Assembly (NCBI GenBank): GCA_016783505.1
Contig: JADHWK010000006.1
Coordinates: 20,276-84,275 of the forward strand
DNA: 64,000 bases
DNA from: Candidatus Zhuqueibacterota bacterium
GTDB lineage: Bacteria; BS750m-G25
Direction: 5' to 3'
In this document: in pieces, positions 1-64,000 of the stretch
Layout of the letters: every line of letters starts with the position of its first letter
Position numbering within the stretch: the stretch's first letter is position 1
Notes under the pieces: model-generated
The model's input: only the letters and a program-made list of their open reading frames with translations
Databases searched by the model: none
Told to the model about the DNA's origin: nothing
Program-made: the position numbers and the translations under genes

Positions 1-21
1 AAAAATGGTGCTTCTACGATA

Positions 22-735
22 ATGAATAACGAACTTCTTTTTGTCGCTATGACCGGCTTCGGACTTGGGGGGACGCTGTTGGCCTTCGCTCTGGGGGGTA
101 AGGATTGGATTAAGGCCATCATTGGGGTGAACATCATTTTAGCCAATATCTTTGTCACCAAACAAATGAACCTATTTGGAATTGCTGCCACCGGGGGAAA
201 CATCCTCTACGGATCCATCTTCCTGGCCACCGACCTGCTCTGCGAGCATTATGATAAAAAGGAAGCCCGGGATGGGGTGATGATGGGATTCTTCTTCGCC
301 CTGTTCTTTCTGGTGGTCTCTCAGCTCATTTTGGTGTTTATTCCCAATAAATGGGATACCGTTCAGGAAAGCATGAAGCATATCTTTGGCTTTGTTCCCC
401 GCATCATCTTCGCCTCCCTGGTGGCCTACCTGGTCAGCCAGCTTCACGATGTGTGGATGTATCACAAAATTAAAATTTTCAAACCAGCCAAAAAATGGCT
501 CTGGTTACGTAACAATGGGTCCACCTGGCTCAGTCAATTGATAGACAGTGTGGTTTTCTCCCTTGTTGCTTTTTGGGGCACGATGCCGTTTTCTGTGGTT
601 CTTCAGATCATTTTCACCACCTACGTCCTGAAGATTATCGTCGCCGCCTGCGATACCCCGTTTATTTATTTGAGTTATGCTATTAAAGGGAGAAGAAAAC
701 CATTACTCTTTACAGCAACTAGCCCCGAGAAATGA
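22..735 (+). CDS. Queuosine precursor transporter (VUT/YhhQ family, DUF165)
   Basis: 237-aa multi-TM ORF; 'NIFVTKQMNLFGIAATGGNILYGSIFLATDLLCEHYDKKEA' is typical of the YhhQ/VUT family. Confidence 0.85.
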   Translation: MNNELLFVAMTGFGLGGTLLAFALGGKDWIKAIIGVNIILANIFVTKQMNLFGIAATGGNILYGSIFLATDLLCEHYDKKEARDGVMMGFFFALFFLVVSQLILVFIPNKWDTVQESMKHIFGFVPRIIFASLVAYLVSQLHDVWMYHKIKIFKPAKKWLWLRNNGSTWLSQLIDSVVFSLVAFWGTMPFSVVLQIIFTTYVLKIIVAACDTPFIYLSYAIKGRRKPLLFTATSPEK

Positions 736-1601
736 TCTCTACGATTTTAATAAGCCTTCGTCCCAATCAGTGGACGAAGAATCTTTTCCTCTTCGCCGGC
801 ATCGTTTTTTCCCGTCAGTTGACGAATATGGAGGCCTTAACCAAGGTCCTGGGGGGCTTTATCGCTTTCTGTCTCCTTTCCAGTGCCAACTATCTGATCA
901 ACGATGTGCTGGACATAGAGGAGGACAGGCAGCATCCGGTCAAGTCCCGGAGGCCTATTCCCAGCGGGGCGTTATCGGTCAGGCTGGCGGTGGCCGTTGC
1001 CCTGGGGATGATGGCCGGGGGGTTGCTGCTATCTTTCCTCCTTAATCCCGTGTTCGGACTGGTTGCCCTGGGTTATCTGGTGTTGACCGTGGCCTATTCC
1101 TTAGCCCTGAAAAATGTGGTGCTGGTGGACATCCTGACGGTGGCAGTGGGGTATGTGCTGCGGGCCATCGGGGGGGCGGCGGTGATCGGGGTGGAAATCT
1201 CCTCCTGGCTTCTGATCTGCACCATCCTACTTTCCCTGTTTTTGGTATTGGGCAAGCGGAGGGGGGATCTGGTTTTGGCGGTTTCTAATCCCAGCGGAAA
1301 TCGGAGAACCTTGCAAAAATATGACCTGACCCTGTTGGATCAGATGATCACCATCACCGGCGCAGCGGCTATTCTGTCCTATGCCCTGTATACCATGTCG
1401 GCACGTACGGTTGGCGAGTTTCATACCGAGAACCTGCGGTATACCTTAATCTTCGTCGTCTACGGCATCTTCCGTTATCTTTACCTGCTTCGGAAAGGGG
1501 AGGGGCGGGCGCCGGAAGAAATTCTAATCACAGACAAACCCCTGCTTATAAATTTGATCCTATGGGCTGGGTGTGTGGGTTTAGTTATTTACAGTTACTA
1601 A
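732..1601 (+). CDS. UbiA-family prenyltransferase, decaprenyl-phosphate phosphoribosyltransferase-like
   Basis: 'LRPNQWTKNLFLFAGIVFS', 'NYLINDVLDIEEDRQHPVKSRRPIPSG' (NDxxDxxxD motif); overlaps upstream ORF by 4 nt. Confidence 0.85.
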   Translation: MISTILISLRPNQWTKNLFLFAGIVFSRQLTNMEALTKVLGGFIAFCLLSSANYLINDVLDIEEDRQHPVKSRRPIPSGALSVRLAVAVALGMMAGGLLLSFLLNPVFGLVALGYLVLTVAYSLALKNVVLVDILTVAVGYVLRAIGGAAVIGVEISSWLLICTILLSLFLVLGKRRGDLVLAVSNPSGNRRTLQKYDLTLLDQMITITGAAAILSYALYTMSARTVGEFHTENLRYTLIFVVYGIFRYLYLLRKGEGRAPEEILITDKPLLINLILWAGCVGLVIYSY

Positions 1602-1672
1602 GAACGATCCGGCATCTTACGGATGTCTTTTTATCGCCCCGTATAATTTTCAAGCAATCATAAGCTGCCTTA

Positions 1673-1693
1673 AACACGGTCACAGACCGTGTT
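1673..1693. repeat. REP-like palindrome AACACGGTC-ACA-GACCGTGTT (9-3-9)
   Basis: Perfect inverted repeat with ACA loop; same architecture as palindromes around the RAYT at 58.5 kb. Confidence 0.75.
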
Positions 1694-1745
1694 AGATACC
1701 TTTCTGACATTTTATAGTTATGCGATTTATTAAATCTCCATCTTT

Positions 1746-2831
1746 ATGATGAACTCCAAAGTAGCCGTATTGAAAACTTCGCCCGAGTCGGTAATTGAAG
1801 ATTATGGAAAGCTGATGCGGCTGGCGGAATACGAAAAATACCTACCTAAGGATAAAAACACCGCCTTAAAGATAAACATCTCCTGGCATACCTTCTACCC
1901 TGCCTGTTCGTCCGCTCCCTGGCAGCTGGACGGTGTTATCAAAACCCTTCTAGAAGACGGTTATCCCCGGGAAAAACTGTACGGCTGCCATAATAAGACG
2001 GTGGTGGTGAGTGCTAAGAGAGGGGAAATCAATAACAAACAGAAACAGGTTGTAGTTGATAAATACGGGCTGAAGAACGTTCACCTCTACGAAAATGAAG
2101 AATGGGTGACCTATGAGCCTAAGGGGGATATGCTGGTGTTGCCGGAGATCTACCCCGATGGAATCCGTATCCCCAGACGTCTGATCGGGGACAATGTTAT
2201 CCATCTGCCCACCATGAAGACACATGTGTTTACCACCATTACTGGAGCCATGAAGAATGCCTTCGGGGGGCTGTTGCACGACAAGCGGCACCACACCCAT
2301 TCGGTCATTCACGAAACGTTGGTGGACCTGCTGACCATTCAACGGGAAATACACCCGGGGATCTTCGCAGTGATGGACGGGGCATTCGCCGGGGACGGAC
2401 CCGGTCCCCGGTGCATGGTGCCCCATGTCAAAGGTTACATTTTGGCTTCCAGGGATCAGGTGGCCATTGATGCCGTAGCCGCAAAAATGATGGGGATTGA
2501 CCCATTGTCCCTGAAATTCATCCGGTTAGCCCACCAGCGGGGATTGGGCTGCGGGGATCCGGCTGAGATTGAGATCGTGGGGGACGACATTGAAGGTATT
2601 AACTGGGGTTTCTCAAGGAACGGAAACACCCTCGCCTCCTGGGGTCAAAAGCTAATCTACTGGGGCCCTTTGAAGCCTCTGGAAAAATTCCTATTAGGGA
2701 CGGCTATTGCCCCCTGGTCCTATTTAGCCTCCTTTCTCTATCATGACGTCTATTGGTATCCCTTCGTCGGCAGGAAGAGGGTGAAGGAAAGTTTGGAGAC
2801 GGAATGGGGGCGATTGTTCGAGCGGTACTGA
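1746..2831 (+). CDS. DUF362 domain-containing protein
   Basis: 'INISWHTFYPACSSAPWQLDGVI', 'LPTMKTHVFTTITGAMKNAFGGLLHDKRHHTHSVIHETLVDLL', 'VMDGAFAGDGPGPR' are DUF362 features. Confidence 0.8.
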   Translation: MMNSKVAVLKTSPESVIEDYGKLMRLAEYEKYLPKDKNTALKINISWHTFYPACSSAPWQLDGVIKTLLEDGYPREKLYGCHNKTVVVSAKRGEINNKQKQVVVDKYGLKNVHLYENEEWVTYEPKGDMLVLPEIYPDGIRIPRRLIGDNVIHLPTMKTHVFTTITGAMKNAFGGLLHDKRHHTHSVIHETLVDLLTIQREIHPGIFAVMDGAFAGDGPGPRCMVPHVKGYILASRDQVAIDAVAAKMMGIDPLSLKFIRLAHQRGLGCGDPAEIEIVGDDIEGINWGFSRNGNTLASWGQKLIYWGPLKPLEKFLLGTAIAPWSYLASFLYHDVYWYPFVGRKRVKESLETEWGRLFERY

Positions 2832-2880
2832 CTTCGGGTGATTAATTCTAAATTCAACATTGACCGAAGGTTCGCTGTAG

Positions 2881-3000
2881 TGAAAAAACACTGAATTGTT
2901 GATTGTTAATTGCCAATTGTTAAAACCTAGGTTCCAGCATCAATCAGCAATCATCAATGAGCAATCCTTTCAATGTCATTCGGTGTTTTCTGAATCTGGG
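2881..3000. repeat. MITE-like intergenic repeat, family M1 copy 1
   Basis: 'aacactgaattgttgattgttaattgccaattgttaaaacc...ccagcatcaatcagcaatcatcaatgagcaatc...cggtgttttctgaatctgg'; related copies at 15561, 31938, 56107. Confidence 0.75.
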
Positions 3001-3041
3001 TTAATTTTAGGGGATTGAACTTCTAAAATCTGGGAGGTAGC

Positions 3042-3806
3042 ATGAAAAAAATCTTTTTGGTTCTAGTATTGTTACTTGTCTTTGGTTCCTGGGCCTTTCC
3101 CCAGGGCATGAAGACCGCCGAGATCAAAGGGTTGATTGACTCCCCCACAGCCGGCTCCTTGAAGAGGGCCCAGTATGATTTTGAGGTGAGGCTCTTCCCC
3201 GGGGGTGGGGCCTTGGCCGGTTTTTCCATCGGGCTTTTCGACCGGCTAATGATGGGCATCTTCTACGGGGGGGAAAGCATCATTGCCGATTCGGCCATCA
3301 ACTGGAACGCCCAACCGGGGGTGATCTTCAAATACCGGCTGTTTGAGGAGACGATGAAGTTCCCCGCCCTTTCTATCGGCTACTCCTCGCAGGGCTACGG
3401 GGCCTACAATGATTCCACCAAGCGGTATGCCATCAAGGCCAAAGGGTTCTTCGTGGTGGCCGGGAGAAACTTTAAGGTGGACGGACTGGGTTTTTTGGGC
3501 GTGCACGGAGGGATCAACTACAATCCCCAGGAAAAGATGACGGGGGGGGATCGGCCTGACCTCTACGTAGGCCTGGATAAATCCATCAACGAGGAAATCT
3601 CCGTGGTCGCCGAATACGACTTCGCCTGGAATGATTTGAAAGATTCCTCATTTAAAATCAATACCACAGGCTATCTCAACGCCGGCTTGAGGTGGACCTT
3701 TGCCTCCCGGATCAGCATCGAACTGGATTTTAAGAACATCCTCAAAAAGAACGAGGCTCCGGGGGTCAGTCGGGAGATTAAAATCAATTATTTGGAGTCA
3801 TTTTAA
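3042..3806 (+). CDS. Hypothetical secreted/outer-membrane beta-barrel-like protein
   Basis: Signal peptide MKKIFLVLVLLLVFGSWAFPQ; alternating aromatic/polar beta-rich sequence; RBS gggagg upstream. Confidence 0.6.
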   Translation: MKKIFLVLVLLLVFGSWAFPQGMKTAEIKGLIDSPTAGSLKRAQYDFEVRLFPGGGALAGFSIGLFDRLMMGIFYGGESIIADSAINWNAQPGVIFKYRLFEETMKFPALSIGYSSQGYGAYNDSTKRYAIKAKGFFVVAGRNFKVDGLGFLGVHGGINYNPQEKMTGGDRPDLYVGLDKSINEEISVVAEYDFAWNDLKDSSFKINTTGYLNAGLRWTFASRISIELDFKNILKKNEAPGVSREIKINYLESF

Positions 3807-3875
3807 CCACCCGGGGCAGCTTCAGGCATTGGTCAACATGGGAATCGTAGGGGAGGCCTGGAAACAAAAGTTGAA

Positions 3876-3897
3876 GTGCTAACAAATTTGTTAGCAC
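3876..3897. promoter_or_regulatory. Perfect 22-bp palindrome GTGCTAACAAATTTGTTAGCAC (candidate operator)
   Basis: 11-bp arms with no loop, 24 bp upstream of the ATG at 3922; no following U-tract. Confidence 0.5.
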
Positions 3898-3921
3898 CAA
3901 AATGTTAGTAAAAAAGGGGTA

Positions 3922-4410
3922 ATGAAAATGATATTTAGGGCAAGAAAGGAATTAATTCTCATTCCTATTGCGGTAGCGGTGTTCTTAGCGATAGGCTGCT
4001 ACACCCTTATCCGCCATCCCGACTTGAAGGATCAGGCCGATGATCAAGGGCCCACTCATATCCATTACGGCAATGTCTGCACCGATTGTCATGGGAGCTA
4101 TCATGACTTTTACCCCTATCCCGCCTTTCGTTCCGATTATTCCTACTATCGCTGGCGGGGCTATTACGATTATCCCTGGTGGTGGGATTGGTATTATTAT
4201 CCTAGCTACGATGGGGATGAACTACTCCTGAAGCCTAAGGAAAGGCGCTTCTTCGGCCGTCGGCGGGGGCTGGATGATCAGGGTCGTTATTCCAGTCCTT
4301 CGCGGCGAAGGGAAAGCGGTGGCCGGGGTGAGGGGGTTAAGAGGAGCAGCCCCCCGAGGAAGGAGAATAAACAGGAGAGGCCCAAGAAAAAGCGCCGAGG
4401 CCTGGAATAA
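3922..4410 (+). CDS. Putative lipoprotein with a single CxxCH heme-attachment motif, Tyr/Trp-rich segment and basic tail
   Basis: 'AVFLAIGCY' lipobox-like, 'CTDCHG', 'YYRWRGYYDYPWWWDWYYYPSYDGD'. Confidence 0.65.
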   Translation: MKMIFRARKELILIPIAVAVFLAIGCYTLIRHPDLKDQADDQGPTHIHYGNVCTDCHGSYHDFYPYPAFRSDYSYYRWRGYYDYPWWWDWYYYPSYDGDELLLKPKERRFFGRRRGLDDQGRYSSPSRRRESGGRGEGVKRSSPPRKENKQERPKKKRRGLE

Positions 4411-4439
4411 CAAAGATGAACTTAGCCCCCTCGGGGCAA

Positions 4440-4459
4440 TCGGTCAGGCGCCCGACTGA
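4440..4459. repeat. REP-like palindrome TCGGTCAGGCGCCCGACTGA
   Basis: Reverse complement TCAGTCGGGCGCCTGACCGA recurs with one mismatch at 19161-19180; partial copies at 25243, 25460 and 43484-43518. Confidence 0.6.
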
Positions 4460-4507
4460 CTGGAATAATGGCCTACAGCGACGTTAAAATAGCAAAAAAA
4501 AGATGAA

Positions 4508-5773
4508 ATGACACGAATTTCTTCAATCTGCGGTTTTGGGTTTTTCTTGTTGTCTGCGCTGATTATAAAAATCCCATCGGCTTGGTGCCAGGAGGAGATG
4601 GTCATCTTGACCCGGTCCTTTGGCGTCGGGGCTAGGGCCATGGGGATGGGAGGGGCCTACGTGGGGGTATGTGACGATTTTACCGCTACTCAATTCAACC
4701 CGGCCGGGCTGGCTCAGATTCGGAGAATCGAAATCCAGACCGGTCTTTCCCATCTTTTCGCCCACCATGAGGGCGCCTATTATGGTACTACAAAAAAGGA
4801 TATGACGGGCTATACCCGAATAAATACTATAGGAGTTGTCTTTCCCTATCCGGTCTACCGGGGAAGCCTGGTTTTTGCGGCTGGATATAATCGGGCAATC
4901 AGCTTTGACGGTTCGGCCACCTTTACGGGATATAATCCGGTGCAAGTTGCGAAGGTGGATGCCCTTGAGCTTGAGAACGGGGGATTGGGGCCCATCACCT
5001 TAGCCAGTGCGGTGGACTTTTTAAAAGACCTCTCCTTAGGATTTTCCTTAGACATCTGGATGGGAAAGGACGAATATAGCTGGCAGGTTGAGAAACATAT
5101 TTTAGACAGTTTCGGGAACGTATATATAGATTCCACTCTTAACGATAATATCAGCACGAAATTCACTGGCATTACCCTTAAATTCGGTTGTCTCTATCGG
5201 ATGGGGTCAACCCTTCGGGTGGGCGCAGTAATCTCACCCCCGATCACACTTACTGCTGAAGAGACATGGAATATGTCTGATGAGGTGAGGGATGTGGATA
5301 CGACGGTATTTTCCTCGTGGTCTGGGGATTACACCTACAAAATTCGACGGCCCTTTTCCTTTGCCGCAGGGCTATCCCTTTCCTTCGCCTTTCTGCTCCT
5401 TACCGCCGATTGGAGCTACACTGATTGGCGGCAGATGAAATATACCTACCCGGCTGAATTTCTGAGGAAAAACCCGGGCTTTCGGAATGGGTATCGGGCC
5501 ACCACCCGGACACGTATTGGGTTGGAATTTCCGGTTCCCCGTACGGGCTTAAGGCTGCGGGGTGGATACGGGGTTGATCCGCTGGCTTATCAATGTCATC
5601 AAATTAAAAAAGATAGGCACTATTTTTCGTTGGGGGCGGGTATCACTTTCACGGGAAAGGTGGCGGTTGACCTCGCCTTTGTCCGGGAAGAATGGGAAAT
5701 GGCTACTACAGGTTACATTGTTGAGGACATACGTCACGATAAAATCTTCTTTACTGCTACCTTTCGGATATAA
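4508..5773 (+). CDS. PorV/OMPP1-FadL-like outer membrane protein
   Basis: 'RSFGVGARAMGMGGAYVGVCDDFTATQFNPAGLAQI' motif; barrel-like remainder; C-terminal aromatic 'FFTATFRI'. Confidence 0.75.
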   Translation: MTRISSICGFGFFLLSALIIKIPSAWCQEEMVILTRSFGVGARAMGMGGAYVGVCDDFTATQFNPAGLAQIRRIEIQTGLSHLFAHHEGAYYGTTKKDMTGYTRINTIGVVFPYPVYRGSLVFAAGYNRAISFDGSATFTGYNPVQVAKVDALELENGGLGPITLASAVDFLKDLSLGFSLDIWMGKDEYSWQVEKHILDSFGNVYIDSTLNDNISTKFTGITLKFGCLYRMGSTLRVGAVISPPITLTAEETWNMSDEVRDVDTTVFSSWSGDYTYKIRRPFSFAAGLSLSFAFLLLTADWSYTDWRQMKYTYPAEFLRKNPGFRNGYRATTRTRIGLEFPVPRTGLRLRGGYGVDPLAYQCHQIKKDRHYFSLGAGITFTGKVAVDLAFVREEWEMATTGYIVEDIRHDKIFFTATFRI

Positions 5774-5918
5774 GTTGCGGGGTTAATCCGTAAGGATTTT
5801 ATAGGGCCTTAAAATGGTAACAGTATTTTGGTCAGTTTTTATAAAATAACTGTTGCTGTTCCATCCCGTAGCAGTTTTAAAACACCCATAGCAGAGATAG
5901 GAAATGGGGTGAAAAACC

Positions 5919-7889
5919 ATGGTTGTCAAAGAAAAAGGATTGAAGGGAGTGAACGAGGAACTTTTGGCCCTCCAGGAAATATCCACCTCCATCCAGGAGA
6001 CATTGGAACTAAATGATGTATTGCAGAAGGTCGCCGATGGTATTGTCAGGATTCTGGGATTTAATGTCTCGGTCATTTTATTGAAAGATAGGGAAGGGGA
6101 CCTTGGTCGGGTCGTCGCCCTGTCATCTGAGGCTGGCCTGGTTAAGAAGATCGAACGAATCCTGGAATGCAGATTCACCGATATTCAATTTCCCGCCGCA
6201 AGGGACTACAGTGAAAGTGTTCAGAAAGTGCTGGATGGACAAGTTGTGGTGAGTGAAAGCCTTCATGAACTGGCCAGACCGACGTTGAGCAAAACGGTCT
6301 GTTTGGCTCTACAAAGAGCGGGAGACGTCAAAACATTTATCGTGGTTCCTCTATCCGCTAAGGGAGAAATTATTGGGGCCATTTTAGCTTCTTCACCAAG
6401 GGTGGGAATATCGGAAAAGGAACGGGGATCATTAATTTCTTTTGCCAACCAGGCGGCCCTCGCTGTCGAGAACAGCCGGTTGTTCCAGGAAACCCGAAGG
6501 AGCCTGTCCGACCTCTCTATCCTGAACAAGGTCAGCCAGGCCATCAGTTCCACCCTTAACCTCGGGGAGATATGCGATCTTGTGGTCAAGACGGTGGCTT
6601 CAGCCATGGTGGCCAAGATCTGCACCATCCGGTTTGTGGAGGGGGATGAGCTGACGGTAGGGACCGCCTTCGGATACAGCGATGAGGAGGCCCGGGGCCA
6701 TCGGATACCCATAGACGAGCGATTGGCCGAGATTGTGCGGGATAAGCGGTCTTTCGTAGTTGAGGACTTATGGGCGGATGCCGGGCTTCCCAAAAGCCGG
6801 TGGCAGCGCATGAAGAAGGAGGGGGTACGTTCCTTCCTGGGGGTTCCCATAATTTCCCTGGGGAAGACCACCGCCATTTTAAGCGTCTACAAGGAAGTCC
6901 CCCATGCCTTTGGTAAGGGGGATATCAGGCTTCTTTCCACCATTGCCAATCAGGTGGCGGTGGCCCTGGAGAACGCCCGGCTGTATCAGGAAGTGATGGA
7001 TTCAGAAAAGAAATACGAAACCCTGGTAGAGCAGTCCAATGATGCTATTTATATTCTGCAAGAAGGAAAGTTTGTCTACATTAATCCCACATTTGAGGAG
7101 CTTTTGGGTTATAGTCTGACAGAGACTTCCGCTGTCGGGTTCGATTTTATGAAACTGGTGGCCCCGAAGAGTCAGGATTTGATCAAAGCGAGGATGGAAA
7201 AAAGCGCCAGGGGGAAAACTGTTCCCCTGCGGTACGAGTTCAAGGGGTTGACAAAAGATGGCCGCGAAATAGATTTCGATGTCAGCATTACCCATATTGA
7301 TTACCAGGACAAACCGGCGACCCAGGGAATATTGCGGGATATTACAGAGAGAAAGAAAATGGAGCAGAGACTGGTGGAATCGGAGAAAAAGTACCGGGCT
7401 TTAGTGGAGAACGTGCCCAATGTCATCTATCGGGATGAGCCGGACGGGAGGACGTTCTACATGAGTCCCTATATTGAAAAGATGATTGGCTACCGGCCCG
7501 AGGACTTCTACGGCGATCAGGAGCTGTGGTGGAAGGTGATCCATCCGGATGACCAGGCCGGGGTCCGGGGAAAATTAGATCGGATGCTAAAGACCGGGGA
7601 GGAGTTCCGCTGGGAATACCGGATGCGCCATAGAAACAGGAAGGACATCATCTGGACCTACGATAGAGCCGTTGCGGTAAGGGATGAAAAGGGCAATATT
7701 CTCTATTTTGAGGGGATATTGCAGGATATTACTGACAGAAAAATAGCAGAAGAGGAATTGAAAAGACTGAACGAGGAGTTGACCAAAAAAATTGATGCCC
7801 TGGAAACGTTTAAAAAGGTCACCGTGGACCGGGAGCTGAAGATGATTGAACTGAAGAAAAGAATAAAGGAATTAGAGGGGGGGGGTTAA
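5919..7889 (+). CDS. Multi-GAF, multi-PAS sensory protein without a kinase domain
   Basis: GAF-like domains ('LSILNKVSQAISSTLNLGEICDLVVKTV'); PAS/PAC repeats ('YETLVEQSNDAIYILQEGKFVYINPTFEELLGYS', 'GILRDITERKKMEQ'); ends in a coiled coil. Confidence 0.8.
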   Translation: MVVKEKGLKGVNEELLALQEISTSIQETLELNDVLQKVADGIVRILGFNVSVILLKDREGDLGRVVALSSEAGLVKKIERILECRFTDIQFPAARDYSESVQKVLDGQVVVSESLHELARPTLSKTVCLALQRAGDVKTFIVVPLSAKGEIIGAILASSPRVGISEKERGSLISFANQAALAVENSRLFQETRRSLSDLSILNKVSQAISSTLNLGEICDLVVKTVASAMVAKICTIRFVEGDELTVGTAFGYSDEEARGHRIPIDERLAEIVRDKRSFVVEDLWADAGLPKSRWQRMKKEGVRSFLGVPIISLGKTTAILSVYKEVPHAFGKGDIRLLSTIANQVAVALENARLYQEVMDSEKKYETLVEQSNDAIYILQEGKFVYINPTFEELLGYSLTETSAVGFDFMKLVAPKSQDLIKARMEKSARGKTVPLRYEFKGLTKDGREIDFDVSITHIDYQDKPATQGILRDITERKKMEQRLVESEKKYRALVENVPNVIYRDEPDGRTFYMSPYIEKMIGYRPEDFYGDQELWWKVIHPDDQAGVRGKLDRMLKTGEEFRWEYRMRHRNRKDIIWTYDRAVAVRDEKGNILYFEGILQDITDRKIAEEELKRLNEELTKKIDALETFKKVTVDRELKMIELKKRIKELEGGG

Positions 7890-7906
7890 TCGGTGGGGAA
7901 GAGAGG

Positions 7907-8431
7907 ATGAAAAGGAACATTTTATTCCTCGCTGCGACTGTTCTCATCATTATCGTATTGGTGGCGGTGGGCCGTAAGGTCTATAAAGATACAGAGAAGG
8001 CGGTGGTCAGGCAGTTCAACCAGCAGCAGATGCTGATGGCCAGTCAGGCGGCGCAGGGGATAGAAGATTATTTTAATGGGGTAAAAGAAGAATTGCTGTT
8101 GTTATCAAAAATGACCACCATCCAATACCTTGAGCCGCAATCTTATTTTGAGGAAATGGATAGGGTTCGGAGGTCCTTTATGCCTTCTTAATAAATTGAC
8201 GGCACCTTGCTTTACCATCCAGAACATCCCGAGATGGTGGGAAACAGCATTTTTCAGAGGGATGAGAGTTGCTACCAGTGCCACCAGTCATTTGATCTGC
8301 AAGAAGAGATGGTCAAAGGAGGGGCAGGAATGGGGATTTATCCGGTGCAAATCGGTCAAAAGAAACCGATCGCTTTTTCGCCCGTCCGGATTGAAAACTA
8401 ACTATGGTCCATCGCCGTCGGAGCCCCCTAC
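7907..8431 (+). pseudogene. N-terminal TM and CxxCH sensor segment of the downstream kinase, interrupted by in-frame TAA codons at 8189-8194 and 8399-8401
   Basis: ORFs 7907-8191, 8207-8401 and 8432-10654 share one frame; readthrough gives '...RRSFMPS**IDGTLLYHPEHPEMVGNSIFQRDESCYQCHQSF...SPVRIEN*LWSIAVGAPYLEITHLV...'. Confidence 0.75.
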
Positions 8432-10654
8432 TTGGAGATTACTCATCTGGTGAGGAAAAGCTCAAGAGGGATCTTCGGACTCATGGGGGGTATTATGGCG
8501 ATTATTATTGGAGGGGCTGTTTTGGTTTTGTGGATAAATGCCAAAAGAACAAAAGATATGGAACATACTAATCATCTGGAGACGGAAACTAAACTAAAGG
8601 GGGAGATCGAAAGTTCGGAGAAGCAATATCGGGAGCTGGTGGAGCGGGCCAACGATGGGGTCTGGATGCTGGATAAGAACCACGTGACCCTGTTTGCCAA
8701 CCGGCGCATGTCCGAGATCACCGGTTATGATGAGCTGGTGGGGAGGCCCGCCTTCCTTTTCTTTAACGAAGAGAGCCAAAAGAAAATAGCCGAAGAGAAC
8801 AAGAAGAGACTCCGGGGGGAAAGTTCCCGTTACGAGGTGGGGATTACCACCCGGGATGGAAAGCAGATCCCGGTTATGATCAGCGGTTCGCCCCGATTTG
8901 ACGATAAGGGAAACTTCCTGGGTACCTTTGGGATTGTTACCGACATCTCTGAACGAAAGAAGATTGAAGAGGAGCTTAAGCGGATCAACGAGGAGTTGAA
9001 AAAGGGCGAAGCGGCCACCCTAAACGTTCTGTCAGACATTCATGAGACGAACCAGCAGCTTCGTGAGGCCACCAGGCAGTTGGAGGCATTTAGCCGCATC
9101 TCCAGCGAGATTATTCAGGAGCGGGAGCCGGCGAAGATATGTGCTATTACCGCCCAGGCTATTCAGGAATATTCTAATTATGGCCGGGTTTCCATATCCC
9201 TGTTAGAGGAGGACGGCAGCGCTAGACACATCACCCAGGCCGGTTATACCGAGGAAGAGAAGGGCCGATTGAAGCAGAAACTGGCCCTGATAAAAAGGCT
9301 GGGCCAGGGCCTTTTCGAAAATAAATCGTATAGGGTCGGTGGGTGTTGTTTTCTTCCCCGGGGGAAGAAAGAGGCTATCAAGGGGGAGCGGGGATGGCAT
9401 CCCGACGATCTTTTGCTCATTCCCCTCACCGGTCGTGAAGGGGTGATGATAGGGTTCATCCTGGTGGATGACCCTAAGAATGGCCGCCTTCCTGCGGTGG
9501 ATACCTTACGACCGCTGGTGCTGTTTGCCAATCAGGCGGCTATGGCTATTGAGGATGCCCGGCTGGATCGGGAGATCCGGGAGACCCGGGACTACTTGGA
9601 GAACTTAGTGGACTCATCGGTGGATGCTATCCTCACCACCGACCGTAAGGGACGTATCACCTTTGCCAGCCGGGGAGCCTCGGCCATCTTCGGCTATGAT
9701 CCCGAAGAGGCCCTGGGCCGGCCGGTGGCGGAGTTTTACGACAAAGGGATAGAAGAAGCGGTGAAAATTGACCACATTTTGAGAAGAAAAGGCAAAATTA
9801 AGGACTACGAGATTGAGATAGTCTCCAAGGACGGCCGCCACGTTCCCTGCAGCCTGTCGGCTGCCATCCTTCGGAATGGGGGGGGAAGGCCTATCGGAAC
9901 GGTGGGCGTCATTAAGGATTTTACCGAGAGGAAAATGCTGGAGCGGGAACTCCTCCATGCCGAGAAATTGGCTTCCTTAGGCCGACTCACGGCTGGGGTG
10001 ATGCACGAGATCCTGAACCCCCTGAACATTATTTCTGGTAATGTGCAACTACTTCAGCGAAAGAAAGACTTTGACATCACCCCCCGGATCAAGAAAGCGC
10101 TGGATATTATAGAAGCTCAGGTGGGCCGGATCGTCAAAATTACCGATGGATTGCTTCGTTTTTCCCGCCAGAAGATACCCGGGCGAAAGCCTATCCATAT
10201 CGGTCAACTTATCGAAAAAACCCTGTCCTTGGTGGAGCATGAAACCAGGCTGGAGAACATCACCATTGTCAAACAATTCGACCCCCACACCCCAATAATC
10301 CAGGGTGATACCGATCAACTCTCACAGGTGGTGATGAACCTTATTAACAACGCCCGGGACGCCATGCCCGAAGGGGGGACGATGACGATTACTACAAAGG
10401 GTGTTGAGGATGAGCGGGGTAGTTGGGTTCAGGTTGAATTTATGGACACCGGGGTGGGGATAGCCCCGGAAAACCTTTCCAAGATCTTCGATCCTTTCTA
10501 CACCTCAAAAGAAGTGGGGAAGGGCACCGGGCTGGGGCTTTCGGTGTCATTGGGCATCATCGAAGGCCATGGGGGGACCATTTCGGTCCAGAGCAAGGTG
10601 GGAAAAGGAACCACCTTCAGCGTTAAGCTGCCCGTAATGAGGGAGGAAAGTTAA
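8432..10654 (+). CDS. PAS/GAF sensor histidine kinase
   Basis: TM segment, PAS, GAF, PAS, H-box 'LGRLTAGVMHEILNPLNIISGNVQLL', N/G boxes 'VVMNLINNARDAMPEGG', 'DTGVGIAPENLSKIFDPFYTSKEVGKGTGLGLSVSLGIIEGHGG'. Confidence 0.9.
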   Translation: MEITHLVRKSSRGIFGLMGGIMAIIIGGAVLVLWINAKRTKDMEHTNHLETETKLKGEIESSEKQYRELVERANDGVWMLDKNHVTLFANRRMSEITGYDELVGRPAFLFFNEESQKKIAEENKKRLRGESSRYEVGITTRDGKQIPVMISGSPRFDDKGNFLGTFGIVTDISERKKIEEELKRINEELKKGEAATLNVLSDIHETNQQLREATRQLEAFSRISSEIIQEREPAKICAITAQAIQEYSNYGRVSISLLEEDGSARHITQAGYTEEEKGRLKQKLALIKRLGQGLFENKSYRVGGCCFLPRGKKEAIKGERGWHPDDLLLIPLTGREGVMIGFILVDDPKNGRLPAVDTLRPLVLFANQAAMAIEDARLDREIRETRDYLENLVDSSVDAILTTDRKGRITFASRGASAIFGYDPEEALGRPVAEFYDKGIEEAVKIDHILRRKGKIKDYEIEIVSKDGRHVPCSLSAAILRNGGGRPIGTVGVIKDFTERKMLERELLHAEKLASLGRLTAGVMHEILNPLNIISGNVQLLQRKKDFDITPRIKKALDIIEAQVGRIVKITDGLLRFSRQKIPGRKPIHIGQLIEKTLSLVEHETRLENITIVKQFDPHTPIIQGDTDQLSQVVMNLINNARDAMPEGGTMTITTKGVEDERGSWVQVEFMDTGVGIAPENLSKIFDPFYTSKEVGKGTGLGLSVSLGIIEGHGGTISVQSKVGKGTTFSVKLPVMREES

Positions 10655-10669
10655 AAATTGAGAATTATT

Positions 10670-11137
10670 ATGGCTAATATGAACATCAAAAAGCTAACCC
10701 ACGTTCTATCTAAAAAGAACGAAGTCCTATTTGCTTTTCTCTTTGGCTCCCAGGCTAAAGCAAGGCCCCGGCCTGGGTCCGATGTAGACATCGCCGTATA
10801 TCTGAAAGATGGGTAGGGTCCCGAAGACATAAACAGGATCTGGAGTGACCTGGAGGATGTCTTAAGGTCTGATGTTGATCTGGTCGTTTTAAACCAGGCC
10901 CCCAGCACCGTCGCCTGGACAGCCATTAGGGGTACACCCCTGTTCATCAAAGATTATCGTTTCTTTCTTGAGTTTATGCTTCGGGTTTCCCAGGAGGCGG
11001 AGGATTTTCAGGGGTTTATCCTAGATTGGTTGCGGTGGCGAGAGCGTATAAAGTTGGGGGCTAAAGGTGAGGGGAATCCCCTGACCTATGATCAGAAGGT
11101 AGCTATCATAAATAATGAAGAACAAAAGATATCTTAA
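10670..11137 (+). pseudogene. MntA-like minimal nucleotidyltransferase interrupted by an in-frame TAG (10814-10816)
   Basis: Translation 'MANMNIKKLTHVLSKKNEVLFAFLFGSQAKARPRPGSDVDIAVYLKDG*GPEDINRIWSDLEDVLRSDVDLVVLNQAPSTVAWTAIRGTPLF...' with GS...DVD motif. Confidence 0.7.
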
Positions 11138-12083
11138 AGAATATCAGGTCGGTGAGCGTTTCACTGGGTTTTTCGTCCTTCGGAAAAAAGAGATGAAATC
11201 CCGCAAGGACGGGGATCCCTACCTGGTTCTGGAGTTTGGGGATCGGTCCGGGAGACTTTCAGGGAATGTCTGGGATGACGCTAAAACCTTGTATCATGAC
11301 CTTAAGGTCGGGGGGGTGGTGAGGCTCAGGGGGATGATCACCACCTTTCGGGATGAACCCCAGGTTTCCGTTGAACGGGTGCGTTCCGCAACCGATAAAG
11401 ATGTATACGATGTGAAGGACCTGCTGCCCGCCCTCGATGATGATGTGGGTGAACTGTTGGGGCAGTTACAGGATGTTGTCAAAACTGTGTCCAATCCTCC
11501 TTTACAAAAGCTGCTTGATCTGTTTTTCAGCAATCAGGATTTTTTAGATAAGTTTAAAACCGCCCCCGGGGGGAAGCTGTGGCACCATGCCTGTCTGGGG
11601 GGGCTGCTGAAACATACCCTGTCGGTGCTCAGGATCTGTGAGGCAGCGGCTCGGGAATATCCCCTCGTAGACAGAGACCTATTGGTGACCGGGGCCCTCC
11701 TGCACGATGTGGGAAAGATATACGAATTTGAATACCGGACCTTTATTGATTATTCCGACCAGGGGCGACTTCATGGGCATATCGTTATCGGCGAGCGGAT
11801 GGTGGCCGATAAGATTGGCCAGATCAATGACTTTCCAGATGAATTAAGGGACCGTTTGCTGCATCTCATGTTAAGTCACCAGGGGAGGCAGGAGTACGGG
11901 TCCCCGGTGGTCCCCAAAATGCTGGAGGCCATCATTCTATACTTCGCTGACGATATGGATGCCAAGGCAGACGGCTTTTCCCGAATTATTAAACAGCAGA
12001 GGGAATCAGGCAAGCGCTGGAGCGACTGGGTGCATCTTCTGGATCGGTTTATTTTTCTGGGGGAAGAGGGGGAGAAAACATAG
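11115..12083 (+). CDS. OB-fold plus HD-domain 3'-5' exoribonuclease, YhaM-like
   Basis: OB-fold N-terminus; 'GGLLKHTLSVLRIC', 'LLVTGALLHDVGKIYEFEY', 'HGHIVIGERMV', 'HLMLSHQGRQEYGSPVVPKMLEAIILYFADDMDAK'. Confidence 0.85.
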   Translation: MKNKRYLKEYQVGERFTGFFVLRKKEMKSRKDGDPYLVLEFGDRSGRLSGNVWDDAKTLYHDLKVGGVVRLRGMITTFRDEPQVSVERVRSATDKDVYDVKDLLPALDDDVGELLGQLQDVVKTVSNPPLQKLLDLFFSNQDFLDKFKTAPGGKLWHHACLGGLLKHTLSVLRICEAAAREYPLVDRDLLVTGALLHDVGKIYEFEYRTFIDYSDQGRLHGHIVIGERMVADKIGQINDFPDELRDRLLHLMLSHQGRQEYGSPVVPKMLEAIILYFADDMDAKADGFSRIIKQQRESGKRWSDWVHLLDRFIFLGEEGEKT

Positions 12084-12104
12084 GATTAAGGAAATTATGT
12101 AAAT

Positions 12105-12365
12105 GTGAAAGAGTTTTCAAAAGGGGGGGCGTATGAAATGACTACTAAAGAGAAAACAAGGATAAAACGCTGCAAGCGTTGCAACGAAGTTTTGGATCGT
12201 ATTTGGTTTAATACTCTGATGACAGAGGAATGGTCCTGGAACGGGGAAGGTTATAATGAGTGCACCGCATGGCATAGTCTCCTTACCGATCCGGAACAGC
12301 CTGTTCAGTGTCCATACTGTGACCAAGTGGTCGGTACAGGCCTTGATTTCGGTTTTGGGCTATAA
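12105..12365 (+). CDS. Small hypothetical protein with two CxxC motifs (zinc-ribbon-like)
   Basis: 'CKRCNEVL...QCPYCDQVV'; likely start at 12138 (MTTKEK). Confidence 0.5.
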   Translation: MKEFSKGGAYEMTTKEKTRIKRCKRCNEVLDRIWFNTLMTEEWSWNGEGYNECTAWHSLLTDPEQPVQCPYCDQVVGTGLDFGFGL

Positions 12366-12401
12366 GGATTAAATGAAAATAAAGAGAAAGAGGCGTGAAA
12401 A

Positions 12402-12971
12402 TTGAAATATGATCCAAACAAACACCACCGCCGTTCAATTCGATTAAAAGAATATGATTACTCGCAGGCCGGGGTATATTTTATCACAATATGCACAAAA
12501 AACCGGGAATGTTTGTTTGGCAGGGTGGTGAATGGATTGATGGAATTATCGCCGTTCGGTGTAATTGCACACCAATTTTGGTTTGAAATACCAAAACATT
12601 TTGACAATGTCGAATTGGATGAATTTAACGCCATGCCTAATCATATACACGGGATAATTGAAATTACATCCGACAATCAAATCGCATACAACGTAGGGGC
12701 AATTCGTGAATTGCCCCTACCAAAATTGCCCATACATGTTCAACGGCGAAAAATGTTGATTCCGAGAATCGTCGGATATTACAAAATGAATACCGCAAAA
12801 CGCATAAATCAAATGCGCAACACCCCAGGTATACCCGTATGGCAGCGCAATTATTATGAACACATTATCCGCAATGAAGATGATTTAAACAAGATCAGGA
12901 GATATATAATAAACAATCCCATTAAATGGGAATCGGACAGGGAGAATCCTAAGAAAATAAAACAGGGATAA
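12402..12971 (+). mobile_element. REP-associated tyrosine transposase (RAYT, Y1_Tnp family) ORF
   Basis: 'HHRRSIRLKEYDYSQAGVYFITICTKNRECLFG', 'NAMPNHIHGIIEI' (HxH), 'VWQRNYYEHIIRNEDDLNKIRRYIINNPIKWESD'; TTG start. Confidence 0.9.
12693..12720. repeat. Perfect palindrome GTAGGGGCAATTC-GT-GAATTGCCCCTAC inside the RAYT ORF
   Basis: 13-bp arms; encodes 'VGAIRELPLP'; related palindrome at 16798-16817. Confidence 0.85.
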
Positions 12972-13011
12972 CAAAGGCCCAGATCTGGTCCGGGTTTTTT
13001 AAATCTTTGTT

Positions 13012-13794
13012 TCATACCGTCTTTTTGATCCGATTCCAGATCTCATCCATTTCCCCTAAGGTGGCCCTCCGAATGTCCTTTCCGCTCTTCTTCAGTTCAA
13101 CCTCGATGCGTTTAAAGCGGCGGATGAACTTGTCAATGGTCATTCTTAAGGAATCCTCGGCGCTTAAGCCGAGGAAGCGGGATAGGTTGACCAGTGAGAA
13201 TAAAAGATCGCCGAACTCCTCCTCGAGCTTGGCCTGATCTTTCTCCCGGTAGGCCGCTTTGAATTCGGCTAGTTCTTCGTCCAGTTTTTCGATAACCCCT
13301 TTGATATCGTCCCACTCGAACCCCACCCCGGCCGCCTTCTCCTGGACCCGGTGGGCCCGAATTAACGAGGAAAGCTCCCGGGGAACTCCATTCAATACCG
13401 ATTTTTCCTTTTCAGCTTGTTTTATCCTTTCCCACTGATTGATTACCTGGGCGGCATCTTTGGCCTTTGCCGTGCCGAACACGTGGGGGTGACGCCGGAT
13501 TAGCTTTTCGTTGATCAAATAAAGGACATCTTTTATGGTGAAGCGACCGGTCTCCTCGGCTATCCTAGCGTGGAAGACTATATGCAGGAGAAGGTCCCCC
13601 AGTTCCTCCTTCAATTCGTCGTAGCGCTCGTTGTCAATGGACTCCAGTACTTCATAGACCTCCTCCAAAAGATAAGGCCTCAGCGACCTATGGGTCTGCT
13701 CCCGATCCCAGGGGCAGCCCCGTTCGCTTCTTAATTTTTTCATGATCTTCAGTAACCGATCAAATTCTCCGGTAGCCATATCCTTCTTCTCCAT
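13012..13794 (-). CDS. mazG: Nucleoside triphosphate pyrophosphohydrolase MazG
   Basis: 'MKKLRSERGCPWDREQTHRSLRPYLLEEVYEVLESID', 'ELKEELGDLLLHIVFHARIAEE', second MazG repeat 'LEEEFGDLLFSLVNLSRFL'. Confidence 0.93.
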   Translation of the reverse strand: MEKKDMATGEFDRLLKIMKKLRSERGCPWDREQTHRSLRPYLLEEVYEVLESIDNERYDELKEELGDLLLHIVFHARIAEETGRFTIKDVLYLINEKLIRRHPHVFGTAKAKDAAQVINQWERIKQAEKEKSVLNGVPRELSSLIRAHRVQEKAAGVGFEWDDIKGVIEKLDEELAEFKAAYREKDQAKLEEEFGDLLFSLVNLSRFLGLSAEDSLRMTIDKFIRRFKRIEVELKKSGKDIRRATLGEMDEIWNRIKKTV

Positions 13795-13910
13795 TTTTAT
13801 TTTAAGATATTAAAAGAAATCCACTTTGTCAATAAAAAAGGGTTGTATTTTTGAATAAAATTTATTATTATAAGAAATGTAGAAATATAGTTAAATTCAG
13901 GTTCCCTTAA

Positions 13911-15545
13911 TTGACCCTTAACAAACTTTTTCAAACTCTGATAATTTTTATGATGGCGGAGTCCGTCTGGGCCCAGCTTCCCATCCCGCTGCGGATCGTC
14001 AACCGGAACCCTACCGTGGAGGAGGCCTCTTCAGGGGGAAAGCCGGCGGTGCCCGACACTAACTACTTCTTCCCCCATTACAGCGATGACCGCCATCGTT
14101 CCTCCTACGACCAACTGGTGGGGCAGGAGTTCTGGGCTGATGTGATGGTGGATACGGTGATTTCCTCTACCTATAAGGTGGCCTCCTGCAGCGTCAGGGT
14201 GGCCTGGAATTTAGCGGTCATTCGCCTTCAGGAGGTTCGGATCGGTGATATGTGGGGGTTTGGTGTGGATTCTGGCCTCACCTTTCAGGTCAACAGTCAG
14301 ACCGTTTCCCAGGACAGTTTTCTTTTAGACCCTTTGGTTTCCCAGAACTCCCGGGCGGTGGAGGTGGAGTTAACCACCCCATCATCTGTAGGGCCGGACG
14401 GGGAGTCGTCCCTGTTTAAACTCCGATTTCAGGTAGCGGCCCCCGGTGTATCCCCGATTGACATCACCGCTGCTGAAGTAAAAGATCAGTATGGGGTGCC
14501 GTTCACACTGTACTATATAACTTCTTCCGGCAGCAATGGCTGGGCCAAGTTCATTCTGGGCGATTTCGGCGGGGACCATAATGATTGGATTCCGGACTCC
14601 GAAGTGGATTACCGGGATCTTGTCCCCTTAGCCGTCAACTTTGGCCGCTCTATCGGGGATACGGCCCTTACCCTACCGGATGATTCCGTCTTCTGGCGGG
14701 GGAGGCTGGACATCGGACCTACCAGCACCGGTGGGGTTGACGGTATTCCCCAGCAAGACGGCCGCATTGATTTTGAGGATCTGGTCCTTTTCTCCATCAA
14801 TTACGGACGTTCCTATCAGGGGACGTTCGACCAGAAAGGCATTCCCCATCCCAACCCCCAAGTGACCGTGCGCTGGCGAGGCTGGCCGGAGGAGGCCCCG
14901 GGGGATTCCTTCACCTGCGACCTGGTGGTCGAAAATATAGCCTCCTTGAAGGCCTTCCGGGTGGTGCTGGAATATGACTCCCGTGCCTTGGCTTTGGGAT
15001 CGGTGGATGAGGGGCGTTGGTTGAAGGATGAAAGGAGAGTCTTTTTCCATTCTTCTAGAAAAACCGAAGGAGGGGTTGGCATTCTTGACCTTTCGGCAGC
15101 CTTATTAGAGGGTACCGCCTCCGGGGATGGGGAGCTGGTCCGGTTTTGTTTTCATTCCCGACCAGGACAAATTTTTAGTCCACCCCGGGTGGTGTTGGAC
15201 CTCAGGGATGGGATTAATCGAAGGATAAGCTATCGGTGGACATATGGGACCGGGGAAACCCTGGCCGGTGAATTTCGTCTCGGGTCCAATTACCCCAATC
15301 CGTTCAATGCCAACACTGCAATCCCATTTGTCATTGACCAGGAAGGATCGGTGTCTTTGTCGGTAGTAAATTCAAAGGGACAGGTCATTTCCCCTTTGTT
15401 TAACGGTTTGAGGCAGCCCGGGATATACCAGGTCATCTGGGATGCTACCGACGGGGATGGCCTTAAGGTGGCCAGCGGCCCCTATTTTATCCTGCTGGAA
15501 CAGGGTCCCCGGAGGGCGGTCAGAAGGGTACTGATTTTGAGATGA
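13911..15545 (+). CDS. Secreted protein with cohesin-like and dockerin-like segments and a C-terminal sorting domain
   Basis: Signal peptide; 'DYRDLVPLAVNFGRS' and 'DGRIDFEDLVLFSINYGRS' dockerin-like repeats; 'LGSNYPNPFNANTAIPFVI...' sorting domain. Confidence 0.7.
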   Translation: MTLNKLFQTLIIFMMAESVWAQLPIPLRIVNRNPTVEEASSGGKPAVPDTNYFFPHYSDDRHRSSYDQLVGQEFWADVMVDTVISSTYKVASCSVRVAWNLAVIRLQEVRIGDMWGFGVDSGLTFQVNSQTVSQDSFLLDPLVSQNSRAVEVELTTPSSVGPDGESSLFKLRFQVAAPGVSPIDITAAEVKDQYGVPFTLYYITSSGSNGWAKFILGDFGGDHNDWIPDSEVDYRDLVPLAVNFGRSIGDTALTLPDDSVFWRGRLDIGPTSTGGVDGIPQQDGRIDFEDLVLFSINYGRSYQGTFDQKGIPHPNPQVTVRWRGWPEEAPGDSFTCDLVVENIASLKAFRVVLEYDSRALALGSVDEGRWLKDERRVFFHSSRKTEGGVGILDLSAALLEGTASGDGELVRFCFHSRPGQIFSPPRVVLDLRDGINRRISYRWTYGTGETLAGEFRLGSNYPNPFNANTAIPFVIDQEGSVSLSVVNSKGQVISPLFNGLRQPGIYQVIWDATDGDGLKVASGPYFILLEQGPRRAVRRVLILR

Positions 15546-15560
15546 ACCTAAATCCGGGAA

Positions 15561-15702
15561 GTGAACACTGAAAAATACTGAATTGTTGATTGTTAATTGT
15601 CAATTGTTAAAACCCAGACTCCAGCATCAATCAGCAATCAGCAATTAGCAATCATTTCAGTATCATTTCCCAAGATCGTTCCGACAGTGTTTTCCGAATC
15701 TG
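15561..15702. repeat. MITE-like intergenic repeat, family M1 copy 2
   Basis: 'gaacactgaaaaatactgaattgttgattgttaattg...caattagcaatcatttcagtatcatttccc...cagtgttttccgaatctgg'. Confidence 0.75.
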
Positions 15703-15721
15703 GTATGAACAGGCAGCGATT

Positions 15722-16795
15722 ATGAGAAGCAGTTCCTTTCTGTTGATTTTTTTGGTGGGCTCGACCCTAAGGGCCCAGCCCGTAGGGGTTCGCTTTGACC
15801 CATCCCGGTTAACTACCAACGTGGCCGTCGGGGACAGCTTTCGCTTGGCGGTAGTCCTGAACAGCACGGCTACTTTTGTGCGGGGGACACATCTGAAGAT
15901 AGAATTCAGTGACACCGTTCTGACCCCCGGAAGGGTTGATCTGGGAACATTATTCACCCAGACCAGTGCCGCATACTTCTTTGATTACCACACTGATACC
16001 CGGGATTCATCCCTGGTCTTGGATGCGGCGGTATTAGGCTACGGCCGATACTTTAACGGTCCCGGGGTCTTATTCTGGATTAGTTTCCATGCATTAGGTG
16101 TCGGAGACATTCAGTTAATTATTACTGAACTGAATTTATTTGATGTGGATGGTGATTCTGTAGAAGCTGAAGGCTTCGCTGGTTATGTAAAAGTGGCCCA
16201 GAGCGATGAGTGGCCCCCGGGACCGGTGACCCATTTTACTGCCACTGCCGGGCGGGACGGACATATTTTCTTAAGCTGGCATAACCCGGACGATTTTGAT
16301 TTTCGTGAGACGATGATCCGGCGAAAGGTGGGGGAATTTCCAAACAGCCATACTGACGGGGACATCGTTTACGCCGGTCCGGCAGAGGGCTTTCACGATA
16401 CCAGGCTGCAGCAGGGGATAACCTTTTACTATCAGGCATATAGTTATGACGATGAGATTCCGCCCAATTATTCTTCAGGGGTTGGGGACACGGCGACCAC
16501 TCAGTTCCTGGGAACCTACGCCGCCCCCAATCCCTTTAATCCGGACCGGGAGACGGTCAAAATTGCCTTTATGTTAGAGGAGGACGCCCGGCTAACCATA
16601 GAGATTTTCGATGCTTTCGGACGCCGAGTTATTACCTTGATAGAGGATGAATTCATATGGGCCCGGGAACAAAACCAGGTGTTTTGGGATGGAGAGAATC
16701 AGAGGGGAGATCAGGTGGCCAACGGCGTGTATATCTATCGGTTAAGAACAAATAGGGGTTACAAAAGAATAGGGAAAATTGGTGTTGTGCGCTAA
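15722..16795 (+). CDS. Secreted protein: cohesin-like domain, FN3-like region, FlgD-like/sorting C-terminus
   Basis: 'VGVRFDPSRLTTNVAVGDSFRLAVVLNSTATFVRGTHLKIEF'; C-terminal 'YAAPNPFNPDRETVKIAFMLEEDARLTIEIFDAFGRRV...ANGVYIYRLRTN'. Confidence 0.7.
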   Translation: MRSSSFLLIFLVGSTLRAQPVGVRFDPSRLTTNVAVGDSFRLAVVLNSTATFVRGTHLKIEFSDTVLTPGRVDLGTLFTQTSAAYFFDYHTDTRDSSLVLDAAVLGYGRYFNGPGVLFWISFHALGVGDIQLIITELNLFDVDGDSVEAEGFAGYVKVAQSDEWPPGPVTHFTATAGRDGHIFLSWHNPDDFDFRETMIRRKVGEFPNSHTDGDIVYAGPAEGFHDTRLQQGITFYYQAYSYDDEIPPNYSSGVGDTATTQFLGTYAAPNPFNPDRETVKIAFMLEEDARLTIEIFDAFGRRVITLIEDEFIWAREQNQVFWDGENQRGDQVANGVYIYRLRTNRGYKRIGKIGVVR

Positions 16796-17732
16796 ATGGG
16801 CAATTCGTAAATTGCCCCTGCGTCTTTTTATCATAGCCTTTGGGGTTGGGGGGTTACAACCGGTTTTTGGTGGAGATAAAGGGGACGGAGGCTATGCCGG
16901 GGGATTTTTGCGGTTCGGGGTGGGGGCCCGAGCCCTGGGAATGGGTAACGCCTTTGTTGCCGTGGCCGATGACCCCACCTCCTGCTACTGGAACCCGGCC
17001 GGGCTAACTCGGGTGGGGGGAATCGGTTTCACCACCTCCACTATCCTGATGTCCCTGGGGAGGAGGCTGGATTACATCGGATTGGTTCGACCCATTACCC
17101 ATCTGCGGGCTATTGGGGTGGGCTTTGTGAACTTTGGCCTAGGGGATATCGAGGGGCGGGATCAGTATGGACTTCCTACCCAAAAGTTCAGCTTTCGGGA
17201 AAGCGCCCTTTTGGTCTCTTATGGATTTATCCTGCGGGAAGGACTGGGGGTTGGTCTTACCGGGAAGCTCTTAAACAGCAGCTTGGCTAATTATCGAGCC
17301 TATGGGGCGGGTGTGGATGTGGGGCTCTTATGGAAACCCATTACCTCGGCGACAGTGGGTGTGGTGGCCCAGGATGTCTACACCTATCTGAAATGGGACA
17401 CACCGGCCAGCCATGGGGAGCGGTTTCCTATCCACTTCAAGGTGGCCTTTTCCAACGCCGTTTTGGACAGCGCCCTTCAATTTTCTATTGCTTATGATAA
17501 AAACATAGAACAGGCTCCGGGCCGCCATCTGGGAATAGAATATTGGTTTCAGAAAACGATTGGGTTTCGCATAGGTAGGGAGGGAAATGATACCGTCTTT
17601 GGCCTGGGAATAATCTACCGTACCTTTCACTTTGATTACGGCTTTCGGCCTGATTCCATGGGTGAGGGCGGGGTGCATGCCCTGGATGTTGGATTCCGTT
17701 TGCCAGGCCGATTGATAAGGCTTTCGCCTTAG
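16779..17732 (+). CDS. PorV/PorQ-like outer membrane protein
   Basis: 'GGYAGGFLRFGVGARALGMGNAFVAVADDPTSCYWNPAGLTRV'. Confidence 0.8.
   Translation: MVLCAKWAIRKLPLRLFIIAFGVGGLQPVFGGDKGDGGYAGGFLRFGVGARALGMGNAFVAVADDPTSCYWNPAGLTRVGGIGFTTSTILMSLGRRLDYIGLVRPITHLRAIGVGFVNFGLGDIEGRDQYGLPTQKFSFRESALLVSYGFILREGLGVGLTGKLLNSSLANYRAYGAGVDVGLLWKPITSATVGVVAQDVYTYLKWDTPASHGERFPIHFKVAFSNAVLDSALQFSIAYDKNIEQAPGRHLGIEYWFQKTIGFRIGREGNDTVFGLGIIYRTFHFDYGFRPDSMGEGGVHALDVGFRLPGRLIRLSP
16798..16822. repeat. Degenerate copy of the GGGGCAATTC/GAATTGCCCC palindrome
   Basis: GGGCAATTCGTAAATTGCCCCTGCG, 8-bp arms; compare 12693-12720. Confidence 0.55.
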
Positions 17733-17793
17733 AATTTTTCTTGACTATTTCCTTTGAATTTATTACATTTCATATTGTAAAAAAGGATGAATC

Positions 17794-18057
17794 ATGGCAA
17801 AAGGAATCCGGGGGGGAAAGCGAAGGGTCATAAAAGAGCAGAAACTGCTCGGTTTCGTGGGACGGGAAAATTATCTCTTTTTTCTGGGGGGTGTTGGGGT
17901 CCTAATCTTGGGGTTTATCTTTCTCTCTATTGGACCTTGGGACAGTTTTTGGTCATTAACGCTGGCCCCCATCCTGTTGATCATCGGTTATATCATTTTG
18001 ATTCCCCTGTCCATTCTCTACAAAAAAAAGAAGGGGGGAGACAATCCGGGCGGTTAG
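17794..18057 (+). CDS. Small two-TM membrane protein, hypothetical
   Basis: 'LLGFVGRENYLFFLGGVGVLILGFIFLSIGPWDSFWSLTLAPILLIIGYIILIPLSILYKKKK'; ATG start after AAGGATG-like RBS. Confidence 0.6.
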   Translation: MAKGIRGGKRRVIKEQKLLGFVGRENYLFFLGGVGVLILGFIFLSIGPWDSFWSLTLAPILLIIGYIILIPLSILYKKKKGGDNPGG

Positions 18058-18122
18058 CTCAGTTGGTTTAGAGTGTCTGCCTTACAAGCAGAAAGTCGGC
18101 AGTTCGAATCTGCCACCGCCCA
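18048..18122 (+). tRNA. tRNA-Val (TAC)
   Basis: Acceptor GGGCGGT/ACCGCCC, anticodon stem-loop TCTGC-CTTACAA-GCAGA, T-arm GGCAG-TTCGAAT-CTGCC. Confidence 0.92.
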
Positions 18123-18202
18123 CAGAAAGTTAAAATGTTTGTTGACAAAGCCGCGAATTTTTCGTAAATTTAAATAGGTTATTTACTGAAAGTTTTTTTT
18201 AG

Positions 18203-18271
18203 GGGGTCGTAGTTCAGTTGGCTAGAACGCCGGTCTGTCATCCCGATGGTTCGGGACGAGTTCGAGTCTCG
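18203..18271 (+). pseudogene. Truncated tRNA-Asp-like relic (copy 1)
   Basis: GGGGTCGTAGTTCAGTTGGCTAGAACGCCGGTCTGTCA, then TCCCGATGGTTCGGGA hairpin; sequence diverges after TTCGAGTCTCG. Confidence 0.7.
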
Positions 18272-18282
18272 GTGGATGCCTG

Positions 18283-18540
18283 ATGTTTTATGTGTATTTA
18301 TTGCAGAGTGAAAAAGATGGTTCTTTCTACATTGGATATACCTCAAATTTAGAACTCAGAATAAAGGAACACAATAATGGGAAAGGACGTTACACCAACA
18401 AGAAAACACCATGGTCATTGGTTTATGTGGAAAGATTTGCGATAAAAAGCGATGCTTTAAGACGGGAGAGATTTTTAAAAAGGCAGAAAAATAGGGCTTT
18501 TTATGAAAAGTTGATACGGGGTCGTAGTTCAGTTGGCTAG
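18283..18540 (+). CDS. GIY-YIG nuclease family protein; C-terminus and stop lie inside tRNA-Asp
   Basis: 'MFYVYLLQSEKDGSFYIGYTSNLELRIKEHNNGKGRYTNKKTPWSLVYVERF...ALRRERFLKRQK'; last codons overlap tRNA at 18518. Confidence 0.88.
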   Translation: MFYVYLLQSEKDGSFYIGYTSNLELRIKEHNNGKGRYTNKKTPWSLVYVERFAIKSDALRRERFLKRQKNRAFYEKLIRGRSSVG

Positions 18541-18591
18541 AACGCCGGCCTGTCACGCCGGAGGTCGCGAGTTCGAGTCTCGTCGGCCCCG
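18518..18591 (+). tRNA. tRNA-Asp (GTC)
   Basis: GGGGTCG/CGGCCCC acceptor; anticodon arm CCGGC-CTGTCAC-GCCGG; T-arm GCGAG-TTCGAGT-CTCGT. Confidence 0.93.
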
Positions 18592-18598
18592 CCCGAAA

Positions 18599-18650
18599 TA
18601 GCCTCCTCAAGTTCTTAAGAAAAATAACTTGACCGGAGGCTATTTTTTGA
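18599..18650 (+). terminator. Rho-independent terminator after tRNA-Asp
   Basis: tAGCCTCCTCAAGTT...AACTTGACCGGAGGCTATTTTTT stem plus T-run. Confidence 0.75.
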
Positions 18651-18736
18651 GACTTCCGACAAATACTAGGTTTGGTTTCTGATGTAAAAAATTCTTGATC
18701 TGGTTAAACAGTTATTTGCCGAAGGTTTTTTTATTG

Positions 18737-18815
18737 GGGGGTCGTAGTTCAGTTGGCTAGAACGCCGGTCTGTCATCCCGATGGTTCGGGACGAGTTCGG
18801 GTCTCGTCGGCCCTC
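18737..18815 (+). pseudogene. tRNA-Asp-like relic with disrupted anticodon arm (copy 3)
   Basis: GGGGTCGTAGTTCAGTTGGCTAGAACGCCGGTCTGTCA-TCCCGATGGTTCGGGA-CGAGTTCGGGTCTCGTCGGCCCT. Confidence 0.7.
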
Positions 18816-18922
18816 CGAATGCCAAAAGGCTTTCCCTCTTCATCCAACCTATCGAAAAAGTCTACCAAGCTACACACACCACCATCCCCATAGCTACGCC
18901 CCGCTTAAACGGATCAACGTAA

Positions 18923-19120
18923 AACTTCCACGGTCGCATTGAAGATGAACTCTGTACCACCGAAACCTTTACCTATGAAAAAGAACTTCTGGATAAAATA
19001 ATAAGCTATATGCTGTTCTATCACTTCAAACGCCCACACCAAGGCCTCAGCAATAACAACGGGCGTCCCTCTACATTATACCTTTACATCAAAACTAAAC
19101 TACCTAATGCAACACCATCC
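18923..19120 (+). pseudogene. C-terminal remnant of a DDE transposase/integrase core
   Basis: Translation 'NFHGRIEDELCTTETFTYEKELLDKIISYMLFYHFKRPHQGLSNNNGRPS', preceded by in-frame TAA. Confidence 0.65.
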
Positions 19121-19160
19121 TTGACATTCCTACCGCCAATCATCTTGGATCGGATCCCAA

Positions 19161-19180
19161 TCAGTCGGGCGCATGACCGA
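19161..19180. repeat. REP-like palindrome TCAGTCGGGCGCATGACCGA
   Basis: One mismatch to the reverse complement of 4440-4459. Confidence 0.6.
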
Positions 19181-19268
19181 TCCACCCAAAACAACTGCTC
19201 CAACAAACACGCCCCACTAATAGTGGGGAGGTCTTATCCATTGAGGTCAATATTACTTAATTTTTTAC

Positions 19269-19297
19269 TTGACTTTCAACAAATTAATTATTATATT
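19269..19297 (+). promoter_or_regulatory. Sigma70-like promoter TTGACT-N17-TATATT
   Basis: -35 at 19269-19274, -10 at 19292-19297, 17-nt spacer, upstream of 19342 ORF. Confidence 0.6.
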
Positions 19298-19302
19298 TAG
19301 GA

Positions 19303-19318
19303 GTATGTACGTACATAC
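19303..19318. promoter_or_regulatory. Perfect 16-bp palindrome GTATGTACGTACATAC, candidate operator
   Basis: Immediately downstream of the -10 box, 23 bp upstream of the ATG at 19342; followed by a further ATACTT half-site. Confidence 0.6.
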
Positions 19319-19341
19319 ATACTTCTAAAATTGTAACCTCT

Positions 19342-20262
19342 ATGATCAAGATAACTAAAACAATCAAGATTTCAATACGCCAGGAAGAGTGGATCAAATC
19401 TAAAAAGATTAACTTTTCAGAGTGGGTAAGACAGAAATTAGATGCAGAAATTGATCAACAACTCAAATTGGGAAATAAAGACAGATTCAAGGCTGTTATA
19501 TTAGCTGCTGGCAAAGATACTAACCTTTTTCCGCTCACTGAAGATATACCCAAAGCTCTACTTGATGTCAAGGGAAAAACTATCCTCCAGCGACAGATTG
19601 AAATGCTTAGGATGATCGGGATAAATGATATTGCAGTCGTGCGAGGTTACAAAAAGGATCAGATAAACTTCCCTAATCTGGAGTACTTTGATAATGATGA
19701 TTATGAAAATACAGGAATTTTAGTTTCTTTATTTCTTGCCAGGAAATTTATGGATGGAGATATGGTAGTTTTGTACGGTGACATTCTTTTTGAAATAGGC
19801 ATACTAAAAAGACTAATAGAAACACGATACAACACTACTCTAGTTGTTGATAGAGGTTGGAAAAGGCGCTATCAGGTTAGTCATGAAGAGCATCCTTCTG
19901 CTCCTGAGTTGACTACCCTATCTGACAAAGAGCGGGAGATTGAAATTAGTTCAGTTGGCGTCGGTTTACCTGAAACTAATTCAACATCTGAATTTATCGG
20001 GTTAGCTAAATTATCAACCAGTGCCTGTTCAGTTCTCAAGGATCTTTATGAAAAAGTTTATTGTGTAAATAAGGATAAGAAATTTTACCAGACTGAACAT
20101 ATTAGAAATGCATCCTTCGTCGACTTTATTCAAGAATTGATAAATCGGGGAGAAAAAGTGTCTGCTTTAGAAATTTGGCGGAAATGGATAGATGTAGACA
20201 CGTTTGAAGACTACAGAAATGCATGGAAACTTTTAGACGAAATAACTGGGAGCGAAAAATGA
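19342..20262 (+). CDS. NTP-transferase (LicC/PntC-like nucleotidyltransferase) with N-terminal ribbon-helix-helix-like segment
   Basis: 'KTIKISIRQEEWIKSKKINFSEWVRQKLDAEI' then 'FKAVILAAGKDTNLFPLTEDIPKALLDVKGKTILQRQIEMLRMIGINDIAVVRGYKKDQI'. Confidence 0.8.
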   Translation: MIKITKTIKISIRQEEWIKSKKINFSEWVRQKLDAEIDQQLKLGNKDRFKAVILAAGKDTNLFPLTEDIPKALLDVKGKTILQRQIEMLRMIGINDIAVVRGYKKDQINFPNLEYFDNDDYENTGILVSLFLARKFMDGDMVVLYGDILFEIGILKRLIETRYNTTLVVDRGWKRRYQVSHEEHPSAPELTTLSDKEREIEISSVGVGLPETNSTSEFIGLAKLSTSACSVLKDLYEKVYCVNKDKKFYQTEHIRNASFVDFIQELINRGEKVSALEIWRKWIDVDTFEDYRNAWKLLDEITGSEK

Positions 20263-20687
20263 GAATTGTTTATTCATATTATGTGTTAGATATTGTTCAT
20301 AGAGGGCATTTGTTAATGATGAAAAACGCCAAAGCAATAGCCGGAGTGGATGGTAAGTTAATAGTGGGAATTCTTACCGATGAGGCAGTTTTGGAAAAAA
20401 AGCCAAATAAACCGACACTATCATTTGAGGAAAGAATTGAACTGGCGAGTGCAATAAAATATGTGGATGTTGCAGTCGCACAAGAAACTTATTCACCATT
20501 GCCCAATGTTATGAGAATTAAACCTGATATATTGATGGAAAGTGCAAGTCATGATGAAGAAGAAATTGAAAAGGCAAGGGAATATATGGCGAGTATTAAA
20601 GGCAAAGTTATTGTCATTCCATACTTTCCCTCACAATCATCAACCGAAATAAAAAACATCATAGTTGAAAATAGTAAAAGAGAATAG
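20259..20687 (+). CDS. Cytidylyltransferase-like protein (HxGH superfamily)
   Basis: 'VLDIVHRGHLLMMKNAKAI', 'LIVGILTDEAVLEKKPNKPTLSFEERIELASAIKYVD'; ATGA overlap with upstream stop. Confidence 0.85.
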   Translation: MRIVYSYYVLDIVHRGHLLMMKNAKAIAGVDGKLIVGILTDEAVLEKKPNKPTLSFEERIELASAIKYVDVAVAQETYSPLPNVMRIKPDILMESASHDEEEIEKAREYMASIKGKVIVIPYFPSQSSTEIKNIIVENSKRE

Positions 20688-20720
20688 TACGGGATTACAC
20701 AATATTAACAGGAGTGGAAA

Positions 20721-22022
20721 ATGGCAAATGAATTAACTGAGTCTGTAAACCTGCAGATTAGGCACTGGCAAAAGAAAATGTTCTGGCTGATGTGGATAAC
20801 CTACGCCTCATTTTATCTGGGGCGCGTAAATATCTCAGTAGCTTTGCCTGGAATAATGGACGAGTTTGGCTTAACAAAAACTAATATAGGATGGGTTTTG
20901 AGTAGTCTGTTTGCACTGTATGCAATTGGGCAATTTATCAATGGTCAGCTGGGCGATAGACTAAATTCTAGGAGAATCATTACAATTGGATTGTTATCAT
21001 CGGCGGTTTTAAATGTTATTTTTGGGTTCATCGGTGGCATATTAGGTCTTATGGTTGTTATATGGGGATTGAATGGATATTTCCAATCAATGGGTTGGGG
21101 ACCTACTGTAAAAGCGATGGCAAATTGGTTTCCCCAAAATATAAGAGGTAAAATTTCCGGACGTCTGGGTACCTGCTACATTATTGGAGGAGCGCTTTCA
21201 TGGCTGCTGGCTGGCACGATTATTAGATATTTTAATTGGCGTTTTACCTTCTGGTTACCTTCCTTAGTGATGATACTTATTGCTGTTCATTGGTTTATTC
21301 GTGCAAGAAACGCGCCTGAAGAAATAGGGTTACCAAGTTTAGAAGAGCAAGAAAAAGGTATTGAAAACACACAGGTTCGCAAAGATGAGCATATTGGTTT
21401 TCGTAAAACATTAAAGATCACTCTTTTAAATCCCTATGTTTGGTTTGCGGCCTTTGGATTGTTTGGGTTAAACATTGTGCGTTACGGTTTTATGAGCTGG
21501 GCACCGACTTATATGTTTGAAGAGCAAGGTGCAACAATTTCATTAGCAGCTTATAAGGCAATTGCTTTTCCTATAGCTGGGGGTCTTGGTGCAATATTTG
21601 CCGGCTGGGCATCAGATAAGATGTTTAATAACCGAAGGGCGCCGATTGCTTTTATCATGCTGATTTTATTAGCTGTATTCTGCTACCTATACAGAATAGT
21701 TCCTGGAGAAAACTGGATTGTGAGTTTAATTATATTATTATTGATTGGCTTTTTTACTTTTGGTCCTCATATACTGGTGGTAGCTGCATTACCAGCGGAC
21801 TTAGGTTCACGTAAAGCTGCTTCATCTGTAACCGGTTTCATAGATGCAATGGGATATGTGGGAGCAAGCTTAACTGGTGTTGGAACTGGTTATCTTATAG
21901 ACAAATTTAATTGGGATGCTGCTTTTTACTTCTGGATTTTTGGTGCACTCATGGCTGCAGCTATGATGATTTTTATTTGGAAATTTGAACTAAAAAGAGG
22001 AGAATATGAAAATGAGTATTAG
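20721..22022 (+). CDS. MFS transporter, OPA (organophosphate:Pi antiporter, GlpT/UhpT-like) family
   Basis: 'WITYASFYLGRVNISVALPGIMDEFGLTKTNIGWVLSSLFALYAIGQFINGQLGDRLNSRR', 'GYFQSMGWGPTVKAMANWFPQNIRGKISG'. Confidence 0.88.
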   Translation: MANELTESVNLQIRHWQKKMFWLMWITYASFYLGRVNISVALPGIMDEFGLTKTNIGWVLSSLFALYAIGQFINGQLGDRLNSRRIITIGLLSSAVLNVIFGFIGGILGLMVVIWGLNGYFQSMGWGPTVKAMANWFPQNIRGKISGRLGTCYIIGGALSWLLAGTIIRYFNWRFTFWLPSLVMILIAVHWFIRARNAPEEIGLPSLEEQEKGIENTQVRKDEHIGFRKTLKITLLNPYVWFAAFGLFGLNIVRYGFMSWAPTYMFEEQGATISLAAYKAIAFPIAGGLGAIFAGWASDKMFNNRRAPIAFIMLILLAVFCYLYRIVPGENWIVSLIILLLIGFFTFGPHILVVAALPADLGSRKAASSVTGFIDAMGYVGASLTGVGTGYLIDKFNWDAAFYFWIFGALMAAAMMIFIWKFELKRGEYENEY

Positions 22023-23022
22023 AGTTCATGTTAAAATTATGGTTTCAATTTTTGTTAGTGTCCTTTTATTGGCAAGGGGAATTTTACATGCACAGCAATC
22101 TTCCGGTATGAAGATTTCAGGTTTAGCCTACAACGCCTACTACTACGATTTTTCTAAAGGTTCACAGGATAAAAATGGGTTCGATTTAACCCGATTGTAT
22201 CTTACCTTCAAGAAAGGTCTATCTGAAAATATTGGCATTCGAGTCACTACTGACATAGGCCGTGTTTCCAATGATCAGGAGAAAGGATATTACCGGCTTT
22301 ATCTTAAATATGGATATGTCGAATTGAAGAAACCATCCTGGAAGGTTAAACTCCTGGTAGGCCTGCACTATGTTCCATTGTTGGCATTTCAGGAAAACAT
22401 TTGGGGTTATCGTTCTATAAGCAAAATGCTTACCGATCTTGAACATAAACAGACCTCATCAGACCTGGGACTGAAGCTTCATGGTCAATTTCACAAAGAG
22501 TACGGAGAATATGCTTTCTCCTTTGTGAATGGTGAGGGATACAACCAACCAGAAATGGGCAAACACAAAGGGTTCTATGGACGAATATCCCTTAGACCTT
22601 TCCCCATTAGTATACATGGGCTTCGGTTGACGGGGTTCGCTTCCCACATTCAACATGATCAGGACTCCTCAACCACACTCACTACGGGATTTGCCACCCT
22701 TGAATCCAACCGATTAACTCTTGGTGCTGAGTTCTCAGCGGGCAATGATAAAATAGGCAGCCAGAAGACCAAATTTTTAGGCTATTCTTTCTTCAGTGTT
22801 TTCAAACTTACTTCTAAATGGACTATCATTGGCAGAATGGACTGGTTTGACCCTGACACAAGGACAAAAAAGAATTCCCATCTGAGGAAAATCATAGGGA
22901 TCGGATATTGGATAAGTAAAGATGTAGAATTGGTTTTTGACTACCAAGGGGTTCAATATGACGAAGGAATTTCGTATATAAATTCGGACATCCTTTATAC
23001 TCATCTACATTTTAATTTTTAA
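22006..23022 (+). CDS. Porin-like outer membrane beta-barrel protein
   Basis: Signal peptide to 'LHAQQ'; 'GFDLTRLYLTFKKGLSENIGIRVTTDIGRV'; ends 'YTHLHFNF'; overlaps MFS gene. Confidence 0.7.
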   Translation: MKMSIRVHVKIMVSIFVSVLLLARGILHAQQSSGMKISGLAYNAYYYDFSKGSQDKNGFDLTRLYLTFKKGLSENIGIRVTTDIGRVSNDQEKGYYRLYLKYGYVELKKPSWKVKLLVGLHYVPLLAFQENIWGYRSISKMLTDLEHKQTSSDLGLKLHGQFHKEYGEYAFSFVNGEGYNQPEMGKHKGFYGRISLRPFPISIHGLRLTGFASHIQHDQDSSTTLTTGFATLESNRLTLGAEFSAGNDKIGSQKTKFLGYSFFSVFKLTSKWTIIGRMDWFDPDTRTKKNSHLRKIIGIGYWISKDVELVFDYQGVQYDEGISYINSDILYTHLHFNF

Positions 23023-23218
23023 AGCCAGTGGGTATATTGAAGGCGAGCGAATCAGGACAAGTAATTTTATTGAATATGTAAGTATGTATATGTTTGCCGA
23101 TACACGCTACTTATATTGATAATTAACATGAAGTTAGTAGCAACTAAAATTCTTGCACTGAAAATGTATATTTTATAATAACGTGTTGGGGAAAAATAGG
23201 GTAATAAAAAGTTGATAC

Positions 23219-23296
23219 GGGTTCGTAGTTCAGTTGGTTAGGACACCGGCCTGTCATCCTGATGGTTCGGGACGGGATCGAGTCTCGTCGGCCCCG
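23219..23296 (+). pseudogene. tRNA-Asp-like relic (copy 4), preceded by a relic of the GIY-YIG 3' end
   Basis: 'gaaaaatagggtaataaaaagttgatacggg' matches 18489-18520; TCCTGATGGTTCGGGA in place of the anticodon 3' stem. Confidence 0.7.
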
Positions 23297-23298
23297 CT

Positions 23299-23347
23299 TG
23301 CCCCCACTAATGATTATTTCCTTAGCAAAAGTGGGGGTTTTCTTTTT
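23299..23347 (-). terminator. Terminator-like hairpin between island 1 and nhaC-like gene
   Basis: CCCCCAC...GTGGGGG stem followed by T-run. Confidence 0.55.
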
Positions 23348-23349
23348 TA

Positions 23350-25068
23350 TCAAACCTTTTTCCCAAAAATCCTCAAAATCACCACCAACAATAAAATTCC
23401 AAAAATCAAAGAAATCACCGGGGATATTCCAAATCCCGCTGGTAAGTAGCCGAACAAAACACCGACCCCGGCGGTGGTCAGCGCATAGGGTATCTGGGTG
23501 CGTACATGGTCAATATGGTCGGCTCCGGAGGCCATTGAGGACATGATGGTGGTGTCGGAAATGGGGGAGCAGTGATCCCCGAAGCAGGAGCCGGCGAGCA
23601 CGGCGGCGATGGTGCCCATCAGAATGGAAAATCCCACCCTGGGGTCTATGGCTGCATCTATTGGGACCCGGTGGGCGATGGGGATGATGATGGGCATCAG
23701 GATGGCCATGGTGCCCCAGGAGGTCCCGGTGGCAAACCCGATGAAGGCGGCTATCAGAAAGGCTATCATCGGGATAAAATGGGGCGAGAGCAGCCCTTTA
23801 GTTACCCCAATTACGTAATTGGCGGTGCCCAGGTCTGCGCACACCTTTCCGATGGACCAGGCCAACACTAGTATAATCATGGCGATTATCATTGACCGCA
23901 CCCCTACCATAAAGGCTTCCACCGTCTGTCCCAGGGTCAAGATCCGCTGGGAAAGGGCCAATATGCCCGCCAACGCCGCCCCGGAGAAGGAGGCCCACAT
24001 GAGTACCCGGAAGGAGTCGGCTTCACCGATAATCTGATATAAGGGGACCCCCTGGGCCCCGCTTCCCAGGGTCCGCCATCCGTCCCACCAGAGGCCGAGG
24101 ACGGTGACCAGGATGACGGTGAGGATGGGCAGTAGGGCGTTGCGGGCCCGGGGGGGGACAGTATCGGGGGGCATACCTTGGGTCAGTTCTTTATCCGATA
24201 GGGGAACAGCCCCGTCCGCCAGCACCTTTCCTTCCTTCCTGCTTCTCCGTTCCGCACGCGCCATTGGGCCGTAGTCACGGCCCATCAAAGCCAACAGCAC
24301 GATGAAGATCAGGGTGAGCAGGCTGTAAAAGCGATAAGGGATGGTCTGGATGAAGGTCAGATAAATGTTTCGCTGGATGTCCAGGTTTACGAAAGCGTCC
24401 CTGATTAAGCCCATCTCAAACCCGATCCAGGTGGAGATTAAGGCCACGGAGGCCACCGGGGCGGCGGTGGAGTCAACGATGTAGGAGAGCTTCTCCCGGG
24501 ATATGCGCAAGCGGTCAGTGAAGGGTCGCATGGTGTTGCCCACGATCAAGGTGTTGGCGTAATCGTCGAAGAAGATCAAAACGCCCATGGCCCATGTGGC
24601 TAGCTGCCCCGTGCGTGGGGTGTGGGCAAATGTGGATATTCGGTCAACTATGCCCTTTGCTCCCCCGGATCGGGTAATGATCCCCACCATCCCCCCGAGG
24701 ATGAGGCTGAACATGATAATGGAGGCGTGATCCCGGTCGGCTAATGCCGGTATCAAATAGGAATCCAGGGTGCGCATAAGTCCGATGATGGGGTTCCAAT
24801 GGGCTATAAACCAGGCCCCCAGCCAGACCCCGCAGAACAGGGAGAGGATGACCTGGCGGGACAGGAGGGCTAAGAGGATGGCTAAGATGGGGGGAAGAAG
24901 GCTCAAAAAACCGTAACCATCCGGAGGAGATGAGGCGGCATTCTCGGCCCAGGACGAACCGGGAATCAGACTCAATGCTATAATGGAGAAGAAAAAAACA
25001 GTTCGAGCCATGGGATATTCTCTACACGGAATAATGGAAGATTGGAAGACTGGAAGATTGGGATCCAT
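23350..25068 (-). CDS. Na+/H+ antiporter NhaC-family protein
   Basis: 'LALLSRQVILSLFCGVWLGAW', 'GVLIFFDDYANTLIVGNTMRPFTDRLRISREKLSYIVDSTAAPVASVALISTWIGFE'; likely start at 25011 (MARTVFF). Confidence 0.88.
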   Translation of the reverse strand: MDPNLPVFQSSIIPCREYPMARTVFFFSIIALSLIPGSSWAENAASSPPDGYGFLSLLPPILAILLALLSRQVILSLFCGVWLGAWFIAHWNPIIGLMRTLDSYLIPALADRDHASIIMFSLILGGMVGIITRSGGAKGIVDRISTFAHTPRTGQLATWAMGVLIFFDDYANTLIVGNTMRPFTDRLRISREKLSYIVDSTAAPVASVALISTWIGFEMGLIRDAFVNLDIQRNIYLTFIQTIPYRFYSLLTLIFIVLLALMGRDYGPMARAERRSRKEGKVLADGAVPLSDKELTQGMPPDTVPPRARNALLPILTVILVTVLGLWWDGWRTLGSGAQGVPLYQIIGEADSFRVLMWASFSGAALAGILALSQRILTLGQTVEAFMVGVRSMIIAMIILVLAWSIGKVCADLGTANYVIGVTKGLLSPHFIPMIAFLIAAFIGFATGTSWGTMAILMPIIIPIAHRVPIDAAIDPRVGFSILMGTIAAVLAGSCFGDHCSPISDTTIMSSMASGADHIDHVRTQIPYALTTAGVGVLFGYLPAGFGISPVISLIFGILLLVVILRIFGKKV

Positions 25069-25300
25069 CCATCCATTCTTCCATCATTCCAACATTCCAA
25101 TTGTGAGCGAAGCGAACTTTATTCTATTTTTGTAAAATTACACATTCTACCTGAAAAAGTAAAGAGAAAAATGAAGTTTTTAATTGATTTTAAGGATTAG
25201 ATTTTATATATTATAAAGAAATGGGGATAAAAAGGCTGTAAATCAGTCGGGCGGGCCTGTTGCAGAACTATTGTAATTGATAATTTAGGGGTTATTTTAA

Positions 25301-25320
25301 AACCGCTCTAAAGAGCGGTT
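25301..25320. repeat. Perfect palindrome AACCGCTCT-AA-AGAGCGGTT
   Basis: 9-2-9 inverted repeat. Confidence 0.7.
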
Positions 25321-25397
25321 CTGGTTAACTAATTGTTAAACAAAACGTTAACCAGTCCGCATTTGTCCGCCTAGGGTAGGAGGCTACGCTTAATCTT

Positions 25398-25415
25398 ATC
25401 CCGATAGTTCGGGAT
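25398..25415. repeat. Hairpin ATCCCGA-TAGT-TCGGGAT
   Basis: Nearly identical to the TCCCGATGGTTCGGGA hairpin inside tRNA-Asp-like relics. Confidence 0.65.
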
Positions 25416-25541
25416 AGGTTCTGGACATTAGCAACTTTTACTAGCTGTGCCACAGGCCCGGGCGCCTGACCGAAGGCTTCCCTATAAAATCGCTGAAGGT
25501 TCGGATTTCGGAGACGGGGAGGGTTATCCATTTATCCAATT

Positions 25542-28160
25542 ATGCAATTATCCATTTACTTGAAGGTTCACATATTGGGATTACGCTTCTTGTTCGCCCG
25601 TCTTTTGATCTTATGTTCCCTGCTGCTGGCCGGTGTTTCGGGCTTCTTCCCCCAGGCCGCCCTGGGGATAGTGTTCTATGAGCGCCCCCCGGGGGACGAT
25701 GGCCGTAACTTATGGGGAGAACCCCATATGGAAGGTAAGGCTGTCCAAATCTTTCCCCTGAACGGAAGATGGAGATGGCAGCGGGGGGAAGATGGGGGGA
25801 GCGTTTCCGTTCCCGGCTGTTATCTGGGGGAAGATGGGATCATCTTCCATAGGTATTTCGATCTCCCCTCTCAATGGCAAGATCGTCACCTCAAGCTGGT
25901 GGCCTTGGGTATTAACTATCGCTGCTCGATCAGCCTGAACGGGGTTTATCTGGCTGCTCACGAGGGGGGGTATGTCTCCTTTTCCGTAGACTTGGCCCCG
26001 GAATTCCTTAATTTCGGGGGGACCAACGAGATCGAGATTAAGGTAGATAATGAGCTTGACCCCAGGTATACCATCCCCCCGAGGTCCCAGATTTGGGGTT
26101 GGCGAAACTACGGCGGGATCTTCCGGGACATCTATCTTCTTTCAACCCCCCGGACTTTCGTAGACGGGGCTCGGCTGCGGTCCACCCTTGAAGAAGACCT
26201 TCGAAGGGGGACTCTGGGGGTAGAAATTCGCTTTAAGAGCTTCACCACAACGCCGCCCGGGGTATCCCCTCCCCCGGGGTCACGTTTTTCCTATGTTCTG
26301 GAGATTCGTCGGGGGGAGGGGGGGAGGCTGGTAGCCCGCACCCCGAAAAGGCCCTTGGAGTTTGGGAGTAAGCAGGTGCTCAGAAAAAAAGAGGAGATTG
26401 AGATAAAAAATCCCGATCTCTGGAATCCCGGGGATCCCAGGCTTTATCGATTGGAAATTTTTCTTTTTCAGGAAAAGGAGCTGGTTGATCGCTACCGTAT
26501 CCATTTCGGTATGAAGGACCTAAGGATCGTTGACGGGGATTTCGTGCTGAATGGTGACTGGTTGGTCCTGCGCGGCCTTCTTTATCATGAGGAAGCCCCG
26601 GGGATGGGGAGCGCCCTGTCCTTCGACCGAATGGAGAAAGATGTAATAACATTGAAGGAAACCGGGGCGAATATGGTTCGGTTAGCTTATCCCCCCCACC
26701 CGGTTTTCCTCGATTACTGCGACCGATATGGTCTCCTTGTGCTGGAGGAAATTCCCCTCCGACAATTTCCACCATCCCTGTTAGCGGCTGAGGCGATCAA
26801 ATCCCTGGCAAGGCGTTATTTGAAGGGGATGATCCTCCGGGATCGGCATCACCCTTCGGTGTTGGGCTGGGGGTTGGCCGCGGGGTTGGCTTCCCCGGAT
26901 GAAAGAAGTCGGGAATTTCTGGAGGCTCTGGTCCCCCTGGCCCGGGAACTGGATGACCGGCCCCTGTTTTACGGGGCTTTATGGCACTCCGGTGATGTGT
27001 GCGGGGAGGTATTGGATTTTGCGGTGTTGGAGCTTCCCTCCGGGGATGTCGAGGATATGCTGAGCCAAAGGATGACGCGATTTCCCAGCTCCCCGGTGGT
27101 GGTCAGTCTGCTGTGCCGGACCCTGTATCGGGAACCCCTGGCCCTGCTGGCAGATACCCGCTTTCGGGGCGGGCAACTGGGAAAGTTATGGGGTAGGATT
27201 AATCAGATTAGGGGGGTTGATGGGGAACTGGTGGCGGCTCTGAAAGATTGGTATGGGGATCAACCCCTGCTGGTCCCCCCCGGGGGAGACCCCTTTCTTC
27301 AGCCGGCGGGATTGATTACCCCAGAGGGGACAAAGAAAGCACTCTTTGGGACGGTTCAAGATCTCTTCTCCAGCCACCCTGGATCAGTACTCCCGGATCA
27401 ACACCCGCTAGAGGAATTTCCCGCCGCCTTCCCCGTAGGGGGACTTCTGTTGGTTGTCCTGTTTATACTCGGCTATCGAAAAAGCACGCACTTCCGGGGA
27501 AATCTCAAAAGGACCTTTGCCCATTCCCACGGATTTTTTGTTGACGTAAAGGGGAAACGCTATCTGAGGTTGGCTCCCAGCCTTTTTCTGGGACTGTTGA
27601 TCTGCGGGGCCCAGGCCATCACCCTATCGGGGCTTTTCTACCGATTCAGGGAGAGTCAGCCCCTAAATTATGCGCTGGTTCATTTGATTGGAAACGGTTC
27701 CCTATCCTCAAAGATCTTTCGTCTTATATGGAAACCACCGTCCTCCATACTGGCTATCTTTCTGGTAAGCGCAGTTTTTTTTCTATTACTGGCCTTAGTC
27801 TTAAGGTTAGCGGCCTTTACCTTTAAGGCCGGGCTGAGGTTCAAACAGGCGGTCACCTTTTCCATCTGGTCAGGGGCCAGCTTTCTGTTTTTGATACCCG
27901 TCACCATTCTGTTCTATCGATTAATCTCCATTTCTTCCTTATTCTGGCCTTCTGTAGGATTAGTCCTTTTGCTTATCCTCTGGTTTGTTCTTCGTTTCCA
28001 GAAGGGGCTGCGGGTGATCTTCGGTTGGTCATGGCTGCGGGTATGGGTCTTAAGCGGAGTGGTCGTCCTCATCCTGGGGTTTGCCCTCGGGCTTTATCTT
28101 GGGGAAACACGGGCCACCCTCGATTATTGGGGTTACTTCTTAGGGGAAATCGTGCGCTGA
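25542..28160 (+). CDS. GH2-like (beta-galactosidase/glucuronidase fold) protein fused to a C-terminal multi-TM domain
   Basis: GH2 sugar-binding and Ig-like segments; TIM-barrel-like 'DVITLKETGANMVRLAYPPHPVFLDYCDRYGLLVLEEIPL...LRDRHHPSVLGWGLAAGL'; C-terminal about 240 aa with five or six TM segments. Confidence 0.75.
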   Translation: MQLSIYLKVHILGLRFLFARLLILCSLLLAGVSGFFPQAALGIVFYERPPGDDGRNLWGEPHMEGKAVQIFPLNGRWRWQRGEDGGSVSVPGCYLGEDGIIFHRYFDLPSQWQDRHLKLVALGINYRCSISLNGVYLAAHEGGYVSFSVDLAPEFLNFGGTNEIEIKVDNELDPRYTIPPRSQIWGWRNYGGIFRDIYLLSTPRTFVDGARLRSTLEEDLRRGTLGVEIRFKSFTTTPPGVSPPPGSRFSYVLEIRRGEGGRLVARTPKRPLEFGSKQVLRKKEEIEIKNPDLWNPGDPRLYRLEIFLFQEKELVDRYRIHFGMKDLRIVDGDFVLNGDWLVLRGLLYHEEAPGMGSALSFDRMEKDVITLKETGANMVRLAYPPHPVFLDYCDRYGLLVLEEIPLRQFPPSLLAAEAIKSLARRYLKGMILRDRHHPSVLGWGLAAGLASPDERSREFLEALVPLARELDDRPLFYGALWHSGDVCGEVLDFAVLELPSGDVEDMLSQRMTRFPSSPVVVSLLCRTLYREPLALLADTRFRGGQLGKLWGRINQIRGVDGELVAALKDWYGDQPLLVPPGGDPFLQPAGLITPEGTKKALFGTVQDLFSSHPGSVLPDQHPLEEFPAAFPVGGLLLVVLFILGYRKSTHFRGNLKRTFAHSHGFFVDVKGKRYLRLAPSLFLGLLICGAQAITLSGLFYRFRESQPLNYALVHLIGNGSLSSKIFRLIWKPPSSILAIFLVSAVFFLLLALVLRLAAFTFKAGLRFKQAVTFSIWSGASFLFLIPVTILFYRLISISSLFWPSVGLVLLLILWFVLRFQKGLRVIFGWSWLRVWVLSGVVVLILGFALGLYLGETRATLDYWGYFLGEIVR

Positions 28161-28315
28161 TTAAGTGTTAAATTTGTATTGATTTTCATGAAAAATGTAT
28201 TATCTTTAGAATAGTGGGTATTGTCTCTTTAGAGTCTTATGGATAAATTAGTAATGATTCCAGCATTTCCTGATCCCGAGAAAGATTGTAGATAGGATTA
28301 ATATGGTGAACTTAT

Positions 28316-31300
28316 ATGTATTTATCCAAGGTTGAATTGCGGGGTTTCAAATCGTTTGCCCAGAAGACGAAGATCACCTTCAGCGATGGTCTGACGGGCT
28401 TTGTGGGGCCAAACGGGTGTGGGAAGACCAACATTGTGGATGCCATCCGCTGGGTTTTGGGGGAGCAAAAGGCAGGACTTCTGCGAAGCAACCGGATGGA
28501 AAACGTCATCTTTGATGGTACCAGTACCCGCAGACCCCTGGGGATGGCGGAGGTGTCCCTGACCATCGAAAACACCCGCAACATCCTGCCCATCGAATAC
28601 GGTGAGGTGGAGATCATCCGCAGGCTGTTCCGTTCCGGGGAGAGCCAGTACCTGTTGAACCGTTCTCCCTGCCGCCTGAAGGACATCGTGGACCTGTTTA
28701 TGGATACCGGTATGGGTTCTGATGCCTATTCTATCATCGAACTTAAGATGGTGGAAGACATCCTTAAACCCGAGGGGTCAGAAAGACGGCGACTGATTGA
28801 GGAGGCGGCCGGGGTGACCAAATACAAAGAGCGACGCCGGGCCGCCCAGCGGAAGCTGATCACAACGGAACAGGACCTGGTGAGGGTGGGTGATATTATT
28901 TCTGAGGTAAAGAGGAATGTAATCTCCCTTAAGCGTCAGGCGGGCCGGGCGGAAAGGGTCCAGAAACTTAAGGAGGAACTAAAGGCCTCTGAGATCCGGC
29001 TGGCCCAGATTGAATTTGCCAGGCTAACCGGGGAGGGAGGGTGTCTGAAAGACCGGATAGTTAGGTTTCAAGATGAGGAGCTTTCCCTGGCGGCCCGAAT
29101 ATCCCGGGCCCAGGAGGGACTGGAGAAATGGAGGACTGATGGGTCGGCATTGGAAGCCCAAGGGGCCGATCACCAAGCCACCTGGGATCAGATCTCCAGA
29201 CAGATCCATCATTTTCAAAATGAAATGCTCATATCCCAGGAGAGGATACGCGCCCTTAAGGAAAATAGCCAGCGGCTAAGAGACGAGAGGGAAAGACTGA
29301 AGAAACGGGTTGAGGAGCAGGGCCGGAAAGTGACCGAGCTGGGGGAAAAGATCATCGGGCTGGACCGTGAATTGACCGATTTAGAGACACTGCGATCTCC
29401 CCGGCAGGATGGATTGATGCGCTTAGGTAGGGAGTTGGGGGATCTGCGGAACCAGGCTCAGGGGGCACGGGAAAGAAATTTAGATCTCCTGAGACAGGCT
29501 TTCCTGAAGGAGGGTGAGCGGGTTAAGCTCCAGTCCAGAGTTGAGAATATCGAACATCTGATCGCCAGGCTAAAGGCTGAGGGAAGCGATCTCGAAGGGG
29601 TAATTGCCGCCAAAGAAAATGAACTTGAGGGGTTGAGGCACACCTTGGTGGAGCTTCTGGGGAGGCAAGAAAGCTTGGCTGCTGAGATGAGGAAGGTCAG
29701 CGGGGATTTGAAAGTGGAGGAAGAAAAACAGATAGCTTTTGGGGAAAGACATCGTGCTCTTCAGCAGAAGGTGGGAATTGCCAGGGCGAAGATTGATTTT
29801 CTGAACCGCTTGGTTGGTGAGAAGGGGGACCCGTCGGGAGCGGCATTTTTGCTAAAGCGGAGACTTTCCGGCATCCAGGGGAGGGTGGGTGACCTGATCG
29901 AAGTCCCCCCCAACTACCGTCGGGCCGTAGAAGCGGCCCTGGGTCCGGCCGCCTGGTTCTTAGTGGTGAGGACCATCACCGACGCCCTCAAATGCATCGC
30001 CCTCCTAAAGAAGGAGCAAAAGCCCGGGGTCACCTTCATCGTTCTTGATAAATTTGCTACTTTCAAATGGAAAGCCCCGGGGGTGGTCTCCACCAAATCC
30101 CACTCCGGGGTTCACGGATGGGGAAAGGATCTGGTTAGCTGCCTTTCTCAATACCGGTCGGTGGTGGAGTTTCTGCTGGGGGACGTGCTGGTGGTGGCGG
30201 ATCTTTCTATGGTGCACCAGTTCCAAAAGAGGAAGGGGGGGGATGGGGTGCGGTGGGTAACGATGGACGGCGAGGTTATCCAGGCTGCCGGGGGCATCAT
30301 CGGCTGGGGGGGAGCTTCCCCGGCCACCCTATGGGACCGCAAACAACAGTCCCAAGAGCTGGGACGGCAGATTCAGACGGATACGGCAGAACTGAACATA
30401 TTGGAAGGGAAAATAGAAAAACATAAGGCTAAGCAGGAGGGTTTGCGCGCCCGTGAAAAAGAATTGAAGGATCAGCTTGAGGTTCTGGGTACCGATCGCT
30501 CCGATGCGGGGTTAAAACAGTCCACCTACCGATTAGAAATGGACAGGGCCCGGGAGGCACTGAAGTCCAACCGGGAAGAGGGGCATAAGTTACACCAGGA
30601 ATTGAAACAGGTTCGTTCGGAACTTTCCCGTACAGACGGGGAACTGGGGGAGATCAGACAGCAACGGGAGGACCTTGAAACCCGCAGTGCCGGGCTTTTT
30701 CTGATCCTGGAGGAGAAGGAGGCCGACCAGAAAAGGGCCGCCTCTGACCTGCAGGAGTTGGATCTCCAATTGATCAGAAAGAAGGGCGAACGGGAGAACT
30801 TCATCGCTGAACAGGAACGGCGGAACGAGATCGTCCGGGAGGCCGAGAGCATCCTTCTGGATGTGCGGGGCCGGGAAAAGGCATCGGCCTCGGAAGAAGA
30901 GACGTTGCTAAAGGATGTAACCGAGAGGGAACTAAAGCTGGCCGAGCTCTCACGAAAGCTGGGCCTGGTGGAGGAGAAGAAGGCCAGGGTGGCGGACCGG
31001 CTGGGGCGGATGAAAGACCGCATAGCAGAAAGAGAGAGGGGCATTGCCGCCCAGAAGGAGAAACGGACCGAGATCCGGGAGCGTATTCATGGGCTTGAGC
31101 TTGAGCTGTCCGGGATCAAGGGTAAAGCCGAAGCTTTGAGGGATCGAATACGGAGGGAGTTTCAGGTGGACCTGGAGACCCTTAAAGCCCCGGCTGAGGG
31201 GGAGGCACCGGATTCTGTCCCTGAGATTACCCGGAAGATTGATCAACTGCGGCAGAGATTGGATCGGGCAGGGCCGGTCAATCTGTTAGCCCTGGAGGAG

Positions 31301-31858
31301 TATAAGAAGGCCAAAAAACGCCTGGATTTTCTGATTCCCCAGCGGCAGGATCTGCTGGAAGCCAAGGCTACCCTGCGGGAGACCATTGTCCATTTAGACA
31401 AAACGGCCCGTAAGCGGTTCAAAGATACCTTAGATAAGATCCATAAGAACTTTCAGGCCATTTTCGCTGATTTGTTTGACGGGGGGGAAGTGGAATTGCA
31501 CCTGGGGGATGGAGACCCCTTAGAGGCGCAAATTGAGATCGCCGCCAGGCCCAAAGGCAAGCGCTTGAAGGCCCTTAATTTGCTCTCTGGTGGCGAGAAG
31601 GCCCTGACTGCCACCGCCCTGCTGTTTGCCATCTATATGGTTAAACCCAGCCCATTCTGCATATTAGACGAGGTGGATGCCCCCCTGGATGACGCCAACA
31701 TTGACCGCTTTTTGGGCTTGTTGCGCCGCTTTTATCCCACCACTCAGTTTATCCTGGTGACCCACAACAAGAAGACCATGGAGGCCGCTGACAGCCTCTA
31801 CGGGGTGACCATGGAGGAGGAGGGGGTGTCAAAGGTAGTGTCGGTGAAATTTGAATGA
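28316..31858 (+). CDS. smc: Chromosome segregation protein SMC
   Basis: 'MYLSKVELRGFKSFAQKTKITFSDGLTGFVGPNGCGKTNIVDAIRWVLGEQ', hinge region, 'LNLLSGGEKALTATALLFAIYMVKPSPFCILDEVDAPLDDANIDRF'. Confidence 0.97.
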   Translation: MYLSKVELRGFKSFAQKTKITFSDGLTGFVGPNGCGKTNIVDAIRWVLGEQKAGLLRSNRMENVIFDGTSTRRPLGMAEVSLTIENTRNILPIEYGEVEIIRRLFRSGESQYLLNRSPCRLKDIVDLFMDTGMGSDAYSIIELKMVEDILKPEGSERRRLIEEAAGVTKYKERRRAAQRKLITTEQDLVRVGDIISEVKRNVISLKRQAGRAERVQKLKEELKASEIRLAQIEFARLTGEGGCLKDRIVRFQDEELSLAARISRAQEGLEKWRTDGSALEAQGADHQATWDQISRQIHHFQNEMLISQERIRALKENSQRLRDERERLKKRVEEQGRKVTELGEKIIGLDRELTDLETLRSPRQDGLMRLGRELGDLRNQAQGARERNLDLLRQAFLKEGERVKLQSRVENIEHLIARLKAEGSDLEGVIAAKENELEGLRHTLVELLGRQESLAAEMRKVSGDLKVEEEKQIAFGERHRALQQKVGIARAKIDFLNRLVGEKGDPSGAAFLLKRRLSGIQGRVGDLIEVPPNYRRAVEAALGPAAWFLVVRTITDALKCIALLKKEQKPGVTFIVLDKFATFKWKAPGVVSTKSHSGVHGWGKDLVSCLSQYRSVVEFLLGDVLVVADLSMVHQFQKRKGGDGVRWVTMDGEVIQAAGGIIGWGGASPATLWDRKQQSQELGRQIQTDTAELNILEGKIEKHKAKQEGLRAREKELKDQLEVLGTDRSDAGLKQSTYRLEMDRAREALKSNREEGHKLHQELKQVRSELSRTDGELGEIRQQREDLETRSAGLFLILEEKEADQKRAASDLQELDLQLIRKKGERENFIAEQERRNEIVREAESILLDVRGREKASASEEETLLKDVTERELKLAELSRKLGLVEEKKARVADRLGRMKDRIAERERGIAAQKEKRTEIRERIHGLELELSGIKGKAEALRDRIRREFQVDLETLKAPAEGEAPDSVPEITRKIDQLRQRLDRAGPVNLLALEEYKKAKKRLDFLIPQRQDLLEAKATLRETIVHLDKTARKRFKDTLDKIHKNFQAIFADLFDGGEVELHLGDGDPLEAQIEIAARPKGKRLKALNLLSGGEKALTATALLFAIYMVKPSPFCILDEVDAPLDDANIDRFLGLLRRFYPTTQFILVTHNKKTMEAADSLYGVTMEEEGVSKVVSVKFE

Positions 31859-31937
31859 TTTTAAATCAGAAATGTTCAACCTAAATCCAAAAATTGTCTA
31901 CGGTTTGTCCCCAGATCGTTCCGATAGGGGATATTAA

Positions 31938-32018
31938 AAAACCACTGAATTGTTGATTGTTAATTGCTAATTGTTAAAACCCAGACTCCAGCATCAATCA
32001 GCAATCATTTCAGCGTAA
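31938..32018. repeat. MITE-like intergenic repeat, family M1 copy 3 (partial)
   Basis: 'ccactgaattgttgattgttaattgctaattgttaaaacccagactccagcatcaatcagcaatcatttcag'. Confidence 0.7.
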
Positions 32019-32064
32019 TTAAACGTCTCGGAAATTCCAAGAAAGAGCTTTAAAGCAGATCAGA

Positions 32065-32172
32065 ATATCAGAAAATCAGTAGGAAGAAGACCAGATTATC
32101 AGGGTATCAGACTTTATCCTGATGTTCTGATCTACTGATATCCTTCCGACTGATATTCTGATCACCTGATAC
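32065..32172. repeat. Long imperfect inverted repeat built of ATCAG words
   Basis: 'gatcagaatatcagaaaatcagtaggaag' versus 'ccttccgactgatattctgatc'. Confidence 0.65.
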
Positions 32173-32262
32173 ACTTATTTCCATTATTTCAGTTGCCCCG
32201 TAGAGGCTAAGTTCGTGTTTTGCTAATCTGGGTTAAATGCCGTTTAAAATTTAGGGGGGAAA

Positions 32263-33663
32263 GTGATGAGATTATTATCAAAAATTTGGGGTGCGGTTTT
32301 TCCTTTATTGGTGTGTTTGTCCCCGGTCTCAGGGAGGCCCGCACTCGGGGATCACCGTTTCGAAGTGGATTATGCCCAGTTCCGGATGGGGGGGGAATAT
32401 GTCTGCTTAGAGGTCTACTACTCTATTTTTCGGGAAGGGCTGAAGTTTGTCCAGGATAAGGAGGGGAATTACCGGGCCAACTTTAACATCACCGCCCAGA
32501 TATACCGGGGGGATTCCCTGCTGGTGGAGGAGAGCTGGGATAACGTAAATTACGCCAAAGACTTGGACGAGATCGGCCCCGGCCAGAGACTGCCCAATAT
32601 CTCTAAATTTCGTATCAAAGCTGGCAATTACCGGTTAAGGGTGACTGTCACCGACCTCCATTCTGGGATAAGTGCCTCTCAGGAAGAAGGGGTGACCATC
32701 GTTCCCTTTGACCCGGATCATTTGGCCATCAGCGACCTCGAGCTTTCCACTACTATCCAGAAGGACACCTCCCAAAGCAAATTTTGCAAGAATAATTTCC
32801 GGGTCATTCCCAATCCGGGCCGGCTGTATGGAACCGATTTCACGCTGGTATATTATTATGCCGAGATATACAATCTGGACTACAAGGGGTCCGGGGATTC
32901 TTGTTTTTCGGTGACCTATCGGGTGTTGGACAGTAATCTGAAGGAGGTCAAAACCTACCCGGCGAAGGTGAGGAAAAAGGCGGGCTCCTCGGCGGTTGAA
33001 GTAGGGGCTTTGCCCATTGCTGTGTTGGCCTCGGGCAGCTTTTTTCTCGATATTGGGGTAACCGACATCAGCACTGGGGAGACGGCTTCAGTCCGAAAGA
33101 AATTCTTCGTTTACCGGCAGGCCGATTTTGCCGGGGCCGGACTTAAGGAGGAAAATATCTATGCCCAGATGGGGGAGGACCAGATAGCCGAACAGTTTGA
33201 TCGGATCAGATACATCATCGGCAGGGACGGAAAAAAGATGTTTGGGGATCTGCCCCTGAATGGAAAGAGACAATTTCTTTACCAGTTCTGGTGTTCCCGG
33301 GATCCGGATCCCACCACCCCCATCAACGAGTACCAGGTCGAATTCCAACGTCGGTTCGACCAAGCCAACACCAAGTTTTCCGGCCTCAGGGAGGGGTGGC
33401 GCTCCGACCGGGGACGGGTGCTCATCGTATACGGGAACCCCGACTTCATTGAACACCACACCGCCGAACCTGGGGTGAGGGATTATGAGATCTGGCAGTA
33501 TGACTCCTTAGAGGGGGGGGTGGTCTTCGTTTTCGCCGATCGGTCGGGTTTTGGGGATTATGAGCTGATCCATTCCACCAAAAAGGATGAACTCCACAAC
33601 TACAACTGGCCGAGTCTCATCCAGGTGGAGCGGTCCCCAATGGGCCCAGCCATTTCCAGATAA
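32263..33663 (+). CDS. GWxTD domain-containing secreted protein
   Basis: Signal peptide; C-terminal 'EYQVEFQRRFDQANTKFSGLREGWRSDRGRVLIVYGNPDFIEHH...YEIWQYDSLEGGVVFVFADRSGFGDYELIHST'. Confidence 0.8.
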   Translation: MMRLLSKIWGAVFPLLVCLSPVSGRPALGDHRFEVDYAQFRMGGEYVCLEVYYSIFREGLKFVQDKEGNYRANFNITAQIYRGDSLLVEESWDNVNYAKDLDEIGPGQRLPNISKFRIKAGNYRLRVTVTDLHSGISASQEEGVTIVPFDPDHLAISDLELSTTIQKDTSQSKFCKNNFRVIPNPGRLYGTDFTLVYYYAEIYNLDYKGSGDSCFSVTYRVLDSNLKEVKTYPAKVRKKAGSSAVEVGALPIAVLASGSFFLDIGVTDISTGETASVRKKFFVYRQADFAGAGLKEENIYAQMGEDQIAEQFDRIRYIIGRDGKKMFGDLPLNGKRQFLYQFWCSRDPDPTTPINEYQVEFQRRFDQANTKFSGLREGWRSDRGRVLIVYGNPDFIEHHTAEPGVRDYEIWQYDSLEGGVVFVFADRSGFGDYELIHSTKKDELHNYNWPSLIQVERSPMGPAISR

Positions 33664-33750
33664 AAGGCCTCAAAAATTTTTTGAAAAAATGCTTGCGAAT
33701 TAAACTTTTATTTATTATATTACTTTTGAGAATCTAGAAAAACCATACAT

Positions 33751-34113
33751 TTGTCTAAAAAGAAGTACAGTAAAAAAGGGAGGGGGATCATGGGAAAAAG
33801 GTATTTTATCCCCATAATAGTTACCTTGCTGGTAACAGCCTTTTGGGCGGGGAACGTTTTCGGTCAAGAAGAGGCAGAACCCACCGTTGATGTGGAAAGC
33901 ATGACTGAGGCAATTACAGATTCAATAAGCGAGGTTTTTGCCGATTCCTTAATCTACTATCGGGAATTATTCAAGAGAAGTTATTCGGATTCCATGGCTC
34001 AGCTTGAAGGCCGCTTAAGGGCTTTTTACCTCGATTCATTGGATTTTTATCGTAAATCTTTGGACGAAGCCAGGATGACTATCCAAAAGGCTAAGGAAAG
34101 GGAAAATAGATGA
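33751..34113 (+). CDS. N-terminal part of a TPR-type secreted protein (likely frameshifted from the next ORF)
   Basis: Signal peptide 'MGKRYFIPIIVTLLVTAFWAGNVFGQ' (start 33790); the downstream frame continues as 'IDETLVNNYYNYINMLFDTEDEK'. Confidence 0.6.
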   Translation: MSKKKYSKKGRGIMGKRYFIPIIVTLLVTAFWAGNVFGQEEAEPTVDVESMTEAITDSISEVFADSLIYYRELFKRSYSDSMAQLEGRLRAFYLDSLDFYRKSLDEARMTIQKAKERENR

Positions 34114-34147
34114 AACCCTGGTTAATAATTACTATAATTATATAAAT

Positions 34148-35326
34148 ATGTTATTTGACACTGAGGATGAAAAGGTCTATCCGGTCACTATAGGGGAGGC
34201 AAATCTCTTTTTGAATCTATTCCCGCAAACAAAGCCAGCCCCCGACATCTTATTCCGATTGGCTTCTTCCTATGAAGAACGGAAGGGGGGCGGGTTGCTT
34301 GGTGGGGGAAAAGAGGTGAAAAACGCGGTGGTTTTATATCTTAAATTCTTATACTTTTATCCCGGCTCAATACGGGAGAGGGATGCCCAGAATAGATTAA
34401 AGAAGCTGGTAATCGGAAAGAAGGACTTTGAGAAGACCGAGCAGGATATATTGGCCCTTATACGGAAAGAACTATCAGAAAAGGATAAATATCTGCAATA
34501 TGTTGATTATCTGGAGGACCTGGCGAGGCTAAACGATGATGATATTAAGGAACTGGCACTGACTGAGTGCAATAACTACCTGAATGCTTTCAAGGAGGCT
34601 GAGAAGGATGATCAGGTTATCGTAATTATGGGGGACCTACTTTCGCAACTAAAGAGATATGAGCAGGCCGTATCAGCTTATCAAAAGATCGAATATTTAT
34701 ATCCTGAGAGTTATTATTATGCCCGTGCTCTGTATAATATTGGCAAACTTTATGCGTTCCAGTTGAAAAAGAGGGATGAGGCCTCAAATATCCTTCAGGA
34801 ATTAGTTATTAAATACCCGAAAGATACATATTCTGGCTTCGCCCAATACCTTATAGCCGAGCTGGCTGAAAAAAAGAAGAAGGGGGAAAGGCAAGCGATA
34901 GCTGAATATCAAAAGATGGTTGAGAATTACCCCCAGCATCTGAAAACCCCCGACGCTTTGCTGGCTATGGGAAGGATCTATTCGGTAAAGCTGAAGCAGT
35001 ATCAGGAAGCCATAAAGTCCTATGAAAAAATCGCCTTCCAATATCCGCAGAGCGGGATGGGTGGTCAGGCATTGGCCCTGGCGGGGGAGGTTTATGAGAA
35101 GAAATTGAAGAGATATAACGAAGCCGCCGAGAAATATATTCAGATTGCCGACCTTTTTCCCCAGGACTCCCTGGTATTACCAAAACTAATGGAAGCAGCA
35201 GGGCTTTATGAAAGCAAAGTAAAGGAGAGAACCAAAGCGATTAATACCTATCAGAGGGTGATATCGAATTTTCCAGGGACTAAAGAGGCAGAAGGAGCGA
35301 GGAAAAAGATAGAAAAACTAAAATAA
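34148..35326 (+). CDS. Tetratricopeptide repeat protein
   Basis: Repeats such as 'YEQAVSAYQKIEYLYPESYYYARALYNIGKLYAFQLKKRDEASNILQELVIKYPKDTYSGFAQYLIAELAE'. Confidence 0.85.
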   Translation: MLFDTEDEKVYPVTIGEANLFLNLFPQTKPAPDILFRLASSYEERKGGGLLGGGKEVKNAVVLYLKFLYFYPGSIRERDAQNRLKKLVIGKKDFEKTEQDILALIRKELSEKDKYLQYVDYLEDLARLNDDDIKELALTECNNYLNAFKEAEKDDQVIVIMGDLLSQLKRYEQAVSAYQKIEYLYPESYYYARALYNIGKLYAFQLKKRDEASNILQELVIKYPKDTYSGFAQYLIAELAEKKKKGERQAIAEYQKMVENYPQHLKTPDALLAMGRIYSVKLKQYQEAIKSYEKIAFQYPQSGMGGQALALAGEVYEKKLKRYNEAAEKYIQIADLFPQDSLVLPKLMEAAGLYESKVKERTKAINTYQRVISNFPGTKEAEGARKKIEKLK

Positions 35327-35379
35327 TAGCCGAAGGCCAAAGCAATTAAAACCGTAAGATCGAATCATTAACCCAGAGA

Positions 35380-35410
35380 ATTCCGTCTTTTTTGACGGAT
35401 TTTCTTTTAT
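35380..35410 (+). terminator. Rho-independent terminator-like hairpin
   Basis: aattCCGTCttttttGACGGattttctttt. Confidence 0.6.
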
Positions 35411-35477
35411 TGACATTATGGGCAATAATTCTTAAATTAAAAAATAAATTGATAACAAAATTCATTTGGAGAGATAA

Positions 35478-38400
35478 ATGAAAAGGGCGATATTATTTTT
35501 ACAGATCCTTAGCTTTTCCTTCGTCCTTGGCTTGGCACTCTTAGTCCTTCGGGTCAATGCTGAATCCCGATGGGTCTCCCTGAACACCATCCCCGGTGAC
35601 CGCACTGAAATTTCCGTTCTATCATCGGATGACTTCCGTACGGTCATCCGAGTGACGGTGCCCGGGATGTCGGTTGCGGATTTTAGCAGGAACGGTGAGA
35701 CCTTTCAGGTTCTAACGATTCCCGATGCGGGGACCTCAACGGATGAGGGGAAACCCCAGCTTCCCTTAATCCGAAGGCTGGTGGCCGTACCCCCGGATAG
35801 GGGGATTCACCTGAAGATCCTGAAAGAAGAACATCACCTGCTTTCCGGGTATCGGGTGGTCCCCTATCAAAAACCGCCCCTGAGGGGGGAATCACAAGTG
35901 GAAGGCTGGGTTATTGACGAGACCTTTTATTCAAAAGATGATTACTTACCGGAAAGTCCGGTCAGACTGGAGGAGCCCGTCATTCTGCGTGATTTCCGGG
36001 CCGTGCCCTTAGTGATAGAGCCCGTAAGCTACAATCCGGTCAGGGGAGAGCTAATGGTCACCACCCAAATCGTGGTCGAGTTAAGCTACGCTGGCGCTGG
36101 GACGGGGAATGTGAAAACCCGGCCCTACGGCCCCCGGTCCCGGGCCTTTGACGGGATCTATCGGCGGACTTTATTAAATTATGACCAGGTCGCTTCCACC
36201 ACCGAACTGGGGGATGAGGGGCGGATGCTGATCATAACCCACGATAATTTTTACGATAATGTTATCCCCTTGGCCGAATGGAAACACCGCAAGGGTATCC
36301 CCACTACGGTGGTGGCCTTATCAGAGATCGGAGCCAACCCCTCCCCGGATGAGATCAAAGATTTCATCTCCGATGCCTACTTCAACTGGGGAGTTTCCCC
36401 TGAATATGTACTGTTCGTCGGGGATGTTCAATATATCCCCTGGTGGGTGGGGGTGCACGGCTCCCGTACCGACCACCGCTACGCCACCTTGGAGGGCGAC
36501 GACTTCCTGGCCGATGTCATCCTGGGCCGGTTTTCGGTGCAGACCCCAGCGGAGGCCGACACGGTGGTGCAGAAATCCATCGCCTACGAAAGGGATCCCT
36601 ATTTAGATGAAACGAACTGGTATACCAGCGCCATGGTCATCGCCTCAGCCGACAACCTTGATCCTGAAAACGGTCAATTGGCGGCCAACCTCTTTATAAA
36701 TCATGGGTTTACCACCGTAGATGAGCTGCAGGAGATCCAAGGTACCGCAACCTTCTCCGCGGTGGAAAACGGGTTAAACCAGGGCCGGAGCTGGGTTTTC
36801 TATATCGGCCACGGATCACCCAATGGTTGGACCAGCGTCCATCCTAACTTCACTACCGGTGACATTGATTCGCTGACCCACGGGCACAAAATCCCGGCTA
36901 TCATCTCCATCGCCTGTTCCAATGCCGATTTAGACCGGCCCGGGGATGTCTTCGGCGAGGTGTGGATGAAAGGCCGCGTTTCCGGGGGGGCGGCCAACTT
37001 CCTCGGGTTCACTGAACTGGTGTCATTCTACACCTCCGATTCGCTGGGCCGGGGGGTCCTTTACGGCTATTTCGACGAGAACATCCATACCTTCGGGGGA
37101 GCCACCGACTACGGTAGGCTGTTCATGTATCAATATTTCGGTAGTACAGGTCAGGAGACCATGGAGCAGTGCATCGTCCTGGGGGATCCAGAGCAGAACG
37201 TGTGGTCGGGGTTACCCGTTCTGCTTACCGTGATCCGACCGGAAATGGCTCGGATTGGCTGTTCTGAGTATGAAGTAGGCGTCTTTATAGAGGGCAACCC
37301 GGTTGAGGGGGCCCTTGTCTGTGTTTTGAATGATGAGCTGTATGCGTCAGGATACACGGAGGAGGACGGCGGGATCACCCTCATATTAGACCCGCCCCCC
37401 CAGACCCCGGGAGAAGACCTCTTTTTAACAGTCACTGCCCATAATGCCCTTCCTTACATAGACACTGTTCAGGTGGGTGGCTGGTATGGTGTTCTGACCG
37501 GGGCGGTCACCGACGCTGCCACCGGGGATTCCCTGGCCGAAGCCGTGGTTACTGTTGGGGAGATTGGGTTGGTAGACACCACCGGTGAGGACGGCCTTTT
37601 TCTGTTTGAGGAGGTTCCCGAATGGAACTATACGGTTACGGTGACCCGGGAGGGTTATCTGGATTGGTATCAGGAGGGGGTGGTGGTGGATTCCGGCCAG
37701 ACCACGGTGCTTGATGCGGGACTGCTCCATCCCGAATTTGTGGTGGATGTGGATTCTTCGGGGATCCATATTACCCTGCTTCCTGGGGGGGAGACCAATG
37801 TAGTTTTCAATATTCTGAATCCGGGGAACGGCCCCTTAGAGTATGGAATCGGTCTGGAATATCCCGGTTGGACCGACTCTGTTAATCTTGATCAGCCCTT
37901 GTTTTCCTATGATCTGGGGATGCTAACCGGGGACGAAAGGCTTTTGGGGGTGGAGTTTGATTCAAGTTTCTTCTACGTCTCCGGGGCCAACAATTCTGCT
38001 CAGCCCAATTACATCTATGTTTTTGATCGGGATGGTAATTTGGTGAGGGCTTTTGAGCAGCCCGGCGGGTCTGCGGGATGGGGTTTCCGGGATTTGGCCT
38101 GGGATGGGCAGTTTTTATACGGGAGTTTCGGTCCCGAGATTACCGTCTTTGATCCGGTGGGCAATTATGTAGGTGGGATACCGGGTCCGATTCAGCCCAG
38201 CCGGGCTATTGCTTATGATCCGGGGACGGATCATTTCTGGGTGGCCGGGGTGAACACGGGTCTTTATGAGATTGACCGGCAGGGGGATGTGATCAGTAGC
38301 TATCCTTGTAGCCTGCGGGTCTACGGGCTGGCCTGGCGGGGGGATGACTTAGAGGGGGCCAATCTTCACCTGTTCTCCCGGGAGGGGACCGATCAGGTCT

Positions 38401-39065
38401 CCACGGTGAGCAAGTTTAATCCTTCTCGGGGAGAGTTAATTCCTTTGGGTAGCTTGCCCTTTATGGATGGGGATCGAGCCATGGGGGCGGCCCTTACTGG
38501 GGATTGGATTCCGGCTAAGTGGGTATTATTGGGGTTGATTAACGGTCCTACGGTCAGGCTGGAGGGTTACATCGTCGGGGATAACCTGATCTGGGTGCGG
38601 CCCTCACCCCGGGAGGGGACGGTAGCCGGGGGGGAGGCCCAGTCGGTCATCGTCCACTTAAACACTGTGGGACTTGAGGAGGGGACATACACCGGTGAAA
38701 TCCACATTCAGCACTCGGCGGTCGGGGAGGAAGGGGTCATTCCGGTTACCTTGACGGTTCAGGCCCTCTCGGTGTCTGAAAGGGAATCGTTTAAATTACC
38801 GACTGATTATGAATTATTCCAGAACTATCCCAATCCCTTCAATCCCTCCACTACCATACAGTATGGTCTGCCCGAACCCGGTAGGGTAACCCTAAAAGTT
38901 TACAACATATCTGGTCAGGAGGTAGCCACCTTGGCTGATGAACATCAACCTGCCGGTTACCACCAGATAAGTTGGGATGCAACCGGTCATTCGTCAGGTA
39001 TCTATTTTTACCAAATTCAAGCGGGGGAGTTTCAGAAGGTGAGAAAGATTATTTTTTTGAAGTGA
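35478..39065 (+). CDS. C25 (gingipain-like) cysteine peptidase with C-terminal sorting domain
   Basis: 'GHGSPNGWTSVHPNFTTGDIDSLTHGHKIPAIISIACSNADLDRPGDVFGE' (His/Cys dyad); C-terminus 'FQNYPNPFNPSTTIQYGLPEPGRVTLKVYNISGQEV...VRKIIFLK'. Confidence 0.9.
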   Translation: MKRAILFLQILSFSFVLGLALLVLRVNAESRWVSLNTIPGDRTEISVLSSDDFRTVIRVTVPGMSVADFSRNGETFQVLTIPDAGTSTDEGKPQLPLIRRLVAVPPDRGIHLKILKEEHHLLSGYRVVPYQKPPLRGESQVEGWVIDETFYSKDDYLPESPVRLEEPVILRDFRAVPLVIEPVSYNPVRGELMVTTQIVVELSYAGAGTGNVKTRPYGPRSRAFDGIYRRTLLNYDQVASTTELGDEGRMLIITHDNFYDNVIPLAEWKHRKGIPTTVVALSEIGANPSPDEIKDFISDAYFNWGVSPEYVLFVGDVQYIPWWVGVHGSRTDHRYATLEGDDFLADVILGRFSVQTPAEADTVVQKSIAYERDPYLDETNWYTSAMVIASADNLDPENGQLAANLFINHGFTTVDELQEIQGTATFSAVENGLNQGRSWVFYIGHGSPNGWTSVHPNFTTGDIDSLTHGHKIPAIISIACSNADLDRPGDVFGEVWMKGRVSGGAANFLGFTELVSFYTSDSLGRGVLYGYFDENIHTFGGATDYGRLFMYQYFGSTGQETMEQCIVLGDPEQNVWSGLPVLLTVIRPEMARIGCSEYEVGVFIEGNPVEGALVCVLNDELYASGYTEEDGGITLILDPPPQTPGEDLFLTVTAHNALPYIDTVQVGGWYGVLTGAVTDAATGDSLAEAVVTVGEIGLVDTTGEDGLFLFEEVPEWNYTVTVTREGYLDWYQEGVVVDSGQTTVLDAGLLHPEFVVDVDSSGIHITLLPGGETNVVFNILNPGNGPLEYGIGLEYPGWTDSVNLDQPLFSYDLGMLTGDERLLGVEFDSSFFYVSGANNSAQPNYIYVFDRDGNLVRAFEQPGGSAGWGFRDLAWDGQFLYGSFGPEITVFDPVGNYVGGIPGPIQPSRAIAYDPGTDHFWVAGVNTGLYEIDRQGDVISSYPCSLRVYGLAWRGDDLEGANLHLFSREGTDQVSTVSKFNPSRGELIPLGSLPFMDGDRAMGAALTGDWIPAKWVLLGLINGPTVRLEGYIVGDNLIWVRPSPREGTVAGGEAQSVIVHLNTVGLEEGTYTGEIHIQHSAVGEEGVIPVTLTVQALSVSERESFKLPTDYELFQNYPNPFNPSTTIQYGLPEPGRVTLKVYNISGQEVATLADEHQPAGYHQISWDATGHSSGIYFYQIQAGEFQKVRKIIFLK

Positions 39066-39375
39066 AATTTAAACCCTTCTCATTTAAAAGGCCTATTCAT
39101 TCATCTTGAGTAGGTCTTTTGTTTTTTTGATTTTCTTCTTGATTCTATCTCCACAATTCACTATATTTGCTCTGCAGGCCTTTCCATTCGGAGCCTCCTC
39201 TGAACTGGTTAGCCCCTTAAAGATACCCCTGTTAAGCTACTAATCTTGGTAGGGCTATTGTTGGTTTGCCAACTGAAGTAGTCTATCCGGCTAAGGATTT
39301 CAGGGGTTTATTAGTTGTCTTGTTATTCTGAAAAGGAAATAACTACTTTCATTAAGGGAGGAGACTAAAATAAAG

Positions 39376-41643
39376 ATGTTAGACCCGCCATACAAAATTC
39401 AACGAACAAATGAGGAGATCATTATGTTTTTGAAATATTGTAAAATCTTATTAGAGACAGTAATGATTGCAATCTTATTTTGCAGTCTTGCTTTTGGCCA
39501 GAATAACAGACCAGCAAATGTGCCCCCAGAACAGCTCCCATCAAGGGATATTCGCCACCATGTAAATTACATACCGCAGGAGACTTTTCAAGCCTTCAGC
39601 GATAGTAATACTACACTAATAGGATGGTGGGCAAGAGATCCCTGTTATGCCGTGGATGTATTGGGTAACATTGCCTATTTTGGTAATGGGGGCTATCTTG
39701 AAGTTGTAGATATATACGATCCGGCAAATCCCGATGAATTAGGAAAGATATTAACTCCGTCAGAAGTTAGAGGCGTTGCCGTCAGCGGCAGTTACGCCTA
39801 TGTGGCCAATGGGTGGTATGGGTTACGCATCATTGACGTCTCCACCCCTTCCTCTCCGCAAGAAGTGGGCTTCTTTGATACGGGGGACCTTGCTTTTGGC
39901 GTTGCAGTCAGCGGCAGTTACGCCTATGTGGCCGATAGGAGTGATGGTTTACGCATCATTGACGTCTCCACCCCTTCCTCTCCGCAAGAGGTGGGCTTCT
40001 TTGATACGGGGGACCTTGCTTTTGGCGTTGCAGTCAGCGGCAGTTACGCCTATGTGGCCGATTGGGATGATGGTTTACGCATCATTGACGTTTCCACCCC
40101 TTCTTCTCCGCAAGAAGTGGGCTTCTTTGATACGGGTGGCGAAGCTTTAGGTGTTGCCGTCAGCGGCAGTTACGCCTATGTGGCCGATTGGGATGATGGT
40201 TTACGCATCATTGACGTTTCCACCCCTTCTTCTCCGCAAGAAGTGGGCTTCTTTGATATGGGTGGCTTGGCTTTAGGCGTTGCCGTCAGCGGCAGTTACG
40301 CCTATGTGGCCGATGGGGCGGATGGTTTACGCATCATTGACGTCTCCACTCCCTCCTCTCCGCAAGAAGTGGGCTTCTTTGATATGGGTGGCTTGGCTTT
40401 AGGCGTTGCCGTCAGCGGCAGTTACGCCTATGTGGCCGATGGTTTACGCATCATTGACGTCTCCACCCCCTCCTCTCCGCAAGAAGTGGGCTTCTTTGAT
40501 ACGGGTAGCTGGGCTCAAGACGTTGCCGTCAGCGGCAGTTACGCCTATGTGGCCTATGGGTTGGATGGTTTACGCATCATTGACGTCTCCACCCCCTCCT
40601 CTCCGCAAGAAGTGGGCTTCTTTGATACGAGTAATAATGCTCGGGGCGTTGCCGTCAGCGGCAGTTACGCCTATGTGGCCGATGGGAATGCTGGTTTACG
40701 CATCATTGACGTCTCCACCCCTTCCTCTCCGCAAGAAGTGGGGTTCTTTTTTATGGGGCACAGGGCTTTGGGCGTTGCCGTCAGCGGCAGTTACGCCTAT
40801 GTGGTCGGGGATGGTTTACGCATCATAGACGTCTCCACCCCTTCCTCTCCGCAAGAAGTGGGCTTCTTTGATACGGGTAGCTGGGCTTTAGGCGTTGCCG
40901 TCAGCGGCAGTTACGCCTATGTGGCCGATGGGGGGAATGGGTTACGCATCATAGACGTCTCCACCCCTTCCTCTCCGCAAGAAGTGGGCTTCTTTGATAC
41001 GGGTGGCGAAGCTTTAGGCGTTGCCGTCAGCGGCAGTTACGCCTATGTGGCCGATGGGTCTGCTGGTTTACGCATCATTGACGTCTCCACTCCCTCCTCT
41101 CCGCAAGAAGTGGGCTTCTTTGATACGAGTAGCTATGCTCGTGGCGTTGCCGTCAGCGGCAGTTACGCCTATGTGGCCGATTACTCTGATGGTTTACGCA
41201 TCATTGACGTCTCCACCCCTTCCTCTCCGCAAGAAGTGGGCTTCTTTGATACGGGTGGCGAAGCTTTAGGCGTTGCCGTCAGCGGCAGTTACGTCTATGT
41301 GGCCGATGGGTTGTATGGTATGTATATTATACAGAACGATCTACTATTAGTTATTAATGAAGAGTCCAGCTATTCCCCAGGGAATTTCTTATTAGCTCAA
41401 AATTATCCCAATCCATTTAATCCAATAACAACCTTTAAATACGGCCTTCCAAAAGAGTCAAATGTAACCCTGAAGATATTTAACATCCTCGGAAGAAAAG
41501 TGACCACCTTGGCTGATGAACATAAACCTCCCGGTTACCACCAGATAAGTTGGGATGCAACCGGTCATTCGTCAGGTATCTATTTTTATCAAATTCAAGC
41601 GGGTGAGTTTCAGAAGGTGAGAAAGATGATTTTTTTTAAGTGA
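39376..41643 (+). CDS. Secreted LVIVD-type repeat protein with C-terminal sorting domain
   Basis: About 13 near-identical 42-aa repeats 'GVAVSGSYAYVADxxDGLRIIDVSTPSSPQEVGFFDTGxxAx'; C-terminus 'AQNYPNPFNPITTFKYGLPKESNVTLKIFNILGRKV'. Confidence 0.88.
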   Translation: MLDPPYKIQRTNEEIIMFLKYCKILLETVMIAILFCSLAFGQNNRPANVPPEQLPSRDIRHHVNYIPQETFQAFSDSNTTLIGWWARDPCYAVDVLGNIAYFGNGGYLEVVDIYDPANPDELGKILTPSEVRGVAVSGSYAYVANGWYGLRIIDVSTPSSPQEVGFFDTGDLAFGVAVSGSYAYVADRSDGLRIIDVSTPSSPQEVGFFDTGDLAFGVAVSGSYAYVADWDDGLRIIDVSTPSSPQEVGFFDTGGEALGVAVSGSYAYVADWDDGLRIIDVSTPSSPQEVGFFDMGGLALGVAVSGSYAYVADGADGLRIIDVSTPSSPQEVGFFDMGGLALGVAVSGSYAYVADGLRIIDVSTPSSPQEVGFFDTGSWAQDVAVSGSYAYVAYGLDGLRIIDVSTPSSPQEVGFFDTSNNARGVAVSGSYAYVADGNAGLRIIDVSTPSSPQEVGFFFMGHRALGVAVSGSYAYVVGDGLRIIDVSTPSSPQEVGFFDTGSWALGVAVSGSYAYVADGGNGLRIIDVSTPSSPQEVGFFDTGGEALGVAVSGSYAYVADGSAGLRIIDVSTPSSPQEVGFFDTSSYARGVAVSGSYAYVADYSDGLRIIDVSTPSSPQEVGFFDTGGEALGVAVSGSYVYVADGLYGMYIIQNDLLLVINEESSYSPGNFLLAQNYPNPFNPITTFKYGLPKESNVTLKIFNILGRKVTTLADEHKPPGYHQISWDATGHSSGIYFYQIQAGEFQKVRKMIFFK
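39772..41340 (+). repeat. Tandem approximately 126-bp intragenic repeat array
   Basis: Unit 'ggcgttgccgtcagcggcagttacgcctatgtggccgat...gatggtttacgcatcattgacgtctccaccccttcctctccgcaagaagtgggcttctttgatacg...'. Confidence 0.95.
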
Positions 41644-41857
41644 GATTTAAACCCTTTTCATTTAAAAGGCCTATTCATTCATCTTGAGTAGGCTTTTTGT
41701 TTTTTTGAATTTATACTTGATTTTTAAAGATTAATTGCTATATTAAATGATGTAATCCTAATTTACTGGAATCCAAACCTTCCTGAGTGTTATATTCCTA
41801 CCTGTATTATGTAAGGAGACTAAAACGAGAAAATTATTTAAAAGCTTTTACTTCGGA

Positions 41858-43423
41858 TTGTTTATGGTCGCCATAGCAAATGCAACCATCATCAATGTCC
41901 CGGGAGATCAACCGACAATTCAGGCTGGGATCAATATTGCAGTGAATGGTGACACTATTCTTGTCCAACCTGGCAGCTATGTAGAAAACATCAATTTTAA
42001 CGGAAAAAATATTGTTGTAGGATCATTGTTTCTAACAACAGGCGACACTGCCTACATCTCACAGACCGTGATTGATGGAGACTCCAGCGGAAGTGTTGTA
42101 ACGTTTGAGAATAGTGAGGATACGACGGCGGTGTTAAGGGGGTTTACGATTACAAACGGTTCGTATGGTTCTGGTGGTGGGATTTACTGCTTGAATTCCA
42201 GTCCAAGATTGGTGAATGTGACAATGATAGGTAATTCTGCTGATGAATATGGTGGCGGTATTTTCTGTAGTGATGAATCCAGCCCAAGTTTGGAGAATGT
42301 TACGATAAGTGGGAATACGGCTGATGATGGTGGTGGGATTTACTGTTATGAATCCAGCCCGAGTTTAATAAATGTGACGGTGAGTGGAAACACATCCTCT
42401 TCTTACGGCGGCGGGATTTGCTGCATTGTTAATTCCAATCTGAGTTTTGTGAACGTGACAATAACAAATAATTATGCTTATTCTGGGGGAGGGATTTGGT
42501 GTGTTGAATCCAGCCCGAGTTTGGAGAATGTGACCATAATAGTAAATTCTGCTATAAATGGTGGCGGGATTTTCTGTGATGTCAACTCCAGCCCGAGTTT
42601 GGATAATGTTACGATAAGTGGGAATACGGCTGTTTATTCTGGCGGCGGGATTTACTGTCGGAATAATTCTATCCCAAGTTTGTCGAATGTAACCATAAGC
42701 GAGAATACGGCTCATATTGGTGGTGGGATTTACTGTCATGATAATTCCAACCCGACTTTGATAAATACCGTCCTCTGGAACGATTTGTCGCAGGAGATTT
42801 ATTTCTGCCAATATGGAGACTCAAGTTCCATTACAATCGCCTATTCCGATGTGCAGGGTGGGCAAGATAGTATTGTAACCAACGACAATGGCACTGTGAA
42901 CTGGCTGGAAGGGAATATTGATACCGATCCGCTGTTTGTTGATGCTACAAGTGGTGATTTTCACCATCAAGAAGGTTCCCCCTGTATAGATGCAGGAATA
43001 CCAGACACTTCTGGGTTAAATCTACCACTTTGGGATTTAGATGGTAATCAGCGTATCTGGGATGGTGATGGAGACGGTTCAGCGATTATTGATATGGGTG
43101 CTTATGAATATGGTTCTCCGTCAGTTGTCGGGATAGATGATAATGCTATGGTTGAACTAATAAGCTTTAATCTTTACCAAAATTACCCCAATCCCTTCAA
43201 CCATATGAGCACAATCAAATACGGGTTTCCCAAAGAGTCAAAGGTAACCTTGAAGATCTTTGACATCCTAGGGCGGGAAGTGACTACTTTGGTCAATGAA
43301 CATCAGACTGCCGGTTATTATCAGGTAAGTTGGGATGCATCCGGTTATTCGTCTGGTATCTATTTTTATCAAATTCAAGCTGGTGAGTTTCGGAAGGTGA
43401 GGAAGATGGTTTTGTTGAAATAA
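41858..43423 (+). CDS. Right-handed parallel beta-helix repeat protein with C-terminal sorting domain
   Basis: 'SPSLENVTISGNTADDGGGIYCYESSPSLINVTVSGN...' repeats; 'LYQNYPNPFNHMSTIKYGFPKESKVTLKIFDILGREV'; true start likely upstream at 41825 (ACG). Confidence 0.85.
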   Translation: MFMVAIANATIINVPGDQPTIQAGINIAVNGDTILVQPGSYVENINFNGKNIVVGSLFLTTGDTAYISQTVIDGDSSGSVVTFENSEDTTAVLRGFTITNGSYGSGGGIYCLNSSPRLVNVTMIGNSADEYGGGIFCSDESSPSLENVTISGNTADDGGGIYCYESSPSLINVTVSGNTSSSYGGGICCIVNSNLSFVNVTITNNYAYSGGGIWCVESSPSLENVTIIVNSAINGGGIFCDVNSSPSLDNVTISGNTAVYSGGGIYCRNNSIPSLSNVTISENTAHIGGGIYCHDNSNPTLINTVLWNDLSQEIYFCQYGDSSSITIAYSDVQGGQDSIVTNDNGTVNWLEGNIDTDPLFVDATSGDFHHQEGSPCIDAGIPDTSGLNLPLWDLDGNQRIWDGDGDGSAIIDMGAYEYGSPSVVGIDDNAMVELISFNLYQNYPNPFNHMSTIKYGFPKESKVTLKIFDILGREVTTLVNEHQTAGYYQVSWDASGYSSGIYFYQIQAGEFRKVRKMVLLK

Positions 43424-43443
43424 GGCCAAATAACCAAACCAAG

Positions 43444-43582
43444 TGTAGCCGCACCCCGAAACTTCGGGGTGCGTAATTATCATTCAGTCGGGCTCCAGCC
43501 GATCAGTCTGGCGCCTGATTGTTGGCAGGCATAAAGTCATGCCTGCGGCAGGCAGGCGCCTATGGCGTGACCTGCGGCTACA
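43444..43582. repeat. MITE-like element with 10-bp perfect TIRs TGTAGCCGCA/TGCGGCTACA
   Basis: 139-bp noncoding segment containing GCACCCCGAAACTTCGGGGTGC and other palindromes. Confidence 0.55.
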
Positions 43583-43586
43583 TTCA

Positions 43587-43622
43587 AAAAAAGAGCCCAT
43601 CAAATGATGGGGCTTTTTATTT
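43587..43622 (+). terminator. Rho-independent terminator-like hairpin
   Basis: aaaaagAGCCCATCAaaTGATGGGGCTtttta. Confidence 0.7.
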
Positions 43623-43747
43623 CTGCCTGTCCCCTAAAACTGGGAATAAGTTTTGTTGCTTCAAGGTTGCACCTTGAAGCATTACTTAGGGAATAGAAGG
43701 AAGTATAAATTTTAGATACAAAAAAAGGCCATTTAAGATGGTCTTTT

Positions 43748-44707
43748 TTATAGGTGCTGTGCATATTCAAAAGCATCTGGTCGGGCGAAATCTGGTTGGT
43801 AATGACTTTGACTTTCCGGGGCCTGAATCCAGCCGTAACGGAATCCCAGGTTCTCGAATTCCTCCAACACTTCATCATACTCTTCCCGGTATAAACACCG
43901 GCCCAATTCAGGATGCCCAAACACTTCCGGGATGGGGAAATATTGGGACATTAAAGAAACATGAACCGAAGGGGACAACTCATCGGCAATAAACCTTAAA
44001 CATTCTTTGCTATTTTCAACCTACCCCGGCAGGATCAAATGTCTGATAATCAGGCCGGATTCAATATCCCCGTTATCATCCAGTCTGATATACGATCCTT
44101 TCTGGCGAAACATCTCCTTGAGGGCTCTCATTGCTACTTCGGGATAATCAGGCGTGGAGGAATAGCGTTCCGCCAACTTTTTATCTATGTACTTGAAATC
44201 CGGAAGGTACACGTCCACTATATTTTGCAGGGACTGAAGTGTTTCCCATTTATCATAAGAATTGGTGTTCATGATGTAAATTGGTTTCCTGCCCCTGCTC
44301 TCCAAGGCGCGGATGATGGCTTTCATCTGGGGGATGTGGTGTGAAGGTGAGACGAAGCCCACACATTTGGGGCCTTGATCAAGGGTTCTTTCTATCCTAT
44401 CCAGAATGACCACCAGCTCCAGGCGGTGTTCCGGATTGTTTAGGCGATTCCGGCTGATCTGATAATTCTGGCAGAAGATGCATTGCATGTTGCAGTGGGT
44501 AAAGAATACATTGCAGATTCCATTGGAACCGGTTATGACGGGTTCTTCCCCTTGATGAGTGCATATGGCAGCTACCCCAAACTCCATACCACACTGGCAA
44601 AATCCTAATTTTTCAGTATTGCGTTTGGCGTGGCAATTTCGGGGACAACAGGTGCAATCTAAAAGTTCCTCAAAAATTGCAACTATATTTTCCCCGCTCA
44701 GTTCCAT
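43748..44707 (-). pseudogene. Radical SAM protein (PflA-like, COG1313-type) interrupted by in-frame TAG at 44021-44023
   Basis: 'CNVFFTHCNMQCIFCQNYQIS' (CxxxCxxC), '...RHLILPG*VENSKECLRFIADELSPSVHVSLMSQYFP...' continues in the same frame. Confidence 0.8.
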
Positions 44708-44828
44708 GATTCTGTTAAGTTTGGTGCCGCATTCCCCACATAGACATTTCTGTTACATCAACAGCTCGAAAATTTGAACATCTATTTCTAAATGTTATCC
44801 TGGGGGCCACATTACGCCTAACGAGGGA

Positions 44829-46280
44829 TTATTTTGTCTCGGCTTGGTGAAATTTGGCGCCATAATACTTGTAAAAGGATCGAAAGGCGTCCTTCAGCAC
44901 CGGCCAGCGAACGGTCTCGCGCAGGATTTCCCGGTAAAATTTGTGAGCCGATACGCTGTTGAACAGGGCATTCTGCATTATTTGATTTTGATGGGCGAAA
45001 TGGATAAAAAAATCCAAAAGGCCGTAATTGGTGCTTAAGATGGCAAACCGCCGCATGAAATGCCCATAGGGTAAGTCATGAATGATCTCGTGGCAGGTTT
45101 CCTCAAAGAGCTTAAACGCCTGGCGCGAGATCCCTTCATGCATCATCACCTGGGCGGCATGAATGCCGCTTTGAAACGCCGAATTGATCCCCTTTCCTTT
45201 AAACGGCCGCACCAAACCGGCCGCATCCCCAATCATTACATAGCGGTGTCCATAATAGTTCTTAGCGATGGAAATGGGGAATTTGCCTTTAAAATAGAAA
45301 AGCGAGTTGTGATCGTAGCTATCATTCGAAGGCAGAATCTGACGCACGGGAGAGTAGCGCAAAAAGGTGTCCATCCAATGGGTATTGATGTCCTTGCCGG
45401 CGATATTGATAGTGATGTGATTGTATTTCGGGGTGATGGCGCCGAACTCGATCCGACGGTAGGAAGGAAGAAAGGCAAAAATCTTGTTTCCGATCTGCGC
45501 CATATAATCCATCCCGGGATGGATTTTGGTCACAATGGAATACAAAAATTCCGGCGAACGGTAATCGGTGGCGCGTTCAAACATCTGGATGGACCCGTCA
45601 TCGAGGCCGAAGGCACCCACCACTACATCGCAGCGGAGATAGTCGGTTTCCGAATAGAGAATGACCCGATCCGGGTGCAGTTCCAGATCAGTTACCCTGC
45701 TTTGGCGCACATCTACACCCCACTGCAGGGCCTGATCCAACAAATAACTGTCAAAAGTAATGCGGCGGACAGCAAAAGAGGGTTCCGATTCATCCTGCAA
45801 TTCAATGTGGCGGTTGTCGGAATACAGGATATAACCGGTAATCTCCCGCTGGACAAGATGGTCGGGAAACGGCACCTGCAACTGATCTTCCAGTAAGGAA
45901 CGGATCGGAGGGGACAGCACCCCTACGCATTGGTTGTAATGGGGCACACCGGAGTAGGTTTTACCCTCGTAGATCACGGTTTGCACGCGAATGCCGCGTT
46001 CCCGGGCCAACCTTTTCAACGTAATGGCACAAGCCATCCCGCCAGGCCCACCGCCGACTATGCCCACTATGGATCCATCCTGCAAACGTTCCATTCCCCA
46101 TTTCGCCCGCACCTTGGAAACATCCGTATCCGGCAGAGATACAGGCCGGATGTTCTGGGCAGGGAATTTCTCCCTGAAGCTTTTCAGAGTCTTGCGAACC
46201 ATGAACAACTGAAAGACGGGATTAATAAATTTCGAAAAGATTTTTTGATACCATTGGCGACCAGTGAACATGTTCCACAC
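44829..46280 (-). CDS. Geranylgeranyl-reductase-family FAD-dependent oxidoreductase
   Basis: 'VGIVGGGPGGMACAITLKRLARER', 'YNQCVGVLSPPIRSLLE', 'YVMIGDAAGLVRPFKGKGINSAFQSGIHAAQ'. Confidence 0.83.
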   Translation of the reverse strand: MWNMFTGRQWYQKIFSKFINPVFQLFMVRKTLKSFREKFPAQNIRPVSLPDTDVSKVRAKWGMERLQDGSIVGIVGGGPGGMACAITLKRLARERGIRVQTVIYEGKTYSGVPHYNQCVGVLSPPIRSLLEDQLQVPFPDHLVQREITGYILYSDNRHIELQDESEPSFAVRRITFDSYLLDQALQWGVDVRQSRVTDLELHPDRVILYSETDYLRCDVVVGAFGLDDGSIQMFERATDYRSPEFLYSIVTKIHPGMDYMAQIGNKIFAFLPSYRRIEFGAITPKYNHITINIAGKDINTHWMDTFLRYSPVRQILPSNDSYDHNSLFYFKGKFPISIAKNYYGHRYVMIGDAAGLVRPFKGKGINSAFQSGIHAAQVMMHEGISRQAFKLFEETCHEIIHDLPYGHFMRRFAILSTNYGLLDFFIHFAHQNQIMQNALFNSVSAHKFYREILRETVRWPVLKDAFRSFYKYYGAKFHQAETK

Positions 46281-46452
46281 CGGGTGATTCGAGCCGAATA
46301 CCGTTCAGCCGCAACAGGCGAACCAGATTTTCGGAGATGACGCCCGCGCAGAGGTTGCATCCGGGCGGTCCAGTAAGCAAAAAGTCCTTGGCATCAAAGA
46401 TGGAGAGTTGGATGTAATGGAGTCCGGTTCGGCGACGGATTAGTATCCTGGT
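46270..46452 (-). pseudogene. Remnant of a paralogous FAD-dependent reductase
   Basis: Reverse-strand translation 'ILIRRRTGLHYIQLSIFDAKDFLLTGPPGCNLCAGVISENLVRLLRLNGIRLESPGVEHV', in a different frame from the downstream gene. Confidence 0.5.
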
Positions 46453-46663
46453 TTCCTTACAACTGTATCTGCGGGAGGAACTACCCGGTCTTTTTCATGA
46501 ATATAGCGAATTATCTATATACTGTCAAGGGAAAAGTTGATTAATCCAAATCAAACCTATGGATTTTTTGAACTGTTGGTCGGTCAAACTAGTCCGTTTT
46601 GTTATTGACTTTATGGGAAAAATTCCGTATTTTTTGAAAAGTTAAAATTTAAATTTAGGATGT

Positions 46664-47677
46664 TTGGGAATGATGGGAACTGAGAATAGCAAAAGGGACG
46701 ATTTAAAGGCAGCCCGGGAGCTGAAGGAGGCCCGGGATGTCATAGATAGGGAGATCGAGAAGGTCATTGTGGGCCAGAAGAAGGTGATCGAGGAGCTGCT
46801 CATCTCCCTTCTCTCCCGGGGACACTGCCTTATCATCGGGGTCCCTGGCCTGGCTAAGACCCTGCTAATCAGCACCCTGGCTCAAATGCTGGAGCTTAAG
46901 TTTTGCCGCATCCAGTTCACACCGGATCTGATGCCCTCGGACATTTCGGGGACCGAGATCATCGAGGAGGACATGACCACCGGCAAGAAATCCTTCCGTT
47001 TTGTCAAAGGGCCGGTGTTTGCCAATATAGTGCTGGCTGATGAGATCAACCGCACCCCCCCAAAGACCCAGGCGGCCCTGCTGCAGGCGATGCAGGAGCA
47101 CGAAGTTAGCTACGGGGGTGTGACACATAAACTGGAGGAGCCCTTCTTTGTCCTGGCCACCCAGAATCCCATCGAACAGGAGGGGACCTACCCCCTTCCT
47201 GAGGCCCAACTGGATCGTTTTATGTTTAACCTGTGGATGGATTACCCCTCCCACGACGAGGAGATGGAGATCGTGCGCACCACTACCAGTGGGTATACAG
47301 GCTCGGTGGAGGTGGTTTTGAACGCTGATAGTATCATAAAGCTGCAGGATCTGGTGCGGCGGGTGCCGGTGGCCGACAATGTGATTGACTTCGCGGTGGA
47401 ACTGGTCAGGCGCACCCGACCCAACTTTGACGGGTCCCCCCAGTTCGTCTGGGACTGGGTAAGTTGGGGAGCGGGACCCCGGGCCTCCCAATATCTCATC
47501 CTGGGGGCCAAGACCCGCTGCATCTTAGACGGCCGCTACACCCCAGACATAGACGACGTGCGAAGGGTGGCCCTGCCCGTCCTCCGGCACCGGATCGTGA
47601 CCAACTTTAACGCCGAAGCCGACGGGGTGGGGACATCGGAAATCATCGAGAAACTTTTGAAAGAGGGAAAAACTTGA
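46664..47677 (+). CDS. MoxR-family AAA+ ATPase
   Basis: 'GHCLIIGVPGLAKTLLISTLAQML', 'GPVFANIVLADEINRTPPKTQAALLQAMQEHEVSYGG', 'FVLATQNPIEQEGTYPLPEAQLDRFM'. Confidence 0.95.
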   Translation: MGMMGTENSKRDDLKAARELKEARDVIDREIEKVIVGQKKVIEELLISLLSRGHCLIIGVPGLAKTLLISTLAQMLELKFCRIQFTPDLMPSDISGTEIIEEDMTTGKKSFRFVKGPVFANIVLADEINRTPPKTQAALLQAMQEHEVSYGGVTHKLEEPFFVLATQNPIEQEGTYPLPEAQLDRFMFNLWMDYPSHDEEMEIVRTTTSGYTGSVEVVLNADSIIKLQDLVRRVPVADNVIDFAVELVRRTRPNFDGSPQFVWDWVSWGAGPRASQYLILGAKTRCILDGRYTPDIDDVRRVALPVLRHRIVTNFNAEADGVGTSEIIEKLLKEGKT

Positions 47678-47720
47678 TTTCAGGAAGAAAAGTCGGGAAC
47701 TTTGAAAAAGGAGAACGATT

Positions 47721-47951
47721 ATGATTAGGGGTTTAATTACCGTTGATCCAAAGGTTTGTCACGGCAAACCCTGTATACGAGGAACCAGAATCATGGTTAG
47801 CAATATTTTAAGTCAGCTTGCGGGTGGCTATGGTTTTGACCAGATCAAGGAGGGGTATCCAGAACTGACAGATGAACATATAAAAGCAGCCATAGAATAT
47901 GCTGCCCATTTAGTTGAAGATGAGGACATCTTTTTAGTGCCTGCTGAATAA
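47721..47951 (+). CDS. DUF433 domain protein (antitoxin-like)
   Basis: 'ITVDPKVCHGKPCIRGTRIMVSNILSQLAGGYGFDQIKEGYPELTDEHIKAAIEYAAHL'. Confidence 0.93.
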   Translation: MIRGLITVDPKVCHGKPCIRGTRIMVSNILSQLAGGYGFDQIKEGYPELTDEHIKAAIEYAAHLVEDEDIFLVPAE

Positions 47952-48844
47952 TGGAAGCCTACCGCAAATACCTAAGCCCCCAGGTGGTCTCCCGTCTGGC
48001 CCGGATGGATCTTAGGGCCCGGTTGGTGGTGGAGGGATTTTTAACCGGACTGCACAAGAGCCCCTATCATGGGTTCTCGGTGGAGTTTGCCGAACACCGA
48101 CCCTACGGCCCGGGCGACCCCATCCGCTTCATAGACTGGAAGGTATGGGGACGGACGGACCGATACTACATTAAGGAATACGTGGAGGAGACCAACCTCA
48201 AGGCATATCTGCTGATGGACATTAGTGCCTCCATGGGATATTCTTCAAACGGCCTGTCCAAATTGGAATATGGGACCTATCTGGCCGCGGCCTTATCCTA
48301 CCTGATGCTATCCCAGCAGGATGCGGTGGGGCTGTTGGTCTTCGATGAGGTTATCCGCAAATACCTACCCCCCAAGTCGGTGATGGGCTATCTGCACCCC
48401 CTGCTGACCGAACTGGACGGGCTGAAGCCCGGTCGGGGGACGGATGTGAGCCGGGTCCTGCACCATCTGGCCGAACGGATCAAGCGGCGGGGGCTGATTA
48501 TTTTGATCTCTGACCTTTTCGATGACCCCGAAAGGGTGATGACTGGGCTCAAGCATTTTCGGCATAAGAAACATGAGGTTATCGTATTTCACGTTCTGAA
48601 TCCCCAGGAACGGGGATTTGATTTTAAGCGGGATGGGGTGTTCGTGGACCTGGAAACCGGGGAGCGGCTTACCGTCCAGCCCTGGCATATCAAGCGGGCT
48701 TATCGGGAACTTATGGGCACCTTTGCCGATTGGTATAAAAGGGAGTGCCGCCAACACCGGATTGATTACGTATTACTGGATACCGCTACCGATTACGATG
48801 TGGCTTTGGTCCAATATTTGACCAAGAGAAAGCGGATTATGTAA
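47951..48844 (+). CDS. DUF58 domain-containing protein
   Basis: 'GFSVEFAEHRPYGPGDPIRFIDWKVWGRTDRYYIKEYVEETNLKAYLLMDISASMGYSS'. Confidence 0.93.
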   Translation: MEAYRKYLSPQVVSRLARMDLRARLVVEGFLTGLHKSPYHGFSVEFAEHRPYGPGDPIRFIDWKVWGRTDRYYIKEYVEETNLKAYLLMDISASMGYSSNGLSKLEYGTYLAAALSYLMLSQQDAVGLLVFDEVIRKYLPPKSVMGYLHPLLTELDGLKPGRGTDVSRVLHHLAERIKRRGLIILISDLFDDPERVMTGLKHFRHKKHEVIVFHVLNPQERGFDFKRDGVFVDLETGERLTVQPWHIKRAYRELMGTFADWYKRECRQHRIDYVLLDTATDYDVALVQYLTKRKRIM

Positions 48845-49308
48845 CCCCCACTTTCAGACAACAAATTGGGCTCATCTTGAATTTTTATGAGTACCACTAA
48901 AACCCGGAAAGAGGGATAAATTTTAGTTATTTGGCCGATATCGTGCCTCAGCCTCTTCTGTGTCATTCCTGAATGTTTTCATCAGGAATCCAGGTTTTTT
49001 GGGGAGGGTTTCTTTTAGGAAAACCAGTAAGAGTGGATTCCCGCTAGAGGATTGCCCTGCCAGGCATGGCGGGAATGACAAAAAAAGAAACAGCTAAGGG
49101 AAAAAAATCATATTGATGCATTTTTTTCCAGCAAAGAAACAGTAACAAATTTTTGTTAAATAGACAAATTATTGTTTGTATCCGCACTAACCTGTGAAGA
49201 GCCCGGCGGGTAATTAATCGTAATACGAAGACGCAACTAACAAACAAGACTAGTCCGGCATTTGCCGGACAAACGAAAAGGGAATGACGTAACCTATTTT
49301 TAGGGAGG

Positions 49309-51714
49309 ATGAAGATGAAAAAGTTCTTATCAATCATTCTGGGGTTGCTGGTCATGTCTTCTATTGCCGGGGCCCAGCTACTCGTGCCCACCCAATCGGT
49401 GGCCACCACCGACGATGCCTTATCTACCGCCGTAAATCCGGCTGGGCTGGGGGTCAACCGTAAAGCCCAGGGATATCTACTGGGGACTTATAACGGCGAT
49501 TTCGGCCGGAACAGCAGTTTATTCCTGTCCGCTGACGGCTTAGGCTTCGGGGCCGGGTGGTTGGAGGAAGGGGGTTCCCATTATCAGCACTACATCCTGG
49601 CCCTGGGGAGCTATTCCGGTAGTGGATTTTACCTGGGGGGGAGCTATGAATGGTTCGGGACGGTGGATCGTTCCGGGATATTCAACCTGGGGGCACTGTA
49701 CCGCCCCTTTCCCTCCCTGTCGTTGGGGCTTGCCGCCCGTCAAATCAACAAACCGGATGGGATTTATCCCCAGTATGACATCGGAATTGCCCTGCGATCT
49801 TTCGGCAATCGGCTGACGCTGGCTCTGGACGCCAGCCTGAACAAAATGGGCGATAACGCCTACGGAGACAGCCTGAACCCTACCCTTCTGGTCAACTTAG
49901 AGATGGTTGACGGGATCGTCTTTAGGGGTCATTACTCTGAAGACGGCTACGGGGTAGGACTGGGTATTAACTTTAGCTCTGCAGGACTGGGGGGATACAG
50001 CTCTTTTTCCGACGGTTCCCATCAGGGGGGCGTATCCTACGCCCGCTTTTCCGCCGAGAGGTATCGCACCGTATTCAAAAAGCGGCCCGCCCAATTCATT
50101 GAGCTAAAACTGTCGGGTCCCATCTTTGTGGGAAAACCGGGTTTTTCCCTGTTCGGTCCCAAGGGTTGGACGATGAAATCCCTGATTAATCGAATCAAAC
50201 AGCTTAAGGAGGACGAAGCCGTTTCCGGGATGATTCTGAAGCTGGGGCCCGTTGGGGTGGGGTGGGGTAAGATGCAGGAGATCCGGGACGCCCTGACCGG
50301 TTTTCGGGAAGGGGGCAAGCAAATCATCTGCTTCATGGAAATGGGGGGGAACGGCCAGTATTATCTGGCCTCGGTCTGCGATAAGATTTATATGGAACCC
50401 TCAGGCTATCTTAATTTTAACGGCCTGCGGGTTGAAGTAACCTTCCTGAAGGGAACCCTGGATAAGCTGGGAATTAAGGCCGAGCTGGAGCACATCGGCC
50501 GCTACAAATCCGCCTCTGACATGCTCACCCGTGACTCCATGTCTGTGGCCCATCGGGAGGTGATGAACTCTATTCTTGATGACCTCTTCGACCAGTTCAC
50601 TACCCAGATCGCCGAGAGTCGCCATTTCACTAACGAAGAATTGGTGGAGAAAATCGATCGGGGCCCCTATACTGCTAAGGAGGCCTACGAGGCCGGACTG
50701 GTGGATTCCTTAGTCTATGAAGACCAACTGGAGGATTTGGCCAAACGGGTAGGCGGGGAGAAAGTCAAGGTTGTGAAGGCCAAAAAGTATTTTAAGCGCA
50801 AGGACTACGTCCATGATTGGGTTGATCCCACCCGGGATAAGATCGCCATTGTTTACGCTACCGGACTCATCGTCCCCGGTAAAAGTGAGACCGACCCCTT
50901 CACGGGCAGTAAGACCATGGGCTCGGAGACCATCGCAAAGGCCATCAGAAACGCCCGGGAGAACGAGGGGGTGAAGGCCATCGTCTTCCGTATTGATTCG
51001 GGTGGGGGTTCCGGGCTGGCCTCCGATATCATCTGGCATGAGGTTAAATTAACCACCGAGGGGGAGAAGAAAAAACCCTTCATCGTCTCCATGGCCGACG
51101 TGGCCGGGTCGGGAGGTTACTATATCGCCTGTGCCGCCGATACTATCGTGGCCGAACCGGGCACCATCACCGGTTCCATCGGGGTTATCTCGGGTAAGTT
51201 TGACATCAGTGGGCTGGAGCGCAAGATCGGCTTTCACACCGACATTATCAAACGTGGTGAACACGCCGATATTTACTCCAGTTCCAGGGGCTTTACCGAG
51301 GAGGAGCGGGAGAAGGTTCGCAAGCAGATACGGGAATTCTACGAGGATTTTATCGCCAAGGTGGCCGAGGGTAGGGACACAAACGCCGTTTATATAGATT
51401 CGATCGGCATGGGCCGCATCTGGACGGGTAGACAAGGTGTAGGTATCGGTCTGGTGGATACCCTGGGGGGATTGGATCTAGCGGTAGAGATCGCTAAGGC
51501 GGCGGCAGGGATCCCCGCAGAAAAGGGGGTGGACCTTGAGATCTATCCCAGGTTGAAGAAATTCGGGATTGAGCTGAAAATCGGTTCGATGCTAGTCAGG
51601 GGCTTTACCCTTTCACCCGAGGAACGACTGGCCTTAAGAATTGAAGAGCTGAGGAAACTCTACGCTTCAGGCCAGCCCCTGCTGATCATGCCTTACAATA
51701 TAAAAATTGAATAA
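49309..51714 (+). CDS. sppA: Signal peptide peptidase SppA-type S49 serine peptidase with N-terminal beta-barrel-like domain
   Basis: N-terminal 'TDDALSTAVNPAGLGVNRKAQGYLLGTYNGDF...'; S49 'IVFRIDSGGGSGLASDIIWHEV', 'VSMADVAGSGGYYIACAADTIVAEPGTITGSIGVISGK'. Confidence 0.88.
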   Translation: MKMKKFLSIILGLLVMSSIAGAQLLVPTQSVATTDDALSTAVNPAGLGVNRKAQGYLLGTYNGDFGRNSSLFLSADGLGFGAGWLEEGGSHYQHYILALGSYSGSGFYLGGSYEWFGTVDRSGIFNLGALYRPFPSLSLGLAARQINKPDGIYPQYDIGIALRSFGNRLTLALDASLNKMGDNAYGDSLNPTLLVNLEMVDGIVFRGHYSEDGYGVGLGINFSSAGLGGYSSFSDGSHQGGVSYARFSAERYRTVFKKRPAQFIELKLSGPIFVGKPGFSLFGPKGWTMKSLINRIKQLKEDEAVSGMILKLGPVGVGWGKMQEIRDALTGFREGGKQIICFMEMGGNGQYYLASVCDKIYMEPSGYLNFNGLRVEVTFLKGTLDKLGIKAELEHIGRYKSASDMLTRDSMSVAHREVMNSILDDLFDQFTTQIAESRHFTNEELVEKIDRGPYTAKEAYEAGLVDSLVYEDQLEDLAKRVGGEKVKVVKAKKYFKRKDYVHDWVDPTRDKIAIVYATGLIVPGKSETDPFTGSKTMGSETIAKAIRNARENEGVKAIVFRIDSGGGSGLASDIIWHEVKLTTEGEKKKPFIVSMADVAGSGGYYIACAADTIVAEPGTITGSIGVISGKFDISGLERKIGFHTDIIKRGEHADIYSSSRGFTEEEREKVRKQIREFYEDFIAKVAEGRDTNAVYIDSIGMGRIWTGRQGVGIGLVDTLGGLDLAVEIAKAAAGIPAEKGVDLEIYPRLKKFGIELKIGSMLVRGFTLSPEERLALRIEELRKLYASGQPLLIMPYNIKIE

Positions 51715-51756
51715 CTAGACTTTGGCAAAAATCACTTTTTAGTGGATCAGGATAAA

Positions 51757-51819
51757 AACCGTTGAAACGGTTAAGAATGACGTTTTGGGTTTCGTTTAAC
51801 CCCCAGTTAAAACTGGGGG
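51757..51819. repeat. Composite palindrome unit AACCGTTGAAACGGTT ... CCCCCAGTTAAAACTGGGGG
   Basis: Recurs in inverted orientation at 53787-53854. Confidence 0.75.
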
Positions 51820-51900
51820 TTATTTATTACTAATTTGGACACAGTAGCCCCCGAATTAATTCGGGGGTTAACGATTTCTTAACAACTTAACAACAGAAAT

Positions 51901-51916
51901 AACCGATTTATCGGTT
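51901..51916. repeat. Palindrome AACCGAT-TT-ATCGGTT
   Basis: 7-2-7 inverted repeat. Confidence 0.6.
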
Positions 51917-52257
51917 TTGTTTACTGCACAGTATAAAATTTACCAAAGTTTGGTGAATAATACTATATTCGAACTACCCGGGCAATATCCATATTCCCTT
52001 CAATAAAATCAAAAAGCCCGAAATTAACCAAACATTCGGGGATTTTTGATAGTCAGTAATAAAAAAAGATGTTGCTTTTTAGAGAAATTTTTTTTATTAT
52101 ACATCGAATATGATAATCTTTAACTTTGGCTCTATTTAGATTTCCCCCTCTTTATTAAAGGGGGGAATAAGGGGGGATTTCAATGGGGCACTTTGAGAAA
52201 GGTCAAAAGATTCAGAAATAGGATTTAGTGTTGAACTGTTGCGGGATTGGATAGACT

Positions 52258-53748
52258 ATGGAAAAGATTCCTCTTTCAGACTGGATTGCTTTTGGGGGGT
52301 TACTTTCAGGCCTTTTCGTTTTTGTGGGGGCGGCGGAGAAGATCCGGTCCCGGCTGGGCTGGCCGGGCGAGGTGACCAGGAAGTTAGTGCACGTGCTGGT
52401 AGGGGTGCTGGTGTTCTCTACCCCCTTCTTTATCCAATCGCCTATACCCCTCTATATTCTGGCCATCATCTTCATCGTAGTGAACTTCACTACCACAAAA
52501 TTTGGACTGCTGAAAGGAATGCACGACACCGAACGGGTGACCTATGGAACTACATATTACCCCATAGCTTTCCTGTTTTTGGTCCTCTTCTTCTGGAAAG
52601 ACTACAAGGTCGTCCTGATGGCGGCCATGCTCATTCTGGCCCTGGGGGATGCAGCGGCCACTTTAGTGGGAAAAAATATTAGGGGAGCGCACATCTATTA
52701 TTTCAGCAAAGCGAAAAAATCTGTCGAAGGGTCATCCACCCTGTTTCTCCTTACCGTAATAATCACTTTGTTGTGCCTTCATTATTTGGGATATATAGAT
52801 GGTCTAAAGATTCATTTTCCGGAGGCCCTGTGGATAGCGGTGTTGACGGCCATCGGGGCTGTGGTGATTGAGGCCCTCTCCGGATACGGATTGGACAATC
52901 TGTTCACCCCCTTAGGTGCTGCCTTCATAACCCATTTCATGATCGTCCACGGACCGGTGACCAACCTGTACTTCACCCTGGGGATGATCTTTGCCCTGGT
53001 CGTGGTTATCATCTCCATTAGGGCTAAATTCCTGGAGCTGGGGGGGGCAGCGGCTACCTTTCTTTTGGGATGGGCTATTTTCGGGATCGGGGGCTGGTCC
53101 TGGGCGTTACCCATCCTGGTCTTCTTCTTCCTATCCAGCATTATCTCCAAACTGGGAAAAAACAAGAAAAAGGAATACGAAGGGCTGTTCGCCAAGTCCA
53201 GCCGCAGGGACCTGGGCCAGGTACTGGCCAACGGGGGGGCGGCGGGGTTACTGATGCTCGGGTGGAATTTTTTTTCTAACGATCTATTCTATCTTCTGTA
53301 TCTGGGCACGCTGGCGGCGGTAACGGCCGATACTTGGGGCACCGAAGTGGGCCTCTGGATCGGGGGTCAGCCGCGGTCGATCCTTTCCTTCAAACAGTTA
53401 CCCAAAGGGGCCTCCGGCGGCATAACCCTACGGGGAACCCTGGGGGCTGCCGTGGGGGCGGGCCTCATCGCCCTGACCGGCTATGGGCTGCGACCGGACC
53501 TGATCGGGATTCGGATAGGGACCTTTATCGCCCTCAGCGGTCTTTTAGCCAGCTTAGTGGACAGCGTCTTAGGGATTACCATTCAGGCCCAGTATGAATG
53601 CCCAGTCTGTCAAAAACTAACGGAGCGGGCCAGGCACTGCGGGGATCGGGTCACTGAGCTGAAATCGGGCTTCCCCTGGATTGATAATGATATGGTCAAC
53701 TGGGGCTGTGCTCTGTCGGGAATTTTTCTCATGTGGCTGTTGGTGTAA
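52258..53748 (+). CDS. Fusion of SEC59/VTE5-like prenol (dolichol/phytol) kinase and DUF92 (VTE6-like prenyl-phosphate kinase)
   Basis: N-terminal 'VTRKLVHVLVGVLVF...ALGDAAATLVGKNI...KAKKSVEGSS'; C-terminal 'AAVTADTWGTEVGLWIGGQPRSILSFKQLPKGASGGITLRGTLGA...SLVDSVLGITIQAQYECPVCQKLTERARHCG'. Confidence 0.88.
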   Translation: MEKIPLSDWIAFGGLLSGLFVFVGAAEKIRSRLGWPGEVTRKLVHVLVGVLVFSTPFFIQSPIPLYILAIIFIVVNFTTTKFGLLKGMHDTERVTYGTTYYPIAFLFLVLFFWKDYKVVLMAAMLILALGDAAATLVGKNIRGAHIYYFSKAKKSVEGSSTLFLLTVIITLLCLHYLGYIDGLKIHFPEALWIAVLTAIGAVVIEALSGYGLDNLFTPLGAAFITHFMIVHGPVTNLYFTLGMIFALVVVIISIRAKFLELGGAAATFLLGWAIFGIGGWSWALPILVFFFLSSIISKLGKNKKKEYEGLFAKSSRRDLGQVLANGGAAGLLMLGWNFFSNDLFYLLYLGTLAAVTADTWGTEVGLWIGGQPRSILSFKQLPKGASGGITLRGTLGAAVGAGLIALTGYGLRPDLIGIRIGTFIALSGLLASLVDSVLGITIQAQYECPVCQKLTERARHCGDRVTELKSGFPWIDNDMVNWGCALSGIFLMWLLV

Positions 53749-53786
53749 CTATAAGGAATGAAAAACCGCTGACGAATTAATGATAG

Positions 53787-53854
53787 CCCCCAGTTTTAAC
53801 TGGGGGTAAGTAAGTCCGAAGTTTAAAACGTCATTTTTAACCGTTTCAACGGTT
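53787..53854. repeat. Inverted copy of composite palindrome unit (CCCCCAGTTTTAACTGGGGG ... AACCGTTTCAACGGTT)
   Basis: Reverse complement shares AACCGTTGAAACGGTTAARAATGACGTTTT with 51757. Confidence 0.75.
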
Positions 53855-53884
53855 TATTATATTAATCCATTCAAAAAAACATTT

Positions 53885-56107
53885 TTGCTAAGGTTTAGTA
53901 TTTATGAAGGAGCAGCCATGAAAAGCACAATCTGTAAGGTATTTATCCTGTCCCTCGTTTTTTACCTGGCCGGTTGTTATGAAAAGCAAAGGATATGGGT
54001 CCTGGAAGGGCCGGAAAGCCCCCCCAAAATTTTAAGCCACGATCTTTCCCTTGAAATTGACCCTACCAATCATACCTTGAAGGCTACCGACCAATTTCAG
54101 ACCCAGGGATCCAAGGGGGGCCAGTTCTTCTTTTTTCTGAACAAAAACCTGTCCATTGAAAGCTTAGCCCTTGAGGGGACAGGGGTGATCTTTGAGACCG
54201 CGGACACCTTTAACGTAAGAGACTATGAAAAAGTGGTGGACGAGGGGGTAATAGAGGCCTACGGGCGCGCCAGGCTGATTACTTTCCCCCTTCCCCAGAG
54301 TGGGGACAGTTCCTTTTCGGTAACGGTTGCCTATCGAGGGATTATCTACGACACCCTGGGGGTAGCCCGGTTCTCCAGGGGGGAGGTGGCCGATCAGACC
54401 ACCGGTTTAATCGGGGATGAGGGGGTCTACCTGAGCCCCGACGGATTCTGGTATCCTAAGGTCCCGGAGTCCTTCTCTACTTTTAAGGTGACCTCCCTCA
54501 CCCCGGTGGATTTTGAGACCGTCACCCAGGGAAAGCGAATCCTTCACCAGCTTCAAGGGGACAAGCTCAGGACCGTCTGGGAAGCGGTCCATCCCTCCGA
54601 TGGCCTTTACTTCATCGCCGGTCGCTATGAAGTGACCCGGGAGGATCATAACGGGGTGATGGTCTACGCTTTCTTCTTCCCCGAAGAACGGGAGCTGGTT
54701 CCCCAGTACATCGGTGCCGTTAAACGGTATCTGGATATGTACAGCCGGATGTTGGGTCCCTATCCCTACGCCAAGTTTGCGGTGGTGGAGAACTTCTTTC
54801 CTACCGGCTATGGCATGCCCTCCTACACGTTGCTGGGAAGAGCGGTCATCCGATTGCCGTTTATTGTTTACACCTCCCTGGGGCATGAAGTGCTTCACAA
54901 CTGGTGGGGCAATTCGGTGTTTGTGAACTATGCCACCGGAAACTGGTGTGAGGGGCTGACCACTTACTTAGCCGATTATTACTATAAAGAACAGCAAAGC
55001 CCCGAGGCGGCTGAGGGATACCGGAAGGGGCTACTCAAGGATTATTATAGCTATGTTAATCCTGACAACGACTTTCCCCTGATCCAGTTCAGGGAGCGTA
55101 CCACCCCGGCCACCCGGGCGGTGGGCTACGGGAAGGCGGCCATGGTGTTCCACATGATGAGGAAGATGATCGGGGATCAAAATTTTTTCCTTGCCTTAAA
55201 GAATATCGTCCGGGAAAAGAGCTGGCAGAAGGCCTCGTGGGCGGACTTTCAAAGGGTTTTTGAAGAGCAGGCCGGCGAGGACTTTTCCTGGTTTTTCCGC
55301 CAGTGGGTAACCGAGGGGGGAGCCCCAACACTTGTTCTTAAGAAGGTAGATTACGTTCAGTTGGGGGGAGTCAATCAGTTTAATATCCACCTGACCCAGG
55401 AAGGGAAGTTTTACCGGCTGCTGGTGCCCATTCGTTTGACCACCGAGAGCGGGTCGGTGGATACGGCGGTCTGGCATGACGGTGGGGTGAAGGTGATCAC
55501 CCTGGAAACAAAAGGGAAACCCATCTCACTGGAGATTGATCCCGACTTCGATATCTTCCGGCGGCTGGACCGGGGTGAAATCGCCCCCACCTTAAGTTTG
55601 GTGCTGGGGGATAAAAACCAACTGATTATCTTACCAACAGGAACGACCGAAGAGAAAAAGCAAGCCTACGCCGGGATCGCCGGGCGGCTGGGACGTACGG
55701 GAGAAGCGGTAGTAGTGCCCGACACCGGGGTCACCGAAGATCAATTGCGGGGAAATTCCTTTCTCCTGCTGGGGGGGCCCGGGGAAAACAGGGTGGTGGA
55801 TGCGTTGGGACCTCCAAGTTACGATTTTGCTTTGACCGTAAAAGGGTATTCTTTAGTCGGACGGGAATATAAAGACGGGGATTTCAGCGTAATGGTGGCC
55901 CGCTACAACCCCTGGAACCCTGATAAGGGGGTGGTGATCTACGCCGGTTTAAGCCCGGCGGGGATTTCTGCCGCCGGCGGCAAACTGATCCACTACGGGA
56001 AATATAGCTATTTGGCCTTTGACGGTGGGAAAAATGTGGCCAAGGGGATCTGGAGGGTGACTGAAAGTCCTCTGGTTTACAGATTTAAACCTGGGTCCGA
56101 AAATTAA
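53885..56107 (+). CDS. M1-family metallopeptidase, probable lipoprotein
   Basis: 'LVFYLAGCYEK' lipobox; 'SLGHEVLHNWWGNSVFVNYATGNWCEGLTTYLADYYYKE' (HExxH...E); likely start 53918. Confidence 0.88.
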   Translation: MLRFSIYEGAAMKSTICKVFILSLVFYLAGCYEKQRIWVLEGPESPPKILSHDLSLEIDPTNHTLKATDQFQTQGSKGGQFFFFLNKNLSIESLALEGTGVIFETADTFNVRDYEKVVDEGVIEAYGRARLITFPLPQSGDSSFSVTVAYRGIIYDTLGVARFSRGEVADQTTGLIGDEGVYLSPDGFWYPKVPESFSTFKVTSLTPVDFETVTQGKRILHQLQGDKLRTVWEAVHPSDGLYFIAGRYEVTREDHNGVMVYAFFFPEERELVPQYIGAVKRYLDMYSRMLGPYPYAKFAVVENFFPTGYGMPSYTLLGRAVIRLPFIVYTSLGHEVLHNWWGNSVFVNYATGNWCEGLTTYLADYYYKEQQSPEAAEGYRKGLLKDYYSYVNPDNDFPLIQFRERTTPATRAVGYGKAAMVFHMMRKMIGDQNFFLALKNIVREKSWQKASWADFQRVFEEQAGEDFSWFFRQWVTEGGAPTLVLKKVDYVQLGGVNQFNIHLTQEGKFYRLLVPIRLTTESGSVDTAVWHDGGVKVITLETKGKPISLEIDPDFDIFRRLDRGEIAPTLSLVLGDKNQLIILPTGTTEEKKQAYAGIAGRLGRTGEAVVVPDTGVTEDQLRGNSFLLLGGPGENRVVDALGPPSYDFALTVKGYSLVGREYKDGDFSVMVARYNPWNPDKGVVIYAGLSPAGISAAGGKLIHYGKYSYLAFDGGKNVAKGIWRVTESPLVYRFKPGSEN

Positions 56108-56214
56108 ACACTGAAAATCACTGAATTGTTGATTGCTAATTGTTAAAACCGAGGCTCCTGCAGCAATCAGCAATTAGCAATCATTTCACTATCGTTTAGT
56201 GTTTTCCGAATCTA
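56107..56214. repeat. MITE-like intergenic repeat, family M1 copy 4
   Basis: 'aaacactgaaaatcactgaattgttgattgctaattg...caattagcaatcatttcactatcgtttagtgttttcc'; TIR-like ends. Confidence 0.75.
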
Positions 56215-56271
56215 GATTTAACGACCTTTGCTTCAGTATTTACTCTGGTTTACAAATTCGAAGGAGACGCT

Positions 56272-58296
56272 ATGGAGACGGAAAAGCCTATTCAGCTTCC
56301 CAAGAATGCCTTTACTGAACTGAAGCCCGGGGAGACCTATACCCCCATCATTACCGCTGAAAGAGGGGTGGCCGAGCTTACCCTCCGTTCGGTGGTTTTT
56401 GGACTGCTGATGGCGGTGCTGTTCTCGGGGGCGGCCGCCTACATTGCCCTCAAGCTGGGCCAGGGGATCGAAACTGCTATTCCCATTGCCATCCTGGCGG
56501 TGGGCTACTCGGCGATGTTGGCCCGCAAAAGCACCCTGATCGAGAATGTCAATATCCTGGCCATCGGGGCCACCTCGGGGATCATCGTGGGGGGATCGGT
56601 GTTCGTCATGCCCGCCATTTACATACTCGGAGTAGAACATCTATCCAGTTTCTTCCAAATTTGCCTGGTGCCCCTGTTCGGGGCTGTTCTCGGAGCCCTG
56701 TTCTTGATCCCTTTTCGGCGTTACTTCGTCGCTGACCAGCATGGTAAACTCCCCTTTCCCGAGGCCACCGCTACCACCGAGGTATTGGTGACCGGGGAGA
56801 GGGGGGGCAAACAAGCCAAGGTGCTGGTCTATGCCATGGCTATCGGGGGCCTTTTTGACTTTATCGGACCCTCCATGCATGCCTGGGCCGAGAATTTCAC
56901 CACCTCCCTCATCGGTGCCCTCTCCACTTTGACCCACAAAATAAAAGCCGTCTTCTCGCTGAACACCTCAGCGGCCATCTGCGGGCTGGGTTACCTCATT
57001 GGGGTCCGCTACGCCGCTATCATCCTGGCCGGGTCCATGATGTCCTGGTTTGTGCTGGTCCCCCTGTTCGCCCACCTGGGAGGCTTTATCCAGGGACCCA
57101 TTTCCCCTGACCTACAGCCTTTATCGAAGATGAGCGCCGAAGATATTTTCTACAACTACGCCCGCTACGTAGGCATCGGTGGCATTTTCGCCGCCGGTCT
57201 TATTTCGATCCTAAAAATGTCATCGGTGATCGTCAAGGCCCTCCGCCAGGCGTTCGGTGAGATCTTCCGGTCCCGTGGGAAAGAAAGTGGGGAACCCGCT
57301 GAGCTCACTCGCACCGACCGGGACATAAGGATGGCCACCGTGTTCGGGTGGATTTTGGGGGTGTCGTTTTTACTCTGGATCTATTTTCGCTTCGTGGTGC
57401 TGGTGGGCCAGACCAACCCTACGGCCCTCTCCTTGGTCTCGATCCTGATAACCTTGGTGATCGCCTTCCTGTTTGCCTCGGTCTCGGCGTGGGCGGTGGC
57501 CATGATCAGCGTTACCCCCATCTCGGGGATGACGTTGATGACGCTCATAATCTCGGCGGTCCTTCTGTCCCAGCTCGGCCTGGGAGGTCCCGGGGGGATG
57601 CTGGCTACCCTCCTCATCGGTGGGGTGGTGTGCACGGCTCTCTCCATGACGGCCACCCTGGTGACCGAATTTAAGATCGGTTACTGGCTGGGGGCCACCC
57701 CCCGCACTATCCAGTGGTCAAACATCCTCGCAGCAGTGGTATCCTCAGTTACGGTGACGGCGGTGATTATCCTTCTGGCCAAGGTGTATGGGTTTTCTCC
57801 CAGTGCTGTCCATCCCCAGCCGATGCCCGCCCCCCAGGCCAATGCCATGGCGGCCGTCCTCTCCAGCCTCATGGGGGGAGGTCAGGCCCCCTGGTTCCTC
57901 TACGGGCTGGGGGTGGTGTTCGCCGTTATCGTGGAGATGGTGGGGGTTTCGGGGCTGGCCTTCGCCCTGGGAATGTACCTTCCCATCGAGCTCAACTCGC
58001 CCATCCTGATGGGGGCCATCGTCGCCTGGCTGGTCAAGAAATCATCCTCAGAAGAGGGGACCTCAAAGGCCCGCCATGATAAGGGGCTCCTGATCGCCTC
58101 GGGGCTGATCGCCGGCGGGGCCATTATCGGGGTAGTATCGGCCCTCCTCAAATTTATCGAGGATAAATACCGGTTGGTCATCGTTCCCGACCTGGCCAAT
58201 ACCGGCCCCTGGGGCAACTGGCTGGGACTGGCGATGTTCTTAGGGCTCTGCGTCTATATCTACTGGGATTCCTGCCGGGCGAAGGGAAATAATTGA
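56272..58296 (+). CDS. OPT-family oligopeptide transporter
   Basis: 'ELTLRSVVFGLLMAVLFSGAAAYIALKLGQGIETAIPIAILAVGYSAML...ENVNILAIGATSGIIVGGSVFVMPAIYIL'. Confidence 0.92.
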   Translation: METEKPIQLPKNAFTELKPGETYTPIITAERGVAELTLRSVVFGLLMAVLFSGAAAYIALKLGQGIETAIPIAILAVGYSAMLARKSTLIENVNILAIGATSGIIVGGSVFVMPAIYILGVEHLSSFFQICLVPLFGAVLGALFLIPFRRYFVADQHGKLPFPEATATTEVLVTGERGGKQAKVLVYAMAIGGLFDFIGPSMHAWAENFTTSLIGALSTLTHKIKAVFSLNTSAAICGLGYLIGVRYAAIILAGSMMSWFVLVPLFAHLGGFIQGPISPDLQPLSKMSAEDIFYNYARYVGIGGIFAAGLISILKMSSVIVKALRQAFGEIFRSRGKESGEPAELTRTDRDIRMATVFGWILGVSFLLWIYFRFVVLVGQTNPTALSLVSILITLVIAFLFASVSAWAVAMISVTPISGMTLMTLIISAVLLSQLGLGGPGGMLATLLIGGVVCTALSMTATLVTEFKIGYWLGATPRTIQWSNILAAVVSSVTVTAVIILLAKVYGFSPSAVHPQPMPAPQANAMAAVLSSLMGGGQAPWFLYGLGVVFAVIVEMVGVSGLAFALGMYLPIELNSPILMGAIVAWLVKKSSSEEGTSKARHDKGLLIASGLIAGGAIIGVVSALLKFIEDKYRLVIVPDLANTGPWGNWLGLAMFLGLCVYIYWDSCRAKGNN

Positions 58297-58330
58297 CGGT
58301 GTCTAATCTCAAAAAACGGGGATTTGATCT

Positions 58331-58351
58331 AACAGAGTTTGTAACCCTGTT
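58331..58351. repeat. REP palindrome type B (one mismatch) AACAGAGTT-TGT-AACCCTGTT
   Basis: Preceded by half type A element GACGGTGTC at 58295-58303. Confidence 0.7.
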
Positions 58352-58445
58352 TAGTATACCATTTTTCTAAACTTTTGATATTTCATCGGAAATTTGGGGT
58401 AAAAATGATTTTTTTGAAAGACACCGTCACAGACGGTGTCTGATT
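58352..58445. repeat. Direct repeat, left copy, flanking RAYT/RM/HEPN island; includes type A REP GACACCGTC-ACA-GACGGTGTC (58420-58440)
   Basis: Aligns over about 90 bp with 63066-63150. Confidence 0.75.
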
Positions 58446-58465
58446 TGTTTTGTTAATATCCGATC

Positions 58466-58488
58466 AAACAGGGTTTGTAACCCTGTTT
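58466..58488. repeat. REP palindrome type B AAACAGGGTT-TGT-AACCCTGTTT
   Basis: 10-3-10 perfect inverted repeat; identical copy at 59176-59198. Confidence 0.85.
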
Positions 58489-58528
58489 TGAAATTACTTT
58501 TCAAAAGTGAATTTATGGGGAAAAGGTT

Positions 58529-59113
58529 ATGAGAAGACATTGGTTTAAGGAAGATCAATATCCGTATTTCATCACTAACACCATTGTGGATTGGATAAAT
58601 GTGTTTTATTACAAAAACACTATAAATATCATTATTGACAGTTTTCATCATTTTCAAAGGGAAAGGGAAGTTGACTTTATTGCCTTTGGTATCATGCCCT
58701 CACATCTTCACTACATTCCTTTTCCTCGGAATCCTGACTATACTATTAGCCACATGCAGAGGGACTTCAAGAAGTTTACTTCAAAACGGATAGTGGAGTC
58801 TCTTCAAAATTCGGAATTAATTTTGTCACCATTTTTCCAGAGACTTTCGCCAAAATTGGAGGAAAGGGTGTCAATTCTTTTGACATTTGAGAGGGCAGGG
58901 AAGATCGCTAATCAGAATTTTAAAGTCTGGTTTTCCGATGACAAACCGGAGGTGATCCTGACGGAGCAATTTCTGCGTCAGAAGATCGAGTATATTCACA
59001 ATAACCCTGTACAAAAAGGAATTGTCATACATCCCTGGGAATATCCATATTCCAGTGCCAGAAATTATTTCCTGGATGATGAATCGTTTTTCAAGGTTCT
59101 GAAGGATTGGTGA
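58529..59113 (+). mobile_element. REP-associated tyrosine transposase (RAYT) ORF
   Basis: 'FITNTIVDWINVF', 'FIAFGIMPSHLHYIPFP' (HxH), 'EYIHNNPVQKGIVIHPWEYPYSSARNYF'. Confidence 0.88.
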
Positions 59114-59122
59114 GTTGTTTAA

Positions 59123-59143
59123 GACACCGTCACAGACGGTGTC
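59123..59143. repeat. REP palindrome type A GACACCGTC-ACA-GACGGTGTC
   Basis: Identical to 58420-58440. Confidence 0.85.
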
Positions 59144-59175
59144 TAATCGAATAATGATACTGAAAAATACAGATC

Positions 59176-59198
59176 AAACAGGGTTTGTAACCCTGTTT
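59176..59198. repeat. REP palindrome type B AAACAGGGTT-TGT-AACCCTGTTT
   Basis: Identical to 58466-58488. Confidence 0.85.
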
Positions 59199-59376
59199 GA
59201 AAAAAACCGATGTTTTGAATTTACGGGAAATAAAAACAACTTGCTTTTCGAAAAGAAAATTATTAACTTGCAAAGGATCTTTAACAGAGGTGTTATAGAA
59301 CAGAGTATCAAGAAATTTATACCTATGATGACCAGTATGATCGGATCGAATGGTTGGCGAATATCGAGCCATAATA

Positions 59377-62253
59377 ATGAGAACTGAAGCAAAAACTAAG
59401 ATTGCTTTTTTCGTCAACAAATTCAAAAACGACTATTCCTACTACAAGTCAGCCCGATATGACGAAGCCAAGACCAGGGCCGAGTTCATCGAGCCCTTCT
59501 GGGAAGTGCTGGGCTGGGATGTCCGAAATTTAAAAGGAGTGATCCACTCCCAGAGGGATGTCATCATTGAAGATAGAACCAAAGTAAGGAAATCGCTGAA
59601 GAGGCCCGACTACGGCTTCCGGATTGAAGGGAAGACCAAATTCTTCCTCGAAGCCAAAAAGCCCGCCATTGACTTGACCGACCCCGAGCCCGTGTTCCAG
59701 GCCAAGCGCTACGCCTGGTCCACCAACGAGGTCAACTTTGCCGTCCTTACCGATTTTGAGGAGTTCCGCCTCTTCGACTGCACCTCCAGGCCCCTCATCA
59801 ATAGTCCTGGCAGGGGTCTTATCAAAACGTTCGATTTGAAATACACCGATTACCTGGAAAAATTCGATTTGATCTGGGAAACCTTCTCCAAGGGGGCTGT
59901 CGCCGGGGGGAGTTTTGAAAGGTTACTTCCAAAGGACAGGCGATTTTTGAAAGAGCGGAAGTCGGTTGACAAGGCTTTTCTCGAGGACCTGAGCGGCTGG
60001 CGGGAGGCGTTGGCCAGGAACATCGCCATCCGCAACCGGCGGCTGTCGGTCTACGAGCTGAACGAAGCTGTCCAGCGGCTTCTGGACCGCCTCATCTTCA
60101 TCCGGGTGTGTGAGGATCGGAATATCGAGACCGAGGAGGTGCTGAGGGGGATTCTGAATAAATGGACGGCTGAAAAAGAGGCCCCCCTCTTCTGTTATCT
60201 GGTGGACAAGTTCCAAAAGTCCCTTAACCCCCAATACAACGGTCTCCTCTTTGACCACCATTTTCTGGAGGACCTGGAGATTGACAACCGGGTTTTGAAG
60301 GAGATCATCGAAAACCTATACTACCCCAAATCCCCCTACCAGTTCGATGTCCTGGGGGTGGAGCTTTTGGGCAGTATTTATGAGCGTTTTCTTGGCAAGA
60401 CCCTTAGGCTGACGCCCCAGCATCACGTCAAGGTTGAAGAGAAACCCGAGGTGCGGAAGGCGGGAGGGGTCTACTACACCCCGAAGTACATCGTTGACTA
60501 CATCGTGGACAATACGGTGGGGAAGTTGATTGAGGGCAAGACCCCTAAAGAAATCCGCAAGCTTAAGTTTCTGGACCCAGCCTGCGGCTCCGGTTCCTTT
60601 CTCCTGGGCGCCTTCCAAAAGCTCATAGACTACCACGTCGAATATTACAAAAACCATCCCCGACAGATCAAAAAGGGGTATCCCTATCCTGAATGCTATC
60701 AGCAGGATGGCAAGTGGAAGCTGTCCGTTCATAAGAAGGCGGAGATTCTGGTCAATAACATCTACGGGGTGGACATTGACCGGCAGGCCGTTGAAGTGAC
60801 CATCATGAGCCTTTACCTAAAGGTGCTGGAGGATGAGGCCTATTCCAGCCTGTTCAAGCAGGCCCTGCTCCCGGAGATGACGGGCAACATCAAGTGCGGC
60901 AATTCCCTCATCGGGACGGACGTCTTTTCCCAGGGAACCCTGTTCGATGAGGACGAGGAGCGACGCATCAACGCCTTCGACTGGGAGGATGGGATACACG
61001 GGTTCGGGGATATTATGGAAAAGGGAGGGTTTGACTGTGTGATCGGGAATCCGCCGTATGTTGTTCTTTCAAAAGAGGGATTTGATGAAAGGGTTATTAA
61101 ATATTTAGGACAACAATTTAAGGAAGTTACCTATCAACTTGATTCATACTTGCTATTTATGGTGCAAGCAGTCCGCCTTTCGAAAAGTCTGATTGGTTAT
61201 ATCGTGCCGAACGCCTACTTAGGCAACCTAAAAATAGTCGAATTTCGGAAGTGGTTGCTTCGAAACACTTCTATCAAACAGGTAGTGATGTTACCTCCGG
61301 ATGTTTTCGAGGGCGCTGTGGTCGACACGACAATTATAGTCTTTTCAACGAAAGTTAGTTCTATAAATGAGATCGAGGTCTTTAAATGTGTAAATGGAAT
61401 GACAAAACATCTATATTCCCTTCTGCAGAATGATTTTCTTCGCACGCCTGAAGCAAAAATCAATATCCATATCGAACCACGAATTCAGAAAATTATTGAT
61501 AAAATCCTTAAGCTAACAGAACCATTGCGCAGTTATCTTGAAATAAACCGAGGCGTCCATGCCTACAGGACGGATGGCTATGGCAAGTCCAAGTTTTCCA
61601 AAGGATTTCAAACTCAACGTGATTACGACGAAAGAAGTTATCATTCAAGCATAAAAAAAGACAAAACATATAAAATCGAAGTTAGGGGGAAGAACATTTT
61701 CCGTTATTATCACACAGACATGTGTGAGTACATAAGCTATGGCGATTGGTTAGCAGAGCCAAGAGATATTCGTTTCTTTAATCAACCACGTATATACGTT
61801 AGAAAGATTGTCGGGGAGACGCTTTACGCTGCTTTCAGTGATAGTGAAAACATTCCAGATCAGTCTGTGTATATTGGCATCTTGCGAGATACCACAACAC
61901 TCAGATTAGAGTTCTTTTTAGGAATCATCAACTCAAAGTTAATGGTGTTTTTATTCCGTTATATGAATAATGAATTTGATACTTTATTTCCTCAAATTAA
62001 AGTAACTGAGTTTAAACAGCTTCCAATCCGCACCATTGATTTTTCCAATCCCAAAGAGGTGAAGATGAACGATAAGCTGGTTTCTCTGGTGGATAGAATG
62101 TTGGATTTGAACAAACGGAAAAATGCCCTCAAGAGCGAAACCGAGCGCACCCGCCTGCAACGGCAGATTGATGCGACGGACAGGAAGATTGATGATCTTG
62201 TGTATCAATTATATGATTTGACAGAGAAAGATATTAAAATTATAAGAAATTAA
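59377..62253 (+). CDS. Type IIG restriction-modification enzyme (Eco57I-like: nuclease, N6-adenine methylase, specificity domain)
   Basis: 'RPDYGFRIEGKTKFFLEAKKP' (PD-ExK), 'LDPACGSGSFLLGAFQKLIDYH', 'FDCVIGNPPYVVL'; the six-frame track starts at 59350, ATG at 59377 preferred. Confidence 0.92.
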   Translation: MRTEAKTKIAFFVNKFKNDYSYYKSARYDEAKTRAEFIEPFWEVLGWDVRNLKGVIHSQRDVIIEDRTKVRKSLKRPDYGFRIEGKTKFFLEAKKPAIDLTDPEPVFQAKRYAWSTNEVNFAVLTDFEEFRLFDCTSRPLINSPGRGLIKTFDLKYTDYLEKFDLIWETFSKGAVAGGSFERLLPKDRRFLKERKSVDKAFLEDLSGWREALARNIAIRNRRLSVYELNEAVQRLLDRLIFIRVCEDRNIETEEVLRGILNKWTAEKEAPLFCYLVDKFQKSLNPQYNGLLFDHHFLEDLEIDNRVLKEIIENLYYPKSPYQFDVLGVELLGSIYERFLGKTLRLTPQHHVKVEEKPEVRKAGGVYYTPKYIVDYIVDNTVGKLIEGKTPKEIRKLKFLDPACGSGSFLLGAFQKLIDYHVEYYKNHPRQIKKGYPYPECYQQDGKWKLSVHKKAEILVNNIYGVDIDRQAVEVTIMSLYLKVLEDEAYSSLFKQALLPEMTGNIKCGNSLIGTDVFSQGTLFDEDEERRINAFDWEDGIHGFGDIMEKGGFDCVIGNPPYVVLSKEGFDERVIKYLGQQFKEVTYQLDSYLLFMVQAVRLSKSLIGYIVPNAYLGNLKIVEFRKWLLRNTSIKQVVMLPPDVFEGAVVDTTIIVFSTKVSSINEIEVFKCVNGMTKHLYSLLQNDFLRTPEAKINIHIEPRIQKIIDKILKLTEPLRSYLEINRGVHAYRTDGYGKSKFSKGFQTQRDYDERSYHSSIKKDKTYKIEVRGKNIFRYYHTDMCEYISYGDWLAEPRDIRFFNQPRIYVRKIVGETLYAAFSDSENIPDQSVYIGILRDTTTLRLEFFLGIINSKLMVFLFRYMNNEFDTLFPQIKVTEFKQLPIRTIDFSNPKEVKMNDKLVSLVDRMLDLNKRKNALKSETERTRLQRQIDATDRKIDDLVYQLYDLTEKDIKIIRN

Positions 62254-62279
62254 AACCTAGCTAGTTAAGTAATATAACC

Positions 62280-63050
62280 ATGTTTGAAGACTACATAAAA
62301 GAACAAAGAGACCTTTTGGATTTTTTAAGGAATGAATATAGTAAATTTCCTGCTCTCCAGTTGCCAGATTTTAAGACAAATGGATCAAGGATTAAAAATA
62401 ATACTAACAAGTGGTGGGAAGAAATAAAGAATTGTGCTGAAGAAATTAGGTATTCTTTTGCATTTATGAATGCATATAATCAATTGTCAAAAAAATATCA
62501 CGAAAATTTAGAATCAAGTAATTTTGAGAGAGGCTACGAAATATTACTTTTTGAACAACCATTTTGGATTCGAAATCTTTTAGATAGATTATACTCTTTT
62601 AGAGAAAAAATAGCCCATTTAATTTTTTATCTATTTGACAAAAGACTAACGATAAAGAAGAAAAAAAATAATAGTAAATATGAGCGGCGCGATATAAGTT
62701 TTCATAATATTCAAGAATCTGTCAGTGTTGTGAAAAGTGGAATGGAATGGCTCAATTCAAATGATATAAATAAAGTAAAACAAATATTATCCGTATTAAA
62801 ATCTGAACAAATTGAAAATCTGCTTAGAATTCGTCATGCTTTTGTACACAGGTCTAAACCTGCAATTAATTCAACTAGTTCTGGAATTATAATAGAAAGT
62901 GGCGAATGGATAGATGATAATAAATTTTTGCTTAATATTGAAGAAGAAAGCGATATCAAGTATAATCATATTAAGGATGAAATATTAAAGATTTGGACCA
63001 TTATGAAAAAGGAAGTTAATGAGATTTCAAAATTAGATTTTTTCCAATAA
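62280..63050 (+). CDS. HEPN-motif hypothetical protein next to the type IIG enzyme
   Basis: 'ENLLRIRHAFVHRSKPAIN' (Rx4H motif); helical, AT-rich gene; 26 nt after the RM gene. Confidence 0.6.
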   Translation: MFEDYIKEQRDLLDFLRNEYSKFPALQLPDFKTNGSRIKNNTNKWWEEIKNCAEEIRYSFAFMNAYNQLSKKYHENLESSNFERGYEILLFEQPFWIRNLLDRLYSFREKIAHLIFYLFDKRLTIKKKKNNSKYERRDISFHNIQESVSVVKSGMEWLNSNDINKVKQILSVLKSEQIENLLRIRHAFVHRSKPAINSTSSGIIIESGEWIDDNKFLLNIEEESDIKYNHIKDEILKIWTIMKKEVNEISKLDFFQ

Positions 63051-63065
63051 AAATATATATCAATT

Positions 63066-63150
63066 TAGTATTTTCCCAAATTTGATATTTTATCAGAGTT
63101 TTGGGGTAATAAAGATTTTTAAAAGACACCGTTACAAACGGTGTCTGATC
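63066..63150. repeat. Direct repeat, right copy; includes REP GACACCGTT-ACA-AACGGTGTC (63125-63145)
   Basis: Aligns with 58352-58445; stem has a compensatory C:G to T:A change. Confidence 0.75.
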
Positions 63151-63184
63151 ATTGAATATAAGTAACTTTTAATTTAACACCTTA

Positions 63185-63643
63185 ATGATGAATCACAACA
63201 AAATGTTGCAAAATATGTTTTCCCTGATGGGAAATATTCTGGAGTTTCAGAAAGAGAGCCCCTTTAAGTTTCAGGCTTACAAAAGGGCGACTAAGGTTAT
63301 CAAGGGGCTGAGGGAGGATATCGCCGCTCTGGACCGGAGGGGAGAATTGGAGAAACTACCCAGCATCGGGCCCGCCATCGCTAAGAAGATTCATGAATTT
63401 CTGAACACAGGCATGATGAGCAAGTTTGAGGAGATTAAAGATTCAGTATCCGAAGACATGGTGGAACTTTTATCCCTTCCGGAACTGGACGGAAGGACCC
63501 TTTTTCTTCTCAATAAAAAGGCCCCGGTAAAGACCAAATCCGTCCTTAAAAAGTTATTGGATGAGGGGGTTTTTGATCATGTCCCCGGGGTAAAGCCCGA
63601 GAAGATCCAGAGGCTTAAGGATAGGAATAAATTCCTATCCTAA
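63185..63643 (+). CDS. Stand-alone PolX/Pol-beta-like N-terminal helix-hairpin-helix protein
   Basis: 'ILEFQKESPFKFQAYKRATKVIKGLREDIAALDRRGELEKLPSIGPAIAKKIHEFLNTG'; no nucleotidyltransferase domain before the stop. Confidence 0.7.
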   Translation: MMNHNKMLQNMFSLMGNILEFQKESPFKFQAYKRATKVIKGLREDIAALDRRGELEKLPSIGPAIAKKIHEFLNTGMMSKFEEIKDSVSEDMVELLSLPELDGRTLFLLNKKAPVKTKSVLKKLLDEGVFDHVPGVKPEKIQRLKDRNKFLS

Positions 63644-63707
63644 TCGAAAAAGAAATCCCGATAAATCGGGATGGATTTCCCCAAGATCCAATCCAATTTA
63701 TTGGATT
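63619..63707. repeat. Three consecutive palindromes with an ATAAAT/ATTTAT core
   Basis: GGATAGGAATAAATTCCTATCC (63619-63640), ATCCCGATAAATCGGGAT (63655-63672), AATCCAATTTATTGGATT (63690-63707). Confidence 0.75.
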
Positions 63708-63744
63708 TACAAATAACTCTTCGGATAGTAATTGATTGCTATCT

Positions 63745-64000
63745 ATGAATGAGAGACAAAAACGGGAAGTAGCTGCAACCCTTGATGCGACACCGGAACT
63801 ATTGCCTTTTATCCCCGAACTCCTGGCTGATCTATGGGCGTTGGGCGGCTCACCTGAGTTAGTAGTGGAGTTGCTTCGTCCCCTTGGTCTCCCATCAAGG
63901 TCAACTCGGGTGTTGGACTTGGGCTGCGGGAAAGGCGCAGTAGCAATCACTTTGGCTCGGGAATTTGGCTTCCAAGCCCTGGGGGTTGATTTCTTTGAGC
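63745..64000 (+). CDS. SAM-dependent methyltransferase, 3' truncated by window end
   Basis: 'MNERQKREVAATLDATPELLPFIPELLADLWALGGSPELVVELLRPLGLPSRSTRVLDLGCGKGAVAITLAREFGFQALGVDFFE' (motif I). Confidence 0.8.
   Translation, partial: MNERQKREVAATLDATPELLPFIPELLADLWALGGSPELVVELLRPLGLPSRSTRVLDLGCGKGAVAITLAREFGFQALGVDFFE

Follow-up and report, generated by a model that had tools for sequence, protein, structure and literature searches.

A ribbon-helix-helix-like domain fused to a LicC/PntC-like nucleotidyltransferase: a candidate autoregulator of a putative phosphonate salvage operon

PutA is a trifunctional protein that combines a ribbon-helix-helix (RHH) domain with proline dehydrogenase and P5C dehydrogenase, and it serves as a substrate-responsive repressor of its own uptake and utilisation genes (PMC5293562). 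NadR of Enterobacterales joins an HTH domain to an NMN adenylyltransferase and a kinase and represses a salvage transporter (PMC12421817). In known operons for 2-aminoethylphosphonate (2AEP), control rests with the Pho system and with LysR regulators that are separate proteins; the AepR LysR-type regulators place 2AEP uptake genes under substrate-inducible control (PMC9311074, PMC8316502). CcdA binds a 6-bp palindrome located just downstream of its own -10 element (PMC3920265).

In the window (the whole 64,000-nt stretch of marine bacterial DNA analysed here), the ORF at 19342-20262 (+ strand) encodes a 306-aa protein in which an RHH-like N-terminus is followed by a LicC/PntC-like nucleotidyltransferase domain. 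We consider it probable that this protein is an autogenous repressor built on the fold of a phosphonate-activating enzyme, with its RHH-like tip acting on a GTACGTAC palindrome. The initial annotation had described the fusion as an unfamiliar architecture, and our literature search likewise returned nothing that joins RHH, nucleotidyltransferase, and phosphonate.

Domain architecture of the fusion protein

Seven full-length homologues beyond the window's protein were found among 245 Neomarinimicrobiota genomes (one each in G001, G511, G403, G517, and G526, and two in G518). The relative in G001, a Candidatus Neomarinimicrobiota MAG (locus L001), is 82% identical, N-terminus included. No further full-length fusion was found among 290 genomes spread over the taxonomic domain, and no homologues were found in viral contigs. 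The plasmid relatives share ~25-31% identity among the matches listed, none of which was shown with the N-terminus.

Residues 1-45 (19342-19476, + strand) are a probable, not an established, RHH DNA-binding domain of the MetJ/Arc superfamily with a short, CcdA-like helix A, an assignment drawn from conservation, AlphaFold2 modelling, weak profile matches, and hhalign. The conserved pattern is KTIKI...EW.K....NFS.WVR..LD..I, and 17 of 48 columns are invariant among sequences 48-75% identical to that of the window. AlphaFold2 predicted an extended stretch (residues 1-11) followed by two helices (12-20 and 25-43) at a moderate pLDDT of 66, and the full-length model has the same N-terminal helices as the isolated one. 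These are models of the monomer, and a strand is expected of the extended stretch only in the dimer. In Pfam and NCBIfam, none of the eight members matched an RHH family above the cut-off. Below threshold, profile matches were obtained to CcdA for three of the eight (best 0.038), to DUF6290 for two (0.015), and to RelB, all of them RHH or RHH-linked antitoxin families; the window's own member had none. When the N-terminal profile was compared with F-plasmid CcdA using hhalign, a gapless alignment over 35 residues (7-41) resulted, with a score equalled or beaten by 3 of 925 real-protein decoy windows, and the RHH_1 members as a set fell in the upper part of the same ranking. Foldseek returned zero matches for the N-terminal model. 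What had been called an RHH-like N-terminus is thus conserved and has a predicted extended-helix-helix order compatible with RHH; the similarity to known families is weak and no confident fold match was obtained.

Searches for the origin of this domain gave little. Strong matches to the N-terminal profile in 244 genomes were full-length fusions only, with no stand-alone source, and CcdA relatives sought on plasmids with a distant CcdA were not found. The one match of the profile against PDB sequences, AcrIIA5 (E 0.2), was taken as chance.

The remainder of the protein (residues 46-306 and the stop codon; 19477-20262, + strand) is a LicC/PntC-like domain (PF12804/PF00483), as the initial annotation had recognised. 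It passes the Pfam cut-off (NTP_transf_3 type), and its nearest solved relatives by sequence are 1jyk (E 6e-19) and 6pd1 (E 2e-13), in agreement with the Foldseek fold matches. In place of the signature GxG(T/S)Rx4-8PK, all eight orthologues have G(K/E)DxxL...PK (GKDxx in the window) and have lost the Arg. Because of this loss, we class the window's protein as a PntC homologue, not as a proven PntC enzyme, and since the Arg is missing in the whole clade, the label "enzyme" is itself uncertain. Judged from these residues, the domain may serve chiefly in sensing, and a loss of catalysis is possible.

The transferase half could indeed be non-catalytic and sense its ligand only, which would make the protein a dedicated phosphonate/CTP-responsive repressor and leave the chemistry to the PF01467 protein encoded next to it. 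We give this variant, which is compatible with autorepression, a substantial chance that falls short of even. Exchange of the equivalent Arg in Treponema PntC (Arg15Ala), like Lys25Ala, leaves <10% activity (PMC6697681), and the neighbouring PF01467 cytidylyltransferase retains an intact HxGH in all eight loci; both points agree with a sensor-only domain. On the other hand, P70-K71, D147, and D284/D286 are kept, and many PEP-mutase-fused transferases likewise lack the Arg yet have the PK, so a functional variant is also conceivable.

In the tree, the fusion proteins group together with full support, and their clade is placed with the PEP-mutase-fused transferases (support of 84/85 for the two combined). 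Its neighbour is L007, in which PEP_mutase and a transferase are fused and which is adjoined by a phosphonopyruvate decarboxylase gene. Because the clade nests among PEP-mutase fusions, the RHH-like tip occupies the place that PEP mutase has in the relatives. We tentatively suggest, as one possible history, that a cytidylyltransferase of the PEP-mutase clade exchanged PEP mutase for RHH, lost the catalytic Arg, and became a repressor that senses phosphonate (and CTP) through the old active site.

Two other proteins from this comparison deserve mention. In the L007 protein (1492-3237 of that locus), the EDKx5NS motif reads EDNIFPKRCS and the transferase has PT instead of PK, so that both active sites look unusual; from its sequence, it may be a PEP mutase variant or a phosphonopyruvate hydrolase. 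L003 (1498-2259; G000, contig C42) encodes a stand-alone LicC/PntC-like paralogue in which GEGTR...PK is intact. Its gene forms a row with those for a methyltransferase, a glutamine amidotransferase-like protein, and a sulfotransferase-like protein; a similar pairing occurs on a marine Roseovarius plasmid.

The promoter palindrome and its conservation

A sigma-70-like promoter, TTGACT-N17-TATATT, was located by sequence and pattern scan at 19269-19297 (+ strand), with the -35 element at 19269-19274 and the -10 element at 19292-19297. The predicted operator (19303-19322, + strand) consists of the perfect 16-bp palindrome GTATGTACGTACATAC at 19303-19318 and a fifth tetramer, ATAC, and it overlaps the expected transcription start. 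It is built of tandem RYAC/GTRY tetramers, and ATACTT directly follows the palindrome. Promoter, palindrome with ATACTT, and the ORF at 19342 all lie where they had been annotated at the outset. The promoter pattern alone is at chance level (20 seen vs 15.8 expected in a 6-kb scan). Perfect palindromes of at least 16 bp number 5 in the window vs 1.05 expected, and the probability of finding one in a 150-nt stretch of such composition is ~0.006; these palindrome statistics by themselves are suggestive only. The further perfect palindromes in the window (16-22 bp) are at 3876-3897, 23807-23822, 45506-45525, and 51848-51867.

The operator rises above chance level because GTACGTAC is conserved at the same place in all seven testable homologous promoters and found nowhere else in the seven genomes. 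It lies within or near GTRYGTACGTACRYAC, close to the start site, in each of the seven genes with upstream DNA (that of the window and six more); the G526 promoter was left out because only 7 nt precede the gene on its contig. Homologues sharing both the N-terminus and an upstream palindrome had been set beforehand as a test of self-regulation; seven further homologues with this N-terminus came to light, and the expectation was borne out. The aligned motif is GTRY-GTAC-GTAC-RYAY, with almost strict purine-pyrimidine alternation, and it lies 15-31 nt upstream of the ATG in 7/7 cases. A TTGA(C/T)-type -35 is discernible for six of the seven orthologues. In the five promoters with a clear -35, the motif centre is 9-13 nt downstream of the -10; in the other two (G001 and G403) the -10 was wrongly placed by the automated assignment, which took a best-scoring pair farther upstream, and a TTGACT promoter can be recognised by eye in G001.

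When the seven whole genomes (~21 Mb) were searched for the site with up to one mismatch, all matches fell at these promoters, and a control with the reversed pattern had 0 matches; among 119 loci examined, exact matches likewise occurred at these promoters only. The genes upstream of the operon vary among the loci, so the conservation of the operator is not inherited context. The homologues all come from one phylum, and the promoters are therefore not fully independent. A related half-site that the initial annotation had reported near 23078-23091 (actually 23080-23092) did not match the operator even with three mismatches allowed, and it is set aside as chance.

Two alternatives would account for the palindrome in other ways. 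Some other, unlinked regulator could use it as an operator, the N-terminal extension having another role such as oligomerisation. The RHH assignment is weak by sequence and DNA binding is a prediction, which gives this reading some room; even so, we think it improbable, since in six genomes the site precedes genes with this N-terminus and occurs at no other place in any of them. To have an unlinked regulator for just one target would also be less economical, and the predicted N-terminal secondary structure fits RHH. The palindrome might instead work in RNA, as a hairpin at the 5' end of the transcript. Some leaders do fold (z ~-2.4 in the window and in one G518 copy), whereas three of seven fold no better than shuffled sequences (z 0.03, 0.17, and -0.29). 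The constraint also falls on the DNA letters, with an invariant GTACGTAC core and purine-pyrimidine alternation, and not on compensating pairs, so we do not favour the hairpin and regard it as very unlikely.

The operon, its candidate substrate, and its genomic setting

Three genes follow on the + strand: the second nucleotidyltransferase, with the PF01467 (CTP_transf_like) domain and HxGH intact (20259-20687); a GlpT/AepP-like transporter of the MFS organophosphate antiporter family (20721-22022); and a predicted porin-like outer-membrane beta-barrel with a weak OMP_b-brl match (22006-23022). A barrel or porin-like gene is also found 3' of the importer in homologous loci. The PF01467 protein and the N-terminal domain of the G403 PEP mutase share 31% identity, and fusion to PEP mutase is seen for precisely these two families, PF12804 and PF01467 (PMC6697681). 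In two loci, a SAM methyltransferase gene lies between the RHH-PntC and PF01467 genes (L050, 6958-7689; L051, 1153-1884); its product might methylate the phosphonate.

The importer is a GlpT-family MFS protein in five loci and consists of PhnC, PhnD, and a PhnD-PhnE fusion in the other three. In the five MFS proteins (27-30% identity to GlpT), R45 and R269 are kept and K80 and H165 are replaced; we take the former pair to be the phosphate-binding residues of GlpT and the latter its glycerol-side residues. AepP, a proven 2AEP permease, is a GlpT relative with the same kind of changes (PMC8316502). PhnC and PhnE score above the curated phosphonate-transporter cut-offs in L053, and the same genes are present in L054 and L055. 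In L053 (4319-5878), as in L054 and L055, a PhnD-type binding domain and the PhnE permease form one polypeptide, and a separate PhnD is adjacent. In G518 the operon is present twice (L053 and L055), and each copy has a separate operator and PhnCDE importer.

PEP mutase was found in one of seven genomes and not in the other six, which are drafts (that of the window is 60% complete); these bacteria therefore probably import phosphonate. From its gene content, the operon looks like one for phosphonate salvage, and with the neighbouring genes as a guide our best guess for the imported ligand is 2-aminoethylphosphonate. A true autoregulating RHH protein could also control an operon for another organophosphate, such as phosphocholine or glycerophosphate. 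LicC, a CTP:phosphocholine cytidylyltransferase, is the solved protein that matches best by sequence, phosphate monoesters are carried by transporters of the GlpT family, and among the closest plasmid matches to the second enzyme are proteins located beside CDP-glycerol transferases, TagD, and HldE. The scores of PhnC and PhnE, and the grouping of the catalytic domain with PEP-mutase-fused transferases, argue against such a substrate, which we consider unlikely.

Returning to phosphonate as the preferred substrate, the G001 operon has as neighbours two genes for CDP-glycerol-type transferases and one that is LicC-like; LicD lies ~12 kb off, and LicD is present in five of seven genomes. Such surroundings would suit the use of phosphonate in surface decoration. 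For Neomarinimicrobiota, the locus suggests a salvage route: phosphonate from the environment would be imported and activated with CTP, not broken down, possibly for decorating the cell surface.

The operon stretch has 37% G+C, compared with ~50-58% in its surroundings, and is flanked by tRNA-Asp-like repeats, one at 18508 and one at 23209. Together with the 82% identical locus elsewhere, the low G+C and the flanking repeats suggest horizontal acquisition. Four tRNA-Asp-like copies surround the operon (18193-18271, 18508-18586, 18728-18806, and 23209-23287), two of which were called by ARAGORN. The copies at 18508 and 23209 have AAGTTGATACGGG upstream in common, which resembles the trace left when an island is acquired at a tRNA gene. 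Just upstream of the operon, at 18920-19200, a remnant reads by eye like the end of a transposase or integrase (YHFKRPHQGLSNNNGRPS).

Proposed regulation and comparison with known systems

Under the proposed mechanism, the RHH-like tips would dimerise, and their KTIKI segments would enter the GTACGTAC palindrome just past the -10 element as an antiparallel beta-ribbon. The bound dimer would block transcription of the operon for RHH-PntC, the PF01467 cytidylyltransferase, the phosphonate/organophosphate importer, and the outer-membrane barrel. The LicC/PntC-like domain would act as the ligand sensor, and perhaps still as an enzyme: binding or turnover of imported phosphonate and/or CTP would lower the affinity for DNA and so induce the salvage operon. 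The locus also offers a defined candidate protein-operator pair that could serve as a phosphonate biosensor.

The closest parallel for the N-terminus is CcdA, for which similarity in the RHH region is gapless and the palindrome is placed just 3' of the -10 in both systems. The window's protein differs in its fusion to an enzyme domain, without a toxin partner, and in its GTACGTAC-based operator, where the F ccd promoter has GTATAC in the corresponding position. AepR regulators differ more widely, as they are separate LysR activator proteins of unrelated fold. The PntC/LicC proteins and PEP mutase-PntC fusions share the catalytic domain, and the latter are likewise fused at the N-terminus of the transferase. 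In the window's clade, an RHH-like domain stands in for PEP mutase, the GxG(T/S)R Arg is lost, and the gene belongs to a salvage operon with an importer, mostly in genomes lacking PEP mutase.

With NadR, the window's protein would share the fusion of a DNA-binding domain (here predicted) to a nucleotidyltransferase and the control of a salvage transporter. NadR has an HTH and not an RHH domain, belongs to another nucleotidyltransferase family, serves NAD salvage, and is not the first gene of the operon that it represses. PutA resembles it in carrying an N-terminal RHH domain on an enzyme (predicted in our case), although the enzyme fold and pathway are others and helix A of the window's protein is short and CcdA-like. 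PutA also controls a separate transporter gene, whereas the system described here has one operon and one site. One hallmark of a trigger enzyme, an operator that lies at the promoter of the controlled genes and is conserved among relatives, was found at seven of seven promoters. By analogy, the best reading is an autorepressing "trigger enzyme" that follows the logic of PutA and NadR, with control apparently built into the activating enzyme itself, which would add a rare case to these two.
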